A DNA stretch of 64,000 bases, taken from NCBI GenBank assembly GCA_022775005.1, contig JALFJR010000047.1, forward strand, positions 20,325-84,324. Direction: 5' to 3'. The number at the start of each line of letters is the position of its first letter. Position 1 is the stretch's first letter. The notes beneath the pieces are model-generated. The model was not told the DNA's origin and searched no databases. It saw only the letters and a program-made list of their open reading frames with translations. Below, piece after piece: positions 1 to 64,000 of the stretch. The translations under genes were made by a program, and so were the position numbers. This stretch comes from Parabacteroides sp. (GTDB lineage: Bacteria > Bacteroidota > Bacteroidia > Bacteroidales > Tannerellaceae).

Positions 1-770
1 AACGTTCGATGATAGATAGCAGCGGTATCTATGGTGAACCGACTCAAACGATAACCTATACCGATAGAGGGAAGCAAAGGAGCGGATTGCACACCTGCCC
101 GCAAGAAGAAAGTGGAATAAGGGGTATATTCCATACCGAAACTACCCATTGGTTTATGCCGTTCATCCACCGAAATACTTCCAGTTATCGACAAATTGTT
201 CATAAACAGCCAGTGGAAACCAAATTGCACCAAATAAGATTCAAAATCAGCAATTTCTAATTGCTTATCACCAACTATTACAGCAGGTAGATTCGTTGTC
301 AACAATCCAATCAACAGATTATCCAAAGGTTTGAACAAGATACCCACATCGGTAGCTATCCTTCCTTGTGGTTGCTCCAACAATGCTGTTTGCAGAAAGC
401 TATAATGAAAAGCAACACCAAGACTCCAACGCTTCCCCAATACCTTAGCCACTGAAAGCCTTACCATCAACTCCTTATATTCCTCATATCCAAAAGCCGA
501 CAGATCCAATCCGGTGGATAACCAATGATTAGGCAAATAACAGCTCCCGGAAAAAGTGCCCAACTCTTTCAACAGGTATCGGTTGATATAATTCACATGT
601 ATGGATTTTTGCGGTTGAAAAGCGATCAAGGCCGGATTGAAAAGGGAGGATTGCGTTACCTCGTTACCCCCCATACCTACACTGCGCATATCTGGAGCAC
701 GTAGATTATCCGCTCCGTATGCCGCCCAAAAAAGATTTCCCGCTAAGAGGAAACAACCCAAGCGTTTCAT
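1..770 (-). CDS. Outer-membrane beta-barrel protein, PorV/FadL-like (partial, 3' end outside window)
   Basis: I translated this frame by hand because the ORF track omits it: the gene runs off the left edge. It starts with MKRLGCFLLAGNLFWAAYG, a signal peptide, followed by APDMRSVGMGGNEVTQSSLFNPAL. An early G-M-G-G followed by an N-P-A segment is the hallmark of the PorV/PorQ and FadL-type barrel families. The remaining 200 or so residues alternate polar and hydrophobic positions with many aromatic strand ends (for example WSLGVAFHYSF and FFLRAGVQSAP), as in outer-membrane strands. About 256 codons are visible. In Bacteroidetes such proteins include type IX secretion shuttles, but the subfamily cannot be fixed from a partial sequence. 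It is divergent from the DUF4294 gene, with its own -7 box 31 bases upstream. Confidence 0.75.
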   Translation of the reverse strand, partial: MKRLGCFLLAGNLFWAAYGADNLRAPDMRSVGMGGNEVTQSSLFNPALIAFQPQKSIHVNYINRYLLKELGTFSGSCYLPNHWLSTGLDLSAFGYEEYKELMVRLSVAKVLGKRWSLGVAFHYSFLQTALLEQPQGRIATDVGILFKPLDNLLIGLLTTNLPAVIVGDKQLEIADFESYLVQFGFHWLFMNNLSITGSISVDERHKPMGSFGMEYTPYSTFFLRAGVQSAPLLPSIGIGYRLSRFTIDTAAIYHRT

Positions 771-800
771 AGTTAAGTCTGTTTTAGTCGTTAATTGGTG

Positions 801-808
801 CAAAGATA
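801..808 (-). promoter_or_regulatory. -7 box of the partial barrel gene
   Basis: CAAAGATA on the plus strand reads TATCTTTG on the minus strand, a match to the Bacteroidetes TAnnTTTG -7 element, 31 bases before the ATG at 770. No clear TTTG -33 element is seen. Confidence 0.55.
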
Positions 809-831
809 GGATTTATATCCCATACTCTTTT

Positions 832-839
832 TATTTTTG
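832..839 (+). promoter_or_regulatory. -7 box of the DUF4294 gene
   Basis: TATTTTTG matches TAnnTTTG. It ends only 6 bases before the ATG at 846, so the transcript would have almost no leader. Confidence 0.45.
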
Positions 840-845
840 CAGCAC

Positions 846-1448
846 ATGATTTGGAAAAAACATATCTATGTAGGACTGTTATTCAGCGGATCACTGTTCG
901 CTGAAGCACAAACCGTAAAAACCAACATTGTTCCAGAAGGTTATCAACGGGCACAGGTGGTGAATGGAGATACTGTGCCGGTGGTCAACCTCAGAGAGGT
1001 GTATGTTTATCCACCTGTTAAATTCAAGAATAAAAGGCAACAATATCAATACAATAAGTTAGTGAGAGATGTGAAACGTACCCTGCCCTACGCCAAACTG
1101 ATTTATGAAACACTTATAGAAACCTACGAATACATAGAGACTTTACCCACTGAGAAGGAGCAACGAGCGCACCTGAAACGGATGGAGAAGGAACTGTTCG
1201 AACAATATAAACCGGAGTTGAAAAAGATGACCCTTTCACAGGGTAAACTACTTATTAAACTGGTAGATAGGGAGTGCAATCAATCGGCTTACAACTTAGC
1301 GAAAGCCTTTTTAGGTCCCTTCCGTGCCGGCTTCTGGAACATCTTTGCCGGTATGTTCGGAGCCAGCCTCAAATCTGAGTATGACCCCAAAGGAAAAGAT
1401 GCCCAGACCGAACGGGTAGTGGTGCTTGTGGAGAACGGGTTAATCTGA
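846..1448 (+). CDS. DUF4294 family exported protein
   Basis: About 200 residues starting MIWKKHIYVGLLFSGSLFAEAQ, a signal peptide. The mature protein contains NLREVYVYPP followed by a helical, charged stretch (KRQQYQYNKLVRDVKRTLPYAKL) and ends near LVDRECNQSAYNLAK, the pattern I associate with the Bacteroidetes DUF4294 family, whose function is unknown. The track starts the frame at a TTG at 837, but that lies inside the -7 box, so I use the ATG at 846. The stop overlaps the convergent TrmH gene by 9 bases. Confidence 0.75.
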   Translation: MIWKKHIYVGLLFSGSLFAEAQTVKTNIVPEGYQRAQVVNGDTVPVVNLREVYVYPPVKFKNKRQQYQYNKLVRDVKRTLPYAKLIYETLIETYEYIETLPTEKEQRAHLKRMEKELFEQYKPELKKMTLSQGKLLIKLVDRECNQSAYNLAKAFLGPFRAGFWNIFAGMFGASLKSEYDPKGKDAQTERVVVLVENGLI

Positions 1449-1970
1449 TAGTTGCTTAAAGAAATCCCAGATCACAATACCTGTCGTCACGGAGACATTC
1501 AACGAATGTTTCGTGCCATATTGAGGGATTTCAACACATAAGTCACAACGATCCACTACCTCTTGTTGTACACCCTTCACCTCATTGCCCATGATGATGG
1601 CATATTTCTTTTGCTTGTCTAACTGCAATTTATCCAGCATTACACTACCTTCTGCCTGCTCCACGGCACAGACGATGTAACCTGCCTCATGCAACTTTTC
1701 AACAGCTTCCTGTGTATTGTTGAAATACTGCCAGTTCATACTGTCTTCTGCTCCTAAAGCAGTCTTATGAATCTCGGCATTCGGTGGACAAGCGGTAATC
1801 CCACACAGGTAAATCGCTTCTACCCGAAACGCATCAGCTGTACGAAAGACAGATCCCACATTATTCAAACTTCGTACATGATCCAACACTACAACCAAAG
1901 GAATCTTTTCGCAGGCTTTGAAAGCCTCCGTTGTCAATCGATTCAACTCTGTTACTTTTAACTTTCTCAT
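1440..1970 (-). CDS. TrmH/SpoU family RNA 2'-O-methyltransferase
   Basis: A 176-residue SPOUT methyltransferase, predicted to transfer a methyl group from S-adenosylmethionine to a ribose 2'-OH of tRNA or rRNA. The three family motifs are present: LDHVRSLNNVGSVFRTADAF near the N-terminus (motif 1), IIMGNEVKGV (motif 2) and IPQYGTKHSLNVSVTTGI (motif 3), which together form the trefoil-knot cofactor site. The length suits the short TrmL/TrmH-like members that lack an N-terminal substrate-binding domain. The exact target nucleotide cannot be told from sequence. It is convergent with DUF4294 (9-base overlap) and has a TACTTTTG -7 box about 20 bases upstream. Confidence 0.88.
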   Translation of the reverse strand: MRKLKVTELNRLTTEAFKACEKIPLVVVLDHVRSLNNVGSVFRTADAFRVEAIYLCGITACPPNAEIHKTALGAEDSMNWQYFNNTQEAVEKLHEAGYIVCAVEQAEGSVMLDKLQLDKQKKYAIIMGNEVKGVQQEVVDRCDLCVEIPQYGTKHSLNVSVTTGIVIWDFFKQLSD

Positions 1971-1990
1971 AGCTCATTTTTCTTTGTCCG

Positions 1991-1998
1991 CAAAAGTA
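1991..1998 (-). promoter_or_regulatory. -7 box of the TrmH gene
   Basis: CAAAAGTA on the plus strand reads TACTTTTG on the minus strand, 20 bases upstream of the ATG at 1970. Confidence 0.5.
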
Positions 1999-2464
1999 AT
2001 CAATATCCGTTGAAACCCGGTTGAAAAGCGTTGGATAAGTCGTGAATAGAAAATGAAAAATAAAACTTGCAGAATCCAGAAAGTCGTCCATACATCCCCC
2101 TTCTCTTTTCCTCCAAATAAATAAGCTTTTTCTTTGAGACCTCGTTTCAACATCGGTTTTACACCAATCTACCCCCCTTTGACTATCCTATTTTTTCCAC
2201 AAATCCTCTTTTCAACAATGAACAGCTAAATGCGAATATCAGAGCTAATCCATAGAAAACAAAACTTTTTCAAAGCGATTGGTTTGTTCTTTTCGTATGG
2301 ATAACGGTTACTCTTATCTTAATAAGTTGATGGGCAAACTTTCGATCCAAAAACTTTTAACGGTTTCAACACCCCATCATATACATCCTTTTTTCTAATT
2401 AAAGAGAGAATAAATTAAACCTATATATAAATATGATGTGTGGAAAACGGGGGAAAAGAACTGT

Positions 2465-2494
2465 TTTGTATCCCAAGGAAAGTTTATACCTTCG
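2465..2494 (+). promoter_or_regulatory. nadA promoter (-33 and -7)
   Basis: TTTG at 2465-2468 and TACCTTCG at 2487-2494, 18 bases apart, a good match to the Bacteroidetes sigma factor promoter. It argues that the GTG at 2438 used by the ORF track, which is upstream of the promoter, is not the start. Confidence 0.65.
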
Positions 2495-2542
2495 CGCCGT
2501 ACGGATAACAGCCGTGATAACAACAATCAAAAAGTGAAGGTT

Positions 2543-3529
2543 ATGGAAAAGAACCAGTCAATAGGGTATATGGATGTACCCGTTCCGAAAGATGTAAATT
2601 TGAAGGAGGCGATTGATCAGTTGCGCAAGGAGAAGAATGCGGTGATCTTGGCGCATTACTATCAAACAGGCGATATACAAGACATTGCCGATTATGTAGG
2701 CGATAGCTTGGCATTAGCACAGTGGGCCGCCAAGACGACAGCCGATATTATTGTGCTTTGTGGTGTGCATTTCATGGGTGAGACCGCTAAGATTCTTTGT
2801 CCGGAAAAGAAGGTGCTGGTGCCCGATTTGAATGCCGGTTGTTCTTTAGCAGATAGCTGTCCGGCGGAAGAGTTTGCGCAATTCGTGAAAGCGCATCCCG
2901 GTCATACAGTCGTTTCCTACGTGAATACGACAGCAGCGGTGAAAGCGGTGACCGATGTGGTAGTGACCTCTACCAATGCCCGTCAGATTGTGGAGAGCTT
3001 CCCCGAGGGTACACCGATGATCTTTGGTCCCGATCGCAACTTGGGTAATTATATCAACAGCATCACCGGCCGAAACATGTTGCTTTGGAATGGCGCTTGC
3101 CATGTGCATGAGCAGTTCTCGTTGGAGAAGATTCTATCCTTGAAGAAGGAGTATCCCGAGGCTGAGGTGATCACCCATCCGGAGTGTAAACGACCGATTA
3201 TTGAGATCTCCGACTTCGTAGGTTCTACGGCTGCACTCTTGAAACATACGATCAAGTCTGAGAAGAAACAGTTCATCGTAGCTACGGAGAGTGGTGTGAT
3301 TCATGAGATGCGTAAGCAGAGCCCGGAGAAGGAGTTTATCCCCGCACCTCCCAACGATAGCACCTGTGCTTGCAACGAGTGCAACTTCATGCGCTTGAAC
3401 ACGATGGAGAAGCTCTACAACTGTTTGAAATATGAGCTTCCCGAGATCTTCGTGGACGAGGAGGTGCAGAAGCAGGCGATTAAGCCGATTCGCAAGATGC
3501 TGGAGATCTCAGCACAATTAGGGCTGTAA
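2543..3529 (+). CDS. nadA: Quinolinate synthase A
   Basis: A 328-residue [4Fe-4S] enzyme that condenses iminoaspartate (made by NadB) with dihydroxyacetone phosphate to give quinolinate in de novo NAD synthesis. Family landmarks are ILAHYYQTGDIQDIADYVGDSL near the N-terminus, IIVLCGVHFMGETAK with the first cluster cysteine, WNGACHVHEQF with the second, THPECKRP, and CACNECNFMRLNTMEKL with the third. The ATG at 2543 is chosen because the promoter lies at 2465-2494; the longer track frame would start before it. A YitT gene follows after 4 bases. The partner nadB is in this window too, but 11 kb away and on the other strand. Confidence 0.95.
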   Translation: MEKNQSIGYMDVPVPKDVNLKEAIDQLRKEKNAVILAHYYQTGDIQDIADYVGDSLALAQWAAKTTADIIVLCGVHFMGETAKILCPEKKVLVPDLNAGCSLADSCPAEEFAQFVKAHPGHTVVSYVNTTAAVKAVTDVVVTSTNARQIVESFPEGTPMIFGPDRNLGNYINSITGRNMLLWNGACHVHEQFSLEKILSLKKEYPEAEVITHPECKRPIIEISDFVGSTAALLKHTIKSEKKQFIVATESGVIHEMRKQSPEKEFIPAPPNDSTCACNECNFMRLNTMEKLYNCLKYELPEIFVDEEVQKQAIKPIRKMLEISAQLGL

Positions 3530-3533
3530 GAAT

Positions 3534-4421
3534 ATGAGTGCGAAATTATTGTCTCTCTCGCAAGCGATCTGGCTGCGAGAGCTGAAGGATTATCTGATGA
3601 TTGCCATAGGATTGATCTTCTATGGTGTGGGATGGACGGTGTTCTTGTTGCCGAATGACATCACGTCAGGGGGTGTTCCGGGTATCTCTTCCATTGTCTA
3701 TTGGGCGGTAGGAATCCCGGTGCAATATACCTATTTTGTGATTAATGCGTTTCTGTTGGTCTTATCGTTGCGCATATTGGGTTTCAAATTTTCCATTAAG
3801 ACTATTTTTGCCGTCTTTACCTTGACTTTCTTCCTCTCGGTGATTCAGAAACTGACGGAGGGCACACACCTGTTGTCCGACCAACCTTTCATGGCTTGTG
3901 TCTTGGGAGCTACCCTGTGTGGCATTGGTTTAGGCATCGCTTTCACCAGCAATGGTAGTACGGGTGGAACAGATATTATCGCTGCGATTATCAATAAGTA
4001 TTGCGACATTACCTTGGGGCGTGTCATCATGCTATGCGATTTGATTATCATCTCATCCAGCTACTTTGTGTTGCAAGACATGGAGAAGGTACTCTATGGT
4101 TTTGTGACGTTGTTTGTGTGCAGCTTTATGCTCGATCAGGTAGTGAATGGCAGTCGGCAGTCGGTTCAATTCTTCATCATTTCTAAGAAGTATGAGGAGA
4201 TAGCGAAAGAAATCAATGCCTTGCATCGTGGCGTAACATTGATTGATGCGAAAGGTTTCTATACGGGTCAAGAGCAACCCATGATGTTTGTCTTGGCGAA
4301 ACGTCGGCAATCCACGACCATTTTCCGCATCATCAACGATATTGATCCGGATGCGTTTGTCTCTCAGAGTGCCGTGATTGGTGTCTATGGAAATGGTTTT
4401 GACCATATCAAAGTGAAGTAA
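3534..4421 (+). CDS. YitT family membrane protein (copy 1)
   Basis: A 295-residue protein with about five hydrophobic helices in the first 190 residues (for example LMIAIGLIFYGVGWTVFLL and VLGATLCGIGLGIAFTSNG), then a soluble C-terminal domain with SVQFFIISKKYEEIAKEI and FRIINDIDPDAFVSQS, typical of DUF2179. The motif [10 protein letters not shown] is conserved in the family. Function is not established. It is probably co-transcribed with nadA (4-base gap). A paralogue lies at 7090-7968 downstream of leuS. Confidence 0.85.
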   Translation: MSAKLLSLSQAIWLRELKDYLMIAIGLIFYGVGWTVFLLPNDITSGGVPGISSIVYWAVGIPVQYTYFVINAFLLVLSLRILGFKFSIKTIFAVFTLTFFLSVIQKLTEGTHLLSDQPFMACVLGATLCGIGLGIAFTSNGSTGGTDIIAAIINKYCDITLGRVIMLCDLIIISSSYFVLQDMEKVLYGFVTLFVCSFMLDQVVNGSRQSVQFFIISKKYEEIAKEINALHRGVTLIDAKGFYTGQEQPMMFVLAKRRQSTTIFRIINDIDPDAFVSQSAVIGVYGNGFDHIKVK

Positions 4422-4426
4422 GCCGG

Positions 4427-5194
4427 TTATTCCGCTTGCTTCACGAATATGAGTTGATTAGGTTCTTCCCGCAGGAAGTGGAAGCCTTCATAATCGAAGG
4501 TGGACAGTTCTGCGGGATTTTTTATTTGTTGGGTCAGCAAGAAGCGAGTCATTGCTCCTCGGCAACTTTTGGCCCATACTGCTTGAACCTTGAAGGAGTT
4601 TCCCTTGCGCACATAGAAGAGTGGCTGAATTACACGTACCTCGTTTGTGACCCGTTTCCAGTCGAACAGGTGTTCAAATTCTTCCGTGCTGAGGTGGATC
4701 AATAGGCCATCGTCAGCCTTGACGGAGGCAATCAGTAGGTCGGTCAATCGGGTCTTCCAGAAGTCAAACAGCCGTTTTCCTTCGCTCGAAGGCAACTCTA
4801 CATGCCCCTCTAAACGGTAGGGATGAATCCCGTCCAACGGCCGCAATAGGCCATAGAGAAAGGAGGTGATCCACAGATGTTGATCCGCATAGTGTAAGGT
4901 TTCCTCGCTCAACTGTTCTGCCTTGAGATGTTTATAAGCTTGCCCGTGATAGGCAAGGATGGCGGGTAGTGGAACATTATCGCTATCGAAGAAACGAAGG
5001 TAGCGCAACTTGTTCTGTTGAGCTATTTGGCGGTTGCATTTCAGTATTTCTTGTAGCGAGGAGCTGTCGTATTGGGCTAAGTCGTGCGCAAAGGCTTCCG
5101 CTTCCTGCTGGAAGTGGGGAGTATGCAATGCGAGACCCTTCGACGGAAGGACCTCGCATTGCATGATTTTTGCGCAAGCTAATAAGAGCTGCAT
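4427..5194 (-). CDS. yaaA: Peroxide stress protein YaaA
   Basis: A 255-residue YaaA/DUF328 protein. Recognisable blocks are CNRQIAQQNKLRYLRF, PAILAYHGQAYKHL, LWITSFLYGLLRPLDGIHPYR, FDFWKTRLTDLL and WAKSCRGAMTRFLL near the C-terminus. In E. coli YaaA lowers intracellular free iron during hydrogen peroxide stress; that role is known from the family and inferred here. It converges on the first YitT gene with a 5-base gap and sits 3 bases downstream of the Gfo/Idh oxidoreductase gene, so it is probably the distal gene of a two-gene operon. Confidence 0.88.
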   Translation of the reverse strand: MQLLLACAKIMQCEVLPSKGLALHTPHFQQEAEAFAHDLAQYDSSSLQEILKCNRQIAQQNKLRYLRFFDSDNVPLPAILAYHGQAYKHLKAEQLSEETLHYADQHLWITSFLYGLLRPLDGIHPYRLEGHVELPSSEGKRLFDFWKTRLTDLLIASVKADDGLLIHLSTEEFEHLFDWKRVTNEVRVIQPLFYVRKGNSFKVQAVWAKSCRGAMTRFLLTQQIKNPAELSTFDYEGFHFLREEPNQLIFVKQAE

Positions 5195-5197
5195 CTT

Positions 5198-6622
5198 TTA
5201 AACCTTGTAATATTGTTCCCAACCCTTGCGAGGAGGCAAGCCACAAAGCATCCGATTAGCCTCCGGATCGTTGGTGATTTGCTTCGTATCTCGGTCGAAC
5301 ACCAATTTACGGTTGAGGCGTTGACTCAGCACACCAAGGCAGAAAACTTGGCTCAATGGACCGGCAATGTGGAATGGTGAGCGGGTTTTCTCTTTACCCA
5401 TACAGCTGAGCAGGAAGTTTGCGTAGTGATTGGAGGGGCTTTTCGGTACCTCCGGCAACCGAGATTCCATCTCTTTCGCCTTCTCACTGGGGATGATCGA
5501 GAGGGTACTTCCGTGCGATCCACCCTTAAAGGTCAACTCTTTCGAGTAAATCTCTTTACCCGGATTCAATTTAGCGGGTTGAATCTTACCACCAGCTACG
5601 GTCGGGATGTTGGGATCCAACTCCGACACGCCATAACCTTCGGGAACAGCCGGAATATTGTCCAATCCATCATACCAAGTTACATCCACGCCTGGCATAT
5701 CACCCCGTTTCGGGAAGCGGAACAGGATCGTGGAAGACATCGGGAAGAAGAAGGGATTATGATCCTTCAGGTAGAGCGGATTCACCTCAGTAGGCAAGCC
5801 CAGGTCGAGGAACTCATGGGCCGTATCGAGGATATGTGCACCCCAGTCGCCTAAGGCACCCATACCATAGTCATACCAGCAACGCCATTGACCCAAATGG
5901 TAATCGTGGTTATAATCGTGATATTGCGCTACGCCAATCCAAGTGTCCCAATCCATGGTTTGCGGAACGGGTTCACCCATCGGCATGTGTGTGATATGTG
6001 GGTTCCAGCCATGCCAACGGCGAGAGTTATTCATGTGTGCTGTGATGGCGGTAACATCCTTGATAATGCCTGCCTCTTTCCAAGCCTTGAACTGGAAGTA
6101 GTTGGCCTCAGAGTGCCCTTGATTGCCCATTTGAGTAACCACACCATATTTCTTGGCCGCACGCATCATGATTTCGATCTCCTCGAAGGTACGTGCCATC
6201 GGTTTCTCCACATAGACATGTTTGCCATGTGCCATTGCCTCGATAGAGATGGGGAAGTGAGAATGGTCAGGAACACCCACTGTTACGGCATCTATCTTGT
6301 TTGAGATGCGATCGAACATCGTTCGGAAATCCTGGAAACGCTCTGCCTTGGGAAACATGTTCATGATCTCCTGCGTGTGAGGAGCGCCCATATCCACATC
6401 ACAAAGTGCCACTACATTACATAACCCAGTTTTGTATAACTCTTTGGCAATTTCTCCGCCACGTTGTCCGATACCAATAAAAGCGATATTAACCTTGTCG
6501 TTTGCGCTGACACGTGGAGTCATGCCTTTGGCCGGGATCCAAAACGAGGGGATAGCCGAGGCTGCCGAAAGCGCAAGGGCCCGTTTGAGAAACGAGCGTC
6601 GAGATAGATCTTCAGATTTCAT
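5198..6622 (-). CDS. Gfo/Idh/MocA family oxidoreductase, Tat-exported
   Basis: 474 residues. The N-terminus carries a twin-arginine signal (SRRSFLKRALALSAASA), then a Rossmann NAD(P)-binding domain (VNIAFIGIGQRGGEIAKEL) and the family motif HGKHVYVEKPMARTFEE, whose EKP lysine is the usual catalytic/cofactor residue. The second half is the C-terminal sheet domain, with WRCWYDYGMGALGDWGAHILD typical of the glycosidase- and sugar-dehydrogenase-like members common in gut Bacteroidetes. The substrate is probably a sugar or glycoside, but nothing nearby identifies it. A TACCTTTG -7 box lies 44 bases upstream. yaaA follows after 3 bases. Confidence 0.88.
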   Translation of the reverse strand: MKSEDLSRRSFLKRALALSAASAIPSFWIPAKGMTPRVSANDKVNIAFIGIGQRGGEIAKELYKTGLCNVVALCDVDMGAPHTQEIMNMFPKAERFQDFRTMFDRISNKIDAVTVGVPDHSHFPISIEAMAHGKHVYVEKPMARTFEEIEIMMRAAKKYGVVTQMGNQGHSEANYFQFKAWKEAGIIKDVTAITAHMNNSRRWHGWNPHITHMPMGEPVPQTMDWDTWIGVAQYHDYNHDYHLGQWRCWYDYGMGALGDWGAHILDTAHEFLDLGLPTEVNPLYLKDHNPFFFPMSSTILFRFPKRGDMPGVDVTWYDGLDNIPAVPEGYGVSELDPNIPTVAGGKIQPAKLNPGKEIYSKELTFKGGSHGSTLSIIPSEKAKEMESRLPEVPKSPSNHYANFLLSCMGKEKTRSPFHIAGPLSQVFCLGVLSQRLNRKLVFDRDTKQITNDPEANRMLCGLPPRKGWEQYYKV

Positions 6623-6665
6623 GCTATATCAATTGATTTAAGTAACACATATACTTTATTAGCAG

Positions 6666-6673
6666 CAAAGGTA
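6666..6673 (-). promoter_or_regulatory. -7 box of the Gfo/Idh oxidoreductase gene
   Basis: CAAAGGTA on the plus strand reads TACCTTTG on the minus strand, 44 bases upstream of the ATG at 6622. Confidence 0.55.
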
Positions 6674-6709
6674 GAAAAAATAATAGGATTAAGCTTGAAA
6701 TTGGAATGA

Positions 6710-6952
6710 CAATGACAAATGACAAATGACAGTTCGTTTTTTGCTGCTTACCCTGCTTCCCTTAGGTAGATGTAGATACTATTATATACTATATATATTA
6801 TATATAATAATATATATTAATAATATAATATATAATAAATATATTTATATATATATATATATTTATTTATTAAGTATAGAATGATAGGAGTAGTCGTGCA
6901 GGAAGGTAGGGGAGGGGTTGATTTTCTAACTGTCATTTGTCATTTGTCATTG
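6710..6952. repeat. 25-bp perfect inverted repeat with heptad-repeat arms
   Basis: Positions 6710-6734 and 6928-6952 are exact reverse complements over 25 bases. Each arm is itself built of tandem TGACAAA units. The 193-base spacer contains an A/T-only island. The element occupies most of the gap between the second YitT (-) and the Gfo/Idh gene (-). It has no ORF, so it could be a small non-autonomous repeat or a cruciform-forming element. Confidence 0.8.
6790..6873. other. 84-base A/T-only tract
   Basis: No G or C occurs for 84 consecutive bases, mostly alternating TA steps, within the spacer of the 25-bp inverted repeat. Such a tract should melt easily and may bend or bind nucleoid proteins. 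Confidence 0.75.
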
Positions 6953-7045
6953 TGGGGAGAAAAGAGGGATAGGTGATAGAGGAAAATAGGTTACCCGAGC
7001 TACTAAATGAAAATAGGTGGGCGGGTAGTGTGTGCATCCTTTGAA

Positions 7046-7084
7046 CGAAAAATAGCAGGAACGGCTCAGACAGTCGTTCCTGCT
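7046..7084 (-). terminator. Terminator of the leuS-YitT operon
   Basis: AGCAGGAACG (7054-7063) pairs with CGTTCCTGCT (7075-7084), a 10-bp stem; on the minus strand it is followed by a T-rich run. It starts 6 bases past the YitT stop. Confidence 0.75.
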
Positions 7085-7089
7085 TGTTT

Positions 7090-7968
7090 TTAGGCTTTTA
7101 TTTGGTCGAATCCCTCGCCATACACCCCTCTGACAATGCTTTGGGAGATGAAGGCTTGATGGTCGATGCGTTTCACTAAGCGGAAGACGGCATTGGATTC
7201 CGACTTCTTGGCTAAAAGCACAACCACCTTCACGGGCCTCTTGGAGTAGCCGCCTACGCCATCGAGGATGGTGCAGCCACGGCCGATCTTGGTGATGATG
7301 GCATCGGCTATCTCGTCATATTTCTGCGAGAAGATCAAGAACTGTACCGACTGCCGGTTGCCGTTCAAGACCATGTCGAGCACGTTGTTGCTGACAAACA
7401 TCTCTACGAAACCAAATACGATCTTCTCCACGTCGTGGAACAACACGAAAGAGGAGCTGATGATGATGAAGTCGCAGAAGAGCAAGATGCGCCCGATGGA
7501 GATGTTCTTGTATTTGTTGACCACGGCTCCGATGATGTCTGTACCTCCTGTACTTCCTCCTACGGAGAAGACCAATCCCAATCCGGCTCCACAGAGGAAG
7601 GCACCGATCAAGATCGACATGAAGGGCTCATCAGGCAAAAGCGCTTTCCCTTGCAGCAACCACTCGAAGAAGGAGAGGGAGGCGGAGAGGGAGAGCACAC
7701 CGAAGATGGTCTTGATCAAGAACTTCAAGCCCAATATCTTCAGGGCTACCAAGAGCAACGCTACGTTGATGACGAAGTAGGAGACGGAGACAGGGATCAT
7801 CTCGTTCGAGGCAAAGAAGATGAGGGCACAGATACCACTCACACCTCCGGTCACGATCTCGTTGGAGAGGATGAAGGCATTGAATCCGAAGCCATACATC
7901 AAGGTGCCCAGCAGGATCATTAGATAATCCTGCGAGGCGAAATAGAGTTTAGTGATCTTGCTGCTCAT
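7090..7968 (-). CDS. YitT family membrane protein (copy 2)
   Basis: 292 residues with the same plan as the copy at 3534: five or so hydrophobic segments ([38 protein letters not shown]), the conserved [23 protein letters not shown], and a DUF2179 C-terminal domain ([34 protein letters not shown]). The start codon overlaps the leuS stop in an ATGA arrangement, which implies translational coupling. A strong hairpin terminator follows. Function is unknown in this family. Confidence 0.85.
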
Positions 7969-10802
7969 CCCACTACAATATTAACGATCTTTCCGGGAAC
8001 AACAATCACCTTGCGGACGGTCTTACCCTCCAGCCATTTCTGCGAAAGCTCGTTCTCCAAGGCTACCTTCTCGGCCTCCTCTTTGCTGATACCCGCAGGG
8101 AGCTGCAGGTTGTAGCGAGCCTTACCGTTGAAAGAGATGACGTAAGAGACGGATTGCTCCACCAAGTAATCTTCGTTGTAAGTGGGCCACTCGGCATCGC
8201 AAACCGTCGTCTCATGACCCAACTGGTGCCACAGCTCCTCGGCAATGTGGGGAGCGAAAGGCGCTAACAGGATAACCAACGGCTCCAAAACGGCCTGTTT
8301 GCTGCATTTCAAGCTGGTCAGCTCATTCACGCAGATCATGAAGGCACTGATGGAGGTGTTGTAAGAGAAGTGCTCAATGTCGTAGGTCACCTTTTTGATC
8401 AGCTTGTGGATAGCCTTCAACTCGGCGGGAGTCGGCTCTCCGTCGGTCACCTTCAAGCCGTCGTTGCCAAAGAAGAGGCTCCAGAGCTTCTTGAGGAAGC
8501 GATGTACACCATCAATACCGTTGGTGTCCCAAGGCTTGGATTGCTCGATCGGGCCCAGGAACATCTCGTAGAGTCTCAATGTATCAGCACCATATTTCTC
8601 GACGATCATATCCGGGTTGACCACGTTGAACATGGACTTGGACATCTTCTCGACCGCCCATCCGCAGATGTACTTGCCATCCTCCAAGACGAACTCCGCA
8701 TCGTTGTACTCCGGACGCCACTGCTTGAAGGCCTCAACATCCAATATATCATTTGATACGATATTCACATCCACATGGATTGGCGTGACCTCATAGTCCT
8801 TCTTCAAGTTATAAGAGACGAAGGTGTTCGTGCCATTGATGCGATAGACGAAGTTTGAGCGACCTTGGATCATGCCCTGGTTGATCAGCTTCTTGAAGGG
8901 CTCTTCCTCGCAGACAATACCCAGGTCGAAGAGGAACTTGTTCCAGAAACGGCTATAGATCAAGTGGCCTGTGGCGTGCTCCGTACCGCCGATGTAGAGA
9001 TCGACGTTGCGCCAGTATTGATCTACTTGTGCATCTACCAAGGCATTCTCGTTGTGCGGATCCATATAGCGCAAATAGTAAGCAGAAGAACCGGCGAATC
9101 CCGGCATGGTGCAAAGCTCCAAGGGGAAGATGGTCTCGTTGTCGATCTTCGCGTTCTCCACCACCTGCTTGTTCACCGTGTCCCAAGCCCATTTCGTAGC
9201 GTGTCCCAATGGCGGTTCACCCGTCTCAGTCGGCAGGAATTTTGCTACCTCCGGTAGTAACAAAGGCAGGCACTCCGACGGGATCATCTGCGGCATTCCC
9301 TCCTTGTCGTAATAAACGGGGAACGGCTCACCCCAGTAACGCTGACGGCTGAAGATGGCATCACGCAGACGGTAGTTCACCTTCACACGTCCTAAGTGGT
9401 GTGCCTTGACATATTGTTTGGTGGCGGCAATCGCCTCCTTGATGGTCAATCCATTCAAAGAGAGGTCGCAATAGGGGGTAGCACCCGCTTTCGGTGAATT
9501 GCAAACGATACCCTCCTTGGCATCGAAGCTCTCCTCGCTCACGTCGCATCCCTCTACCAAGGGGCGAATCTCCAACCCGAAATGCTTAGCGAAGGCATAG
9601 TCGCGGCTATCGTGCGCAGGAACGGCCATGATGGCACCCGTACCGTAACCAGCCAATACATAGTCGCTGATCCAGATGGGCACAGCCTCACCCGTGAAGG
9701 GGTTGATGGCGTAGGAACCACTGAATACACCCGTCACGCCACGATCGGCAATGCGCTCACGCTCGGTGCGCTTGCGTGTTCTTTCCAGATAGGCCTCTAC
9801 CTCGGCCTTTTGCTCAGCGGTAGTCACTTGCGGTACCAACTCACTCTCCGGTGCCAATACCATGAAAGTAACACCAAACATCGTGTCCGCACGGGTCGTA
9901 AAGATGGTGAACTCCATGTCGCTGTCTTTCACCTTGAAGCGTACCTCCGTACCCTCTGAGCGACCGATCCAGTTCTTCTGTGTCTCTTTCAAGGAGTCTG
10001 TCCAGTCGATCGTCTCCAAACCATCCAACAGCCGTTGTGCGTAGGCGGAAACACGCAAACACCACTGGCGCATCACCTTCTGCTCAACGGGATAACCACC
10101 ACGCTCAGATACGCCATTTACGACCTCATCATTCGCCAAAACGGTACCCAGAGCGGCACACCAGTTGACCATCGTCTCACCTCGGTAAGCGATGCGGTAG
10201 TTCATCAAAACCTGCTGTTTCTCCTTCTGGCTCATTGCTTTCCACTCGTCGGCTGTGAAGCTCAACTCCTCAGAGCAAGCCACGTTCAAACCTTCCGTAC
10301 CATTGGCCTCGAAAGCCTCCACCAACTCACTGATGGGGCGAGCCTTTTGCAGGTCGTTGCAATAGTAGCTGTTGAACATCTGTTGGAAAGCCCATTGGGT
10401 CCATTTGTAATAACCCGGGTCACACGTACGCACCTCGCGGCTCCAGTCGAAGCAGAAACCAATCTTTTCCAACTGCTCACGGTAACGGGCGATGTTGTTC
10501 TTCGTCGTGATCTCGGGATGCTGTCCGGTTTGGATCGCATATTGCTCAGCGGGCAATCCGTAGGCGTCATATCCCATCGGATGCAACACGTTGAAACCCT
10601 GCAAACGCTTGTATCTGGAGTAAATATCGGAAGCAATGTATCCTAAGGGATGGCCGACGTGCAAACCCGCACCTGACGGATAGGGGAACATGTCCAGCAC
10701 GTAATACTTCGGCTTCTTGGGATCCATCTCCACTTTATACACCTGTTTGGCCACCCAATCGTCGTGCCATTTCTTCTCGATCTCTCTGAAATTGTATTCC
10801 AT
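7965..10802 (-). CDS. leuS: Leucyl-tRNA synthetase
   Basis: 945 residues, a full-length class I aminoacyl-tRNA synthetase that charges tRNA-Leu. The HIGH-type motif is in [16 protein letters not shown] near residue 45, the editing domain (CP1) occupies roughly residues 240-440 with [13 protein letters not shown] and [18 protein letters not shown], and the catalytic lysine loop is [14 protein letters not shown]. The C-terminal anticodon-binding domain is present and ends at [12 protein letters not shown]. The gene begins a two-gene operon with YitT. A TACCTTTG box lies 40 bases upstream and is back to back with the promoter of the divergent acyltransferase. Confidence 0.97.
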
Positions 10803-10841
10803 GACAAAATATCGTATTTGTATCGTTTTCTAATTGAGGGG

Positions 10842-10849
10842 CAAAGGTA
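10842..10849 (-). promoter_or_regulatory. -7 box of leuS
   Basis: CAAAGGTA on the plus strand reads TACCTTTG on the minus strand, 40 bases before the leuS ATG. Confidence 0.55.
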
Positions 10850-10872
10850 GTGAAAATCTTCGCATTTTATAC

Positions 10873-10880
10873 TATCTTTG
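10873..10880 (+). promoter_or_regulatory. -7 box of the acyltransferase gene
   Basis: TATCTTTG, 46 bases before the ATG at 10927, and 23 bases from the leuS -7 box on the other strand. The frame given by the track starts upstream of it, which supports the later ATG. Confidence 0.5.
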
Positions 10881-10926
10881 GCGGTGCGGTAATATCGCCG
10901 CAATTAAATCTAATGAACTACTGAAT

Positions 10927-12033
10927 ATGACACAGGTTTCAAACAGGTTGCTCTCGCTCGATGTGATGCGAGGACTGACGATCGCAGGCATGATCATGGT
11001 GAATAATCCCGGATCTTGGAAGTATGTATATGCGCCTTTGCGCCATGCCGAATGGAATGGATTGACCCCAACTGACTTGGTCTTCCCCTTCTTTATGTTT
11101 ATCATGGGCGTTTCCATGTTTTTCTCGTTGCGCAAGTATGATTTCAAGCTCACGAAAGCCAGTTTCTGGAAGTTGAAGAAGCGTGCGGTCTTGATCTTCT
11201 TGGTTGGCTTCGCCATCAATTTTTTAGTTACCCTGCTCTATAACGGTTGGGAGGGAATGAAAGGGCTCCGTATCCTGGGTGTCTTGCAGCGATTGGCGTT
11301 GGCTTACGGCTTTGGCTCGTTCATTGGCTTGACGATCAATCACAAATATCTGCTGCATACGGCAGCGGGCATCTTGCTCTGCTATGCGGCTCTATTAGGC
11401 TTCACCGGGAGCACGGAGCTTTCGGAGGGCAATCTGATCGCGGTGATCGACCGGGCATTGTTTGGCCCTACGCATATGTATCACGACTATTTGCCGGATG
11501 GCACACGCATCGCTTTCGATCCGGAGGGATTATTGAGCTGCTTGGGCAGTATTGGCCATGTGTTGATTGGTTTCTATGCTGGAAAGTTAATTGCGGACAA
11601 TAAGCAAGATAAGGGGGTAATCGTGCAGAAACTCTTCATCTTGGGTACGGTCATTCTTTTTGCCGGCTTGTTGCTCAGTTACGGTTGCCCAATCAATAAG
11701 AAGATTTGGAGCAGTACGTTTGTGCTGACCACTTGCGGATTCGCCTCGTTGCTTTTGGCGTTGTTGATGTGGATTATCGACATCCAAGGGAAGAAAGGTT
11801 GGACGCTGTTCTTCGAGTCGTTTGGTGTCAATCCGCTCTATCTCTATGTGCAGGCAGATGTGTTGGCTGTGTTGTTGGAGTTTAGTGGGATCTCCGCTTT
11901 CGTCTATATGGATTTGCTTCGTCCGTTGTTTGGCAATTTCGGAGGCTCCTTGGCTTTCGCCCTCCTGTTTGTGCTGCTCAACTGGTTCCCCGGTTACTTG
12001 CTGTATAAGAAGCGAATCTACATCAAATTATGA
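10927..12033 (+). CDS. Membrane acyltransferase, HGSNAT/DUF5009-like
   Basis: 368 residues, about ten transmembrane helices. The N-terminus SNRLLSLDVMRGLTIAGMIM and then WNGLTPTDLVFPFFMFIMGV are the signature of the heparan-alpha-glucosaminide N-acetyltransferase/NagX-like group; the W-x-G-x-T-x-x-D-L-V-F-P-x-F motif is especially diagnostic. The family is thought to move acetyl groups across the membrane to amino sugars, but specificity is not known here. The track begins at 10834, upstream of the -7 box; I use the ATG at 10927, which puts the conserved RLLSLD at the N-terminus. It converges on SulP with a palindromic junction. Confidence 0.85.
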   Translation: MTQVSNRLLSLDVMRGLTIAGMIMVNNPGSWKYVYAPLRHAEWNGLTPTDLVFPFFMFIMGVSMFFSLRKYDFKLTKASFWKLKKRAVLIFLVGFAINFLVTLLYNGWEGMKGLRILGVLQRLALAYGFGSFIGLTINHKYLLHTAAGILLCYAALLGFTGSTELSEGNLIAVIDRALFGPTHMYHDYLPDGTRIAFDPEGLLSCLGSIGHVLIGFYAGKLIADNKQDKGVIVQKLFILGTVILFAGLLLSYGCPINKKIWSSTFVLTTCGFASLLLALLMWIIDIQGKKGWTLFFESFGVNPLYLYVQADVLAVLLEFSGISAFVYMDLLRPLFGNFGGSLAFALLFVLLNWFPGYLLYKKRIYIKL

Positions 12034-12126
12034 ATTATGAGTTTTGAATTATGGATTATGAATTATAAATTAATCTTGGAATGGCCAGATTTACATATTC
12101 ATAATCCATAATTCTAATTCATAATT
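12033..12126. repeat. Palindromic junction built of AATTATG-type units (probable bidirectional terminator)
   Basis: Positions 12046-12063 and 12097-12114 are perfect 18-base reverse complements, and an outer pair AATTATGA/TCATAATT (12033-12040 and 12119-12126) extends the symmetry to both stop codons. The arms are imperfect tandem AATTATG units. It spans the whole gap between two convergent genes. Confidence 0.7.
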
Positions 12127-13807
12127 AGCATAGCTTCGCTGCTGCATTCGCTTTGGCTACGGCCTCGTTGATATTGCTGCAGATATTCTCTGCGCCAATC
12201 TTTTGGTCGAAGCCAGATTTGGTCAATACCTTATGTACATTTTCGTTGACACCGGAGAGGATCATGTGGATATGCTCGGCATTAGACAAACGCCAGAGGC
12301 TCTCCAAGTTGTGCAAACCGGTAGAGTCGATGAAAGAGACCTTACGCATACGGATGATACGGATCTTCGGTTTGTCTCCCATGTTCTTCATCACACTGTC
12401 GAACTTATTTGCCACACCGAAGAAGAACGGGCCATCAATCTCATACACCTCGATACCCTTCTCTAACTGCAAGACCTCCTCGTCGTGGTGGATCTCACCC
12501 TCGTCGCTCAAGTCGATCTCATTAGTCGTGACAGATACGTGAGTCGTCTCCGCCACACGACGCATGAAGAATAACATCGCGATCAACAAACCAATCTCAA
12601 TAGCGATCGTCAAGTCGAAGATAACGGTCAGGAAGAAGGTCACTAATAAGACGGATACATCGCTCTTCGGGTTTTTCATCAGCGAGCGGAACGTGCGCCA
12701 CTCACTCATATTGTAGGAGACAATGATCAACACACCTGCCAAGCAAGCCATCGGGATATGCTTTGTCAACGGGCCGAGGAAAAGCAGGATCAGCAGCAAG
12801 ACAATCGCATGGATGATGCCGGCTACCGGGGTACGTCCACCATTATTGATGTTGGTCATCGTGCGGGCGATAGCTCCGGTGACGGGAATACCACCAAACA
12901 AAGGTACAATGATATTAGCGGCACCTTGGGCAATCAACTCCGTGTTAGAGTTATGTTTATCGCCTATCACACCATCAGCCACCGTAGCGGAGAGCAACGA
13001 CTCGATAGCGCCCAGGATAGCGATCGTGAAGGCGGAGGGAAGCAACAGGTTGATCATATTCATATCGAAGCTAATCGGCTCCGGTTGAGGCAGCGAGGCA
13101 TTGATGGTGAAGCGGTCGCCAATCGTCTCAATCGCCGTGATGCCCGCATAGTTGCGCAGGAGATAAGCCACAATCGTCATCACCACGATAGCCACCAACG
13201 AGCCGGGGATCTTTTTCGTCACCTTCGGGGTGAGCGCAATCAATAAGATACTGAGCAAGCCAACACCAAATGCCCAGAAGTTGACGGTGTGTGCCGCTCC
13301 GAAATAGGCAATCCATTTCGAGATAAAGTCAGCAGGCACCTTGTCCATGGTCAAGCCAAAGAGATCTTTCATCTGCGTAGTGAAGATGGTCAAGGCGATA
13401 CCGCTCGTGAAACCTACGACAATGGGGTAGGGGATGAACTTGATGACCGTACCCAACTTCAACGCACCCATCACCAAGAGGATGATACCGGCAATAACCG
13501 TAGCGATCGCCAATCCCTCAATGCCGAAGTTCTGGATGATGCCATACACGATTACGATGAACGCACCGGTAGGACCACCAATCTGCACGTTCGTACCTCC
13601 GAGGAAAGAGACGATAAAGCCTCCGATGATAGCGGTGATCAAACCCTTCTCCGGGCTTACTCCCGAAGCGATACCAAAAGCGATGGCAAGCGGCAACGCT
13701 ACGATACCCACAATGATACCCGCCATCAAGTCAGTCATGAATTTCTCTTTCGAGTAGTTCTTCAGCGCAGCAAGGAGCTTTGGCTGAAAGTCAAACCTGT
13801 TTCTCAT
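12125..13807 (-). CDS. SulP family inorganic anion transporter
   Basis: 560 residues: ten or more membrane helices in the first 400 (DLMAGIIVGIVALPLAIAFGIASGV at the start, GGTNVQIGGPTGAFIVIVYG, NTELIAQGAANIIVPLFGGIP) and a cytoplasmic STAS domain at the C-terminus (IIRMRKVSFIDSTGLHNLESL). The layout is that of SLC26/SulP transporters, which carry sulfate, bicarbonate or other anions; the substrate cannot be predicted. A TAACTTTG -7 box lies 37 bases upstream of the ATG. Confidence 0.92.
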   Translation of the reverse strand: MRNRFDFQPKLLAALKNYSKEKFMTDLMAGIIVGIVALPLAIAFGIASGVSPEKGLITAIIGGFIVSFLGGTNVQIGGPTGAFIVIVYGIIQNFGIEGLAIATVIAGIILLVMGALKLGTVIKFIPYPIVVGFTSGIALTIFTTQMKDLFGLTMDKVPADFISKWIAYFGAAHTVNFWAFGVGLLSILLIALTPKVTKKIPGSLVAIVVMTIVAYLLRNYAGITAIETIGDRFTINASLPQPEPISFDMNMINLLLPSAFTIAILGAIESLLSATVADGVIGDKHNSNTELIAQGAANIIVPLFGGIPVTGAIARTMTNINNGGRTPVAGIIHAIVLLLILLFLGPLTKHIPMACLAGVLIIVSYNMSEWRTFRSLMKNPKSDVSVLLVTFFLTVIFDLTIAIEIGLLIAMLFFMRRVAETTHVSVTTNEIDLSDEGEIHHDEEVLQLEKGIEVYEIDGPFFFGVANKFDSVMKNMGDKPKIRIIRMRKVSFIDSTGLHNLESLWRLSNAEHIHMILSGVNENVHKVLTKSGFDQKIGAENICSNINEAVAKANAAAKLC

Positions 13808-13843
13808 AAATCTTTTTGCCTAATGTATTGTTATTTGAAGCCG

Positions 13844-13851
13844 CAAAGTTA
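13844..13851 (-). promoter_or_regulatory. -7 box of the SulP gene
   Basis: CAAAGTTA on the plus strand reads TAACTTTG on the minus strand, 37 bases upstream of the start codon. Confidence 0.45.
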
Positions 13852-13943
13852 ATGCAAATTAATAAGGTATAAAGCATATTTCCTCATTTTCCATAAACCA
13901 TAAACGACGTTTATCTAAGTATAAAAAGAATTGAATGAAAAGA

Positions 13944-13976
13944 TTTGGTCTATTTCCAAGGAAAAAACTACTTTTG
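13944..13976 (+). promoter_or_regulatory. Rubrerythrin promoter (-33 and -7)
   Basis: TTTG at 13944-13947 and TACTTTTG at 13969-13976, 21 bases apart. The ATG follows 47 bases downstream. One of the best-formed promoters in the window. Confidence 0.65.
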
Positions 13977-14023
13977 CTGCAAAGAAAAACGAAGTATAAA
14001 CTTACATTAAAGAATTAGCACGT

Positions 14024-14602
14024 ATGGAAAAAAGTTTGAAAGGTACACGTACCGAGCAAAATTTGTTGAAGTCTTTCGCAGGTGAGTCACAAGCACGCAG
14101 TCGTTATACCATGTTCGCTAAGGCAGCGAAGAAAGAGGGTTTCGAGCAGATTGCTGGCGTCTTCATGGAGACAGCAGAGCAGGAGTTGGAGCACGCTAAG
14201 CGTTTCTTCAAGTTCTTGGAGGGTGGTATGGTAGAGATCACAGCCGCTTTCCCCGCTGGTAAGGTAGGTACGACAGCTGAGAACTTGGCTGCAGCCGCTG
14301 ACGGTGAGAACGAGGAGTGGGTAGATCTTTATCCCCAGTTCGCTGACATCGCTGAGGAGGAGGGTTTCAAGGCGATCGCAGTAGTTTGGCGCATGATCGC
14401 TAAGGTTGAGGCTGAGCATGAGAAACGCTACCGCAAGCTGTTGCAGAACGTTCAAGAGGGTAAGGTATTCGAGAAGGATGAGGCTATCTTGTGGCAGTGC
14501 CGCAACTGTGGCTTCGTGATCGAGAGCAAGAAGGCTCCGGTAACCTGTCCGGCATGTGCGCATCCGCAAGCCTACTTCGAGCCGATGAAGCAGAACTATT
14601 AA
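14024..14602 (+). CDS. rbr: Rubrerythrin
   Basis: 192 residues. The first 140 form a ferritin-like four-helix domain with the di-iron ligands in EQNLLKSFAGESQARSRYTMF, FMETAEQELEHAKRFF and the second E-x-x-H pair in IAKVEAEHEKRY. The last 45 residues are a rubredoxin-like domain with two C-x-x-C knuckles, CRNCGF and CPACAHP. Rubrerythrin reduces hydrogen peroxide to water in anaerobes, using electrons from rubredoxin or NADH oxidoreductases. It stands alone with a strong promoter and a hairpin terminator. Codon use is strongly biased toward the preferred set, as expected for an abundant protein. Confidence 0.96.
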   Translation: MEKSLKGTRTEQNLLKSFAGESQARSRYTMFAKAAKKEGFEQIAGVFMETAEQELEHAKRFFKFLEGGMVEITAAFPAGKVGTTAENLAAAADGENEEWVDLYPQFADIAEEEGFKAIAVVWRMIAKVEAEHEKRYRKLLQNVQEGKVFEKDEAILWQCRNCGFVIESKKAPVTCPACAHPQAYFEPMKQNY

Positions 14603-14634
14603 TCCTTATTGGATATAATAGAGCTAAACATTAC

Positions 14635-14679
14635 TAATCCCTCGCTCCAGTCATTATGAATGACTGAGGCGAGGGATTA
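14635..14679. terminator. Hairpin between rbr and nadB
   Basis: TAATCCCTCGC (14635-14645) pairs with GCGAGGGATTA (14669-14679), and the interior CAGTCATT/AATGACTG extends the stem. The convergent position suggests it serves both genes; the T-runs are short. Confidence 0.7.
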
Positions 14680-14715
14680 CTATTGTCTATGGATAAGCCT
14701 GCTTGAAGAGGAGGC

Positions 14716-16290
14716 TTACTTCTTCTTGGGGGGATAGTCGATCGTGTAGTGCAAACCGCGACTCTCCTTGCGCTCCATCGCTTGACGGGTGATCAAGTAA
14801 CCCACGTTGATCATGTTGCGCAACTCGCAGAGCTCACGCGAAGCCTTGCAACGCTTGAAGAGCTTCTCCGTCTCCTCGTAAAGGATGTCGAGGCGGTTCC
14901 AGGCACGGATCAAGCGGGTATTGCTACGCACGATACCCACATAAGCCTCCATGATCTGATTCACCTCCTTCATGCTCTGCGTGATCAATACACGCTCCTC
15001 GTTGGAGATGGTGCCCTCATCGTTCCACTCGGGGATATCTTGCTCGAAATCGTAGCGATCGAGCACGCTCAAGGAGTGCTTAGCGGCTGCGTCCGCATAG
15101 ACCACGGCCTCAATGAGTGAGTTGGATGCCAAGCGGTTACCACCATGCAAGCCGGTGCAAGAGCACTCGCCAATCGCATAGAGGCGACGGATGCTGCTCT
15201 GTCCGTCCAGATCCACTTTGATACCTCCGCAGAGGTAGTGTGCCGCCGGCGCTACGGGGATGTAATCTTTCGTGATGTCGATGCCCAAGCTGAGGCACTT
15301 CTTATAGATATTGGGGAAGTGACGTTTGGTCTCCTCTGGGTCTTTGTGGGTCACGTCGAGATAGACATGATCCTCACCCCGTTGCTTCATCTCGCTGTCG
15401 ATGGCACGTGCCACGATGTCGCGTGGCGCGAGGGAGAGCCGCGGGTCATATTTCTGCATGAACTCCTCGCCACTCAGGTTGCGGAGCACTGCCCCATAGC
15501 CACGCATGGCCTCGGTGATCAAGAAGCTGGGGCGATCGCCCGGATGGAAGAGGGCCGTCGGGTGGAACTGGATGAACTCCATATCTTTCACCGCACCCTT
15601 CGCACGATACACCATGGCGATGCCATCGCCCGTGGCCACCAAGGGGTTGGTCGTGTTCCGATAGACCGCCTCGCAACCGCCGGTCGCCATCACGGTGATG
15701 CGTGAGAGGAAGGTATGCACCTCGCCCGTCTCCTCGTTCAAGACGTAAGCGCCATAGCACTTGATGCCCGGTGTGTGGCGAGTCACGATAATGCCTAAAT
15801 GGTGCTGCGTGATAATCTCTACGGCATAATGGTTGGTATATACCTTAATATTCGGATGCGCCTGCACGGCACGGATCAAGCTGGTTTGGATCTCTGCGCC
15901 GGTATTGTCGGCATGGTGCAAGATGCGAAACTCCGAGTGGCCACCCTCCTTGTGGAGGTCGAACTCGCCATCCGCCTTCTTGTCGAACTGTACTCCCCAG
16001 TTAATCAATGCTTTAATCTGTTCCGGGGCTTCCCGAACTACTTTCTCTACGGCCGCGCGATCGCTGATCCAGTCACCCGCGATCATCGTGTCTTCGATAT
16101 GTTTCTCGAAGTTATCCACCTTCAGATTGGTCACTGAGGCAATGCCTCCCTGGGCGAAGTAGGTGTTGGCCTCTTCCTGACCTGCCTTGCAGATGAGCGC
16201 CACACTGCGTCCCTCGTTGGCTACCTTCAAGGCGAAGCTCATGCCCGCGATGCCGGAGCCTATCACTAAGTAATCGTATTTCTCTACCAT
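14716..16290 (-). CDS. nadB: L-aspartate oxidase
   Basis: 524 residues. This flavoprotein oxidises L-aspartate to iminoaspartate, the first step of de novo NAD synthesis, and passes it to NadA. The FAD-binding dinucleotide fold is YDYLVIGSGIAGMSFALKVA, followed by NTYFAQGGIASV, the fumarate reductase-like catalytic region HKEGGHSEFRILHHADNTG, the substrate loop FIQFHPTAL, and LCGGIKVDLDGQSSIRRLYAIGECSCTGLHGGNRLASNSL. The last 100 residues form the helical C-terminal domain. The gene is single, leftward, and preceded by the 818-base gene-free stretch with the parS-like site. It has a near -7 box at 16318 and possibly a distant one at 16666. Confidence 0.96.
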   Translation of the reverse strand: MVEKYDYLVIGSGIAGMSFALKVANEGRSVALICKAGQEEANTYFAQGGIASVTNLKVDNFEKHIEDTMIAGDWISDRAAVEKVVREAPEQIKALINWGVQFDKKADGEFDLHKEGGHSEFRILHHADNTGAEIQTSLIRAVQAHPNIKVYTNHYAVEIITQHHLGIIVTRHTPGIKCYGAYVLNEETGEVHTFLSRITVMATGGCEAVYRNTTNPLVATGDGIAMVYRAKGAVKDMEFIQFHPTALFHPGDRPSFLITEAMRGYGAVLRNLSGEEFMQKYDPRLSLAPRDIVARAIDSEMKQRGEDHVYLDVTHKDPEETKRHFPNIYKKCLSLGIDITKDYIPVAPAAHYLCGGIKVDLDGQSSIRRLYAIGECSCTGLHGGNRLASNSLIEAVVYADAAAKHSLSVLDRYDFEQDIPEWNDEGTISNEERVLITQSMKEVNQIMEAYVGIVRSNTRLIRAWNRLDILYEETEKLFKRCKASRELCELRNMINVGYLITRQAMERKESRGLHYTIDYPPKKK

Positions 16291-16317
16291 TTTCTTTCTA
16301 TCGTTGCTTTAGGCGCA

Positions 16318-16325
16318 CAAAATTA
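16318..16325 (-). promoter_or_regulatory. Proximal -7 box of nadB
   Basis: CAAAATTA on the plus strand reads TAATTTTG on the minus strand, 27 bases upstream of the nadB ATG. Confidence 0.45.
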
Positions 16326-16447
16326 GGAATTAACTGAAAAGGTTGTCATTTTTCGCTTGATTTTTTGCCCTTTTTCCTTGCGTGGATAGGGCTACTATTG
16401 CCCGATAGTAGGGCGGGAAACGGCATTTAGTAGCGCAGTTTTCCGAA

Positions 16448-16463
16448 TGTTCCACGTGTAACA
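16448..16463. other. parS: parS-like ParB-binding site
   Basis: TGTTCCACGTGTAACA fits the conserved chromosomal centromere pattern TGTTnCACGTGnAACA at every fixed position. The pattern is known from many phyla and is bound by ParB, which loads SMC and separates origins. The site is intergenic, as the only match I found in the window. ParA and ParB are not encoded here, so function is inferred from the sequence alone. Confidence 0.7.
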
Positions 16464-16665
16464 TTTTGTGGAGCAGTGCCTGAAAAAGCCGCTAAACCCT
16501 TGATACTATGCTGCTAAAGCCGATTTTCACTGTTCAACGAAAAGTGTGCAACGAAATAGATACATAGCGCACACAATACCTTTTAGGTGAATTAATAAAT
16601 AGTTGATTATCAGGATTGAATCGTAGGTGGGATTGCGCAGGGAAAAGGTTCCATTTCCCTGAGCG

Positions 16666-16695
16666 CAAAGGTACGCGTATTTTCCTAATCACCAA
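16666..16695 (-). promoter_or_regulatory. Distal leftward promoter upstream of nadB
   Basis: On the minus strand TTG (plus-strand 16693-16695) and TACCTTTG (16666-16673) are 19 bases apart. A transcript from it would cross the parS-like site and reach nadB with a leader of about 370 bases, or could be a separate RNA. Confidence 0.5.
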
Positions 16696-16975
16696 GGGTT
16701 GCGCACAGAAAAAGATGCGTCACCCCATTTTTATGAACAAGCCCTTTGGTTTGCGCGACGAAAGCACCGATTTCTTACATAACTTCGCTTGCTCCTGTTT
16801 GTACGTCATTCGCAAACAGCTCACTATCTGTGTCTTTGCGGGCTTGACCCGCAAGCTCATCCTCGCTCCATCTAACGCAACACGTTGCGTCCCTACCCCT
16901 TTTATTGAATGAAATGACGGGGCAATATTGGCAGGACAAAAGGGTCAAAAAATACCCCTTTTGCTCTACGGTGAC

Positions 16976-17007
16976 TGCTCAACGAATGTGAACCTTTTCG
17001 TTGAGCA
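16976..17007. repeat. 10-bp hairpin upstream of the DUF6383 gene
   Basis: TGCTCAACGA (16976-16985) and TCGTTGAGCA (16998-17007) are exact reverse complements with a 12-base loop. No T-run follows on the plus strand, so an operator or mRNA structure is as likely as a terminator. Confidence 0.6.
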
Positions 17008-17108
17008 ATGACCAACCTGGAGGGTTTCCCATTTTCCCAATGTGATGAAGAAGAACAAGAACAACGTATTTAGTAATACATTTTTTATTAACATCTAAAT
17101 TATTTATT

Positions 17109-20100
17109 ATGAACAAAAAGTTCTTTACTTTGGCAGCCGGCTTGTTGCTGACATCTGCGTTTACCGCAAATGCTGCAAGCGTAAGCTTGGCGAATTCTAA
17201 GAAAGGGCAGTATGTCGAGATCAAGGTAGGCACAAATGCCTTACAGATCAAGAGCAACAATGAGCTGGAAAAAGCAGCTGTTGCTGATGTGACTACTGCT
17301 AAGACGTTGGAAGCTGCTTTTGATCAGCAGAGGCAGATCGCTTCTCTGAAGTATGATACCAACTCTGGAACACCTATCTACCAGTTCGTAAACAAAGGTA
17401 CAGGTCAGTACTTGGCAATCAATTTGAAAACCAATAACAAGGGTGCTTCTACTTCCGTTGCAAAAATCAATGCAGCAGGTAACAAGGATTGGTGTGTAGA
17501 TGCTGCTGGTCACCTTTATGTTTTCCAGAATGACTCAACTTACACATTGGACAGCAATTTAAAGTTGGTTGCAAAGAAAGGTAATCAAGTTCCTTCAACT
17601 GCAGAAACTTTTACAATTGCGCAACGTGATGGTGCTGTCGACTTGAATGCAGCTATTTTGAATGCATTGATGGGTAAGGCTGGTAAGCTCTATTTCAATG
17701 GTGAGGATGTAACGGATGGTGAGAAAAATCTGATCGCTGATCATACGTGGAAGGCTTATCAGGAGGCTACAAATACATCATTGGGTATGGTGTTGGCTGC
17801 TCAGGATAAGGACAGCACGGATATCAAGAACCCGTATGTATTGGTTGTGGATACGGTTTTCTACAAGGGTCAAAATACCTATCATTCTTTGAAGTTGGAT
17901 ACTTTGGCATTGACTCCTGCTCAGGTTAAGAGCTTGAAGAAGAATGAGTGGGCTTACACAGCGAATACTTACAACACCGCTAAGCCTGCGAAGTTTGCTC
18001 ACCAAGCAAAAGCTGCTCTTTGGAATGGTACCTATACATTAGGTAACGACTCTATTGCGTTGGCAGTGGTAGGTGAGCCAAAGGTTTCTGCTATGGTTTC
18101 TGCTATTACTAATGGTACTTATAACTTGGGACAAGCAGAGGGTGCGTTAACAGCTGATATTAGCGTTGTTTGGGCTAACTATCCGAATTTTGGAACTGTA
18201 ACCACGAATTTTGAATCTGCTGCTGCCTCTGATGCTAAAACAGCTGTTAGTTATTTGCAAGCTGCTTTGACTGCTTGGGCAGGTATTGGATCTGCTGATG
18301 CCGAAACTGACTATTTGAAGTATACGATTGCTGCTTCTAAGTTCACTTCAGAAGGTGCTTTGGCTACTTCTTCTACGAATGTTTCCTATCAGGATCTTTT
18401 GAATGCTGCTAAGACAAAGTTGGATGCCGTAACCGATAAGAAATCAACCGATTATAAGGCATTGAAGGCTTATTATGACATGGCTGATGACTTGAAGACT
18501 TTGAAGCGTACGTATTCTGCAGCTAGTGTGAATTATTATCATTCTGAAGGTGCTGCTTACGCTGAAAGTGTTGAGTCGAATGCCGGTGTTGTAACTCTCG
18601 CTCAGTTGAGTAATACAAAGGTATTGACTGTTAAGGCGGAAATTACTTCAACAAATCACCAGGGCACTGTTATGCCGCTCATCCAGGCTGTTTCTACCAA
18701 GGGTGGTGACGCTGTGATCGACGGTAACGGTAAGGTTTACTTCATGCAGTTGGCTTCTGAGCCGGAATCAGACTTGCGTGCTACTGCTTTGAAGGGCAAA
18801 TATGTTGTAGCTGATCCGAATACAACGGTAATGTTCGACTTGGCTGACGAGGTAGATGCTGCTAACGTATATGCACAGTGGGGCTTCATCGAGGGCGCAA
18901 CCGGTTACTATCAGATCGTGAACCGCGCTACGGGTGATGCTGTTTCTCTACCGATCAACAAGACTACAAAGGCTGGTGTTTATGAGATCGATGGTGAGGA
19001 GTATCGCTTGATCGAGGTTGACCTCTCTAACGCAGACATCCGCGAGGAGAAGGGTGTGAAGTATGACTACACGGGCTTCTATTATGGTGGTCCGGCTGAT
19101 GGCGTTAGCCAGAGCTTCCAGATCACTCCGGCTTCTGCATTGCTTTCTAACGTAGCTGTTCAGTTCAACAAGTATAGCGTATTGGTATTGGGTAGCGCTG
19201 AGAACGCTCCGGTATGGTATCTCGAAGGTGGTGACAAGACCGAGATTTGGGGTGCTGAGATTCCGGGTCTGCCGCAGTTGAAGCGTGTAAAGGGTTACAA
19301 GATCTACACGAAGGATGCTGATGACAAGAAGTACTATGTATATGCTACAGCTACTGCTCCGAAGGTATATGCTATCACAAAGGCTGAGTATGCAGGAGAT
19401 GCTTCTGAGTTCAAGTTCCAGACACAGGCCGCTAACGCTTATCTGTTCGTGGATGGCGCAAATAAGGCTACTATCAACTTGAACCTGAATGTTCCGACGA
19501 TCGAGGTATCTAGTGTTACTAATGAGCGCAACGACTACTTCAGCTTCGCGAAGAGCGAGTATAGCGACTACCGCACATTGGTAGCTGAGGATGGCTTATT
19601 AGGCAACGCGAAGATCTACATGGAGAACGAGCCTAACCGCTACCTCTATGAGAACACGAAGAACATCGTGGCTAACAACGGTAACGGCATCGCTAAGGAT
19701 AGCTTGAACTTCTTGGGTATCTATAACACAGCCGCTTCTGTTCAGAACGCAGCACTCTATGTAGATACCGCTTATGTAGATCGCAAGGACAACACTCGTC
19801 CGCAGTATATGTTGGCAGTAGGCGTAACTGAGGTAGCTGCTACTGAGGGTCACGCTTGCACCGAGAGCGGCAAGCACTTCGACGCTGACGGCAAAGAGAC
19901 AACCGCTGACAAGTGCGTACACGCAACTCCGGGCACTGAGGGTTACAAGACTGGTCGTTACTTGGTAACATTGCAGGATTCTGTAGCTACTGGCTTCACG
20001 AAGCATCCGGCATTGTATGATGGCAACTATCGTTTGGCATTCGTTGAGGCTAAGCACATCAAGGATACGTTGGAGATCGCTAACTCTAAGTTCACTGTAG

Positions 20101-20528
20101 AGGATCACAGCGCAGATACGATCAAGATTGGTAAGGATCTGAAGAAGGCAACCTTTGCGTTGAAGATCGTTGATCAGGCAACGAAGAGCTTCGTGATGGA
20201 GACAGAGAATAAGACTTACGTTCGCATCTTGAACGGTGTTCCTGTCTTGACTTCTAACATCAACGACACAGCTGTATTCAACATCGAGGCTACTACTGAG
20301 GAGCCGACCGCTAACGAGGTAATCGCTGCTGAGGGTGTTCAGGTAATCGCTGGTAAGGGTACTGTAACTGTACAGGGTGCAGCTGGTAAGGTGATTACCG
20401 TAGCTAACATCTTGGGTCAGACGATCGCTAACCAGGTAGCTGCTTCCGACAACGTAACGATCGCTGCTCCGGCAGGTGTAGTTGTAGTTGCTGTTGAAGG
20501 CGAGGCTACGAAGGTAGTGGTTAAGTAA
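17109..20528 (+). CDS. Large secreted DUF6383-type surface protein
   Basis: 1139 residues with signal peptide MNKKFFTLAAGLLLTSAFTANA. The body has no catalytic motif that I recognise; two stretches, YQFVNKGTGQYLAI near residue 95 and YYQIVNRATGDAVSL near 600, look like related lectin-style repeats. A cysteine pair occurs in a charged loop near residue 920 (HACTESGKHFDAD). The last 75 residues (VQVIAGKGTVTVQGAAGKV, ILGQTIANQ, ending TKVVVK) match the DUF6383/type IX-like sorting domain typical of Parabacteroides. Codon use differs between halves: the first half is rich in GCT, AAT and GAT, the second in AAC, GAC and ATC, which suggests recombination between paralogues. It is monocistronic, with a terminator at 20699. 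Confidence 0.8.
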   Translation: MNKKFFTLAAGLLLTSAFTANAASVSLANSKKGQYVEIKVGTNALQIKSNNELEKAAVADVTTAKTLEAAFDQQRQIASLKYDTNSGTPIYQFVNKGTGQYLAINLKTNNKGASTSVAKINAAGNKDWCVDAAGHLYVFQNDSTYTLDSNLKLVAKKGNQVPSTAETFTIAQRDGAVDLNAAILNALMGKAGKLYFNGEDVTDGEKNLIADHTWKAYQEATNTSLGMVLAAQDKDSTDIKNPYVLVVDTVFYKGQNTYHSLKLDTLALTPAQVKSLKKNEWAYTANTYNTAKPAKFAHQAKAALWNGTYTLGNDSIALAVVGEPKVSAMVSAITNGTYNLGQAEGALTADISVVWANYPNFGTVTTNFESAAASDAKTAVSYLQAALTAWAGIGSADAETDYLKYTIAASKFTSEGALATSSTNVSYQDLLNAAKTKLDAVTDKKSTDYKALKAYYDMADDLKTLKRTYSAASVNYYHSEGAAYAESVESNAGVVTLAQLSNTKVLTVKAEITSTNHQGTVMPLIQAVSTKGGDAVIDGNGKVYFMQLASEPESDLRATALKGKYVVADPNTTVMFDLADEVDAANVYAQWGFIEGATGYYQIVNRATGDAVSLPINKTTKAGVYEIDGEEYRLIEVDLSNADIREEKGVKYDYTGFYYGGPADGVSQSFQITPASALLSNVAVQFNKYSVLVLGSAENAPVWYLEGGDKTEIWGAEIPGLPQLKRVKGYKIYTKDADDKKYYVYATATAPKVYAITKAEYAGDASEFKFQTQAANAYLFVDGANKATINLNLNVPTIEVSSVTNERNDYFSFAKSEYSDYRTLVAEDGLLGNAKIYMENEPNRYLYENTKNIVANNGNGIAKDSLNFLGIYNTAASVQNAALYVDTAYVDRKDNTRPQYMLAVGVTEVAATEGHACTESGKHFDADGKETTADKCVHATPGTEGYKTGRYLVTLQDSVATGFTKHPALYDGNYRLAFVEAKHIKDTLEIANSKFTVEDHSADTIKIGKDLKKATFALKIVDQATKSFVMETENKTYVRILNGVPVLTSNINDTAVFNIEATTEEPTANEVIAAEGVQVIAGKGTVTVQGAAGKVITVANILGQTIANQVAASDNVTIAAPAGVVVVAVEGEATKVVVK

Positions 20529-20549
20529 GTATATTCAGAAAAGACAGAA

Positions 20550-20690
20550 TATAAAGTTGGGATCCCGTGCGGTGCATCACCAAGTAGCTTGCGAAAGTGA
20601 ACAGGCGGGTTCCTTAGTTAATAATAGTGTAAAATTGAAATAATAAAGTTCTACTTGCGGAGTAGCTCCGGGAGGAGCGAACAGCAATCA
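20550..20690 (+). ncRNA. Candidate structured RNA (or structured 3' UTR)
   Basis: Non-coding, but densely structured: GGATCCCG (20560-20567) can pair with CGGGTTCC (20606-20613) and encloses GGTG-CAT-CACC (20571-20581) and CTT-GCGA-AAG (20588-20597). Downstream, CTACT/AGTAG and GCTCC-GGGA-GGAGC (20665-20678) form two more hairpins; two of the loops are GNRA. The words TTGCG and GAACAG recur in both halves. An intrinsic terminator follows at 20699. I see no convincing promoter of its own, so it may be the tail of the DUF6383 mRNA. It resembles no RNA family I can name with confidence. Confidence 0.35.
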
Positions 20691-20698
20691 CAAAAAGG

Positions 20699-20738
20699 AA
20701 AGCCGTTAGGATCATGGTCTTAACGGCTTTTTCTTGCT
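20699..20738 (+). terminator. Intrinsic terminator
   Basis: AAAGCCGTTA (20699-20708) pairs with TAACGGCTTT (20721-20730), followed by TTCTTGCTTTTTTG. Ends the DUF6383 transcript or the candidate RNA. Confidence 0.85.
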
Positions 20739-20787
20739 TTTTTGTCGTTCAAATCTCCCTAAAACGACATAGAATCGTGAAATGGTG

Positions 20788-20795
20788 TATCTTCG
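20788..20795 (+). promoter_or_regulatory. -7 box of hflX
   Basis: TATCTTCG fits TAnnTTTG with one change and ends 4 bases before the ATG at 20800, implying a nearly leaderless message or a different start. Confidence 0.4.
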
Positions 20796-20799
20796 CGGT

Positions 20800-22014
20800 A
20801 TGAAGGAGTTTATCATATCTGAAGCGCAGACCGAGAAGGCGGTCTTGGTGGGTTTGGTCACCCCGGAGCAGAATGAGCAGAAAGTGGCCGAGTATTTGGA
20901 TGAGTTGGCTTTCTTGGCGGATACAGCCGGGGTGGAGGCGGTGAAGCGTTTCACCCAGAAGTTGGATTATCCGAACTCAGTGACCTTTGTCGGTACGGGA
21001 AAGCTACAGGAGATCAAGGAATATGTGGTGGAGCATGAGATTGGTGTGGTGATCTTCGATGATGAGTTGTCGGCGAAGCAGTTGCGCAACATCGAGAAGG
21101 AGCTGCAGGTGATGATCCTCGACCGTACCAATCTGATCTTGGATATTTTCGCTAAACGTGCGCAAACCGCCCATGCGAAGGCACAGGTGGAGTTGGCGCA
21201 ATATAAATATATGTTGCCTCGTCTGACCCGCTTGTGGACCCACTTGGAGCGTCAGCGCGGTGGCGTGGGTATGCGTGGCCCGGGTGAGACGCAGTTGGAG
21301 ACCGATAAACGTATCATCTTGGATAAGATCTCTCGCTTGAAGCGGGAGCTGGTCGATATCGACAAGCAGAAGAGTGTGCAGCGGAAGAACCGTGGTAAGA
21401 TGGTGCGTGTGGCGTTGGTAGGTTATACCAATGTCGGTAAATCCACCTTGATGAACCTGCTGAGCAAGAGCGAGGTGTTTGCTGAGAACAAACTGTTTGC
21501 CACGTTAGACACCACCGTACGGAAGGTGATTATCGAGAACCTGCCCTTCTTATTGTCTGACACGGTCGGGTTTATTCGCAAATTGCCTACGGAATTGGTG
21601 GAGAGTTTCAAATCTACACTGGATGAGGTGCGTGAGGCAGATCTTTTGGTGCACATCGTGGATATCTCGCACCCCTCGTTTGAGGAGCAGATCGAGGTGG
21701 TCAATCGCACGTTGGCTGAGATTGACAAGCAGGAGAAGCCGATGATCATGGTGTTTAACAAGGTAGATGCCTTCACCTTTGTGCCCAAGGAGGCCGACGA
21801 CTTGACGCCACGCACCCGTGAGAACATTGATTTAGATGAATTGAAACGGACGTGGATGAACCGCTTACCGGGCGATTGCCTCTTTATCTCGGCCAAGGAG
21901 CGCACCAATATCGAGGCACTGAAAGCCCTGCTTTACGAGCGGGTGAAGCAGATACACATCACCCGTTTCCCCTATAACGACTTCCTCTTCCAGCATTACG
22001 AGGAGGAGGAATAA
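20800..22014 (+). CDS. hflX: GTPase HflX
   Basis: 404 residues. The N-terminal domain (residues 1-190) ends with the HflX hallmark GGVGMRGPGETQLETDKR. The G domain follows with G1 VALVGYTNVGKSTL, G2/G3 FATLDTTVRK and LLSDTVGFIRKLPTELVESF, G4 VFNKVDAF and G5 FISAKE. HflX binds the ribosome and splits stalled or inactive 70S particles. The track start at 20782 lies before the -7 box; the ATG at 20800 gives the usual length. The DUF4954 gene follows after 19 bases. Confidence 0.95.
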   Translation: MKEFIISEAQTEKAVLVGLVTPEQNEQKVAEYLDELAFLADTAGVEAVKRFTQKLDYPNSVTFVGTGKLQEIKEYVVEHEIGVVIFDDELSAKQLRNIEKELQVMILDRTNLILDIFAKRAQTAHAKAQVELAQYKYMLPRLTRLWTHLERQRGGVGMRGPGETQLETDKRIILDKISRLKRELVDIDKQKSVQRKNRGKMVRVALVGYTNVGKSTLMNLLSKSEVFAENKLFATLDTTVRKVIIENLPFLLSDTVGFIRKLPTELVESFKSTLDEVREADLLVHIVDISHPSFEEQIEVVNRTLAEIDKQEKPMIMVFNKVDAFTFVPKEADDLTPRTRENIDLDELKRTWMNRLPGDCLFISAKERTNIEALKALLYERVKQIHITRFPYNDFLFQHYEEEE

Positions 22015-22033
22015 TGGCTTTTAATTGGTTGGT

Positions 22034-24028
22034 ATGAAAAGATTGTTGAGGGCGATCACGCCGGCTGAGGTCGAGCGGTTGGTCGCACAAGGTTGTTCGG
22101 CGGAGTCTTGGGCCGAGGTTTGGGTGCCCGAGCAGTTTGATATTGCGCACGTCGTGGATGTGCATTTCTCAGGCACGGTTTGCTTGGGTGCATTCCGCAA
22201 GTCGTTTACCCTGCCCGGTGGATTAGTGCGTCATAGTGGTGTGCGCCATGCGACGCTGCATAATGTGACGTTGGGCGATGATGTGCTGATTGAGCAGGTG
22301 CATAACTATATCGCCAACTATCGCATTGGTCGGGAGAGCATCATTCAGCATGTCAATCTGCTGTTGGTGGAGGGGCGCACCTCGTTTGGCAATAACGTGG
22401 AGGTGTCGGTGTTGAACGAGACGGGCGGTCGTGAGGTGCCTATCTACGATGGCTTGTCGGCCTCGTTGGCCTATTTGATCGCGTTGTATCGACATCGTCC
22501 GCAGCTGATCGCTCATCTGCGTCAGCTCATCGCTGATTATGCGGAGCGTGTAACCGACACGATGGGAACGATTGGCGAACGGGTGGTTATCCGCAATGCG
22601 GGGACGATTCGGAATGTACGCATCGGCAGCTATGCCTGCGTGGAGAATTGCACCCGGTTGGAGAATGGCTCGATCAATAGCAAGCAGGAGGCACCTGTGT
22701 TTGTGGGCGACAGCGTGATCGCGGAGGATTTCATTCTCTCTTCCGGAGCGCAGGTGGCGGATGCGGCCAAGCTGATACGTTGCTTTGTAGGGCAGGCTTG
22801 CCACGTGACCCATAACTTCTCCGCACACGATTCGCTGCTGTTCAGCAATTGCTCGTTTGAGAATGGGGAGGCTTGCGCAATCTTCGCGGGGCCGTTCACG
22901 GTCTCTATGCACAAAAGCAGCTTGCTGATTGCCGGAATGTATTCGTTTCTCAATGCGGGCAGTGGCTCTAACCAGAGCAATCACATGTATAAGTTAGGAC
23001 CTATCCATCAGGGTATTGTAGAGCGAGGCTCAAAGACAACCTCTGATTCCTATATATTGTGGCCGGCTCGTGTGGGGGCGTTCTCTTTAGTGATGGGTCG
23101 TCATTATCACCACAGCGACACCTCGGATATGCCCTTTTCCTATCTGATTGAGCAGGATGACGAGACCTATTTGGTGCCGGGTGTCAACCTGCGCAGTGTG
23201 GGTACGATTCGCGATGCGCAGAAATGGCCACGACGGGATAAGCGCACAGATCCAGAGCGGCTGGATCAGATCAATTATAACTTGCTGAGTCCGTACACGA
23301 TCCAGAAGATGCTACGGGCCGTGGAGCTCTTGCGTAACTTGCAGTCGTTGGTGGGTGAAACCTCCGATGTCTATTATTACCAGAATACCCGTATCAAAGG
23401 TTCCTCTTTGCGGAATGCGCTTTCGCTCTATGGCATGGCGATCAATAAGTTCTTGGGCAACTCCTTGATCAAGAAGTTGGAGGGCACACGTTTCCGCTCA
23501 ATGGAGGAGGTGTGGGCACAGTTGCAACCCACTGAGTGCAAAGGCTCGGGCGAATGGTTGGATCTGGCTGGCTTGATTCTTCCGAAAGAGCCGTTAGAGG
23601 CTTTGTTGACCGACATTGAGGTGGGCGAGGTGCAATCGTTAGCGGACATCGAAGGCTTCTTCCGTTTGGTGCATGCTCGTTATTATGCGCTGGAGTGGAC
23701 CTGGGCGTATGAGATGATAGAGCGGTATTACGGGGTGAATCTGCGTACGATCTCCGCACAGCAACTGATCGCCTTGGTACGTCGTTGGCAGGAATCCGTG
23801 ATCCACTTGGATGAGCAGCTGTATGCTGACGCACGCAAGGAGTTCTCGTTGGCCATGATGACCGGTTTTGGCGTGGATGGCTCACGCAAGGAGCAATTGG
23901 AGGATTTTGAGGGGGTACGTGGCGATTTCGAGAACAATCCTTTTGTCTCAGCCGTGCGCGACCATATTGTCAAAAAACGGGCGTTGGGAGAGGAGCTGAT
24001 CACCCGCTTAGCGCCTTTGGTGGAGTAG
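22034..24028 (+). CDS. DUF4954 family protein
   Basis: About 664 residues. The N-terminus (RAITPAEVERLVAQGCSAESWAEV, then FSGTVCLGAF) matches the Bacteroidetes DUF4954 family. Between residues 40 and 330 short repeats such as GVRHATLHNVTLGDDVLIEQVHNYIANYRIG and GTIRNVRIGSYACVENCTRLENG look like a left-handed beta-helix of the acyl- or nucleotidyl-sugar transferase type. The C-terminal 250 residues are helical. An enzymatic role on sugar nucleotides is only suggested by fold. The track starts at a TTG; I use the ATG at 22034. It is probably co-transcribed with hflX. Confidence 0.78.
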   Translation: MKRLLRAITPAEVERLVAQGCSAESWAEVWVPEQFDIAHVVDVHFSGTVCLGAFRKSFTLPGGLVRHSGVRHATLHNVTLGDDVLIEQVHNYIANYRIGRESIIQHVNLLLVEGRTSFGNNVEVSVLNETGGREVPIYDGLSASLAYLIALYRHRPQLIAHLRQLIADYAERVTDTMGTIGERVVIRNAGTIRNVRIGSYACVENCTRLENGSINSKQEAPVFVGDSVIAEDFILSSGAQVADAAKLIRCFVGQACHVTHNFSAHDSLLFSNCSFENGEACAIFAGPFTVSMHKSSLLIAGMYSFLNAGSGSNQSNHMYKLGPIHQGIVERGSKTTSDSYILWPARVGAFSLVMGRHYHHSDTSDMPFSYLIEQDDETYLVPGVNLRSVGTIRDAQKWPRRDKRTDPERLDQINYNLLSPYTIQKMLRAVELLRNLQSLVGETSDVYYYQNTRIKGSSLRNALSLYGMAINKFLGNSLIKKLEGTRFRSMEEVWAQLQPTECKGSGEWLDLAGLILPKEPLEALLTDIEVGEVQSLADIEGFFRLVHARYYALEWTWAYEMIERYYGVNLRTISAQQLIALVRRWQESVIHLDEQLYADARKEFSLAMMTGFGVDGSRKEQLEDFEGVRGDFENNPFVSAVRDHIVKKRALGEELITRLAPLVE

Positions 24029-24036
24029 TCGCCTCC

Positions 24037-24080
24037 TTCGAGATGCCTTCGAGATGCGTTCGAGAGCCCTACGGCTCTCG
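24037..24080. repeat. Tandem 11-mers and hairpin at a convergent junction
   Basis: Units TTCGAGATGCC, TTCGAGATGCG and TTCGAGAGCCC start at 24037, 24048 and 24059; the last merges into CGAGAGCC-ctac-GGCTCTCG (24061-24080), an 8-bp stem that includes the final codons and stop of xerD. It may terminate transcription from both sides. Confidence 0.65.
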
Positions 24081-24986
24081 CGTCACTTGGATTTTGTAGC
24101 GGGGATGATGTGCTAAAATCTCTTGGCGCAGGAAGGTGCGGTCGATGTGGGTATAGATCTGGGTGGTGGTAATCTGCTCATGCCCTAACATCTCTTGGAT
24201 CGCCCGCAGATTGGCACCTCCCTCCAACAGGTGCGTGGCGAAAGAGTGGCGGAAGGTGTGGGGGCTGACCGTCTTGTGGATGCCCGCTGCTTCGGTCTGC
24301 ACCTTGATGATGTGAAACACCATGATGCGAGAGAGCGCTGTGCCCCGTCGGCTGAGGAATAGTGTATCCTCAAATCCCTTCTTGGCCACCATCTGGCTAC
24401 GCCCTTTCAGGTAGTTGTTGATCTCTCGCAAGGCAATCTCAGAGATAGGCACTAAACGCTGTTTATTTCCTTTACCCAGGACCCGGATGAATTGCTCCTC
24501 CGGATAGATGTCGGCATACCGCAGGTTGATCAATTCAGAGACCCGCAAGCCACAGCTGTAGAGCACCTCCAGCATGGCCCGGTTGCGATGCCCTTCGGCC
24601 GTGGAGAGGTCGATCGAGTCGAGGATGGCATTAACCTCGTTCACGGTCAGCACCTCCGGTAGCTTCAAGCCAATCTTGGGCGACTCTAACAGCTCCGTAG
24701 GGTCGCTCTCAATGTAGTCGTCGAGCAGCAGGAAGCGGTAGAACGATTTAATGCCGGAGATGATACGAGCTTGTGAGCGGGGATGAATCCCGATGTCGGC
24801 CAGTTGAGCGACAAACTGTTGCAGATCCTCATAGGAGATCTCATTGTATTTTTTCCCCTCGTCGGCCATGAACGATATGAGTTTGTCCAGGTCCATCAGA
24901 TAGGCCTCAATGGAGTTGGGTGAGAGCCCACGCTCCAACCTCAGATAGATTTCATATTTCTTACGAATGTCGTCGCTCGCTTGCAT
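24069..24986 (-). CDS. xerD: Tyrosine recombinase XerD
   Basis: 305 residues. The N-terminal SAM-like core-binding domain (LRLERGLSPNSIEAYLMDLDKL) is followed by the catalytic domain with LYSCGLRVSELINLRYADI (first Arg), the Lys-containing hairpin VLGKGNKQRLVPI, HTFRHSFATHLLEGGANLRAIQEMLGH (His-x-x-Arg and second His) and the nucleophile region TTTQIYTHI. XerD acts with XerC at dif to resolve chromosome dimers. The sequence fits the chromosomal housekeeping form rather than a mobile integrase. I use the ATG at 24986 instead of the TTG two codons earlier. It is divergent from aroQ. Confidence 0.9.
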   Translation of the reverse strand: MQASDDIRKKYEIYLRLERGLSPNSIEAYLMDLDKLISFMADEGKKYNEISYEDLQQFVAQLADIGIHPRSQARIISGIKSFYRFLLLDDYIESDPTELLESPKIGLKLPEVLTVNEVNAILDSIDLSTAEGHRNRAMLEVLYSCGLRVSELINLRYADIYPEEQFIRVLGKGNKQRLVPISEIALREINNYLKGRSQMVAKKGFEDTLFLSRRGTALSRIMVFHIIKVQTEAAGIHKTVSPHTFRHSFATHLLEGGANLRAIQEMLGHEQITTTQIYTHIDRTFLRQEILAHHPRYKIQVTREP

Positions 24987-25025
24987 TGTCAAATATGTCG
25001 TTATGTATGTGTCAAATAAAATCCT

Positions 25026-25033
25026 TACCTTTG
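25026..25033 (+). promoter_or_regulatory. -7 box of aroQ
   Basis: TACCTTTG, 62 bases before the aroQ ATG. Confidence 0.5.
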
Positions 25034-25072
25034 TCGAGTTAAACTAAAACGGCTCCGTCGTAAGGAGTGTAC

Positions 25073-25080
25073 AAAGGTAA
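25073..25080 (-). promoter_or_regulatory. Possible -7 box of xerD
   Basis: CAAAGGTA on the plus strand reads TACCTTTG on the minus strand. It would give xerD an 86-base leader, overlapping the aroQ transcript start in antisense. Confidence 0.45.
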
Positions 25081-25095
25081 TAAACTTGTAGAAGA

Positions 25096-25512
25096 ATGAA
25101 GAAGATCCAGATCATCAATGGCCCTAATCTGAATTTGTTAGGGAAGCGAGAACCCACCATCTACGGCCATAGCTCGTTTGAGGATTATTTACAGGTGTTG
25201 CGTCAACGCTATCCGGATTGTGAATTCGCCTATTACCAGAGCAATGTGGAGGGTGAGCTGATCAATAAGATCCATGAGGTAGGCTTTAGCTATGACGGCA
25301 TCGTCTTGAATGCGGGAGCTTATACGCATACCTCGATTGCCTTGCACGATGCGATCAAGGCAGTGACTACGCCGGTCGTGGAGGTACATATCTCCAATGT
25401 GCATGCCCGGGAGTCGTTTCGCCATGTTTCGATGTTGTCTGCCGCTTGCAAAGGGGTGATCTTGGGCTTCGGGTTGGATTCCTATCGCTTGGCGGTGGAG
25501 TCTTTTCTATAA
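25096..25512 (+). CDS. aroQ: Type II 3-dehydroquinate dehydratase
   Basis: 138 residues, the normal size for the type II enzyme that converts 3-dehydroquinate to 3-dehydroshikimate in aromatic amino acid synthesis. IINGPNLNLLGKREPTIYG carries the conserved active-site Asn, Arg and Tyr; FAYYQSNVEGELI, IVLNAGAYTHTSIALHDAI and EVHISNVHARESFRH contain the other active-site residues, including the catalytic His. It heads a rightward set: aroQ, pyk, O-methyltransferase, rbfA and an ABC permease. Confidence 0.96.
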   Translation: MKKIQIINGPNLNLLGKREPTIYGHSSFEDYLQVLRQRYPDCEFAYYQSNVEGELINKIHEVGFSYDGIVLNAGAYTHTSIALHDAIKAVTTPVVEVHISNVHARESFRHVSMLSAACKGVILGFGLDSYRLAVESFL

Positions 25513-25590
25513 GGTGGCAGGTAAGGTCTGGCGAAAGGTCGTTTATCGGGAAGGAAAGTAGTATTTAGGTTATAATATAATAATAGGTAT

Positions 25591-27057
25591 ATGTTAAAGC
25601 ATACGAAGATTGTGGCTACCGTCTCTGACAAGCGTTGTGACGTGGAGTTTTTGGAGGCATTGTATAAAGCAGGTATGAATGTCGTGCGTTTGAACACGGC
25701 ACACTTGCAAGAGGAGGGTTTGACACGGATCGTCAATAACGTACGGGCTGTCTCCGATCGTATTGGCATCTTGATGGACACTAAAGGTCCGGAGGTGCGT
25801 ACGACCGCTACGGTAGGTGGTGATCCTATCGCATTCAAGACAGGCGATCGAGTAAAAATCACAGGAAATCCCGATCAGGAGAGTTCACACGAGTGCATCT
25901 ATGTCTCTTACCGTAATTTCGTGAACGACTTGGCGGTAGGCAGTGATATCTTGATTGATGATGGCGACTTAGAGTTGAAGGTAGTTGAGAAAACCGCGGA
26001 TTATTTGGTATGCGAGGCGCAGAACGAGGCCTCTTTGGGCAGTCGCAAGAGCGTGAATGTCCCCGGCGTGCGCATCAACTTGCCTTCGCTGACCGAGCGT
26101 GACCGCAAGAACATCTTGTGGGCGATCGAGCATGACTTGGATTTCATTGCGCACTCTTTCGTGCGTACGAAGCAGGATGTATTGGATATTCAGCGCATCC
26201 TTGATGAGCACAACAGCTCAATCAAGATTATCGCCAAGATTGAGAACCAAGAGGGTGTGGATAATGCGGATGAGATCTTGGAGGCAGCTTACGGTATCAT
26301 GATTGCCCGTGGCGATTTGGGTATCGAGGTGCCGGCAGAGAAGATCCCTGGCATTCAGCGTGTCTTGATCCGTAAGTGCGTGGCGGTGAAGAAGCCGGTG
26401 ATCGTGGCGACACAGATGTTGCACTCGATGATTAACAATCCGCGCCCGACCCGTGCGGAGGTGACAGATATTGCCAATGCGATCTATTATCGCACAGATG
26501 CGTTGATGTTGAGCGGGGAGACCGCTTATGGCAAATATCCGGTTGAGGCTGTGAAGACCATGACGAAGGTGGCTCGCGAGGCCGAGAAGACGAAGTTGGC
26601 GGCAAACGACATTCGTGTGCCTATCGAGGGCAACGACTTGGACGTAACTTCTTTCTTGGCCAAGCAGGCAGTGGAATCTTCCTCTAAATTGATGGTGAAG
26701 GCAATCATCACGGATAGTTACACAGGACGTACGGCACGCTATTTGGCCGCTTTCCGTGGTACCTCTACCGTATTCGCTATCTGCTACAATCCCCGTGTGA
26801 TGCGTATGTTGTCGCTCTCCTACGGTGTGTGGGCGGTTCATCAGCCTTACAACGACAGCCGTCGCAGTTATTTCTGCGACGCTTTGAAGCAGCTGATTCA
26901 GAGCGGATGGATCACTCCGGAGAACATGGTGGCCTATTTGAGCGGAAGCATCAACGAGGGTGGTACGACCTTCTTGGAGATCAACAACGTAGAAAAGGTA
27001 CTGAGGGCGGCTGGCGACTATCTGTTGCCCACTTTCAGGGAGCATACGAACAAATAA
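25591..27057 (+). CDS. pyk: Pyruvate kinase
   Basis: 488 residues; catalyses the last step of glycolysis, making ATP and pyruvate from phosphoenolpyruvate. Landmarks are HTKIVATVSDKRCDVEFLEAL, MDTKGPEVRTT, the catalytic Lys/metal region IKIIAKIENQEGV, MIARGDLGIEVP, KKPVIVATQMLHSMINNPRPTRAEV and DALMLSGETAYGKYPVEAV. The regulatory C-terminal domain is complete. The active-site segment reads VRLNTAH rather than the more usual VRLNFSH, a variation also seen elsewhere in Bacteroidetes. It follows aroQ by 78 bases and precedes the O-methyltransferase by 13. Confidence 0.96.
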   Translation: MLKHTKIVATVSDKRCDVEFLEALYKAGMNVVRLNTAHLQEEGLTRIVNNVRAVSDRIGILMDTKGPEVRTTATVGGDPIAFKTGDRVKITGNPDQESSHECIYVSYRNFVNDLAVGSDILIDDGDLELKVVEKTADYLVCEAQNEASLGSRKSVNVPGVRINLPSLTERDRKNILWAIEHDLDFIAHSFVRTKQDVLDIQRILDEHNSSIKIIAKIENQEGVDNADEILEAAYGIMIARGDLGIEVPAEKIPGIQRVLIRKCVAVKKPVIVATQMLHSMINNPRPTRAEVTDIANAIYYRTDALMLSGETAYGKYPVEAVKTMTKVAREAEKTKLAANDIRVPIEGNDLDVTSFLAKQAVESSSKLMVKAIITDSYTGRTARYLAAFRGTSTVFAICYNPRVMRMLSLSYGVWAVHQPYNDSRRSYFCDALKQLIQSGWITPENMVAYLSGSINEGGTTFLEINNVEKVLRAAGDYLLPTFREHTNK

Positions 27058-27070
27058 TAACGCACGGCTG

Positions 27071-27706
27071 ATGTTTACGGAAGAGATCGAATCCTATATC
27101 CTTTCCCATATCGACGAGGAGGGGGATCTGCTGAGGGCCTTGAATCGGGATGCCAATGTCAACCTCCTTCGTCCGCGTATGCTTTCTGGTCATCTGCAAG
27201 GACGACTCTTGAAGCTATTCTGTCGGATGATGCGTCCACATCGGGTGTTGGAGATCGGTACCTATACCGGATATGCCACGCTTTGCATGGCGGAGGGCTT
27301 GGAAGAGGGAGCCTTGGTGCATACGATCGAGGTTAACGACGAGATGGAGGATTTCATTCAGAAATATCTCTCCCGTTCGCCGCATCAAGCGAAGGTGCGG
27401 CTACACATTGGCGATGCGATGGAGATTATCCCACAGTTGGATGAGACCTTTGACCTGGTGTTCATTGACGCAGATAAGCGGCTTTACTCCGCCTATTATG
27501 ATCTGGTCTTCCCGAAAGTACGTGCGGGAGGGCTGATCTTGGCGGATAATACGCTGTGGGATGGCAAGGTAATTGAGGAGGTAGCTCCTGCGGATAAACA
27601 GACGCAGGGCATCCTCCATTTTAATGATAAGATCAAGGCTGACGATCGGGTAGAGAAGGTAATCCTTCCGATGCGCGATGGCTTGACCTTGATCTGGAAA
27701 AAGTAA
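27071..27706 (+). CDS. Class I SAM-dependent O-methyltransferase (TrmR/CCoAOMT-like)
   Basis: 211 residues. The cofactor motif is RVLEIGTYTGYATLCMAEGL, followed by HTIEVNDEMEDFI (acidic ribose-binding end), DLVFIDADKRLYSAYYDLV (metal/substrate loop typical of the caffeoyl-CoA O-methyltransferase fold) and GGLILADNTLWDGKV. Some bacterial members modify tRNA wobble uridine (TrmR), others small catechols; the context with rbfA leans toward translation, but this is inference. It lies 13 bases after pyk and 20 before rbfA. Confidence 0.85.
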   Translation: MFTEEIESYILSHIDEEGDLLRALNRDANVNLLRPRMLSGHLQGRLLKLFCRMMRPHRVLEIGTYTGYATLCMAEGLEEGALVHTIEVNDEMEDFIQKYLSRSPHQAKVRLHIGDAMEIIPQLDETFDLVFIDADKRLYSAYYDLVFPKVRAGGLILADNTLWDGKVIEEVAPADKQTQGILHFNDKIKADDRVEKVILPMRDGLTLIWKK

Positions 27707-27726
27707 TAGATCAAAGAGAAAGTGTT

Positions 27727-28062
27727 ATGGAAGGTACAAGATTACAGAAGATTGAGCGACTCTTACAGAAAGAGTTGGGTGATATTTTCCAGAAGCAGAC
27801 CCAGGCGATGCATGGGGTTCTGGTTTCTGTCAGTGTGGTACGTGTAAGCCCGGATTTAAGTGTGGCGAAAGCCTATTTGAGCATCTTCCCCTCGGCGAAG
27901 GGCGAGGAGCTGCTGAAGGCGATCCGTGCGAATACGAAGGCTATCCGTTATGACCTGGGGCAGCGGGTGCGCTTGCAGTTGCGTAAGATTCCTGAGTTGA
28001 GTTTCTTCATCGACGATTCATTAGACTACATCGAGCATATCGACTCTTTGTTGAATAAGTAA
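27727..28062 (+). CDS. rbfA: 30S ribosome-binding factor A
   Basis: 111 residues, single KH-like domain. RLQKIERLLQKELGDIFQ at the N-terminus, SVSVVRVSPDLSVAKAYLSIFP in the middle and the C-terminal PELSFFIDDSLDYIEHIDSLL are the conserved RbfA blocks. The protein assists maturation of the 30S subunit and 16S rRNA 5' end. The next gene starts 6 bases after the stop. Confidence 0.94.
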   Translation: MEGTRLQKIERLLQKELGDIFQKQTQAMHGVLVSVSVVRVSPDLSVAKAYLSIFPSAKGEELLKAIRANTKAIRYDLGQRVRLQLRKIPELSFFIDDSLDYIEHIDSLLNK

Positions 28063-28068
28063 TTCGCG

Positions 28069-29298
28069 TTGAATCTCTCTTTCTACATAGCACGGCGCTA
28101 TCTCTTCTCGAAGAAGTCGCACAACGCCATCAACATCATCTCGTTGGTGTCCGTGTGTGGAGTGGCCGTGGCGACCCTTGCGCTGGTGTGTGCGTTGTCG
28201 GTTTACAATGGGTTCAACGACCTGGTATCCTCGCTCTTTGGTCATTTTGACGCTGAGCTGAAAATTACCCCTGTCAAAGGAAAGGTGTTCGACCCGGAAA
28301 CTGAGGCGATGCGTGCCGTTGAAGCTTTACCGATGGTGGCTTGTTACAGCGAGGTGTTGCAAGACAATGTGTTGGTACGCTATCATGACCGGCAGGGGGT
28401 AGCGGTCTTGAAAGGTGTGGATGCCTCGTATGAGCAACTGACACAGATAGACAGCATTTTGATAGATGGCTCTTTTAAGCTGGCCGATGAGGTGGTGAAC
28501 TATGCGAACCTGGGTATAGGCTTGGCTTATGCTTTGGGTATCAATGCGGGATTTGTCACCCCTATGGAAATTTATGCGCCTAAGCGAGCGGAGCGGGTGA
28601 ATATGGCTAACCCTGCCTCCTCGTTTCAGTTGGAATATGCTTACATCGGGAGTGTCTTTCGGACCGATCAACAGCTCTATGACGATTCTTACTTGATTGT
28701 GCCGTTAGCCTTAGCTCGTTCACTGTTTGATTATGAGCATGAGGTGTCGGCCATTGAGCTGAAACTGCATGATTCAAAGCAGGTAGCACAGGCGAAACAG
28801 GAGATCAGTCGTTTGTTAGGGGAGGAGTTTAAGGTGCAAGACCGCTTTGAGCAGCAGGAAGATTCATTCCGCATGATGCAGATTGAGAAGTGGATGACCT
28901 TCTTGATTTTGACCTTTATTTTAGCCATCGCCCTCTTCAATGTGGTGGGTTCCCTCTCAATGCTGATGATCGAGAAGCAGGCGGATGTCGCGACACTTCG
29001 TAATTTGGGTGCGGATAACCGGTTGATCCGTCGTATTTTCTTGTTGGAGGGTTGGATGATTTCCGCTTTTGGCGCAGGCATCGGTATAGTGATCGGTGTG
29101 ACGTTATGCCTGTTGCAACAGACAATTGGATTTATCTCCTTGGGTGACGCTGCCGGAGCATTTGTGATTGATGCCTATCCGGTGCGGATAGCCGTGGGTG
29201 ATATAGTGACTATTCTCTGTACGGTCTTGTTGATCGGTTTCTTAGCCGCTTGGTATCCTGTGCGTTATTTGGCCAAACGATTCCGGATCGAGCAGTAG
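28069..29298 (+). CDS. LolC/LolE-like ABC transporter permease (FtsX family)
   Basis: 409 residues with the MacB/LolE plan: one N-terminal transmembrane helix (INIISLVSVCGVAVATLALVCALSV), a periplasmic domain of about 220 residues, and three C-terminal helices (WMTFLILTFILAIALFNVVGSL, WMISAFGAGIGIVIGVTLCLL, IVTILCTVLLIGFLAAWYP). The N-terminal SFYIARRYLFSKKSHNAINIIS is typical. Predicted to release lipoproteins from the inner membrane together with an ATPase encoded elsewhere. The start is a TTG at 28069, which gives the expected MNLSFYIARRY terminus; no ATG would preserve it. Confidence 0.88.
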   Translation: MNLSFYIARRYLFSKKSHNAINIISLVSVCGVAVATLALVCALSVYNGFNDLVSSLFGHFDAELKITPVKGKVFDPETEAMRAVEALPMVACYSEVLQDNVLVRYHDRQGVAVLKGVDASYEQLTQIDSILIDGSFKLADEVVNYANLGIGLAYALGINAGFVTPMEIYAPKRAERVNMANPASSFQLEYAYIGSVFRTDQQLYDDSYLIVPLALARSLFDYEHEVSAIELKLHDSKQVAQAKQEISRLLGEEFKVQDRFEQQEDSFRMMQIEKWMTFLILTFILAIALFNVVGSLSMLMIEKQADVATLRNLGADNRLIRRIFLLEGWMISAFGAGIGIVIGVTLCLLQQTIGFISLGDAAGAFVIDAYPVRIAVGDIVTILCTVLLIGFLAAWYPVRYLAKRFRIEQ

Positions 29299-29343
29299 GC
29301 GGCTGTTGTCGTTGCGGCCATACCTTCCTTTCCCTTTTTTTCT

Positions 29344-29351
29344 TACCTTTG
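29344..29351 (+). promoter_or_regulatory. -7 box of mutS
   Basis: TACCTTTG, 29 bases before the GTG start, with AAGGAG in between as a rare recognisable ribosome site. Confidence 0.55.
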
Positions 29352-29380
29352 CAGCAGTTAAAGATAAGGAGTTATAGAGC

Positions 29381-32002
29381 GTGGCGAAAATAGTGGAAAC
29401 CCCGTTGATGAAGCAATATTTCGACATCAAGGCAAAACACCCGGATGCGATCTTGCTTTTCCGTGTAGGCGATTTCTATGAGATGTATGGCGAGGATGCC
29501 GTGGTAGGTGCGGAGATCTTGGGGATCGTGCAGACCAAACGGGCCAATGGCGTGGCACAGCATGTGGAGATGGCCGGTTTCCCTCACCATGCGTTGGATT
29601 CCTACTTGCCTAAATTGGTGCGCGCGGGGAAGCGTGTGGCGATCTGTGATCAGTTGGAAGACCCAAAGATGACCAAGAAGCTGGTGAAGCGCGGCATTAC
29701 CGAATTGGTTACCCCCGGAGTCTCTATCAACGACAATATCTTGAACCACAAGGAGAATAACTTCTTATCCTCCATTCATTTCGTGAAAGATCATTGTGGC
29801 GTTGCCTTTTTGGATATCTCTACCGGTGAGTTCTTGACAGCGGAGGGTTCCGTGGATTACATGGATAAGCTGATCAACAATTTCTCGCCCAAAGAGGTGC
29901 TGATCGAGCGAGGCAACAAGAAACGCTTTGAGGAGGCTTTCGGCCCTCGTTATTTTGTCTTTGAGTTGGATGATTGGATCTTTACAACGAACGCAGCTGA
30001 GGATCGGTTGCTGAAACATTTTGAGACCAAGAACTTGAAAGGTTTCGGTGTGCAACACTTGAAGTTAGGCATTATCGCCTCAGGTGCTATTCTCTATTAT
30101 TTGGATCAAACACAGCATACGCATATTCAACACATCACGGCTCTCTCCCGCATTGAAGAGGAGCGTTTTGTCCGATTAGACAAGTTTACAGTGCGTAGCT
30201 TGGAGTTGGTTGACGCCATGAATGAGGGGGGCACCAGCCTGTTGCAGGTAATCGACAAGACCATCTCGCCGATGGGTTCGCGTATGCTTCGCCGGTGGAT
30301 GTTGTTCCCTTTGAAAGACCTCAAACCCATTCAGGAGCGACAGGATGTGGTGGATCATCTATTCCGTCATCCTGAGTTGAAGGAACTGTTGGAGACACAG
30401 TTAGAGCAGATTGGCGATTTGGAACGTATCATCTCGAAGGTGGCTGTCGGACGTGTCTCACCGCGGGAGGTCGTGCAGCTCAAGGTGGCATTGACCGCCT
30501 TGGAGCCGATCAAACAGGCCTGTATGACGAGTGAGGAGCCCAGTTTGCAACGGATTGGTGAGCAGTTGAATATTTGTGCCCTGATTCGTGATCGGATCGC
30601 GAAAGAGATTCAGCCGGATCCCCCTTCGTTGGTGAATAAAGGAGGTATCATCGCTACCGGGGTGAATGCGGAGCTGGATGAATTGCGTACGATTGCCTAT
30701 TCAGGCAAGGATTACCTGTTGAAAGTGCAGCAGCGAGAGAGCGAAGAGACCGGCATCCCCAGCTTAAAGATTGGTTTCAACAATGTTTTTGGCTACTATA
30801 TCGAGGTGCGTAATGCCCATAAGGATAAGGTGCCTGCCAGTTGGATACGCAAGCAGACCTTGGTGAATGCGGAGCGTTACATCACTGAGGAGTTGAAGGA
30901 ATACGAGGAGAAGATCTTGGGTGCGGAGGAGCGTATCCTCTCGTTAGAGACACGGCTCTTCAATGATTTAGTCTTGGCATTGAGCGAGTATATTCCTCCG
31001 ATTCAGATTGATGCTAACCAAATTGGTCGTTTGGATTGCCTGCTTTCGTTTGCGAAGGTGGCGGAGAGCAATCGTTATATCCGTCCGGTGGTGGATGAAA
31101 GTGACGTGATCGACATCAAAGGAGGAAGGCATGCGGTGATTGAAAAGCAGTTACCGCCAGGTGAACCCTATATCGCTAATGATGTCTATTTAGACAATGA
31201 GCGGCAGCAGATCATCATGATCACGGGTCCGAACATGGCGGGTAAGTCAGCCCTGCTTCGCCAGACCGCATTGATCACCCTCTTGGCACAGATTGGCTGT
31301 TTCGTGCCAGCTGAGAGCGCTCGAATAGGATTGGTTGATAAGGTGTTTACGCGTGTGGGAGCCTCTGATAACATCTCAGTGGGTGAGTCCACTTTTATGG
31401 TCGAGATGAATGAGGCAGCCGATATTCTCAACAACATGACAGCTCGCAGCTTGGTGTTGTTCGATGAGTTGGGACGAGGAACCAGTACCTACGACGGAAT
31501 CTCCATTGCGTGGGCCATCGTGGAATATATCCATGAGCATCCGAATGCCAAGGCGAAGACCCTTTTTGCCACGCATTATCATGAGCTAAACGAGATGGAG
31601 CGCAGTTTCCCTCGTATCAAGAACTTCAATGTCTCGGTGAAGGAGGTAGGCAACAAGGTGATTTTCTTACGTAAGCTGGTGCCGGGTGGTAGTGAACATA
31701 GTTTCGGTATTCATGTGGCGAAAATGGCCGGTATGCCGAAAAGTATCGTGAGCCGAGCCAACGAGATCCTGAAGCAGTTGGAAAAGGAGAATCGGCAAGA
31801 AGGTATCAGCGGCAAGTCGGTGAAGGCGGTTACGGCTCCTGCGGAGGGCTATCAACTCAGCTTCTTCCAGCTGGATGACCCGGTGTTGAGCCAGGTGCGG
31901 GATGAGATCCGCGACCTGGATGTCAACAACCTGACCCCGATTGAGGCGTTGAACAAGCTCAACGACATCAAGCGCATCATCACCGGGAAGACTCGTTCGT
32001 GA
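29381..32002 (+). CDS. mutS: DNA mismatch repair protein MutS
   Basis: 873 residues. The mismatch-recognition Phe-x-Glu-like segment is [17 protein letters not shown] near residue 30; the core and clamp follow; the ATPase has Walker [15 protein letters not shown] and Walker [19 protein letters not shown], then [13 protein letters not shown]. The C-terminal tail ([19 protein letters not shown]) is the usual dimer/tetramer helix. A GTG start at 29381 keeps the common [19 protein letters not shown]-terminus and sits after AAGGAG; the first ATG is at 29408. The 3' end overlaps the convergent DUF4252 gene by 23 bases. Confidence 0.96.
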
Positions 32003-32441
32003 TCTCTTGTATATCTTGCAAGGTAAAGTTACCTTTCAGCTGGATCACGCTGAAGTTTTCTTCCGTGTCGGCCAACATGATCAGCTCCTTGATCAGCTCA
32101 CCCTGCTGTCGGATATAGAAATTGGCTTTTGTCCCTTTGTCTTTTACCCGCATCAGCTCTTCATACTCCTTACCGATCATACCGCTAAACTCCTTGCGCA
32201 TCTGCGCTTGGAGTTCCTTGCGCTCGGTGCTGAGTATCTGTAATCCATCAATTTTTCCCTGCATATTGGCCAGTTCCAACCCGATGTGCTCCATGGTGGG
32301 CATCATCTGGAACATCTTCTTGGAGATATAGACAGTCGTCACCTCATCCATATCGGCATACTTCGAGAACCACTTGTCTTGCGCGAAGCTAAAGCTGGAG
32401 ACACAGAGCAGCAGTCCCAATAGATATAATTTCATGCTCAT
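31980..32441 (-). CDS. DUF4252 family exported protein (distal copy)
   Basis: 153 residues starting with a signal peptide, [21 protein letters not shown], then [26 protein letters not shown], the DUF4252 N-terminal pattern in which an early Val-Thr-x-Val strand follows a short helix. The C-terminus reads [18 protein letters not shown], shared with the other copy (LIHIKGNINPADIEKI). Function is unknown. It is the last gene of the leftward ECF sigma operon, 4 bases after the membrane gene, and overlaps mutS by 23 bases at the 3' ends. Confidence 0.82.
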
Positions 32442-32445
32442 TGCT

Positions 32446-32844
32446 TTATTCCTTTAAATGTTTGTTGATAATCTGGTTGATTTGTCGCATCTCCTCGGTG
32501 GAGGCTTGGGCCTGTTCCAATCCCTTATTGAGGTTTTGCGAGAGCAAGACTAATGCCTTTTCAGCCACCAAGGCCGCCTCTTTTGGATCACTGAAGGTAT
32601 CGGCCATGACGGGCGGTTCGGAGGGTCGTTCAAGGGCGATCCAAAGCAAGGCCCCAGCGAAAGCCGCTGCGATCCCACTGATTCCGATCCACCATGGACG
32701 AAGCCTATGTGGATGGAGGCGAGGCTGTTCAGCTGCGGCTAACGCATCGATATGTGCGCTCAATCGTTTCTCCAGCCCTTCCGGTAGCTGGGCTTCCGTT
32801 TGTAGCGCCTGTTTGATCAGCGCATCAATCTGTTGTTCGTTCAT
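32446..32844 (-). CDS. Single-pass membrane protein, probable anti-sigma factor
   Basis: 132 residues: a cytoplasmic N-terminal helix-rich part (MNEQQIDALIKQALQTEAQLPEGLEKRLSAH), one transmembrane helix (WWIGISGIAAAFAGALLWIAL, about residues 50-70) and a 60-residue extracytoplasmic tail. The start overlaps the sigma gene stop by 4 bases (ATGA). The place and topology fit an anti-sigma factor for that ECF sigma, though I see no zinc-binding HxxxCxxC motif. The call rests on context, not on sequence similarity. Confidence 0.6.
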   Translation of the reverse strand: MNEQQIDALIKQALQTEAQLPEGLEKRLSAHIDALAAAEQPRLHPHRLRPWWIGISGIAAAFAGALLWIALERPSEPPVMADTFSDPKEAALVAEKALVLLSQNLNKGLEQAQASTEEMRQINQIINKHLKE

Positions 32845-33341
32845 AGATTCTCCTTTTTCAGTTTACCCTTGATGTATTTTCGTGCTCGTGAGAGCAATGT
32901 CCGCACGTTGGCCGGACTGAATCCCGTAATCTCCGCGATCTCTTCCACCGAACAATCCTCCATGCCTCGCAAGCGAATCACCTGTTGTTGGTTGGGTGGT
33001 AGTTCTTGGATCAGCCGAACCACCTGTCGCAGTTGGTCTCTCGTCTCTACCTGTCGCTCTGGCGAATCCTCGCAGTGAAGAATTACCGTCTCAAGCGGTT
33101 CACTCCGACTGTTGGTTCGAGGCGATCGGAGGAAATCCAAGCAGAGGTTACGCACGATGGTTACGGCAAATGCCTCCGGCTGTTGAACAGCCTCCAAGGA
33201 ATCTCGTTTGCTCCAGAGCTTGGTGTAAGCCTCTTGCAGGATGTCTTCCGCATCCTCGGGCGATTCTACCAAAGCGAGTGCGATGCGATAGAGTTTCGGA
33301 TGAAAGGAGAGAAAGCGTTGCTTGAACGTTTCCGCTTCCAT
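32841..33341 (-). CDS. ECF-type RNA polymerase sigma factor
   Basis: 166 residues. Region 2 (FHPKLYRIALALVESPEDAEDILQEAYTKLW) carries the ECF D-A-E-D-x-x-Q-E motif, and region 4 (LPPNQQQVIRLRGMEDCSVEEIAEITGFSPANVRTLLSRARKYI) has the DNA-binding helix-turn-helix. No other domain is present. It is second in the operon DUF4252, sigma, membrane protein, DUF4252, which is likely autoregulated as in other ECF systems; I could not define its target promoter in the 33796-33986 gap. Confidence 0.93.
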   Translation of the reverse strand: MEAETFKQRFLSFHPKLYRIALALVESPEDAEDILQEAYTKLWSKRDSLEAVQQPEAFAVTIVRNLCLDFLRSPRTNSRSEPLETVILHCEDSPERQVETRDQLRQVVRLIQELPPNQQQVIRLRGMEDCSVEEIAEITGFSPANVRTLLSRARKYIKGKLKKENL

Positions 33342-33348
33342 GCGTCTC

Positions 33349-33795
33349 CTATTTACTATTTTCTTCTACAATCTTTTCTATATCAGCAGGATTGATATTC
33401 CCTTTGATATGGATAAGGTTGCAGTCGTTACCCGTAGAGTAAAGGAGGATTTCCCGGATGCGATCTTTCTCGATCTTGAAGAGCACTTTCGTCCGTCCAT
33501 TGGCCTCATTGCTGGAGATAACTGTCTCGAAAGCTGGATCCTTGAAGTTGGAGATGGCTTTTTGAAAACGTTCCTTCGTATCCAAGGAACATCCGTCCAG
33601 CTCTAAGAGATCAACATTGTTCACCCCCAAGGTCTCCGTGAAGAGACTGGCTAACTTCATGGTGAATCCACCCACATGAACCGTGCTGGCCCCCTCCACG
33701 TCCTTGAAGGAGTTGAAAAGTTTCTCCACACTCTGTCCGTAACTCATTTGCGCGAAACATACGATCGCCACAAGTATCCATTTCATCTTTCGCAT
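33349..33795 (-). CDS. DUF4252 family exported protein (proximal copy)
   Basis: 148 residues with signal peptide MRKMKWILVAIVCFAQMSYGQ, then SVEKLFNSFKDVEGASTVHVGG and a C-terminal LIHIKGNINPADIEKIVEE, the DUF4252 pattern. One internal cysteine (LDGCSLD) and one near the end (GNDCNL) remain in the mature protein. It opens the ECF operon, 7 bases before the sigma gene. Two divergent DUF4252 paralogues bracketing one sigma/anti-sigma pair suggests a sensing or effector role, which is not established. Confidence 0.82.
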   Translation of the reverse strand: MRKMKWILVAIVCFAQMSYGQSVEKLFNSFKDVEGASTVHVGGFTMKLASLFTETLGVNNVDLLELDGCSLDTKERFQKAISNFKDPAFETVISSNEANGRTKVLFKIEKDRIREILLYSTGNDCNLIHIKGNINPADIEKIVEENSK

Positions 33796-33946
33796 GATCT
33801 TCTCTGTTTTTTATCGTTCTCAGCCACCCTTTGCGCGCTTTATCAGGTGGCCTTTGTTGAGAAGACGAAGATAAGCGGAATTTGTGACAAACTTTTTTTC
33901 CTCCCGAGGAAAATTTTGCTACATGGCGAGGAAATAAATAATTGTG

Positions 33947-33954
33947 TACCTTCG
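33947..33954 (+). promoter_or_regulatory. -7 box of the DUF4271 gene
   Basis: TACCTTCG, 32 bases before the ATG at 33987; identical in core to the nadA box (ACCTTCGCGCCGT in both). Confidence 0.5.
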
Positions 33955-33986
33955 CGCCGTCAACTGTAGCAAGGGTATTTAGAAGC

Positions 33987-34706
33987 ATGTTCGAGGGATT
34001 TGTGGGCATACGTTTGTGGGATGGACAATGGGTGAACGATGTGATTTTCGGTGTGGTATTCACATTGTTTGTCTGTTTCGCCATCGTATTCCAGGCCAAT
34101 TATCGACTGTTCCTGAAAATGCTCAATGACATCATCCATCTCAAGGAACGCCAGAACACCTTCGCTGTTTCGGGAGGTAACGAGTGGGTCTTCCGCAATT
34201 TCATGACGGTGCAAGCGCTGCTGCTTTGTGGGATCAGTCTTTTCGCTATCATGCGCATGAAGGGCTATCTCGATTTGTTGAGCGAATCACTCAAGCTATG
34301 GGTGTTGGCAGCGGTCGTTGGGCTGCTATTCCTATTCTATTGGGCCAAGCGTTGTTGTTATTGGATACTTGGTTTGGTCTTTGCGAATCCAGAGCAATAT
34401 CGGCTTTGGCGGACGGGGTATAATGCGTCGATAGGCTCGTGGGGAATGTTTCTTTATCTACCTACATTGTGGTTGCTTTTTGTCGAGTCATATCTGTATA
34501 TCCCTGTTAATTTGTTCGTATTTCTATATATATTAGGTAGATTTGTAATAATTAATAAGCTGATACGGATATTTCACAGGCGAAATAGTAGTTTTTTGTA
34601 TTTAAGTTTGTACCTTTGCGGCCAAGAAATACTACCATTGTTTTTTGTATATAAAGCAGTAGTTTATTTGTATAATTATTTTGGGTCAAGCACTCTATGG
34701 CATTGA
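33987..34706 (+). CDS. DUF4271 family membrane protein
   Basis: 239 residues with six or seven hydrophobic helices (VIFGVVFTLFVCFAIVFQ, WVLAAVVGLLFLFYW, SWGMFLYLPTLWLLFVESYLY, LFVFLYILGRFVIINKLIRIF, ILPLFFVYKAVVYLYNYF). The position immediately upstream of hemD is the usual one for DUF4271 in Bacteroidetes; function is unknown. The track start at 33942 lies before the -7 box, so I use the ATG at 33987. The last 10 bases overlap hemD. Its 3' quarter is visibly AT-richer than the surrounding genes and contains a -7 box. Confidence 0.8.
   Translation: MFEGFVGIRLWDGQWVNDVIFGVVFTLFVCFAIVFQANYRLFLKMLNDIIHLKERQNTFAVSGGNEWVFRNFMTVQALLLCGISLFAIMRMKGYLDLLSESLKLWVLAAVVGLLFLFYWAKRCCYWILGLVFANPEQYRLWRTGYNASIGSWGMFLYLPTLWLLFVESYLYIPVNLFVFLYILGRFVIINKLIRIFHRRNSSFLYLSLYLCGQEILPLFFVYKAVVYLYNYFGSSTLWH
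34611..34618 (+). promoter_or_regulatory. Possible internal -7 box for hemD
   Basis: TACCTTTG inside the 3' end of the DUF4271 gene, 78 bases before hemD, in an AT-rich context. Confidence 0.4.
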
Positions 34707-35461
34707 GTATTAAGAAAGTATTGGTGTCGCAGCCGAAGCCGACATCAGAGAAGTCACCATATTTTGATATTGCAGAAAAGTACGGAGTAGAAATAGATTT
34801 CCGACCTTTTATCAAGGTGGAACCTTTAACCTCAAAGGAATTTAGACAGCAGCGAATTTCGATTTTAGACTATACGGCTGTGATTTTCACGGCGCGTACA
34901 GCGATTGACCATTTCTTCCATCTTTGTGAGGAATTGCGCGTGACTATTCCTGAAACGATGAAGTATTTTTGTATGACTGAGGCGATTGCGGTCTATTTGC
35001 AGAAGTATATCGTGTATCGGAAGCGTAAGATTTTTTACGGACAGACCGGTAAACCGGAAGACTTGGTGACCGTGATTGGTAAACATTCCAAAGAGAAATA
35101 CTTGGCTCCGGTTTCAGACGTACATAAGGATGACCTTTTCGCAATGCTGGATGCGAAACGCATCAACTATACGAAGGCGGTGATGTTCCGTACGGTTAGC
35201 AATGATTTCACGAAAGAGGAGGGTTTCGACTACGATATGTTGGTCTTCTTTAGCCCGGCAGGCATCGCCTCCTTATTGAAGAATTTTCCAGATTTCAAGC
35301 AAGATAATATTCGTATAGGCTGCTTTGGCCCTACTACTGCGAAGGCCGTGAAAGAGGCTGGCTTACGTCTTGACGTAGAGGCTCCTACGCCTGAGGCCCC
35401 CTCCATGACGGCTGCTTTGGAATTGTATCTCAAGCGTCAGCAGGAAGCGGACAAGGCATGA
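34697..35461 (+). CDS. hemD: Uroporphyrinogen-III synthase family protein
   Basis: 254 residues with the two-lobed HemD fold: IKKVLVSQPKPTSEKSPYFDIAEKYGVEIDFRPFIKVEPL at the start, YTAVIFTARTAIDHFF (first lobe), and FDYDMLVFFSPAGIASLLKNFPDF with IRIGCFGPTTAKAVKEAGLRLDVEAPTPEAPSMTAAL near the end. The family cyclises hydroxymethylbilane for tetrapyrroles; many Bacteroidales lack the full pathway, so the real substrate is not certain. It overlaps DUF4271 by 10 bases and rnpA by 4. Confidence 0.85.
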   Translation: MALSIKKVLVSQPKPTSEKSPYFDIAEKYGVEIDFRPFIKVEPLTSKEFRQQRISILDYTAVIFTARTAIDHFFHLCEELRVTIPETMKYFCMTEAIAVYLQKYIVYRKRKIFYGQTGKPEDLVTVIGKHSKEKYLAPVSDVHKDDLFAMLDAKRINYTKAVMFRTVSNDFTKEEGFDYDMLVFFSPAGIASLLKNFPDFKQDNIRIGCFGPTTAKAVKEAGLRLDVEAPTPEAPSMTAALELYLKRQQEADKA

Positions 35462-35844
35462 CTATGAGAAGGTACACGCTCTCGAAAGAGGAGAGATTAT
35501 CATGGAAGCGCTACATCGATTTGCTGTTCGCACAAGGACAGTCGTTTGTAGCCTTCCCCTTGCGGGTTATCTATCTCCCGTTGGAGGAGAAGATGCCCGC
35601 AAGAGCCTCTTTCTTGGTCAGTGTGCCGAAAAAGAAATTCAAACGGGCGGTGAAACGTAACTTGGTTAAGCGACAGGTGCGTGAGGCCTATCGGGTGCGT
35701 AAATACAACCTGCTCGATCCTTTGGAGGCGAAAGGCAAGTATATGCTGATGGCCTTTCTTTATATAGACAAGGAGATTCATGCTTTCGCCAAGATGGAGA
35801 AGGCCATGGATAAGGCAATTAACCTGCTGGTTGAGAAAGCATGA
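35458..35844 (+). CDS. rnpA: Ribonuclease P protein component
   Basis: 128 residues. The RNR core is [25 protein letters not shown], the most conserved RnpA segment, preceded by [11 protein letters not shown]. The protein binds RNase P RNA for 5' maturation of tRNA. Start codons at 35458 (ATGA overlap with hemD) and 35464 are both possible; the overlap makes the first more likely. yidD starts in an ATGA overlap with its stop, the usual rnpA-yidD coupling. Confidence 0.92.
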
Positions 35845-36065
35845 TCCGTCGATTGCTCACGGCATTACTTTTGCTGCCTATCTATTTTTATCAACGTTGC
35901 ATTTCGCCTTTGACACCCCCCTCTTGCCGATTTACCCCTACCTGTTCTGAATATGCGGTGCAAGCACTTCGTAAACATGGCCCGTTGAAGGGGTTGTATT
36001 TAACTGTAAGACGTTTGTTGCGTTGTCATCCGTGGGGTGGTAGCGGCTATGATCCCGTACCTTAA
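35841..36065 (+). CDS. yidD: Membrane protein insertion efficiency factor YidD
   Basis: 74 residues. The family core is complete: [31 protein letters not shown] then [18 protein letters not shown], with the three conserved cysteines and the [12 protein letters not shown] terminus. A peripheral inner-membrane protein that aids YidC-dependent insertion. Translationally coupled to rnpA. Confidence 0.94.
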
Positions 36066-36081
36066 TTCCTTACTTGGTTCC

Positions 36082-36750
36082 ATGTGTTATTTGGATGTGC
36101 ATACGCATCGATTGGCTACCGATCCACAAGTGGTGTCGATTGTCTCTACCTTGGTGCAGCCGATGGGAGAGGAGATACAGGAGACTCCCTATCGTTCGTT
36201 TGGCATTCATCCTTGCCGGATTGAGGAGGATGGAGAGGCCCAGTGGGAGCTGTTGCGACAATATGTGGAACTTCCCTCTTGTGTGGCGATCGGGGAGGCT
36301 GGATTGGATCGCATGGCCGCTTGCTCAATGGAACGTCAAGTCTTACTTTTCGAGCGGCAGGCACGTTTAGCGGAGGAGTTTGGTAAACCCTTGATTATTC
36401 ATTGTGTGCGAGCTTGGGAGGAGTTGATTGCTTGTCGGAAGGCCATCCGTCCGAAGCAGCCTTGGTTGATCCATGGCTTTCGGGGTAAAGCATCGTTAGC
36501 TGATCAATTGTTGCGACAGGGTTTCTACCTCTCTTTGGGATATTATTTTCAGCCCGAGGCGGCACGACAGATGTGGCCAGAGCGGCTTTTCTTAGAAACA
36601 GATGTGGCTGAGGCATCGATACAGGTTGTTTATGAACGAGTAGCAGAAGCGCTGTCAATCGACTTACGGGCTTTGCGCGACCAAATCCAACGAAATAGCG
36701 TGATCCTTCGCTTAAAAAACACTACCTTTGCCGCCAACTATCCACAGTGA
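36082..36750 (+). CDS. TatD family metal-dependent hydrolase
   Basis: 222 residues from the ATG at 36082. YLDVHTHR supplies the H-x-H metal pair, VAIGEAGLD the catalytic acid, PLIIHCVRAWEELI and WLIHGFRG two further histidines and LFLETDV the last aspartate, as in TatD DNases. The protein is shorter than the standard 260 residues, as are many Bacteroidetes members. An ATG at 36049 would overlap yidD by 17 bases and add 11 residues; the later start places H-x-H where it usually is. A -7 box for tyrS lies in its last codons. Confidence 0.85.
   Translation: MCYLDVHTHRLATDPQVVSIVSTLVQPMGEEIQETPYRSFGIHPCRIEEDGEAQWELLRQYVELPSCVAIGEAGLDRMAACSMERQVLLFERQARLAEEFGKPLIIHCVRAWEELIACRKAIRPKQPWLIHGFRGKASLADQLLRQGFYLSLGYYFQPEAARQMWPERLFLETDVAEASIQVVYERVAEALSIDLRALRDQIQRNSVILRLKNTTFAANYPQ
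36723..36730 (+). promoter_or_regulatory. Possible -7 box of tyrS
   Basis: TACCTTTG, 56 bases before the tyrS ATG and inside the end of the TatD gene. Confidence 0.45.
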
Positions 36751-36786
36751 GTTTTATATTTGTAAATAAAAGAGATAACAATAACG

Positions 36787-38079
36787 ATGAATTTTATAGA
36801 AGAATTGAAATGGAGGGGCATGATTGCCGATATGATGCCCGGAACCGAGGAGCAGTTGCAGAAGGAGTTGACATCAGCTTACGTAGGTATTGATCCGACA
36901 GCTGACTCTTTGCATATTGGTCACTTGGTAGGAGTGATGATGTTAAGACATTTCCAGCGTGCTGGACATCGTCCGATTGCATTGATTGGTGGTGCTACCG
37001 GTATGATTGGTGATCCTTCGATGAAGTCTGCTGAGCGTAACCTGTTGGATGAGGAGACATTACGTCATAATCAGGAGTGCATCAAGCAGCAGCTGGCTAA
37101 ATTCTTGGATTTTGATTCAGATGCGCCTAATGCCGCTAAGTTGGTGAACAATTACGATTGGATGAAAGACTATTCTTTCTTGAACTTTATTCGTGATATT
37201 GGTAAGCACATCACGGTCAATTACATGATGGCGAAAGATTCTGTGAAGAAGCGCCTCAGTCGTGACTCCAGTGTGGGTATGTCGTTCACGGAATTCTCCT
37301 ATCAGTTGTTGCAGGGCTATGACTTCCTTTACCTCTATGAGCATGAGGGTTGCCGTTTGCAAATGGGTGGTAGCGACCAGTGGGGAAATATCACCACCGG
37401 TACAGAGTTGATTCGTCGAAAGGCTGGAGGTGAGGCTTTTGCTTTGACCTGCCCGTTGATCACGAAAGCGGATGGCGGTAAGTTTGGAAAGACGGAGTCG
37501 GGCAATGTGTGGTTAGATCGTCGTTATACCTCTCCCTATAAGTTCTATCAGTTCTGGTTGAACGTGAGCGATGCGGATGCCGTGAAGTACATCAAGATCT
37601 TCACGGCATTGGATCAAGAAGAGATCAACACGTTGATCGCAGAGCAGGAGGCAGCTCCCCACTTACGTCCGTTGCAGAAGCGTTTGGCGAAAGAGGTAAC
37701 AGTGATGGTACACTCTGAGGCTGACTATGAGGCTGCGGTGGAGGCATCTAATATCCTTTTTGGTAATGCAACACACGAGGCGTTGTTAAAGCTTGACGAG
37801 GATACCCTATTGGCGGTGTTCGAGGGCGTTCCTCATTTTGAGGTATCGCGTGAGGAGTTGGCAGCAGGCATCAAGGCCGTTGATCTGTGCACAGAGAAGG
37901 CCGCAATCTTTGCTTCCAAGGGTGAGATGCGTAAGCTGGTTCAGAGTGGTGGAGTCAGTGTGAACAAGGAGAAATTGGCGGCTGCAGATGCTGTGATAGA
38001 CAGTAATTCATTGCTCGATGGCAAATATCTCTTGGTTCAACGGGGTAAGAAAAACTACTATCTATTGATTGCTAAGTAA
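36787..38079 (+). CDS. tyrS: Tyrosyl-tRNA synthetase
   Basis: 430 residues. HIGH motif: [20 protein letters not shown]; tyrosine pocket: [15 protein letters not shown] and [26 protein letters not shown]-type loop: [13 protein letters not shown]. An S4 RNA-binding domain ends the protein ([17 protein letters not shown]). Charges tRNA-Tyr with tyrosine. It has 36 bases to the TatD gene and could be co-transcribed or use the internal -7 box. Confidence 0.96.
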
Positions 38080-38095
38080 AAAATTGGTATAAATA

Positions 38096-38126
38096 TTTGC
38101 GGGGTAAGAAAAACTTCTTACCTTTG
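38096..38126 (+). promoter_or_regulatory. tRNA-Gln promoter (-33 and -7)
   Basis: TTTG at 38096-38099 and TACCTTTG at 38119-38126, exactly 19 bases apart. The tRNA begins 25 bases after the -7 box. Confidence 0.75.
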
Positions 38127-38151
38127 CAACGCTTTAGATAAAGCACCGGAT

Positions 38152-38222
38152 TGTCTCATGGTGTAATGGTAGCACTACAGTTTTTGGTTCTGTCTGTCGA
38201 GGTTCGAATCCTCGTGAGACAA
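38152..38222 (+). tRNA. tRNA-Gln (anticodon TTG)
   Basis: 71 bases. The acceptor stem TGTCTCA (38152-38158) pairs with TGAGACA (38215-38221); the D-loop (TAATGGTAG), the T arm (GAGGTTCGAATCCTC) and the anticodon loop TTTTGGT with TTG at 38184-38186 are all in place. CCA is not encoded. The anticodon stem closes with a T-T mismatch (38181 and 38189). Confidence 0.93.
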
Positions 38223-38229
38223 CTCAAAG

Positions 38230-38266
38230 AAGGAGCTTAGAGATTTCTCTTTAGGCTCCTTTTTTG
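38230..38266 (+). terminator. tRNA-Gln terminator
   Basis: AAGGAGC (38230-38236) pairs with GCTCCTT (38255-38261), with a further short inner stem, and is followed by TTTTTTG. Confidence 0.8.
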
Positions 38267-38372
38267 TTTGTGTCTTATCAAATCCCATCAAGTACTTCTA
38301 TCTATATAGAATATTACTATAAATTTGTGCACTTAAATAGCCATTAACCATACAATTTAGCCGAATAATCGT

Positions 38373-38380
38373 TACTTTTG
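38373..38380 (+). promoter_or_regulatory. -7 box of the M28 peptidase gene
   Basis: TACTTTTG, 48 bases before the ATG. Confidence 0.5.
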
Positions 38381-38428
38381 CCAGCAATATGATATAAACA
38401 ATACGAATAACAAGTAACAGGCAAAAAG

Positions 38429-40036
38429 ATGAAAAAGAATTTATTGTGGATGCTGTGCTGCATGGCTGCATGGAGTCTTTCAGCTGTCGCACAGACAGAT
38501 GATGATGGGTTGGCTTATTTCAAGGAGCGTGTGAAGACCTTAGGATCAGATGCTTTTGGTGGACGTAAGCCGCTAACGGAGTATGAGACCAAGACAATCA
38601 ATTACATTGCTGATGAGTTTAAAAAACTCGGATTGGAACCGGCTAACAACGGTAGCTATTTCCAAGGCGTAAAAGAGATTTCTACATATACGCGTCCGGA
38701 AAACAACAAGATTACGGTAAAAGGTAGCAAAGGCAAGACCGACTTGAAGTTCTCGGACGATATCGTGATCTGGACGAACCGTGGTGCGGAAAAGGTGATA
38801 ATCCCGAATACAGATTATGTATTTGTGGGCTTCGGTATCAATGCCCCGGAGTATAATTGGAACGATTACGAGGGCTTGGACGTGAAGGGCAAGATCGTGA
38901 TTGCGATGGTGAACGACCCTGGCTTTTATGATGCCAAATTATTCCGTGGCAAGAATATGACCTATTACGGTCGTTGGACCTATAAACACGAGGAGGCAGA
39001 GCGCCAAGGAGCTGCCGGCTGTTTGGTGTTGCACAATGAGGCTGCGGCCTCTTATGGCTGGAAGGTTTGCCAATCTTCTCATGTGCAGAACAACATTGGC
39101 CTGTGCGACGAGACGATGAATGCTTCGGCCATTGCCATGAAGGGTTGGTTGGCTGAAGAGGCTTGCCGACGCATCTTCGAGGTGAGTGGTGTGGATTTTG
39201 ATGCGACGATTGCTGCCGCCAAGCAACCGGGCTTTAAGAGCATTACGATGAAGGCAAAGAGCAAGGTGCAGTTGAATGTGAAATACTCGGTTGGCGAGTC
39301 GAATAACGTGGCAGCTTTCTTGCCGGGCACTGACTTGAAGGATCAATATGTGGTTTGTACCGCACACTGGGACCACTTCGGTATCGGTACACCGGTTGAT
39401 GGTGACAGTATCTATAATGGTGCGAGTGATAATGCGTCGGGTGTCGCTGCTTTGATGTGGTTAGCTCGTAAATACCAGCAACTGCCGATTCGCCCCCGTC
39501 GCTCTATTGTGTTCGTAGCGGTTACCTCTGAGGAGTGTGGTTTGTTAGGTTCACAATATTATTGTGAGCATCCGTTGTTCCCCCTGTCTAAAACAGCTGC
39601 TAATCTCAATTTCGATGGTTCCGCTCCGGCTGAGCGCACGCATGATGTCTCGTTGCGAGCTGCAAGCAAGACAGATACCGATGCTTTGGTAGTGGCTATG
39701 GCTGCCGCTCAAGGTCGCCGTGTGAATGTCATAACCGAGGATCCGGCCGGTGGTTATTTCCGTTCAGACCATTTCAATTTCGTAAAGAAAGGTGTGCCGG
39801 CAGTTTTGGCTGGTGGTGGCCGTGACTATGTGGATAAAGCACGTCATGAGGCGAAACCGAAAGTTTATCGTTATCACCAACCGAACGATGAGTATGATGA
39901 GTCGTGGTGGGATTTTGACGGTGCTATGGAGAATCTAAACCTGATGTTCAGCATCGGTCTGGTTATCGCCAACAATGATGAGATGCCGAAGTGGACAAAG
40001 GAGGCAGATTTCCAGCGTATGCCGGATAAGGAATAA
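38429..40036 (+). CDS. Secreted M28 family zinc peptidase
   Basis: 535 residues with signal peptide MKKNLLWMLCCMAAWSLSAVAQ. A protease-associated domain lies around residues 100-250 (KGKIVIAMVNDPGFYDAKLF). The peptidase core has the zinc ligands in VCTAHWDHFGIGTPVDGDSIYNGASDNASGVA (His, Asp), VAVTSEECGLLGSQYY (catalytic Glu-Glu), LNFDGSAPAERTHD and FRSDHFNFVKKGVPAVLAGGG (last His). It is an aminopeptidase or similar exopeptidase in the envelope. A terminator follows, so it is monocistronic. Confidence 0.9.
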   Translation: MKKNLLWMLCCMAAWSLSAVAQTDDDGLAYFKERVKTLGSDAFGGRKPLTEYETKTINYIADEFKKLGLEPANNGSYFQGVKEISTYTRPENNKITVKGSKGKTDLKFSDDIVIWTNRGAEKVIIPNTDYVFVGFGINAPEYNWNDYEGLDVKGKIVIAMVNDPGFYDAKLFRGKNMTYYGRWTYKHEEAERQGAAGCLVLHNEAAASYGWKVCQSSHVQNNIGLCDETMNASAIAMKGWLAEEACRRIFEVSGVDFDATIAAAKQPGFKSITMKAKSKVQLNVKYSVGESNNVAAFLPGTDLKDQYVVCTAHWDHFGIGTPVDGDSIYNGASDNASGVAALMWLARKYQQLPIRPRRSIVFVAVTSEECGLLGSQYYCEHPLFPLSKTAANLNFDGSAPAERTHDVSLRAASKTDTDALVVAMAAAQGRRVNVITEDPAGGYFRSDHFNFVKKGVPAVLAGGGRDYVDKARHEAKPKVYRYHQPNDEYDESWWDFDGAMENLNLMFSIGLVIANNDEMPKWTKEADFQRMPDKE

Positions 40037-40063
40037 GGTTATAACAAGTTATATATAACTTTA

Positions 40064-40105
40064 GGCGGAACCTATCTTTTGCGGATAAGGTTCCGCCATT
40101 TTTTA
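40064..40105 (+). terminator. Terminator of the M28 peptidase gene
   Basis: GGCGGAACC (40064-40072) pairs with GGTTCCGCC (40089-40097), followed by ATTTTTTAT. Confidence 0.85.
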
Positions 40106-40116
40106 TGATTTAATTG

Positions 40117-40124
40117 TACATTTG
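40117..40124 (+). promoter_or_regulatory. -7 box of murF
   Basis: TACATTTG, 35 bases before the murF ATG. Confidence 0.5.
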
Positions 40125-40159
40125 CGCGCTAAAAAACAGAAAGAATAAGGATAGGTTAT

Positions 40160-41443
40160 ATGAACTTGATTGACATTTACCAGCTGTTTCTTCATCATCA
40201 GCAGGTCACGACGGATAGCCGCAATTGTCCCAAAGGTGCGATGTTCTTTGCTCTCAAGGGGGAACGTTTTGACGGCAATAAGTTTGCGGAGAAGGCATTG
40301 GAGGCCGGATGCGCCTATGCGATTATTGATAATCCCACCTATTACAAAGATGAGCGTACGATCGTGGTGGACAACGTACTGACTACGTTGCAGCAGTTGG
40401 CGCATCATCACCGCAAAGCCTTGGGATTGCCTATTATCGGTATAACCGGTACGAATGGCAAGACCACCACGAAGGAGCTGGTTGCAGCGGTATTATCCAC
40501 GAAGTACAATATACTTTATACAGAGGGCAACCTGAATAACCAAATTGGTGTGCCCCTGACCCTCTTGCGTTTGAATCCGGATCATGAGTTGGCCGTCATT
40601 GAGATGGGAGCCAGTCATCCGGGCGACATCAAGGAGTTAGTCGATTTGGTTCATCCCAATTATGGTCTGATTACCAATGTGGGTTGTGCCCATTTAGCGG
40701 GTTTTGGTTCTTATGAGGGCGTATTGCATACGAAAGGGGAGCTGTATGACTTCTTGCGTCGAACCAAGGGAAAGGTATTTGTCCAGTCGGAGAATCAGGC
40801 ATTGCTCTCCTTGGCGAAGGGCATAGAGCAGGTTGCCTATGGCAGCAGTGAGACAGCCTTTGCGTCTGGTCATGTGGTAAGTTGTGATCCGTTCTTGACG
40901 TTCCATTGGAAACAGCAGGGCAAGATCCATACGGTAGAAACGCATCTGATCGGTAGTTATAACTTAGATAATGTGTTGGCGGCGGTCGCTATCGGTCGCT
41001 ATTTGAAGGTGCCGGCAGAGCGAATCAGTCGGGCCATTGCGGCTTACGAGCCCACCAACAATCGTTCACAGTTGAAGAAAACCGCAAACAATACGTTGAT
41101 TATCGATGCTTATAATGCCAATCCCAGTAGTATGAAAGTAGCGATTGAGAACTTCAAGCTGCTGCCTGTGTCACCCAAAGCGGTTATCTTAGGGGATATG
41201 CGAGAGCTAGGTGAAACCAGCGATGCCTTACATGCGGAGGTGGTTGAGCAAGTGAAGGCGGCCGGTTTCGACAAAGTGTTGCTGTGTGGCAAGCACTTCT
41301 CGAATGTAGGTCAGGCATTCGCTCCCTATGCCGATACCGAAGCTTTGGTGGCCGCCTTGAAGGCGCAGCCACTGAAAGGATACCACATCTTAATCAAGGG
41401 ATCGCATAGCATGGGATTAGAGAAAGTGGCTGAACTCTTGTGA
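40160..41443 (+). CDS. murF: UDP-N-acetylmuramoyl-tripeptide--D-alanyl-D-alanine ligase
   Basis: 427 residues. Mur ligase family: N-terminal UDP-binding domain (VTTDSRNCPKGAMFFALKGERFDG), ATP site GITGTNGKTTTKELVAAVLSTKYNI, then LNNQIGVPLTLLRL and AVIEMGASHPGDIKELV, which are typical of MurF, and the C-terminal domain with IIDAYNANPSSMKVAIENF and GDMRELGE. It adds D-Ala-D-Ala to the muropeptide in the cytoplasm. It stands outside a dcw cluster here, between two genes with their own promoters. Confidence 0.95.
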   Translation: MNLIDIYQLFLHHQQVTTDSRNCPKGAMFFALKGERFDGNKFAEKALEAGCAYAIIDNPTYYKDERTIVVDNVLTTLQQLAHHHRKALGLPIIGITGTNGKTTTKELVAAVLSTKYNILYTEGNLNNQIGVPLTLLRLNPDHELAVIEMGASHPGDIKELVDLVHPNYGLITNVGCAHLAGFGSYEGVLHTKGELYDFLRRTKGKVFVQSENQALLSLAKGIEQVAYGSSETAFASGHVVSCDPFLTFHWKQQGKIHTVETHLIGSYNLDNVLAAVAIGRYLKVPAERISRAIAAYEPTNNRSQLKKTANNTLIIDAYNANPSSMKVAIENFKLLPVSPKAVILGDMRELGETSDALHAEVVEQVKAAGFDKVLLCGKHFSNVGQAFAPYADTEALVAALKAQPLKGYHILIKGSHSMGLEKVAELL

Positions 41444-41468
41444 TATAAGCCCTTTTTTGCTACTTTTG
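41438..41468 (+). promoter_or_regulatory. Promoter of the PfkB kinase gene
   Basis: TTG at 41438-41440 (overlapping the murF stop region) and TACTTTTG at 41461-41468, 20 bases apart; the ATG follows 50 bases later. Confidence 0.6.
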
Positions 41469-41518
41469 CAGCAAAGCAGCGAAGAGTGGCTGCACAAAAC
41501 ATGAAATAAACAAGAACA

Positions 41519-42412
41519 ATGAATAGACATGAACTTTGCTGTGTGGGGCATATCACTTTGGATAAGGTGGTGACCCCCAAGAATACCGTTTATATGCCGG
41601 GCGGTACCTCTTACTATTTCTCTCATGCGATCAAGCATTTTGACGACATCGACTATACCTTGGTTACGGCCTTGGCGGAAAGCGAGATGAAATCGGTGGA
41701 GGAGCTGCGTGCGGAAGGCATAGAGGTGGCCGTGATGCCCAGTCGCCATACGGTTTATTTCGAGAATATTTATGGAGAGAACCAAGATAATCGTACACAA
41801 CGTGTCTTGGCGAAGGCTGATCCCTTCACAGTGGATTACTTACGACAGATCGAGGCAAAGATCTTCCACTTGGGCAGTTTGTTAGCGGATGATTTCTCGT
41901 TAGAGGTGGTACGTTACCTCTCTGAAAAGGGATTGGTCTCCGTGGATTCGCAAGGTTACCTGCGTGAGGTACGTGAGCAGAATGTGTTTGCTGTAGATTG
42001 GCCTGAGAAGAAAGAGGTGCTCCGTTATGTACACTTTTTGAAAGCCAATGAGCATGAGATGGAGGTATTGACGGGCTATACCGATCCGGAGAAAGCGGGC
42101 AAGGAGATTCACAGTTGGGGTGTGAAAGAGGTGCTGCTGACTTTCGGTAGCATGGGCTCGCTTATTTATGATGGGGAGACGTTCCATCGTATTCCCGCCT
42201 ATATCCCTAAGGAAGTTGTCAATGCCACGGGTGCCGGAGATACTTACATGACTGGCTATCTCTATCAACGGGCAAAAGGCGCCAGCATCGAGGAGGCTGG
42301 ACGTTTCGCCGCTGCCATGACCACCTTGAAAATCGAGGGTATGGGACCGTTTAACGGAACGAAGGCGGATGTGCTTCGCTGCATGGAAACAGCTAAAGAA
42401 AGATACTTGTAA
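41519..42412 (+). CDS. PfkB/ribokinase family carbohydrate kinase
   Basis: 297 residues. The N-terminal glycine-rich region is CCVGHITLDKVVTPKNTVYMPGGTSYYFSH and the C-terminal family signature with the catalytic Asp is NATGAGDTYMTGYLYQRAKG. It lacks the second GG of classical ribokinase, as many uncharacterised Bacteroidetes members do, so the sugar is not predictable. It converges on the MFS gene through a palindromic junction. Confidence 0.88.
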   Translation: MNRHELCCVGHITLDKVVTPKNTVYMPGGTSYYFSHAIKHFDDIDYTLVTALAESEMKSVEELRAEGIEVAVMPSRHTVYFENIYGENQDNRTQRVLAKADPFTVDYLRQIEAKIFHLGSLLADDFSLEVVRYLSEKGLVSVDSQGYLREVREQNVFAVDWPEKKEVLRYVHFLKANEHEMEVLTGYTDPEKAGKEIHSWGVKEVLLTFGSMGSLIYDGETFHRIPAYIPKEVVNATGAGDTYMTGYLYQRAKGASIEEAGRFAAAMTTLKIEGMGPFNGTKADVLRCMETAKERYL

Positions 42413-42423
42413 AATTAGGAATT

Positions 42424-42466
42424 AGAAATTAGGAATGAGGAATTAAAATCCTCACTCCTAATTTCT
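42424..42466. terminator. Palindromic junction of TTAGGAAT-type units (bidirectional terminator)
   Basis: An 18-base arm at 42424-42441 and its reverse complement at 42449-42466 differ at one base and leave a 7-base loop, ATTAAAA. The arms are imperfect tandem ATTAGGA/ATGAGGA units. The hairpin fills the space between the stops of the PfkB and MFS genes. Confidence 0.75.
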
Positions 42467-42468
42467 TA

Positions 42469-43722
42469 CTATTCTGTTTTGAATGCCTTGCAGAAGGTAG
42501 TCATCAACCAGATGCAGAGGCCCAACAAACCAACTACCATATAGGCATATTTCATATTGAAGGCTTGTGAGACAGCTCCGATCAACAACGGAGCGATCAA
42601 GGAGCCGATAAAGCTGATGCTTGAAAGGATGGTCAATGCGATGCTGACCGGTGTCTTCGACTTAGCGCCAACCAAGCTGTAAATCGTTGGAACCATGCAG
42701 GAGATACCTAAGCCAACTAACATGAATCCTAAGGAGTTAACAGCCACTTTCAAGGTCATTTGCTCAAATACACCACCCAACAACGAGGTGATAAAGAATC
42801 CGGCGAAGATGAAGAACCCCGCTAACTGCAACACTTTTTGCTTGCCTAAGAGATCATACGCCCAATTGGTCAAGAAACGTCCTACGGTCATCATCACCAT
42901 GAATACCAAGAAGCCGATTTGCAAGGATTTAGGTACCTGTAATACTGATTCAAAGTAGAGGCCGCTCCAGTCAAACATCGCACTCTCGACGACCAAGGCA
43001 AACAATCCAACAACACCCAACTGAATCAGTAGCAGTTCCGGCTTACGGATAAAACTCAACAAAGCGGGAGTTTCTTTGGTCGTGGATGTTTGCTCTTCAT
43101 TGGCTTCCTGTTTCGCCTGCGGTTCATCCTCTATATCAGCTTGCAGATAACGTCGTCCACATAGCACGATGATTGTGATCAAGGCAGCTATTAGGGTAAA
43201 ATGCCAAAAAGGCGGTATCCCAGAGACAATCATGATGAAACCGATTAATGCACCTAAGCAGGCGGCCAAACTCCAGCCACCATGGAAAGAGGCCATAATC
43301 GTTCGCCCATAGAGTCGTTCGATACCAATGCCTTGTGTGTTAAGCGAGATGTCACAGAGGTTCCAGAATGTACCGAAACAGAAGAGGCATACACCCAGCA
43401 GATAGATATTGGTGGCCAATCCTATGGCAAACAGGGAGAGCGCGTATCCCATGACACTGATTTGTACCATGATGCGACTACCCAGGCGGCTCACTAAATA
43501 ACCCGCTAATGGAATGGCTACAAATTTACCTACTGGAATGAGGAAAAGCACTAATCCCCAATAGAAGGCATAATTGACTGAGAAAATCTCCTTCACGTCG
43601 GGAATACGACTGGCCCATGAAGAGAAGCACAGGCCCTGAGCCAAGAAAAACGAAAGGACGGCATATCGAATACGCTCTTTCGGGAAGCGACTGCCCGCCA
43701 GGGCATTTGTTGTTTGATCCAT
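42469..43722 (-). CDS. MFS transporter, FucP/YbjJ-like
   Basis: 417 residues, twelve predicted helices. The first is LSFFLAQGLCFSSWASRIPDVKEIF, and the family A-motif equivalent is PLAGYLVSRLGSRIMVQ; the inter-domain loop is charged (QADIEDEPQAKQEANEEQ). It resembles fucose permease-type and YbjJ-type members. The substrate is unknown; the sugar kinase that converges on it is a natural but unproven partner. It is downstream of the TPR lipoprotein but separated by a terminator. Confidence 0.85.
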   Translation of the reverse strand: MDQTTNALAGSRFPKERIRYAVLSFFLAQGLCFSSWASRIPDVKEIFSVNYAFYWGLVLFLIPVGKFVAIPLAGYLVSRLGSRIMVQISVMGYALSLFAIGLATNIYLLGVCLFCFGTFWNLCDISLNTQGIGIERLYGRTIMASFHGGWSLAACLGALIGFIMIVSGIPPFWHFTLIAALITIIVLCGRRYLQADIEDEPQAKQEANEEQTSTTKETPALLSFIRKPELLLIQLGVVGLFALVVESAMFDWSGLYFESVLQVPKSLQIGFLVFMVMMTVGRFLTNWAYDLLGKQKVLQLAGFFIFAGFFITSLLGGVFEQMTLKVAVNSLGFMLVGLGISCMVPTIYSLVGAKSKTPVSIALTILSSISFIGSLIAPLLIGAVSQAFNMKYAYMVVGLLGLCIWLMTTFCKAFKTE

Positions 43723-43742
43723 GCTTATTTAGTTTAGGTATA

Positions 43743-43782
43743 GTAAAGAAAGCCCCCTTCCGGGATGATCCTGGGAGGGGGC
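43743..43782 (-). terminator. Terminator of the TPR lipoprotein gene
   Basis: GCCCCC (43752-43757) pairs with GGGGGC (43777-43782), with an inner GGAT/ATCC stem; on the minus strand it is followed by TTTCTTTACT. Confidence 0.8.
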
Positions 43783-43805
43783 AAATCTTATCGTGATTGG
43801 ATGAA

Positions 43806-45497
43806 TTACTTAACCAAAGCCTGGAAGTCAGCGTTATTTGCAAACTTAGCAAACTCCAAGTCGATAGCAGCCTCTTTCGCCATGCTCTTATCCTTAGCGA
43901 TAGCAGCTTTCAAGTTGCTTACTACACCGTTAGCGTCGTTTGTACGAGCAGCAACGATAGCCTTCAAATAAGAAGTTGTAGCGTCAGGATTTGCTACACC
44001 GTTCAAAGTCTGAGAAGCCTTGCTGTAGTCCTTCACCAAGATCTGTGCCAAAGCAGCATTGTTGGTCTTTACAGAACCGAAAGAGTTAGCGGCCTTTGCC
44101 CACTCACCCTGCTCCAAGTAGAGCACGCCTAATGCCTCGCTCAACTCGTTCACGCCAGAAGCGCTACCGAACAACTGCTGTGCCTTTGCCTGATCACCCT
44201 TCGTCAAAGCGATCAAACCTAAGTTCATGTTAGCCTCCGGATTGTTCTTTACAGAGTTGGACTTGTTGAACATTTGCTCTGCCTTGTTCAAATCGCCAGC
44301 CTTGAACGCCATCATACCGATGTTGTTCCAAGTACGGTAGCAATTCGGATAAAGCTCAGAAGCCTTCGTATAGATAGCCATCTTCTCAGCATCGTTGTTA
44401 GTCAATGTAGCGGCATAAAGAATCTCCTCAATATTCAACTCTTTCGGGTTGCTCTTAGCCAAAGAAGAGATCTCCTCGTCAGACTTACCGATGATCTCAA
44501 CGTTAGCTGTCAAGCGAGAACGACGCAACTGCGGCAAGATGGTCTCAGCCAAGTCAGAGTAGATAGCAGAGATGTTCTTGATCTCTTTCTCACGAGTCTC
44601 CGGATCCTGGTACATAGACAACACGCGCAATACCAAATCCTTATCTTGCAAGTTAGACTTAGAAACGAGCTCCTTGAAGCCATCCCAGTCCTGAGCGGTG
44701 TAACGAGCGTCAACCGGAACCTCAACCTTCATCTTCTTCAACTCCTTAGCCAAATACTTAGAGGTGTTGCCCTCACGATGCTCAGCCAAGCCAGTGTTCA
44801 ACTTCACACCACCATCCGGAGAAGCGTAAGCGCTGATCTCGATAGCTACGTTCTGGTTGGGAGCCTCGTCAGCGTTCTTAACCAACTCTTTCCACTCCTT
44901 GATAGCCTCAGAGTTTGTCTCGCTCGCACGCAAGTTAGCTTGGTGGATCAAGAACATGATGTTTGCGTCGTGAGCCTCCTTGATGATACGCTGGAACTTG
45001 TCAGCTGCGATAGCGGCAGTAGCTGTAGCGGCGTCAGCCAACTCAGAAGTAGCGATCACGCCCTCGCCGATCTTCACATCCGGCAATTTAACCACCTTAT
45101 TCTTGATTTTTGCGTCGAAAGTCAGATACAACTCAGACTTCTTCATCTCGGGCTTGTAAGTGAAAGCAGATTTCATCGTTACATTAGCACCAGCTACCTG
45201 CGGGATTACTTGGTTGTTACCCTTTACCTTCTCACCCTGGTAGGTGTAAGCGGTGCCCCAAGCCTCGCCACCTTGATAGCGCAATACCGGAGTTACAGTT
45301 ACAACGGCATTTTTGTTAAACCACTTAGCGGGGAAAGTTGCGTTGATTGTCACGGGCACTTTGCCACCAATTGCCTCCAGCGGCTGCGGCTCCGCCTTAA
45401 TGTACTGTTCTGCCAACGGTTTCAACTTGTTAGAACAAGAAGAAAGCGTCATAATGACTGCCAATACAAAGAATGGCAAGAAAAACTTTTTGTTCAT
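43806..45497 (-). CDS. TPR lipoprotein with OmpA-like domain
   Basis: 563 residues. The lipobox is LSSC with Cys21. The N-terminal 150 residues are a beta-rich domain (VPVTINATFPAKWFNKNAVVTVTPVLRY). Around residues 210-260 VAIEISAYASPDGG followed by LNTGLAEHREGNTSKYL resembles the OmpA peptidoglycan-binding fold. From about residue 360 TPR repeats occur (CYRTWNNIGMMAFKAGDLNKAEQMF, PEANMNLGLIALTKGDQAKAQQLF, ALGVLYLEQGEWAKAANSF). Codon use is strongly biased to preferred codons, which suggests high expression. Likely an envelope scaffold. The 441-residue frame on the other strand is a shadow. Confidence 0.82.
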   Translation of the reverse strand: MNKKFFLPFFVLAVIMTLSSCSNKLKPLAEQYIKAEPQPLEAIGGKVPVTINATFPAKWFNKNAVVTVTPVLRYQGGEAWGTAYTYQGEKVKGNNQVIPQVAGANVTMKSAFTYKPEMKKSELYLTFDAKIKNKVVKLPDVKIGEGVIATSELADAATATAAIAADKFQRIIKEAHDANIMFLIHQANLRASETNSEAIKEWKELVKNADEAPNQNVAIEISAYASPDGGVKLNTGLAEHREGNTSKYLAKELKKMKVEVPVDARYTAQDWDGFKELVSKSNLQDKDLVLRVLSMYQDPETREKEIKNISAIYSDLAETILPQLRRSRLTANVEIIGKSDEEISSLAKSNPKELNIEEILYAATLTNNDAEKMAIYTKASELYPNCYRTWNNIGMMAFKAGDLNKAEQMFNKSNSVKNNPEANMNLGLIALTKGDQAKAQQLFGSASGVNELSEALGVLYLEQGEWAKAANSFGSVKTNNAALAQILVKDYSKASQTLNGVANPDATTSYLKAIVAARTNDANGVVSNLKAAIAKDKSMAKEAAIDLEFAKFANNADFQALVK

Positions 45498-45570
45498 AAT
45501 TTTGATGTAAGTTTAAAATGTTATAATGTTACTATATTCGTTTCAATTGTCTATCAATCCCATTATCGCG

Positions 45571-45578
45571 CAAAACTA
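45571..45578 (-). promoter_or_regulatory. -7 box of the TPR lipoprotein gene
   Basis: CAAAACTA on the plus strand reads TAGTTTTG on the minus strand, 73 bases upstream of the start codon. Confidence 0.45.
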
Positions 45579-45666
45579 CTTATTTTTTTCTTCATGTAGT
45601 GTATCTCAACTCGAAAATATTTAATATTCACGCAAATTAATGCCCTCTGATTATACTAAAAGAAAT

Positions 45667-47919
45667 TTACATGCGTATTTTGAGCGTTTGCGTCTGCGCA
45701 CCGCAACGCACGGTGAGTAGGTAGATCCCTGTTCCCATTGAAGGAAGACGCAGTGTGGAAGTTGCCCCTTGTAGCCATCCTTCTTCAATAATTTGGCCAT
45801 TGATGGCTGTTACTTGATAAGTAGCCTGTTCATGGCCATCGGGCAACCAAACATGATAGACCCCCTTAGTTGTGCCTTGGCAGATGAGAGGTAGCTCTTT
45901 GCTTGATACAATCTCCTCATTCGCCACGCTGCCCCCGTATTGAATGACGGGATCGATGAAAAGCGATGTGCTATAGCCTACGCTTTGCACCTCGGGCGCA
46001 GGTTTCCATTCGTTGGAAATTTTCATCCAAGTGGTGTTTCGAGTGCTTACCCCTTCGGGAAGACTATAAGCGGAAAAATAGGCACCGTTCGGTTGTACAA
46101 ACTGATAACCGACATAAAACATGCCATTCACTGTTATAGGCTGACTAAATGGGATGAATGTTTCTTGTGAACGGTTGAGCGGTTTGGTACTTTCTTGAAA
46201 CTCCTGGTTGGTGAGTGCCAAGTTTGTGTAAGAGGGTTTAAAACGCTCTTTATGTAATAGGGTAGTAGGTTTAGTATCACCTGCATAGACAACAATCTCT
46301 ACCTCCATGTTCGCATAGGCACTTCCGCAAGAGGGAGTCACGATGTAGGCTCCATGCAGTGTAGCCGCACCGTTGCTTTGATAGACCTCTGCGCAGGCCT
46401 CTATACCTAACGGATTATTTCCGAACAAGGGTGTCTCTTCACTTTTCTCATAGTAGGCGGCCTCCGCCTCTTCTTGGTGACCTGATACGGCCACATTGCT
46501 TAATCGAAAAGCGGGAGCAGCCGCATAGGGATCTAATCCTTCGCACCTTTGTTGCCCATTGGCTTGTGGGTTCAACCAATGACTGAGTTGATGTTCAGGT
46601 TCAGTTTTGGTGTTCCATGTGGCAGCAAGACGGTAGTAATAATCATTTTTCGGATTGCTTGCCGTAGAGTTACCTCCCGTGAGCGCACCGATTACCTCCC
46701 CGTGCGCATTAAAAAGCGGACTTCCGGAGGAGCCGGCGTTGGTATAACCTATTTGCCAGTCGGATACGTGCCAATGGGCCTTGCCGTAAAATTTTATTTC
46801 AGAAATATCAAAAGTGGCTGGCTCCACTTGATCCGTCAAGCAAAAACGTTTGACAGTATAGTTGGGATGATGCAACCCCGTGAAAGGCCCCTTGCCCCCT
46901 TGTTCCGTGATGTTCCAACCGGCATAGTAGGGTTGGTAATAGACAGGGGGCGTCTCCAACAGTTCCAACAAAGCCATGTCGCCCTCCTCATCCACAGCCC
47001 GGTAATGGGCAGAGGCGGTACTCAGCTCTTCTGTGCCTCGCATGAGCGTGCCACAGAAAGGACTCTCGAATTGGTAAAAACAGACAATGCGTCCTGCCAC
47101 AGCTTCGTAGTCAGGATTCTTGACTTGAAACAGGTTGTTCAAGCAATGGGAAGCCGTTAAAAAGTAGGGACGACCATCTTGTGCTGTGTTGTTCAGCAAA
47201 ACACCGGTGCATCCTGTGGTACCGTCGATGATCAACAGAACGACACTTCGACGTAGTTGATCCAACTGCTCATCGCTGTCTTGGTAACAGATCACGGCCG
47301 GTGACGTACTGTTGGAGGAGGTATTGTCGTTCGGTTCCAAGCCACGCAGGCTCCGATAGCCATGATTTACTTCTCCCACGCAGAGTTTGCCCCGGAAAGC
47401 CGCTGAAGCGGGCTCTTGGTATTCGATGATCAAGCTGTCACCCTCAATGGGAGCGACAGGGAGTAGCCCCAGCTCGGAGTTGTTGAGGTGGTTGAATGCC
47501 CCTAACACCTGGCTCTGGTCGGCGTTGTAGAGGAAGAGTTGCGCCCCCTCCGGCAACTCATATTCGCTAAATAAGACGTTTAGCGACAAGGCTCCAGCAG
47601 AGTGGATGCCCAAACGCCAAACCTTTGTGCCTTCCGCCGTCGTGAAATGCACACCGGAGTTATCAGGTGTATAATCGGTCATAAACTTATAGGCGAAATG
47701 AAAGCCGTTGCGCAGGTCAGTCTGCTCTAAGGAGTCTATACGGAGTTGCTCTTGCAGGTCGAAGGCAGGCAAGGTCTCAAACAGCTGGGCGTTAGCCGCA
47801 GCACTGCGTAAAACGGACAAGGGAAGGGGATGCCCTCCATGACTGACTTGGGCAACAAGGGGCATAGCCACGAATATGCCAACTGCCCATAGGATATTTC
47901 TAATTGATAATCGTTTCAT
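45667..47919 (-). CDS. Secreted trypsin-like serine endopeptidase with type IX-like C-terminus
   Basis: 750 residues. Signal peptide MKRLSIRNILWAVGIFVAMPLVAQ, an N-terminal prodomain (about 25-210) and a chymotrypsin-fold protease (about 210-450): TGCTGVLLNN, FLTASHC (catalytic His), GDMALLEL (Asp) and AGSSGSPLF (Ser). This arrangement, with several paired cysteines, resembles the lysyl endopeptidase-type proteases of Bacteroidetes. A beta-rich domain follows, and the C-terminus (MGTGIYLLTVRCGAQTQTLKIRM) is like a type IX secretion sorting domain. The cleavage specificity is not predictable. A -7 box lies 43 bases upstream. Confidence 0.87.
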   Translation of the reverse strand: MKRLSIRNILWAVGIFVAMPLVAQVSHGGHPLPLSVLRSAAANAQLFETLPAFDLQEQLRIDSLEQTDLRNGFHFAYKFMTDYTPDNSGVHFTTAEGTKVWRLGIHSAGALSLNVLFSEYELPEGAQLFLYNADQSQVLGAFNHLNNSELGLLPVAPIEGDSLIIEYQEPASAAFRGKLCVGEVNHGYRSLRGLEPNDNTSSNSTSPAVICYQDSDEQLDQLRRSVVLLIIDGTTGCTGVLLNNTAQDGRPYFLTASHCLNNLFQVKNPDYEAVAGRIVCFYQFESPFCGTLMRGTEELSTASAHYRAVDEEGDMALLELLETPPVYYQPYYAGWNITEQGGKGPFTGLHHPNYTVKRFCLTDQVEPATFDISEIKFYGKAHWHVSDWQIGYTNAGSSGSPLFNAHGEVIGALTGGNSTASNPKNDYYYRLAATWNTKTEPEHQLSHWLNPQANGQQRCEGLDPYAAAPAFRLSNVAVSGHQEEAEAAYYEKSEETPLFGNNPLGIEACAEVYQSNGAATLHGAYIVTPSCGSAYANMEVEIVVYAGDTKPTTLLHKERFKPSYTNLALTNQEFQESTKPLNRSQETFIPFSQPITVNGMFYVGYQFVQPNGAYFSAYSLPEGVSTRNTTWMKISNEWKPAPEVQSVGYSTSLFIDPVIQYGGSVANEEIVSSKELPLICQGTTKGVYHVWLPDGHEQATYQVTAINGQIIEEGWLQGATSTLRLPSMGTGIYLLTVRCGAQTQTLKIRM

Positions 47920-47962
47920 AACGCCAAAAATAGTTATTTTGTGGACGTATCTTTATGAGCGG

Positions 47963-47970
47963 CAAAGATA
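47963..47970 (-). promoter_or_regulatory. -7 box of the protease gene
   Basis: CAAAGATA on the plus strand reads TATCTTTG on the minus strand. Confidence 0.5.
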
Positions 47971-48002
47971 GCTGAAGTTTTAATGTAATAGGGATTGTTT
48001 TT

Positions 48003-49832
48003 ATGAGTAACCCGGTAAAAAATAAGAAAACAGGTAGGTCTGCAAGCACTATGTGGCGAGTCAGATTGCTTTTGGTGTGGTTTTGTGGGTTAACCTTTTC
48101 CGCCTACGCATGGGATTTTGCGGAGCATCGGAAGATTGGCGATCGAGCCATGATCCTGATGCCGGAGCGCTTAGTGGCAGCAGGCATTTTCCCTGATGAG
48201 ACAACTTTTTATGCACTGTTAGATTCAGTGTTGGATGTGCAGCTGAGTGAGGATAGCTTGTCGTTCGTGCTCAATGAATTGTCGCAAGCGCCTAACCGAG
48301 TTACTTATGGCACGCTTTGTGGATTGGCGGGCGATCATGTGTCTAATCTCCTGCTGTTGGAGACCGGTTTGCAGGCGCATTATTCCAAGACCAACCGCAC
48401 CCTGCTGTTGGAGGTGGATGCCATGCAGCATTTCCTGACAGGAGCCAACAGCGTGGAACTTCTGAAAGTGAATTTGGCGTACGGGGTGATGGCGATTAAG
48501 GACCTCTCCCATTTCTACAGTTATGGTGATGACTTGAATGATCATTTGCGCAAGATTGACACGGAGTTGATCCGGGCGTTGGCTTCTCCGGCCCATGTAA
48601 ATGACACGTTTGCCAAATTAGATCGCCTCCTTTCGATGAGCAAATATTTCTGCATCCATATCTTTGCCACCTATTTGGCGGAGGAGGCCGGCAAGGCACA
48701 CTTGGTTGGCGATGCGTATTCGGCGAGCGACTACCTATTTTATGCGATGCTGTATGAGGCGTTTGCCGAACATTTCTTGCAAGACTCTTTTGCCTCCGGC
48801 CACCAGATGGTGCGCCGTGGGTTTGGAGCCTCCGCCGTTTCCAACAACAAGGCACTGCACGATTTCTACAATACCGTCCCTGTTCAGACCGCGAATTTGA
48901 AAGGCGAGACTTGGGCCTCGTTTGGCGATAAGCGCTTGAACCAAAACATGGAGGAGTATGTGGGTAAGGAGAGCTATACGGAGATTCGGGTGACGGATCC
49001 CAATCCCTATAAATTGCCCAAAGGAGATAAGTACGAGCGGGAGACACGGGTGTTCTACCAAGTGGTGAATGCTACCTGTCAATCGCTTCTGGAGGTTTGG
49101 CAAGCGTATGGCAAGGCTGTGCAAGGAGAGGCAATGAATGTGTTAACGCAGTTGCCGGAGAAGCGTGCGGATTGGCCTGCTTTCGTGTATGCGCATTATC
49201 CCGTCGTGCGAGACTTCCCGCTCCCTTTCGGGACGAAACTGATCGAAGTACCTTTGGATAGTGTCGCTCTGGATCGGCAAAAGGAGCTGCAGCTGATCGT
49301 ACAAGAGCCCTTCACCCGCAATTTTATCCGCTCGCGAGTGGCCAACTCCTTCTCTTTCACCGTTACGGATGGAACGAACACCAAGACAGCTTTGGGGGCA
49401 GGCATCGGCGGTCGTTTGAGTTTGAGTATGTTCAACTGGCATCGCTTTGGCCGTGCCAATGCCATGTCTGCCCGTAAGGGAGATGTGATTCATTGGCTTT
49501 ATCCTATGATTTCTGGGAATTACTTCTGGGGCGATGCAGAGCAGGGACGTCCGGATAGCTGGGATGTGAAGGCTGGTGCGGCTTACAATCTCGATCTTTT
49601 TGTTTCGCCTCGTCGTTTCTTGGGTTTGTATGCTTACATGGAGATGGGTGTGGATCGGCGTAGCCAAGAGACCCGCTTCGTGGCGGCTCCTGCGATGGGT
49701 GTGCAGTTGGGCTCTTTGTTGGGTTTACACACCTTCAATATGCCGGGTTGGCTGCGCATTCCGTTCAGCCTCTTGCTGCCGTTGAAGTTTGCCATCACCT
49801 GCAATAAGGTAAAGGGAAGACCGGTGGAATAG
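48003..49832 (+). CDS. Exported zinc phospholipase C/P1 nuclease-superfamily protein with C-terminal barrel-like domain
   Basis: 609 residues. A signal peptide (WRVRLLLVWFCGLTFSAYA) would be cut before W37, leaving W-D-F-A-E-H. In the zinc phospholipase C and S1/P1 nuclease families an N-terminal Trp and, in P1 nuclease, a His five residues later bind zinc. The internal pattern H257-x3-D261-x5-H267 (AEHFLQDSFASGH) has the same spacing as the catalytic H-D-H set of both families, and H286 (ALHDFY) fits the next ligand. The last 200 residues alternate hydrophobic and polar strands and resemble an outer-membrane barrel. The substrate is unknown. A second start at 48051 is possible. I do not recognise the family by name. 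Confidence 0.65.
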   Translation: MSNPVKNKKTGRSASTMWRVRLLLVWFCGLTFSAYAWDFAEHRKIGDRAMILMPERLVAAGIFPDETTFYALLDSVLDVQLSEDSLSFVLNELSQAPNRVTYGTLCGLAGDHVSNLLLLETGLQAHYSKTNRTLLLEVDAMQHFLTGANSVELLKVNLAYGVMAIKDLSHFYSYGDDLNDHLRKIDTELIRALASPAHVNDTFAKLDRLLSMSKYFCIHIFATYLAEEAGKAHLVGDAYSASDYLFYAMLYEAFAEHFLQDSFASGHQMVRRGFGASAVSNNKALHDFYNTVPVQTANLKGETWASFGDKRLNQNMEEYVGKESYTEIRVTDPNPYKLPKGDKYERETRVFYQVVNATCQSLLEVWQAYGKAVQGEAMNVLTQLPEKRADWPAFVYAHYPVVRDFPLPFGTKLIEVPLDSVALDRQKELQLIVQEPFTRNFIRSRVANSFSFTVTDGTNTKTALGAGIGGRLSLSMFNWHRFGRANAMSARKGDVIHWLYPMISGNYFWGDAEQGRPDSWDVKAGAAYNLDLFVSPRRFLGLYAYMEMGVDRRSQETRFVAAPAMGVQLGSLLGLHTFNMPGWLRIPFSLLLPLKFAITCNKVKGRPVE

Positions 49833-49874
49833 CTAAGCACCTACGAAATTGATATTTTATTCTGATTTACGGAG

Positions 49875-49918
49875 GACGGGCAACCAACTATCAGCTTTTT
49901 TCGCTAAGTTTGCCCGTC
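49875..49918 (+). promoter_or_regulatory. Fumarase promoter region with 9-bp inverted repeat
   Basis: TAAGTTTG at 49905-49912 is a -7 box, 57 bases before the ATG. GACGGGCAA (49875-49883) and TTGCCCGTC (49910-49918) are exact reverse complements, the right arm overlapping the -7 box: either a terminator for the upstream gene or an operator. Confidence 0.5.
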
Positions 49919-49969
49919 TGAAAGATATACTAATACATATAATAATATTATAAACTAATTTCATCTGTT

Positions 49970-51598
49970 ATGGCAACACCTCCGTTTCACTATGAGCCGA
50001 TGTTCCAGAAAGGACCGGATCAGACAGAGTATTATTTGTTGACAAAAGACTATGTTTCCGTCTCTGAGTTTGAGGGGAAACCGATATTGAAGATCGCCAA
50101 GGAGGGCTTGACCGTCATGGCGAATGCCGCTTTCCGCGATGTTTCGTTCATGTTGCGTCGTTCTCACAACGAGCAGGTGGCGAAGATCCTCCGCGATCCC
50201 GAGGCAAGTGATAATGATAAGTATGTAGCATTGACCTTCTTGCGCAATGCCGAGGTTTCTGTGAAGGGTAAGCTGCCCATCTGCCAAGATACGGGTACGG
50301 CTATTATCCACGGTGAGAAGGGCCAGCAGGTTTGGACCGGTTACTGCGATGAGGAGGCACTCTCTGAGGGTGTTTACAAGACCTATACCGAGGAGAACTT
50401 GCGCTATTCACAGAACGCTCCCCTCAACATGTATGACGAGGTCAACACGAAGTGCAACTTGCCGGCTCAGATCGACATCGAGGCTACTGAAGGCATGGAG
50501 TATGAGTTCCTTTGCGTGACAAAGGGTGGTGGTTCTGCCAACAAGACCTATCTCTATCAAGAGACAAAGGCCGTGTTGAACCCGAACACCTTGGTGCCCT
50601 TCTTGGTAGAGAAGATGAAGACCCTGGGTACAGCCGCTTGTCCTCCCTATCACATTGCGTTCGTGATTGGTGGAACCTCTGCGGAGAAGAACCTCTTGAC
50701 CGTAAAGTTGGCCTCTACGCACTACTATGACGAGTTGCCGACGACGGGTAACGAGTATGGCCGTGCATTCCGCGACGTAGAGTTGGAGAAGCAGGTACTG
50801 GAGGAGGCCTATAAGATTGGTTTGGGCGCACAGTTTGGTGGTAAGTACATGGCACACGACGTACGCATTGTCCGCTTGCCTCGCCACGGTGCCTCTTGCC
50901 CGATTGGTTTGGGCGTAAGCTGCTCCGCAGACCGTAACATCAAGTGTAAGATCAATAAGGAAGGTATCTGGATCGAGAAGCTCGACTCCAATCCCGCAGA
51001 GTTGATTCCGGAGGAGTTGCGTCAGGCCGGTGAGGGTGACGCAGTGAAGATCGACTTGAACCAGCCTATGGCTGACGTTTTGAAGATCCTCGACAAGTAT
51101 CCGGTGGCAACCCGCCTCTCTTTGAACGGTACGATCATCGTAGGTCGTGACATTGCGCATGCGAAACTGAAAGAGCGTCTGGATCGAGGTGAGGAGCTTC
51201 CGCAATACATCAAGGATCACCCCATCTATTATGCAGGTCCGGCGAAGACTCCGGCAGGCATGGCTTGTGGTTCCATGGGTCCAACAACCGCTGGTCGTAT
51301 GGATCCCTACGTGGATCTCTTCCAGAGCCACGGTGGTAGCATGATCATGTTGGCGAAGGGTAATCGTAGCCAGCAGGTAACGGATGCTTGTAAGAAGCAT
51401 GGTGGTTTCTACTTAGGCTCTATCGGTGGTCCGGCTGCGATCTTGGCACAGAACAACATCAAGAGCATCGAGTGCGTTGAGTATCCGGAGTTGGGTATGG
51501 AGGCCATCTGGAAGATCGAGGTAGTTGACTTCCCCGCATTCATCTTGGTAGATAACAAGGGCAATGATTTCTTCAAGCAATTGAAGCCCCGTTGCTAA
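49970..51598 (+). CDS. fumA: Class I (iron-sulfur) fumarate hydratase
   Basis: 542 residues, the size of the two-domain single-chain class I fumarase. Cluster and active-site regions are [17 protein letters not shown] (first cysteine), [53 protein letters not shown] and [27 protein letters not shown]. It interconverts fumarate and malate and is oxygen sensitive, which suits an anaerobe. Codon bias suggests high expression. Symbol follows the E. coli A/B paralogues. It is single, with a palindrome array after the stop. Confidence 0.94.
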
Positions 51599-51654
51599 TC
51601 ATTGCAAAGGGTCAAGTGTTCAAGAAATAGTGAACCACTAAGGCCTTTTTGAGC

Positions 51655-51736
51655 CGTAAGCTTACGATTTTTCAAGCCGCAAGCTTACGGTTATCTATAC
51701 TCGTAAGCTTGCGGTTTAACAAGTGATAAGCTTACG
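51655..51736. repeat. Array of four phased HindIII-centred palindromes
   Basis: CGTAAGCTTACG (51655-51666), CGCAAGCTTACG (51678-51689), CGTAAGCTTGCG (51702-51713) and GATAAGCTTACG (51725-51736). Centres lie 23, 24 and 23 bases apart. Copies 2 and 3 are reverse complements of each other over 13 bases, and 1 and 4 over 10, so the array can also form one nested hairpin. It sits between the converging fumarase and YqaA genes. Confidence 0.85.
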
Positions 51737-51795
51737 AGTATATTTATTGATAATAAGATAGTTATAAAATCGATTCCAGTAAATATCGGGAGGAG

Positions 51796-52239
51796 TTATT
51801 GAGCCACCATATAGACAAACTCCATCCAAATCCAATAGCGGATGGCCTTGCCGATGAACATGGAGATGGCGACTATGTAAATATTCGCACGTAAGAAGCC
51901 GAGGGCTACGGCAATGAAATCGCCAATGCCGGGGAGGAAGACGAAGAAGCCCATCCATGAGCCTTTACCTTGGATCCAGTTTTGTACCTTCTGCAATTTC
52001 ACGGGATCCAGTTTCAGGTACTTCTCGATCCATTCCATTTTGCCTAACATCCCTAACCAATAACAGCTCATGCCACCTAAGAAGTTGCCCAAGGTAGCTG
52101 CGATCATGCAGGGCCAATAGGAAGCTCCAGCCAATAGCACACCCGTCAATACGACCTCGCTGCTAAATGGTAATACCGTAGCGGCCAAGAAAGAGGCGAT
52201 GAAGACACCGATGAATCCGTAAGCGATCAGAAATTCCAT
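51796..52239 (-). CDS. YqaA/DedA (VTT domain) family membrane protein
   Basis: 147 residues: MEFLIAYGFIGVFIASFLAATVLPFSSEVVL, then TLGNFLGGMSCYWLGM, GFFVFLPGIGDFIAVALGFLRANI. The G-(N/D)-x-x-G motif and the later F-x-P-x-x-G-D segment are those of the YqaA branch of the VTT (formerly SNARE-associated) family, which includes lipid scramblase-like DedA proteins. Shorter than DedA proper. Last in the leftward six-gene run; its start overlaps the preceding gene by 13 bases. Confidence 0.82.
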   Translation of the reverse strand: MEFLIAYGFIGVFIASFLAATVLPFSSEVVLTGVLLAGASYWPCMIAATLGNFLGGMSCYWLGMLGKMEWIEKYLKLDPVKLQKVQNWIQGKGSWMGFFVFLPGIGDFIAVALGFLRANIYIVAISMFIGKAIRYWIWMEFVYMVAQ

Positions 52240-53237
52240 AAACGAATGATCAAAAGGCTAATAAACAACAATAGGGCTATATGAAATAACCCAAAGATAT
52301 ACTTCCCTCGTTTGACCGTAAAGAAGTGTGCGGTCAAGATCGCTGCTGGTACGCAGCCTATGGCCAAAAACTCCTCCGAAGATTGCTCGTAGAGGAAGAA
52401 CTGTCCGAACGACCAAGTTAACAACATGATTAAGAAAGACAGGAATTGGCGGGTTCGCAAGTTATCTTCATATTCATGGGTCAGGATATTCAAGGAGGCA
52501 ATGACCGACAAGCAGGCGATCAGTATGATCTGGAACCAGTCGATCAAATCTATACCAACCATAGTCAATAGCCGCATCTTGAACAGGGTAGTAAAGGGTA
52601 GAGTAAGGGGTGTGAAATCATGCGCATACACACACCATCCTAGTACAAACCAATAGACGGTGCTAATCCCGACCAGGGAGGCGCAGATCGTGCGTAAGGT
52701 TAGACATCGGAAGTTATACATGCCTAACCAAAACAGTGGCAAAAACCATAAGATATAGACCCAAAGCAGACTGCCGATACCTATCAATAAGGCTGCATTG
52801 AAGGCTTTCTCTACGGAATAGGGATCGTGATAGGCGGTAAAGAGCTGATAAAGTGCCAAGATGAGGCAAAAGACACCCACTGAGCTTGCTTTCAAGGGAA
52901 AGAAATCGGGGTTGGTACTAATAAAGAGCGCATAAAATAGGAAAGGAAGATAACTTTTCTCTCGTATCAGCATCAACGCATAATTGGCTCGATGCACGAA
53001 AAAAGCACCTCCTAACATCAGCAGAAGTCCGATGAGATAGGTCCCTGATTTACTGGGCATCCGTGCACAGAGAGCATTCCAAAGTGGGGGAGCTGTTACC
53101 TCCCCATAAACAGGATATCCGGCAGAGGTGAAATAGCCCAATAACCAACAAAAGAGGCAGGCGACAAACATGTAGCTGTAAGTCGCCTTTGTGCTAATTT
53201 GATAGCGTTGCCTATAATAGGATGCCGATCTACTCAT
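52227..53237 (-). CDS. Multi-pass membrane protein, unrecognised
   Basis: 336 residues with about ten hydrophobic helices (MFVACLFCWLLGYFTSAG, YLIGLLLMLGGAFFVH, GVFCLILALYQLFTAYH, LLIGIGSLLWVYILWFLPLFWLGMYNFR, ASLVGISTVYWFVLGWCVYAH, IILIACLSVIASLNILT, FGLFHIALLLFISLLIIRLW). An aromatic-rich loop GMYNFRCLTLRTI lies in the middle. It resembles the DUF6427-type membrane proteins of Bacteroidetes, but I am not certain. It is 12 bases after purD and overlaps yqaA by 13, so it is translated as part of the same message. Confidence 0.6.
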   Translation of the reverse strand: MSRSASYYRQRYQISTKATYSYMFVACLFCWLLGYFTSAGYPVYGEVTAPPLWNALCARMPSKSGTYLIGLLLMLGGAFFVHRANYALMLIREKSYLPFLFYALFISTNPDFFPLKASSVGVFCLILALYQLFTAYHDPYSVEKAFNAALLIGIGSLLWVYILWFLPLFWLGMYNFRCLTLRTICASLVGISTVYWFVLGWCVYAHDFTPLTLPFTTLFKMRLLTMVGIDLIDWFQIILIACLSVIASLNILTHEYEDNLRTRQFLSFLIMLLTWSFGQFFLYEQSSEEFLAIGCVPAAILTAHFFTVKRGKYIFGLFHIALLLFISLLIIRLWNF

Positions 53238-53249
53238 ACGTATAGTCGC

Positions 53250-54521
53250 TTAGAGATCAAATCCAATGTCACGACGGAAATACTTCTTCTCGAACTGGAT
53301 CGCTTTCGCTCCGGCAAAAGATTTCGCTAATGCCTCTTCTTTGTTGGCTCCGTATGAGCTAACCGCAATCACACGACCACCGTTGGTCACCAATTGACCC
53401 TCTGCCATCTTCGTGCCCGCATGGAATAGGATGCTTTCCGGATCTACCTGCTCGATACCGCTGATTGCCTTACCCTTCTCATAGGCCTCTGGATAACCTC
53501 CACTGACCAACATCACCGTGACTGCCGCACGCGGATCCTGTTTCAGTTCACGGTTAGCCAAATCTCCTGCGGCTACACCTTCCATCAGATCGACCAAATC
53601 ATTAGCAATGCGCAACATCACTACCTCTGTCTCCGGATCTCCCATACGGCAATTGTATTCAATCACCATCGGCTCCCCCTTGACATTGATCAAGCCTAAG
53701 AAAATGAATCCTTTATAATCGATGCCTTCGGCTTGCAGTCCCTCAATGGTCGGACGGATGATGCGGCTATCCACCTTCTCCATGAAGGTCTCGTCCGCAA
53801 ACGGAACAGGTGAAACTGCACCCATACCACCAGTATTCAAACCTACATTGCCTTCGCCAATGCGCTTGTAATCTTTCGCTACGGGAAGTACCTTGTAGTC
53901 CTTGCCATCAGTCAAAACGAAGACTGAGCATTCGATACCATCCAAGAACTCCTCGATGACAACCGTTTTGCTGGCATCGCCAAACATACCACCTAACATA
54001 TCGCCTAACTCTTTCTTGGCCTCGGCTAAGTTGTCGATGATCAACACGCCTTTGCCTGCCGCCAAGCCATCCGCTTTCAATACATAGGGTGCTGATAGCT
54101 GCTCCAAGAAAGCATAACCTTCCTCTAAGTTCGCTGCGGAGATACTCTTGTAACGAGCGGTTGGGATATGGTGACGCATCATAAAGGCCTTGGCGAAATC
54201 CTTGCTGCCCTCCAACTGTGCACCCGCTTTGCTGGGACCAATCACAGGAATAGCAGCCAACGCCTCATCCTGCTTGAAGTAATCGTAGATACCTTTTACC
54301 AAGGGATCCTCCGGTCCTACTACGACCATCTGCACCTCATGGGTCAATACAAAGGCCTTGATCGCATCGAAATCATCGGCTTTCATATTGACATTGGTAC
54401 CAACTAAGGCTGTTCCCGCATTTCCGGGAGCAATAAATAACTGATCTACTTTCGGACTTTGTGCGATTTTCCATGCGATCGCATGTTCACGTCCGCCTGA
54501 TCCTACCAATAATATATTCAT
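53250..54521 (-). CDS. purD: Phosphoribosylamine--glycine ligase
   Basis: 423 residues. N-terminal [20 protein letters not shown] and FIAPGNAGT, then the ATP-grasp domain with [16 protein letters not shown] and [17 protein letters not shown], and [11 protein letters not shown], the GARS signature, followed by the C-terminal domain. It performs the second step of purine synthesis, making glycinamide ribonucleotide. It lies 36 bases after the DPP IV-like gene on the same strand, an unusual neighbour for purD. Confidence 0.95.
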
Positions 54522-54557
54522 CGTTCTTCTTTTTAAGATTTCTATGTTCAGTTGTTT

Positions 54558-56762
54558 TTATTTCAAGTAATCGTCAAAATAGCGGGTGATCTTCTCATGC
54601 AGATGAGGCCGGTCCTTGCCGATTACGTTGTGCTGGTGCCGTGGATAGACGAAGTAATCCGGATAGGTGTTGGCATCCACGCAGGCTTTCAAGAAGCCCA
54701 AACTGTGCTGCCAAACGACTACGGGATCCACATCGCCATGAATCAGCAGCAGATGCCCTTTGAGATTGCCCGCCTTTAATTTCAGGTTGGCATTCTTGTA
54801 CCCCTCCGGGTTATCTTGTGGCCGATCCATATACCGTTCGCCATACATAATCTCATAGTTGCTCCAATCGATCACCGGTCCTCCAGCCACACCTACCTTA
54901 AATACGTTGGGATAGGTCAACATCAGGTTGGTGGTCATGAAGCCGCCATAGCTCCAGCCATGTACACCGATCCGATCTGCGTCCACGTAGGGAAGGGATT
55001 TAAGAAAAGCTACGCCTTGCATTTGGTCGGCCATCTCGTTCACACCCAGATTACGGTGGATCACACTCTCGAAAGCATGTCCCCGATTGGCAGATCCCCG
55101 TCCGTCAACCGTGAAAAGTACATAGCCGCGCAAGGCCATGTAAATATCCCATCCGCGCACACCGTGCATCCAATCGCCAGTCACTAATTGCGCATGGGGA
55201 CCTCCATAGACATAGACAATGGTTGGATACTTTTTGTTCGGATCCAAATCGGGAGGGAGGGTCAACCGATAGTTGAGCTTTGTTTTCCCATCGGCCGCCG
55301 TGAGCGTGCCGGTTTGGATCTTCGGCATTCGGTAGCCTTTATAGGGATCGGGTGCTGTTAGCAAGGTTCGCACCACTTTTGCCTCTTTTACTCGAATGAG
55401 ATCGATCTCTCGGGGAACGGTTGAAGAGCTGACATTGTCGAGGGCGTATGCGCCTGACGGAGAGAGCTTCCAGTTATGTACACCTACCTTCCAACTGAGG
55501 CAGTTCATAAGCTCACGTTCCTTCAGGTTCACCTCCCACACATAGCGCGATAAGCCGTTGCTGTGCATGCTGGGGGAGACCGGATGAGGAGCGGTACCTT
55601 CGATGATCAGTTTATTGCCACCTTCACTGAATCCCAATATGCGGGTCACTACCCACTCGCCACCGGTCAACTTGCGCAGCTCGTTGCCATCGGTATCAAA
55701 GAGATAAAGATGATTATAGCCGTCCGCTTCGGTTTGCCAGATGAACTTGTTCGGGTCATTCGGCAAGAAGAGGATGGGCTGTTGTGGCTCCACATAGCGA
55801 TGATCGCTTTCTGTGATCAATACCGCCTCTCGCTCTCCGGTCTCTGCGGAATAGCGCACCAAGTGTTGCTCGTTCTGCTCTCGGTTCAGCTCGATGAGGT
55901 AGATGCTTCGTTCATCGGGGCTCCAGGCGATGTTGGTCAGGTATTTCTCTTTAGGCAATCCGGTTTTCAACCAGATGGTTTTCCCGGTTGCTAACTGATA
56001 AATACCCACTGTCACCTCATGGCTCTTCATGCCTGCCATCGGGTATTTATGGGGCACTAAGGTAGCACATCGGCTATCAATATTGACCAAGGGATAGGTT
56101 GTCACCATCCGTTCGTCCATCCGGTAAAAGGCCAAGGCATTTCCTTTGGGTGACCAGAATGTACCTTTCGTGATACCAAATTCCCGTTGATGCACCGCCT
56201 GCCCGCATACAATGCCCTCCTCTTGTTCGTTGGTGACGATCGTCGTATCGCCCTTGGGAGAAAGTAAGAAGAGGTTATTGCCGTTGGTGTAGGCAAAGTA
56301 TTGATTAGCCGTGCAGAAATCGAGGTTGTTCCATGCTGCCTTTAGTGCATAATCTGCCGTAACCTTTTGTTTCTGATAGTCATAATGAATCTGGTGGTTA
56401 TGACTGTTGAAGGCCAAGATCGTGCTATGTGTATCTAGCGCAAAAGGCACAGTGAAAGTCGGCAGTTTGCCCACTGTAGGCAGACTTGCCTGTGTGAGCG
56501 CCTGGTTTAACTGTTCACGGGTGAAAAGTACCTGCTCCTTTTTCTCTGGCAGGGCACCCCATACACTGTCGCCCTTCACGTAGAAATAGCGCTCACCGCA
56601 CCAATTGAGCTGTTTCAATGTTTTGGGAACGAAACGGCTGTAGCTCTTCCCGCCGGGAATGAGATCATGCAGCGTCAGCTCCTTTTCTTGTGCGGTGACA
56701 GCCATAGCCAATAGCAATGTATAAAAGACAGTTAGCAGTTGTATCCACTTAATCCTCATCAT
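54558..56762 (-). CDS. Dipeptidyl-peptidase IV family serine peptidase (S9B)
   Basis: 734 residues from the ATG at 56762. The signal peptide (MMRIKWIQLLTVFYTLLLAMAVTAQ) is followed by a beta-propeller (about 60-480) and an alpha/beta hydrolase with GVHGWSYGGFMTT (Ser), LLLIHGDVDPVVVWQHS (Asp) and the C-terminal PRHQHNVIGKDRPHLHEKI region carrying the His. It is a probable envelope dipeptidyl peptidase. The 904-residue track frame is artificial: its first 170 residues are the shadow of the adjacent methyltransferase gene. The real start overlaps that gene's stop by 14 bases. Confidence 0.9.
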   Translation of the reverse strand: MMRIKWIQLLTVFYTLLLAMAVTAQEKELTLHDLIPGGKSYSRFVPKTLKQLNWCGERYFYVKGDSVWGALPEKKEQVLFTREQLNQALTQASLPTVGKLPTFTVPFALDTHSTILAFNSHNHQIHYDYQKQKVTADYALKAAWNNLDFCTANQYFAYTNGNNLFLLSPKGDTTIVTNEQEEGIVCGQAVHQREFGITKGTFWSPKGNALAFYRMDERMVTTYPLVNIDSRCATLVPHKYPMAGMKSHEVTVGIYQLATGKTIWLKTGLPKEKYLTNIAWSPDERSIYLIELNREQNEQHLVRYSAETGEREAVLITESDHRYVEPQQPILFLPNDPNKFIWQTEADGYNHLYLFDTDGNELRKLTGGEWVVTRILGFSEGGNKLIIEGTAPHPVSPSMHSNGLSRYVWEVNLKERELMNCLSWKVGVHNWKLSPSGAYALDNVSSSTVPREIDLIRVKEAKVVRTLLTAPDPYKGYRMPKIQTGTLTAADGKTKLNYRLTLPPDLDPNKKYPTIVYVYGGPHAQLVTGDWMHGVRGWDIYMALRGYVLFTVDGRGSANRGHAFESVIHRNLGVNEMADQMQGVAFLKSLPYVDADRIGVHGWSYGGFMTTNLMLTYPNVFKVGVAGGPVIDWSNYEIMYGERYMDRPQDNPEGYKNANLKLKAGNLKGHLLLIHGDVDPVVVWQHSLGFLKACVDANTYPDYFVYPRHQHNVIGKDRPHLHEKITRYFDDYLK

Positions 56763-58353
56763 CCTCTCCGAAATCTCTTTTGAAGTTGGGTTTACCTCCT
56801 CGTTTGTCGAACGAGCGCTTGCCCTCTCGTTTGTGATCATTTTTCTTGTCACGCTTGAAGTCGCCAAACGGTTTTTTCCGATCACCGAAATCCCGCTTGC
56901 GATCCCGATCGCCGAACGACTTCTTGTGATCGCCATGCGGCTTCTCCTCTTCACTGCGATAACGCATCTTGGCGGGACGGCCTTCCCCTCTGCGACGGAA
57001 ATCCGCGTCTTCCTCCTTCTCCTCTCGGGGGCGACGGCGGCCCGGCATGGCAGCCATGCGCTCTTCCTCATTTTCGCTGTGGGCAGCGGCAAAACGGCGC
57101 TCCGGGCGGTCCATCCGGCGGCTGAAGTCGGGACGATCGGTCTTGTTGAAACGTTGTTCCCGTGGGGGACGCTGCTCCCGCTCGCCTTCTCGCTCATTGA
57201 GGGCCTTCTTATAATCTTTGTTTTTACCCTCGAACAGTTCATAACAACGATACTCACATTCCAACGAGCCATTCATCAGTTTCATCTTCTCGCAGGGACG
57301 CAGGCCGATCTTCTCGAAGCACTCCTCCTTGTAGCTGATGATCCATGCTTGATAACCGGTGAAGACATGTTTCAGTCGTTCACCGATGATGGCATACAAT
57401 CCCATCAAGTCATGCGACGAGATACGCTCGCCATAGGGTGGATTCATCACCAAGATACCGGGCTGCGGTGCCTCTTGATACTGCTGGAAAGGCATAGCCT
57501 TCAGGTTAATGTATTTCACCAATCCTGCGCTGCGGATATTCTCCAACGCAATGTCGATCGCTTGTTGGGAGATGTCGGAGCCATAGCAATGGAACTCAAA
57601 CGGACGCTCTTGGCTGTCATCGTTATAGATTCGGTCGAACAACTCCTCATCATAGTCAATCCACTTCTGGAAAGCGAATTCCTTGCGATAGATACCCGGT
57701 GCGATGTTGAGTGCGATCATAGCCGCCTCGATCAGCAGTGTGCCTGAGCCACACATCGGGTCCACGAAGTTCGACTCGCCTTTCCAACCGGTTTTCAGGA
57801 TCATGCCGGCTGCTAACACCTCATTGAGGGGTGCCTCGGTTTGATCCACACGATAACCGCGCTTGTGTAAAGACTCGCCGGAGCTGTCGATCGAAAGCGT
57901 ACAGTCGTTGTGGGAGATATGGATGTTGATATACAGATCTGGATTATTCACACGCACGGAGGGACGCTTCTGGAACTTCTCGATAAAGTAATCAACAATA
58001 GCATCTTTCGTGCGATAAGCCACGAACTTCGAGTGGTTGAAGTCCTCCGAATAGATAACGGAATCAATGGCGAAGGTCTTGTCTAATGTCAGGTATTTCT
58101 CCCACTCGATCTTCTTCACCTCTTTATAAACCGTATCCGCATCTTTTGCCTTGAAATGATAGATCGGCTTTAGGATGCGTAGGGCGGTGCGGCAACAGAA
58201 ATTCGCCTTGTAAAGCAACTCCTTGTCTCCCGTGAAAGATACCATGCGCCGACCTAATTGCAGGTCGTTGGCGCCCAAGGCTAATAATTCTCCGGCCAAG
58301 ATCTCCTCTAATCCGTACAGCGTCTTAGCCACCATTTCAAATGTCTCGTTCAT
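56749..58353 (-). CDS. THUMP-domain class I RNA methyltransferase (RlmL-N-like) with basic tail
   Basis: 534 residues. THUMP region about 60-170 (RTALRILKPIYHFKAKDADTVYKEV), then a SAM methyltransferase domain with FVDPMCGSGTLLIEAAM and the catalytic loop ILVMNPPYGERIS. It is similar to the N2-guanine rRNA methyltransferases of the RlmL/RlmKL group; the exact site is not known. After residue 390 about 140 residues are almost only Arg, Lys, Asp, Glu, Gly and Phe (for example RDRKRDFGDRKKPFGDF, KRSFDKRGGKPNFKRDFG), a disordered RNA-binding type tail that is not part of the usual enzyme. Its 3' end overlaps the next gene. Confidence 0.88.
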   Translation of the reverse strand: MNETFEMVAKTLYGLEEILAGELLALGANDLQLGRRMVSFTGDKELLYKANFCCRTALRILKPIYHFKAKDADTVYKEVKKIEWEKYLTLDKTFAIDSVIYSEDFNHSKFVAYRTKDAIVDYFIEKFQKRPSVRVNNPDLYINIHISHNDCTLSIDSSGESLHKRGYRVDQTEAPLNEVLAAGMILKTGWKGESNFVDPMCGSGTLLIEAAMIALNIAPGIYRKEFAFQKWIDYDEELFDRIYNDDSQERPFEFHCYGSDISQQAIDIALENIRSAGLVKYINLKAMPFQQYQEAPQPGILVMNPPYGERISSHDLMGLYAIIGERLKHVFTGYQAWIISYKEECFEKIGLRPCEKMKLMNGSLECEYRCYELFEGKNKDYKKALNEREGEREQRPPREQRFNKTDRPDFSRRMDRPERRFAAAHSENEEERMAAMPGRRRPREEKEEDADFRRRGEGRPAKMRYRSEEEKPHGDHKKSFGDRDRKRDFGDRKKPFGDFKRDKKNDHKREGKRSFDKRGGKPNFKRDFGEDDED

Positions 58354-58388
58354 TTTAATGTATGTAGTGATGAATAAATATTGTTTGC

Positions 58389-59294
58389 TTACATAAGTTT
58401 GTTCTCTCTTTCCGGTTGGCTGACCGTGGCTCCGGCCGGCACATCCTCTGCCACCCAGACGTTACCGCAGATGGTCGCACCGTCACCAATATGGATTTTG
58501 CCAATCAGCGTTGCGTTGGAATAGACCGTGACGTGATCGCCTAAGATCGGATGGCGGGCAACTCCTCTGATTGTGTTTCCCTTCTCGTCGGGTGGCAATT
58601 TCGCTCCAGCCAAGCTAACCCCTTGGAAAATGCGTACATAGTTGCCAATCACACTCGTCTCGCCTATGACAGTGCCTGTGCCGTGGTCGATCGAGAAATG
58701 ATGACCGATCGTTGCGCCCGGATGGATGTCAATACCGGTTTCCGAATGGGCCATTTCTGTGATCATGCGGGGGATGAAGGGCACTTTCAGCTGATAGAGC
58801 GTATGGGCGATCCGATAATTGCAGATTGCTCGGAAACCCGGATAGCAAAAGATGACCTCTCCCGGATTCTGCGCGGCGGGATCGTTGTCGAACATGGCCT
58901 CCGCATCGGTCGCCAACAGGCTACGTAACGCAGGCAAGCCGCAGATAAACGCCTCGGCAATCTGTTCTGCCTTTGCTTTAGCCGCTTGGGAGGCGATTGT
59001 TTGCGAAGCATTCGCGAAGCACAATCCTGCATAGATCTGTTTGGAAAGTCCAGCGAACAGTTGTTCGACAGATACGCCTGTGTGAAAACGAATCGTTTGG
59101 CCGGTGATACGCGCCTGACCGTAATACCCGGGGAATAGAATAGCACGGCAGAGCTCCACCAAAGATTGCAGCACTTTGCCGGAGGGTAGCTCCTCCTCTT
59201 CGCAATAGGCATGAAATAGTTGCGTGTAAGAGCCCTCGTCCGAAAGCCGCTCAACCGTATCGCGCAGTGCGTCGTTATGCCTTTGTCTGTCCAT
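58389..59294 (-). CDS. cysE: Serine O-acetyltransferase
   Basis: 301 residues from the ATG at 59294. The N-terminal helical domain is followed by a left-handed beta-helix: GIDIHPGATIGHHFSIDHGTGTVIGETSVIGNYVRIFQGVSLAG and RHPILGDHVTVYSNATLIGKIHIGDGATICGNVWVAEDVPAGATV. The H-x-x-x-x-x-G-x-G and DHGTG motifs are those of serine acetyltransferase, which makes O-acetylserine for cysteine. The track start at 59318 lies next to the promoter box, so I prefer the second ATG. First in the six-gene run. Confidence 0.9.
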   Translation of the reverse strand: MDRQRHNDALRDTVERLSDEGSYTQLFHAYCEEEELPSGKVLQSLVELCRAILFPGYYGQARITGQTIRFHTGVSVEQLFAGLSKQIYAGLCFANASQTIASQAAKAKAEQIAEAFICGLPALRSLLATDAEAMFDNDPAAQNPGEVIFCYPGFRAICNYRIAHTLYQLKVPFIPRMITEMAHSETGIDIHPGATIGHHFSIDHGTGTVIGETSVIGNYVRIFQGVSLAGAKLPPDEKGNTIRGVARHPILGDHVTVYSNATLIGKIHIGDGATICGNVWVAEDVPAGATVSQPERENKLM

Positions 59295-59324
59295 TATATA
59301 GAAGCCATGCTTTTTCAATGGGGC

Positions 59325-59332
59325 AAAAATAG
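59325..59332 (-). promoter_or_regulatory. -7 box of the cysE operon
   Basis: CAAAAATA on the plus strand reads TATTTTTG on the minus strand, 30 bases upstream of the ATG at 59294. Confidence 0.45.
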
Positions 59333-59478
59333 TATTTTATTTGTGAAAGAACGATGCGAATCGAGCAGGAACTTTGAAAAATGCCAAAATAGTCTTTATG
59401 CGACCAACAATCGAGGGAAAAGATCCGTTATATAAGCGAATGAGTAATGAAACACATAGTTATAAACGAAGAAGTAAT

Positions 59479-59685
59479 ATGATGAATTTTGAGAGGATCA
59501 AAGAGAATAGCAAAGCCGTCTATCAGGTGATACGCCAGGTTTACAGTTGTACATTCAACGAGTTACAACGTCTTACGCGATTGAGCAGCACAGACCTCTG
59601 CTTAGCACTGGCTCAGTTGTTGCGGGATAGTAAAATCGAACAAGGCAAAAACAACCTTGGTGTCTATTATCAATTGGCCGCCTGA
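59479..59685 (+). CDS. Small winged helix-turn-helix protein (DUF2582-like)
   Basis: 68 residues: NFERIKENSKAVYQVIRQV (first helix), CTFNELQRLTRLSSTDLCLALAQLLRDSKIEQ (helix-turn-helix) and KNNLGVYYQL (wing). This size and pattern match small Bacteroidetes winged-helix proteins of the DUF2582 type. The role, transcriptional or otherwise, is not known. The track start at 59374 adds a 35-residue N-terminus with no family support; the double ATG at 59479/59482 fits better. It is divergent from cysE and ends in an intrinsic terminator. Confidence 0.7.
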   Translation: MMNFERIKENSKAVYQVIRQVYSCTFNELQRLTRLSSTDLCLALAQLLRDSKIEQGKNNLGVYYQLAA

Positions 59686-59709
59686 TAGCATAAGCTATAA
59701 GTGAATGAA

Positions 59710-59765
59710 AAAGAGTCGCAAAGCGTAGTCGGATTCCGACCCTCGCTTTGCGGCTCTTTTTATAT
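59710..59765 (+). terminator. Intrinsic terminator of the winged-helix gene
   Basis: AAAGAGTCGCAAAGCG (59710-59725) pairs with CGCTTTGCGGCTCTTT (59744-59759) with one G-T pair, followed by TTATATTT. Confidence 0.88.
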
Positions 59766-59770
59766 TTAGA

Positions 59771-59821
59771 AGTTAGGAATGATGATTTAGGAATGATGAT
59801 TTATTCCCCCAATTCCTAACT
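59771..59821. repeat. Inverted repeat with TTAGGAATGATGA tandem arm
   Basis: AGTTAGGAAT (59771-59780) and ATTCCTAACT (59812-59821) are reverse complements; TTAGGAATGATGATT occurs twice in the left part (59774 and 59787) and CTAACTCCTAATTCCT in the right. Same kind as the junction at 42424. Confidence 0.6.
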
Positions 59822-59830
59822 CCTAATTCC

Positions 59831-62800
59831 TCACTTCACAATGACTTTCTCAGTGAGGCGATCGTTGCCCTTTTGGATAGCGACGATATAGATACCTGCC
59901 TTGGCCGGCATCTGTGTGAGGTAAGAAACCTCGTCGTTGAAGAGCAACTGGCCTGCTACGGAGTAGATCGCTACCTGCAGCGGCTCTGCCGGAGCTACCA
60001 CAATCGCGCCCTTCACCGTGTAGAGCTGTGAACCTTCAGAGATGGCCTCGATGCCAGTCGGCGTCTCGCTCAATGTCAGGCTCTTCTTCACGAGCAGCGT
60101 ACCCAATGCGTTGTAAGCGGCTGTCTCCACATAGTAAGACTTGCCCTCCTCCAAGCCGGTCAGGTTGAAGCTGATCGTTGTCGCTTTCAGCTTACCGTCC
60201 TTATCAAACTCATAGATCTTCAGCGGCGTGCTGTCGGTCTTCTTCGCATAGAGGAACAACTTATAGCTGGTTGCACCCGAAATCTTCTCCCAAGTGATCA
60301 CCGCTGTTGTTGCTGTACGCTCTGCTACCACCGGATTCGATACGGTCGGGATCTCGGGTTCGGGATCAGGATCAGAGCTTCCACCACCTTCATCAGGAAT
60401 GATTGGAGCCACATATTCTTTCGTTGTAGCCACGATCATTACCGTCGTACCATTGGCCACGGTGTAAGTGCCTCCATTCGAGAAGCTACTACCGTTTACC
60501 TTCAATGACTCTAATATGTAGCCATTCTCAGGTGTCACAGTGATGGTCAATACATCTCCATTTGCGATCAAGTCTCCTGATTGCAAGACGGTTTCACCTC
60601 GTTTTACCGTCAAAGTCGCATGTTCAGGCTGTGTGAAAGTCACGGCTTGTACATCGCTTACGGTCACATTAGCTTGAATACTACTTACTTCATTGAAGTT
60701 AGCTGCGTCGCTTGGAATAAATTTCATGTTGGCTGTTCCGTTTGTGGTAAACGTCGCATTCGGATTTTCCCAAACGAATGTACCATCTGTGGTGGAAGCA
60801 CCACCCGACAGCGCAGCCGTCGAAAGTAAAGCACCTTTCAAAACAGTAGCTGATGGTGCAGTTGCAGTCGGTGTCGCCTTTCCGATCACCAAAGCACCGC
60901 TATGCAACTGTCGATAAGCCTGATAGGTATCGTCCTCTTCACGTGTGATCAACAGATCATACGTACCTGCATTGATCGGGCTGACCGTGATGCCATTCTG
61001 TTGCACACTGTAATTCCAGCCCGTTGTTACATCCGTAGCACTGATCGTTACACTCTTTACCGTTCCATCGTAAACCAAATTATTGGTTCCTGAAATAGTT
61101 GGATTCAAAGATGCTTTTGCCTCGAATTCAGCAGATACCGTAATATCGGCTGTAGGTGTAACAGTGAAACTACCATCAGCCTGTGCTGTCTGAACTTCGT
61201 TACCGATCTTCAAGCTCTTCAACTTATAGCCAACAGCAGGAGTTGCATAGATCGTTAACTCACTACCGCTAAGAGCATTATTGCTCTCATTATTTACGAT
61301 CTGCAAGTTACCATCCCAAACGGAGATCGTACCAGAGCCGTCAGTAGGTTGATTAATTTTCACATTAATATTCATTGCGCTACCCGGCAAGCAATAGCCC
61401 TGTGCATAGTTGTCGCTGGAAGGTGTGAAGATCGCATACTGATCTTCTGCTGCTCTTAGGATAGGCTTCACGGGATTTTCAGGTTTTGCTCCGCTACTCC
61501 AAGTTCCAGCCACGGAAGCTTTACCACCCTTGTCATCTTCTGCCGATGGTGCAGCATTCGGTCTTGCTGTGATAATCACCGGAGCTTTCGTGATGGTTAA
61601 CGTTTTTGTTGCGGAGAAAGCTTTGTAGTTCTCATCCTCAGCACGAGTAATGAGCACATCATACTCACCGGCATCTGTCGGAGTGCCTACTTCTATACCA
61701 TTCTTCTTGTAGGTTACGTTCACATTCGTCAATCCAGCTGGAGTGGTCTTGACAACAAATGCTTGTGCACGACCATTATAGACGTAAGATTGATTTTCTC
61801 CTAAAATCTTCACCTCAGCCTTGGCTTCTACAATATATTTAACAGTCATATCGCCCGTTACGATAAAGGAGCCATTGGCGGGTACCTCCTTCTCATTTAC
61901 CATCATGGCAATGCCCTTGTAACCTGCGCTCAAAGAGCTGGTGTAAGTTACTACTTCTCCATAGAATAAACTACTTGTCTTGCTTACGGTCAACGTATAG
62001 CCAGTACCACTTGTTGGAGTAGTGACTGTGTAGGTCTCTTGATCAAAGCTGGCTGTAATTGTTACATCCGCATTGATTGTCTTTTCTTCACGGGCTTGTT
62101 CAGAACTTGCCAACTTATAACCCTTATTCGGTGTACGCTCAATGATGATTACCGTACCATCAGCTACTTCGCTACCAGCCACGATCTCTTTACCCGTTGT
62201 TTTGTCAGTCAAGCGGATTGTTTCGCCGGCCGGTTGCGTTACTGTAATCTTCTTTGGTGTAGCTGGTTTAGCCGCCAAAGTTGCTGTAATCGTTGTATTG
62301 GCATCCAAGAAGATTTCGCCCTTCACCAAAGCAGAACCGGTGGTTGTGATGGCTTCAGCGGTATAACCGTCATTAGCCGAAACCTCTACAGTCAAAACGG
62401 TTCCATAATCCAAGGTTGCACCGCTGGTTACAGTTGCTGATCCATTCTTCACGGTCAGTGTACCGTTTTCAGGGTTGGTGTAGTTCACGGTGAATTTCTT
62501 CTTTGCAAACTCTGCGATCAGCTCTTCATCTTTGGTGACCGTATAAGTAAGGCTGCTGTTATCCAAGCCTTTCCAGCCGGTAAAGGTATAACCCTCGTCT
62601 GGAGTTACAGTCAGCGTGAGTCGAGTGTCCTTCTCATAATGATCTGAAGCACTCTTGTTGTTGATCGTCGCTTTTCCGTTTGCGCTCACACCGGTCTTCA
62701 CTGTGAAATAGCGTTTTGCAGTTGCCTTAATTGTGCCGGTTGCGATGTCCATCTCAGCCAAGTTGGACGGCGTAAAGATGTAGGTCAATGTGTTCTCTCC

Positions 62801-63751
62801 TTCTGTCAATACTTGATTGCCATCGGCCCAGCTGTAGGTTCCGATCACTTTGGTCTCTCCGCTTACTGCCTTACCAGGAGTTAAATGATACATCGACAAA
62901 GGCAACCCAGCTTCTAAGACACTTTCTTGCAAAGCGGCAGGCGTGCTGATCGTTGGCACGGACTTATTGGTAATGGTCATGACAACCATTTCATTCAAAG
63001 CTTCATACTGCGAGTCTGCTTTGCGAGTAAAGAAGACATAATAGGTACCTACCTCTTTCACGCCATCTACCACCTCCGTATAAGTATCCTCGGATTTAGT
63101 GTAGTATTTCACTGTAATTCCTTTGATATCAGCTGGAGTTGTCGTATAGGTAAGCGTATAGGTCTTATTATCCTCTTTGATAAAGGTCGTTTTATCTACC
63201 TTGATCGTTATCTGAGGGCGATTCGTCCAGAACGTTTGTTTATAATCTTTCCCTGCTGGTTGACTCTCAAAGCTGGAATAGCCTTCGGCTTCAACCCAGT
63301 CGGCTAAAGAAGAGCCATTCTTTTCTGCATTTGTATCAGCCCAAATCTGTGCGTTCTCAGATAGCGTGCTGTTTCTAATAGTAAGCTTCGGATCTGTGGT
63401 TACGCCCTCGCCTTTACCGACCTCGATACCACCCCAAGCATTGCCGGAGGTTTGAATGCCGGTAGCGGTTACTGTAGAACCATTGACAAACATACCACCC
63501 GCCAAGTTGTCTTTCAGGGCTACGTTCTCTAACCTGATGTTTTCCGCTTGATAGACATGCAAGCCGTAGTTGTTAGCATCTTGGATGGTCAAGTTCTTGA
63601 TTGTTGTGCCATTTGCCCCTGATCCATTCAAGGTAATCAGGTTTTTGCCACTTACAGCAGGCTCACTTTTATCCTTATTCTTAATGATTGTCTCATTCGA
63701 GCTTTCTCCCACTAATGTAATAGATTTGTCAATCTTAAACGGCTCTGACAA
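59831..63751 (-). CDS. Very large repeat surface protein (beta-helix, MBG and bacterial-repeat domains), no credible start
   Basis: At least 1306 residues. N-terminus: a right-handed beta-helix (SITLVGESSNETIIKN, TIKNLTIQDANNYGLHVY, IRLENVALKDNLAGGMFVNGS). Middle: several copies of a bacterial repeat domain (FTGWKGLDNSS, NGTLTVKNGSATVTSG, KGYKLASSEQAREEKTINADVTITASF) and MBG-type strands (YVYNGRAQAFVV, TITKAPVIITA). C-terminus: a fibronectin-like domain (AVITWEKISGATSYKLFLY) and a type IX sorting domain ending EKVIVK. The TTG at 63751 is only the first possible start: the frame continues upstream as protein-like sequence (NYQIILPAGTYELSEPFK) to a TAA at 63872-63874 with no ATG, GTG or TTG. 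It is a 5'-truncated, silent or pseudogene copy, or uses a non-standard start. Confidence 0.75.
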   Translation of the reverse strand: MSEPFKIDKSITLVGESSNETIIKNKDKSEPAVSGKNLITLNGSGANGTTIKNLTIQDANNYGLHVYQAENIRLENVALKDNLAGGMFVNGSTVTATGIQTSGNAWGGIEVGKGEGVTTDPKLTIRNSTLSENAQIWADTNAEKNGSSLADWVEAEGYSSFESQPAGKDYKQTFWTNRPQITIKVDKTTFIKEDNKTYTLTYTTTPADIKGITVKYYTKSEDTYTEVVDGVKEVGTYYVFFTRKADSQYEALNEMVVMTITNKSVPTISTPAALQESVLEAGLPLSMYHLTPGKAVSGETKVIGTYSWADGNQVLTEGENTLTYIFTPSNLAEMDIATGTIKATAKRYFTVKTGVSANGKATINNKSASDHYEKDTRLTLTVTPDEGYTFTGWKGLDNSSLTYTVTKDEELIAEFAKKKFTVNYTNPENGTLTVKNGSATVTSGATLDYGTVLTVEVSANDGYTAEAITTTGSALVKGEIFLDANTTITATLAAKPATPKKITVTQPAGETIRLTDKTTGKEIVAGSEVADGTVIIIERTPNKGYKLASSEQAREEKTINADVTITASFDQETYTVTTPTSGTGYTLTVSKTSSLFYGEVVTYTSSLSAGYKGIAMMVNEKEVPANGSFIVTGDMTVKYIVEAKAEVKILGENQSYVYNGRAQAFVVKTTPAGLTNVNVTYKKNGIEVGTPTDAGEYDVLITRAEDENYKAFSATKTLTITKAPVIITARPNAAPSAEDDKGGKASVAGTWSSGAKPENPVKPILRAAEDQYAIFTPSSDNYAQGYCLPGSAMNINVKINQPTDGSGTISVWDGNLQIVNNESNNALSGSELTIYATPAVGYKLKSLKIGNEVQTAQADGSFTVTPTADITVSAEFEAKASLNPTISGTNNLVYDGTVKSVTISATDVTTGWNYSVQQNGITVSPINAGTYDLLITREEDDTYQAYRQLHSGALVIGKATPTATAPSATVLKGALLSTAALSGGASTTDGTFVWENPNATFTTNGTANMKFIPSDAANFNEVSSIQANVTVSDVQAVTFTQPEHATLTVKRGETVLQSGDLIANGDVLTITVTPENGYILESLKVNGSSFSNGGTYTVANGTTVMIVATTKEYVAPIIPDEGGGSSDPDPEPEIPTVSNPVVAERTATTAVITWEKISGATSYKLFLYAKKTDSTPLKIYEFDKDGKLKATTISFNLTGLEEGKSYYVETAAYNALGTLLVKKSLTLSETPTGIEAISEGSQLYTVKGAIVVAPAEPLQVAIYSVAGQLLFNDEVSYLTQMPAKAGIYIVAIQKGNDRLTEKVIVK

Positions 63752-63911
63752 TTCATAGGTGCCAGCAGGAAGAATGATTTGATAGTTATCAAAAGCTGTC
63801 GGAAGTAAAGCCGTATTGACTCCATCTGTAATGGAATAATATAAGCAGTTTGATAAACCGTAAGCATTCGATTAACCACAGTGCATCCATTTCGGCTCAT
63901 TCAACGGACAT

Positions 63912-63937
63912 AAAAAAGGGATCCCCGCAAGGATCCC
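63912..63937 (-). terminator. Intrinsic terminator of an upstream leftward gene
   Basis: On the minus strand GGGATCC (63937-63931) pairs with GGATCCC (63924-63918), followed by TTTTTT (63917-63912). It ends a transcript that starts outside the window and lies only about 40 bases from the coding frame of the beta-helix protein. 63938-64000 shows no feature I can assign. Confidence 0.8.
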
Positions 63938-64000
63938 TCCAAAGATCATACATCTCATAGCCAAGGCTGTGGTTCTGTATATCTTTACATTCACATAGTT

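Follow-up and report, generated by a model that had tools for sequence, protein, structure and literature searches.

The 64-kb stretch of Parabacteroides DNA analysed here (the window) carries a parS-like palindrome in a long gap between two genes. Is this palindrome a chromosomal parS and, if so, is it the conserved main site of the genome or an additional one? The features that bear on this question are listed in Table 1.

Table 1. Features of the window discussed in the text
Feature	Position	Strand	Evidence or remark
SpoU-type RNA methylase, oriC-flanking	1440..1970	-	Pfam PF00588
Predicted oriC, AT-rich intergenic	1971..2542	.	Between SpoU-type methylase and nadA
nadA, quinolinate synthase, oriC-flanking	2543..3529	+	Pfam PF02445, E 9e-122
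nadB (L-aspartate oxidase, inferred from domains), FAD-dependent oxidoreductase	14716..16290	-	FAD_binding_2 E 1.1e-92, Succ_DH_flav_C
Gene-free gap, 818 bases	16291..17108	.	77 bases shared with relatives beside nadB, then lineage-specific leader of the DUF6383 gene
DUF6383 cassette (leader and gene), approximate extent	16369..20715	+	blastn and tblastn against G007:C10
parS-type site TGTTCCACGTGTAACA	16448..16463	.	Exact match to TGTTNCACGTGNAACA
Interspersed leader repeat of the DUF6383 gene family	16630..17007	+	Many copies in G000 (the window's genome) and G007
DUF6383 protein (C-terminal domain), 1139 aa	17109..20528	+	Pfam PF19910, E 1.2e-26
HflX-type GTPase, right neighbour of the cassette	20782..22014	+	GTP-bdg_N, GTP-bdg_M
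DPP IV-type peptidase gene	54558..57272	-	Second parS of relatives lies inside this gene

The exact site and the ParB of the genome

In a scan of the 64-kb window, TGTTCCACGTGTAACA agreed with TGTTNCACGTGNAACA at 14 of the 14 fixed bases without a mismatch, and the runner-up matches had three mismatches, which is the chance level. Under a first-order Markov model, 0.00023 exact matches are expected by chance per 64 kb and 0.011 per 3.14-Mb genome. The site has the form of a 16-bp palindrome, as is expected of a chromosomal parS. The fit at every fixed base claimed in the sequence-only reading is thus confirmed, with this site as the sole match in the window. The same reading described the 818-base gap as the longest in the window. 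This also holds: the gap runs from the start of nadB (16290) to the next gene (17109), and no longer stretch without an ORF of 100 aa or more was found except at the left edge. The statement that there is no second match is correct for the window but not for the genome. In the genome-wide scan that had been proposed (a 3.14-Mb draft of 109 contigs), two exact sites only were found; one is the origin-proximal site at 16448, and the second, TGTTCCACGTGGAACA, is located on contig C81 (C81:11186).

A single chromosomal parB is encoded beside parA on contig C19 (TIGR00180, E 3.4e-54). GKKR and GHAR are present in this ParB, and its relatives of solved structure are Spo0J/ParB. Arg173 and Gly201 are absolutely conserved in ParBs of the parS type (PMC7383237), and the corresponding positions are occupied by R and G here. 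The genome thus encodes, on its chromosome, a ParA/ParB pair with specificity for parS. The distance of parAB from oriC is about 580 kb in the complete relative G004. Both half-sites of the 16448 site, TGTTCCACG and CGTGTAACA, are also part of other exact sites in the genus. Therefore, ParB should bind the 16448 site by sequence, and such binding is very probable.

Position relative to the predicted oriC

GC skew was calculated at coarse and fine scale in G004, and also in a second complete relative, G016, and in the window's contig itself. The skew minimum of G004 (4,811,379 bases) is at 3,610.0 kb, between nadA and the gene for a SpoU-type methylase. The gap between these two genes (C1 ~3,609,750-3,610,430) contains two perfect DnaA boxes, TTATCCACA. 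In G016 the skew switches in the same nadA region. Perfect DnaA boxes are found upstream of nadA in many relatives, and none in the nadA coding control. The window contains the methylase/nadA pair, and the skew minimum of its contig coincides with this pair, at ~2.7 kb of the window; therefore, oriC is predicted in the intergenic stretch between the two genes. The DnaA boxes in this stretch are all degenerate, at 2193, 2296, and 2439.

The 16448 site and the middle of the predicted oriC gap are 14.2 kb apart. The site is thus near the origin, as is usual for a chromosomal parS; the evidence is the skew of two relatives together with DnaA boxes and synteny. The segment had been taken to be origin-proximal, and rightly so: the predicted oriC is even inside the window. 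In relatives, the exact sites that share a contig with nadA are located 18-257 kb from it, except for one coding match at 1.7 Mb.

Other candidates for the origin were rejected. The dnaA gene is on a contig other than that of the window, and in both G004 and G016 it is at coordinate 1, more than 0.8 Mb away from the skew switch; therefore, it is no marker of the origin. This agrees with a report that the origin of gut bacteria does not always coincide with dnaA (PMC10197239). In five relatives the midpoint of the two exact sites falls near nadB; by skew and DnaA boxes, however, oriC is located in the methylase-nadA gap. The 818-base gap has no exact DnaA boxes nearby.

Conserved parS sites of the genus and the order

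The exact motif was found in 37 of 39 genus genomes, in one or two copies each, and the reversed-pattern control gave none. Among Bacteroidales genomes the corresponding numbers were 95 of 149, with one control match. The site at C81:11186 is immediately 3' of mnmG. The end of mnmG directly adjoins the site in most of the genus loci fetched, and mnmG is adjacent to the site or inside the fetched flank in 27 of 30 Bacteroidales parS loci. The mnmG-linked site is the conserved parS, which recurs across Parabacteroides-type genomes and the order. The motif type noted at first is thus a genuine chromosomal parS in both. As a side observation on the 30 Bacteroidales loci, some have the exact parS beside mnmG in at least two copies over ~0.1-2 kb.

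Several relatives have a further exact parS inside the gene for a DPP IV-type peptidase (dpp4). In the compared stretch of seven dpp4 sequences, 83 codons have an invariant amino acid and 12 of them are identical as codons. Six of these 12 are consecutive and spell the parS motif: it is kept base for base while the neighbouring synonymous codons vary. This codon-level identity indicates that the parS DNA word itself is selected and, in turn, that selection acts on accessory parS sites close to oriC in the genus. Together with the survey counts, it shows that the motif is maintained in the genus and not scattered by chance. The dpp4 gene of the window lacks the motif, having IVTNEQ where the relatives have IVTRET.

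It should be mentioned that an exact match, TGTTGCACGTGCAACA, is present in a penicillin-binding-protein (PBP1A)-like gene of G016 (G016:C1:1786106), 1.7 Mb from the origin. This match is probably not a working parS.

A lineage-specific cassette around the site

Orthologues of nadB are found in nearly all genus genomes, and that of the sister genome G007 is 98% identical to nadB of the window. The adjoining hflX orthologue in G007 is 99.5% identical. The interval between these two genes in G007 is ~0.8 kb and contains no DUF6383 gene and no parS-like sequence; the counterpart of the cassette there is ~650 bases. Homology with G007 ends 77 bases past nadB and resumes just before hflX, which means that ~4.3 kb (~16369-20715) is lineage-specific. 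The 1139-aa protein encoded in this cassette is probably secreted, as judged from its signal-like N-terminus.

The orthologous place is without the 16448 site in G007, G031, and G004. Its absence from the closest relatives is explained by the DUF6383 cassette: the gap is part of this cassette, which is missing from the nadB-hflX interval of the sister. The idea of a parS conserved at nadB was also rejected: no match within one mismatch was found in 80 named nadB loci. The 16448 copy is not the conserved centromere, and to this extent the first reading is unsupported as it stood; the main site is that 3' of mnmG. Conservation is no defining requirement of every parS site; its lack, however, weakens the claim of selection. 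An RNA element in the gap was considered and rejected, the sole Rfam match of the window being a tRNA elsewhere.

Repeats in the DUF6383 leaders

The better copies of the leader repeat are about 76-86% identical, and the ends of the repeat form a 33-base imperfect inverted repeat. Upstream in several DUF6383 leaders of G000 and G007 there is a palindrome one mismatch from parS, TGTTCCACGGGGAACA, and at several places in these two genomes one-mismatch palindromes adjoin the leader repeat. In addition, GTTCCAC half-sites form arrays with a spacing of 11-12 bases upstream in several leaders, with up to 10 copies per leader locus against a background of ~0.12 per kb. The array pattern is confined to G000 and G007 (2 of 119 genomes). 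There are 54 copies of CGTGGAACA in G000 and 75 in G007, as compared with 19-21 in G004 and G013, and they cluster in DUF6383 leaders. The window's own DUF6383 leader has no arrays and no further half-site, just the one full site, and around this site it is too diverged to align well with the other copies.

Leaders with arrays of CGTGGAACA or TGTTCCACG were observed on contigs C9, C16, C33, C34, C42, and C105 of G000 and on C1, C4, C12, C76, and C87 of G007. A different short palindromic repeat, around GCGGGCTTGACCCGC, is located at 16831-16864 of the window. It recurs across the genus, at many places in G001 and G002, and in G002 it forms a series with a period of ~115 bases (C2:2867073-2868256).

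These repeats suggest that the site might be a chance product: leaders built of shuffled units rich in TGTTCCACG and CGTGGAACA would have given rise to one copy that drifted into an exact parS, which ParB may bind but which has no selected role. Since sister leaders contain TGTTCCACGGGGAACA and many GTTCCAC, selection would not be required for an exact site to arise in them. The one-mismatch palindromes beside the repeat, the enrichment and clustering of CGTGGAACA, and the lineage-specific nature of the cassette are consistent with this explanation; given that the site lies among a repeat family and is not conserved, a neutral origin is quite possible. However, none of the fixed bases deviates, despite the strong divergence of the surrounding leader from the other copies, the leader of the window has no other half-site, and the site is within 14 kb of oriC. 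We regard a chance product as doubtful, though deserving of serious weight.

Alternatively, the TGTTCC-NNNN-GGAACA palindrome and the CGTGGAACA arrays spaced by ~12 bases might be the operator of another DNA-binding regulator of the DUF6383 genes, so that the likeness to parS is incidental. That arrays and palindromes recur 11-12 bases apart in leaders belonging to a single gene family, and only in G000 and G007 among 119 genomes, would fit such an operator. Yet the arrays are missing from the window's own leader and no candidate regulator was found; moreover, ParB would recognize an exact parS irrespective of other proteins bound to it. This explanation seems very unlikely.

GTTCCAC is a half-parS bound by ParB in P. 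aeruginosa, where hundreds of copies are spread over the genome (PMC10419367). The arrays in the DUF6383 leaders consist of the same heptamer; unlike the genome-wide half-parS of P. aeruginosa, these putative ParB sites are clustered in the leaders of one gene family. It is conceivable, if rather improbable, that the leaders are ParB landing pads, in which phased half-parS arrays and near-parS palindromes would tie expression or spread of the cassette to ParB. The 16448 copy would then have matured into a full new centromere site by oriC, that is, a parS born from the leader of a gene family.

Discussion

The reading to which we incline, with modest confidence, is that the 16448 site is a young, ParB-bound accessory chromosomal parS, not the conserved main one. 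The exact match, the intergenic position, and the distance of 14 kb to oriC favour an accessory parS over chance. A point against a functional reading is that some relatives also have exact matches in coding sequences that are not near the origin.

As an accessory parS, the site would have come with the DUF6383 cassette between nadB and hflX or have arisen inside it. ParB would be loaded there, form a closed CTP-dependent clamp, and spread. The site would thereby contribute to the segregation of the origin region by ParA, for which the parS 3' of mnmG would be the main site. Binding in the cell, spreading, and a contribution to segregation are what we infer.

The 16448 site resembles the parS of Spo0J/ParB-type systems (B. 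subtilis, Caulobacter, P. aeruginosa) in the 14 fixed bases and in its proximity to the origin, and in both cases a parS-type ParB is encoded beside ParA. Unlike those systems, parAB here is on a contig other than those of mnmG, dnaA, and oriC, and the genome has only two exact sites. The mnmG-linked parS (C81:11186) shares with the 16448 site its consensus and the half-site TGTTCCACG; the former is conserved across the order, whereas the latter is lineage-specific. The dpp4 parS of genomes resembling P. distasonis and P. goldsteinii (presumed group names) is likewise an accessory, origin-proximal second site, and has in common with the 16448 site the half-site TGTTACACG, the complement of CGTGTAACA. 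It differs in being coding DNA, kept in several genomes and missing from that of the window, whereas the 16448 site is intergenic.

Two Bacteroidetes species examined showed no known condensin homologue (PMC10197239). Gut Bacteroidales have ParABS and parS sites, and the papers found describe few such sites. From the present analysis, three landmarks can be put to the test: the conserved parS site 3' of mnmG, the accessory one within a protease gene, and an oriC located at nadA instead of dnaA. The 16448 site belongs to a well-known type of site, of which it is a genuine but young copy within a lineage-specific cassette. It would represent an example from nature of a genome that has gained a second parS beside its origin.

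Follow-up and report, generated by a model that had tools for sequence, protein, structure and literature searches.

A four-module palindromic intergenic repeat family, apparently undescribed before, in a subclade of Parabacteroides

The stretch of DNA analyzed here (64,000 nucleotides of contig JALFJR010000047.1 from a Parabacteroides sp. draft genome, henceforth the window) contains at positions 49970–51598 of the plus strand an open reading frame of 542 aa with close homologues across Bacteroidales, whose product we take, from its sequence, to be a class I fumarate hydratase. Convergent to it, on the minus strand (51796–52239), lies an open reading frame for a small membrane protein of 147 aa, presumably YqaA/DedA-like. 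Fold and sequence mark out a terminator-like hairpin of the fumarate hydratase gene at 51606–51649 (plus strand), which a simple terminator scan did not report. The stem of this hairpin runs into a TTTTT tract that abuts an element of 88 bp (51652–51739, no strand assigned). The element sits in the convergent gap, 54 bp past the fumarate hydratase gene and 57 bp before the YqaA-like gene, and the hairpin is a structure separate from it, outside the repeat family to which the element belongs.

The initial annotation had reported at 51655–51736 four near-palindromes with an AAGCTT core, and they are present as described. The 12-mers CGTAAGCTTACG (51655–51666), CGCAAGCTTACG (51678–51689), CGTAAGCTTGCG (51702–51713) and GATAAGCTTACG (51725–51736) have start-to-start spacings of 23, 24 and 23 bp, and the second and third are exact reverse complements of each other. 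Eight places in the window match the 12-mer with two or fewer mismatches, against 1.5 expected, four of them within 82 bp; none of 100 shuffles gave eight matches, and the array is far beyond chance. The comparison of copies revealed that the actual unit is longer than the 12-mer, namely an 18-bp module of the type AGCCGTAAGCTTACGGCT. The common architecture at other loci, together with BLAST, delimited the whole element as four such palindromic modules separated by 5, 6 and 5 bp: AGCCGTAAGCTTACGATT (51652–51669), AGCCGCAAGCTTACGGTT (51675–51692), ACTCGTAAGCTTGCGGTT (51699–51716) and AGTGATAAGCTTACGAGT (51722–51739), again without an assigned strand. The spacing had been likened to about two helical turns. 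It is regular, as stated, but the phasing does not hold, since 23.5 bp corresponds to ~2.24 turns (10.5 bp per turn) and successive modules are therefore rotated by ~86 degrees, facing different sides.

The element is predicted to fold into one nested hairpin, in which the first module pairs with the fourth and the second with the third (z −7.7 as RNA and −7.0 as DNA), in agreement with the pairing proposed beforehand; the minus strand has an alternative fold of two hairpins. Across 21 copies of the family, 81.5% of the cells pair in the nested structure, versus 23–43% with the partner slid, and the value for a model of four local hairpins is 72.8%. This high pairing indicates that the hairpin is a property of the family. 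Compensatory changes were not clearly above shuffled controls under either the nested or the four-local-hairpin model, so that selection on RNA pairing of the element is not demonstrated. Constant spacing among strains and compensatory substitutions had been set in advance as the observations on which the array would stand or fall; the spacing is indeed constant in orthologues, and the excess of compensatory substitutions did not appear.

Copies were sought in the genome with the 12-mer and the 18-mer; the genus was then scanned with a profile that was built from sequence alone and comprised 21 copies, one of them the window copy. The counts come from these model and pattern searches, with each place counted once and truncated copies included. 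The element was found at ten places in the source draft genome (G000) and at 13 in G016, which is probably P. distasonis ATCC 8503, and the profile search gave three to five places each in G017, G026, G028, G034 and G035. G016 and these five represent six other species of the genus. With a weak occurrence in G001, eight of the 39 Parabacteroides genomes carry the element, and the profile found no match in the remaining 31. BLAST with the window copy alone, which is independent of the profile, also recovered paralogues (the best, G000:C74, with E=1.5e-14). Among 247 genomes sampled from the order, matches were restricted to the source genome, plus one weak match in G058; the latter, a tandem array around CAGCTGACAAC, looks unrelated. 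Phage and plasmid records contained no match to the element, viral contigs none to the one exact 18-mer with which they were searched, and Rfam gave only sub-threshold chance matches. The element is a dispersed intergenic repeat family confined to a subclade of Parabacteroides. Its copies occupy convergent, co-directional and divergent gaps alike, and the genes beside them have no evident common theme. Among the possibilities raised at the outset was that the palindromes belong to a small family of repeats located where two genes converge. The search of the genome and its relatives for the 12-mer and its spacing, as proposed there, did yield a dispersed family in which most copies have four modules at the same spacing; the convergent setting applies to the window copy, other copies being found also elsewhere.

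Other repeats are found in the neighborhood of some copies. Several copies (L003 440–485, L006 300–360, L007 2125–2180, L116 2920–2985 and L010 2065–2110) are adjoined by a different short palindrome of the type CCCAGTTAGGGAAATATTTTTTCCTAACTGGG, a second repeat that the search of the window did not detect; in some cases the two may thus make up a composite unit. A third dispersed repeat (~50–140 bp), likewise absent from the window, contains CTCTAAACCAAACTCGGTG and was located in G000 (C16, C98, C22, C55, C47, C72, C35 and C24) and in G028 (C4 and C43); it also lies near the copies at L001, L002 and L004. Several copies of G016 (L189, L191, L196) are near a promoter-like block, AAAATAGCTCGGAAGGGTTGCAGGTATCAAAGAAACGCGTACCTTTGC, which is itself highly repeated within the genus, with many places in G001, G005, G015 and G026.

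In a listing with the register imposed, 32 of ~40 copies fit four modules at 23/24/23 without gaps, and the matches of a profile that permits gaps are also mostly 92–98 bases long, the majority covering 88–98 positions of the model. In each module a core is flanked by a pair of arms, for which AGCCG, ACTCG, AGTGA and the complements of these are the prevalent sequences. The usual core in the window's clade is TAAGCTTA and P. distasonis-type copies often have TTAGTTAT or AATAACTAA instead, and the HindIII site is therefore not a defining feature. Many P. distasonis-type copies carry in addition GGCTT and AAGCC as outer arms at their two ends and an A-run beyond, and the element reaches 104 bp when these outer arms are counted (mainly in copies of this type). 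Orthologous copies are ~94–99% identical over the element (e.g., G000:C45, G028:C43 and G035:C94). In G034, where the standard four-module element is rare, related modules appear in other arrangements, among them a tandem array with a unit of 23 bp repeated ~4.3 times (G034:C109:921–1030, L112). The arm TTATTCACT bears a loose resemblance to a DnaA box, an identification that was dropped since the remaining arms do not fit.

The initial annotation had offered an array of protein-binding sites as one explanation. Under such a reading the modules would be candidate sites for a dimeric DNA-binding protein, either a regulator or one that organises the nucleoid, and this function would account for the retention of the copies. 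The reading would suit the fixed number and spacing of the modules across species and the conservation of the element at orthologous loci. However, arms and core vary freely among copies and species, P. distasonis-type copies having TTAGTTAT or related sequences in place of AAGCTT, the ~2.24 turns between modules put them out of helical phase, no theme is evident among the neighboring genes, and most of the genus is without the element. The proposal found no support in these data and we consider it improbable.

A nested terminator had also been suggested, and this is not supported. The window copy does not have the GC-rich hairpin plus T-tract of an intrinsic terminator: no T-tract follows the hairpin on either strand, and the terminator-like hairpin of the fumarate hydratase gene is a separate structure just upstream. 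More generally, the element could be an RNA structure at the 3' ends of transcripts, acting as a bidirectional terminator or a 3' stabiliser. The hairpin is very stable on both strands, the window copy and several others occupy convergent gaps or immediately follow a terminator, and the A-run before many P. distasonis-type copies amounts to a T-tract after the stem on the other strand. Nevertheless, many copies are in divergent or co-directional gaps, T-tracts, missing at the window copy, often do not face an upstream gene where they are present, and compensatory changes are not in excess. On balance we find a role at transcript ends unlikely as the explanation of the family.

Orthologous copies, identified by their flanks, mostly share one module arrangement, and the exceptions illustrate how the element is remodelled. 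G028:C87 and G035:C65 agree in their outer modules and differ by an exact inversion of the stretch bounded by the AAGCTT cores of modules 2 and 3; with this stretch turned back, the number of mismatches in 100 bases falls from 14 to 2. Modules have been lost from G035:C92 as compared with G028:C22 and from G016:22211 as compared with G026:C140, the copy G016:3139224 is reduced to two modules, and in G017 a remnant of the element is found at a deletion boundary. The inversion, together with the many combinations of arms found among copies, is what a shufflon-like array would produce, where recombinase-driven inversion affects the stretches from one palindromic core to another. But it is one clear case, other orthologous or duplicated pairs being without inversion, and the draft-genome contig that carries the inverted copy ends ~115 bp away from it, so that an assembly error is possible. 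Besides, template switching at the hairpin would yield the same inversion as a recombinase. A shufflon-like array is thus very unlikely, and it is just as hard to credit that living cells flip the several segments of a non-coding array, with the modules as the points of crossover, which would make each copy a small variable switch.

The presence of a constant unit at unrelated loci suggests that the unit has been copied. Some copies have moved by segmental duplication, as indicated by the longer flanks common to them (G000:C1/C44, G016:2028460/4006165 and G016:3491888/3818562 have spread with larger duplications). No clean empty site was found among the loci compared, one flank being usually non-homologous (at three loci besides that of the window). 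At the window locus, the fumarate hydratase and YqaA genes of G028 are ~5 kb apart, with other genes between them and the element absent. Target-site duplications were found at none of the loci compared, and in the copies displayed no direct repeat was visible by eye at the ends. The Y1 (RAYT-type) transposase PF01797 is absent from G000, G016, G017, G026, G028, G035 and G001; one Y1 protein is present in G034, the only positive among the seven relatives searched. In the complete genome G016, all sites matching the extended end with one or no mismatch fall in known copies, except for one isolated site, and thus no insertion sequence with the ends of the element was seen there. Given that neither an empty site, a target duplication, a transposase nor a matching insertion sequence was seen, it is the dispersal itself that argues for mobility.

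The kinds of repeat closest to the element are REP/BIME/REPIN and the BrickBuilt MITE. The former, known from gammaproteobacteria and other groups, are short extragenic palindromes, regularly spaced, composite, dispersed and hairpin-forming (PMC3733652, PMC2817692, PMC3116915). Like them, our element consists of extragenic palindromes in multiple dispersed copies, combined at regular spacing and able to form hairpins. In contrast, it has ~10 copies per genome (more than 100 for REP) and is a rigid four-module unit, the GTAG or CGTC tag of REP is missing (in the copies displayed the modules end in AGCCG, ACTCG or AGTGA), and the carrier genomes tested are without a RAYT gene, with the exception of the Y1 protein in G034. 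BrickBuilt, from Porphyromonas gingivalis, is intergenic, with 23-nt repeats that form long stem-loops, often near terminators, and has ~19 copies per genome; its repeat number is variable, and it has a leader, a tail and IS5-type terminal repeats (TIR CCGAAAGGTCTC) with target duplications (PMC4596501). The two share the bacterial order, the intergenic location and the long stem-loop, a likeness of described features. Our element differs in being mostly fixed at four units, each itself a palindrome, and neither the TIR CCGAAAGGTCTC nor the leader or tail was seen by eye in the flanks of the displayed copies. As in MITEs in general, the element is small, non-coding and dispersed, with quasi-palindromic ends (terminal inverted repeats), but no autonomous partner or target-site duplication was identified for it.

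Taken as a whole, the element most likely belongs with the small, non-autonomous repeats between genes that make up the REP/BIME/MITE kind, and has spread in trans and been remodelled at its hairpin. It is probably a mobile repeat of a passive nature, not a novel regulatory device. In the scheme we favor, some transposition or replication factor would act on the hairpin and copy the element in trans, and template switching at the hairpin during replication would shuffle, trim and homogenise the arms. Any effects on the neighboring genes, for instance through a stable hairpin where a transcript ends, would be secondary.

No description of the element was found in the open-access literature searched. 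The 88-bp hairpin-forming repeats apparently represent a family undescribed before, new in itself but of a known kind, the small palindromic intergenic repeats, and they are added to the repertoire of a common gut genus. Many copies are found at contig ends, so near-identical copies may be a reason why draft Parabacteroides assemblies break. The rigid build of four palindromes, the apparent absence of a RAYT-type transposase and the one internal inversion make the family suitable for studying how small palindromic repeats can disperse and undergo rearrangement when no transposase is dedicated to them.
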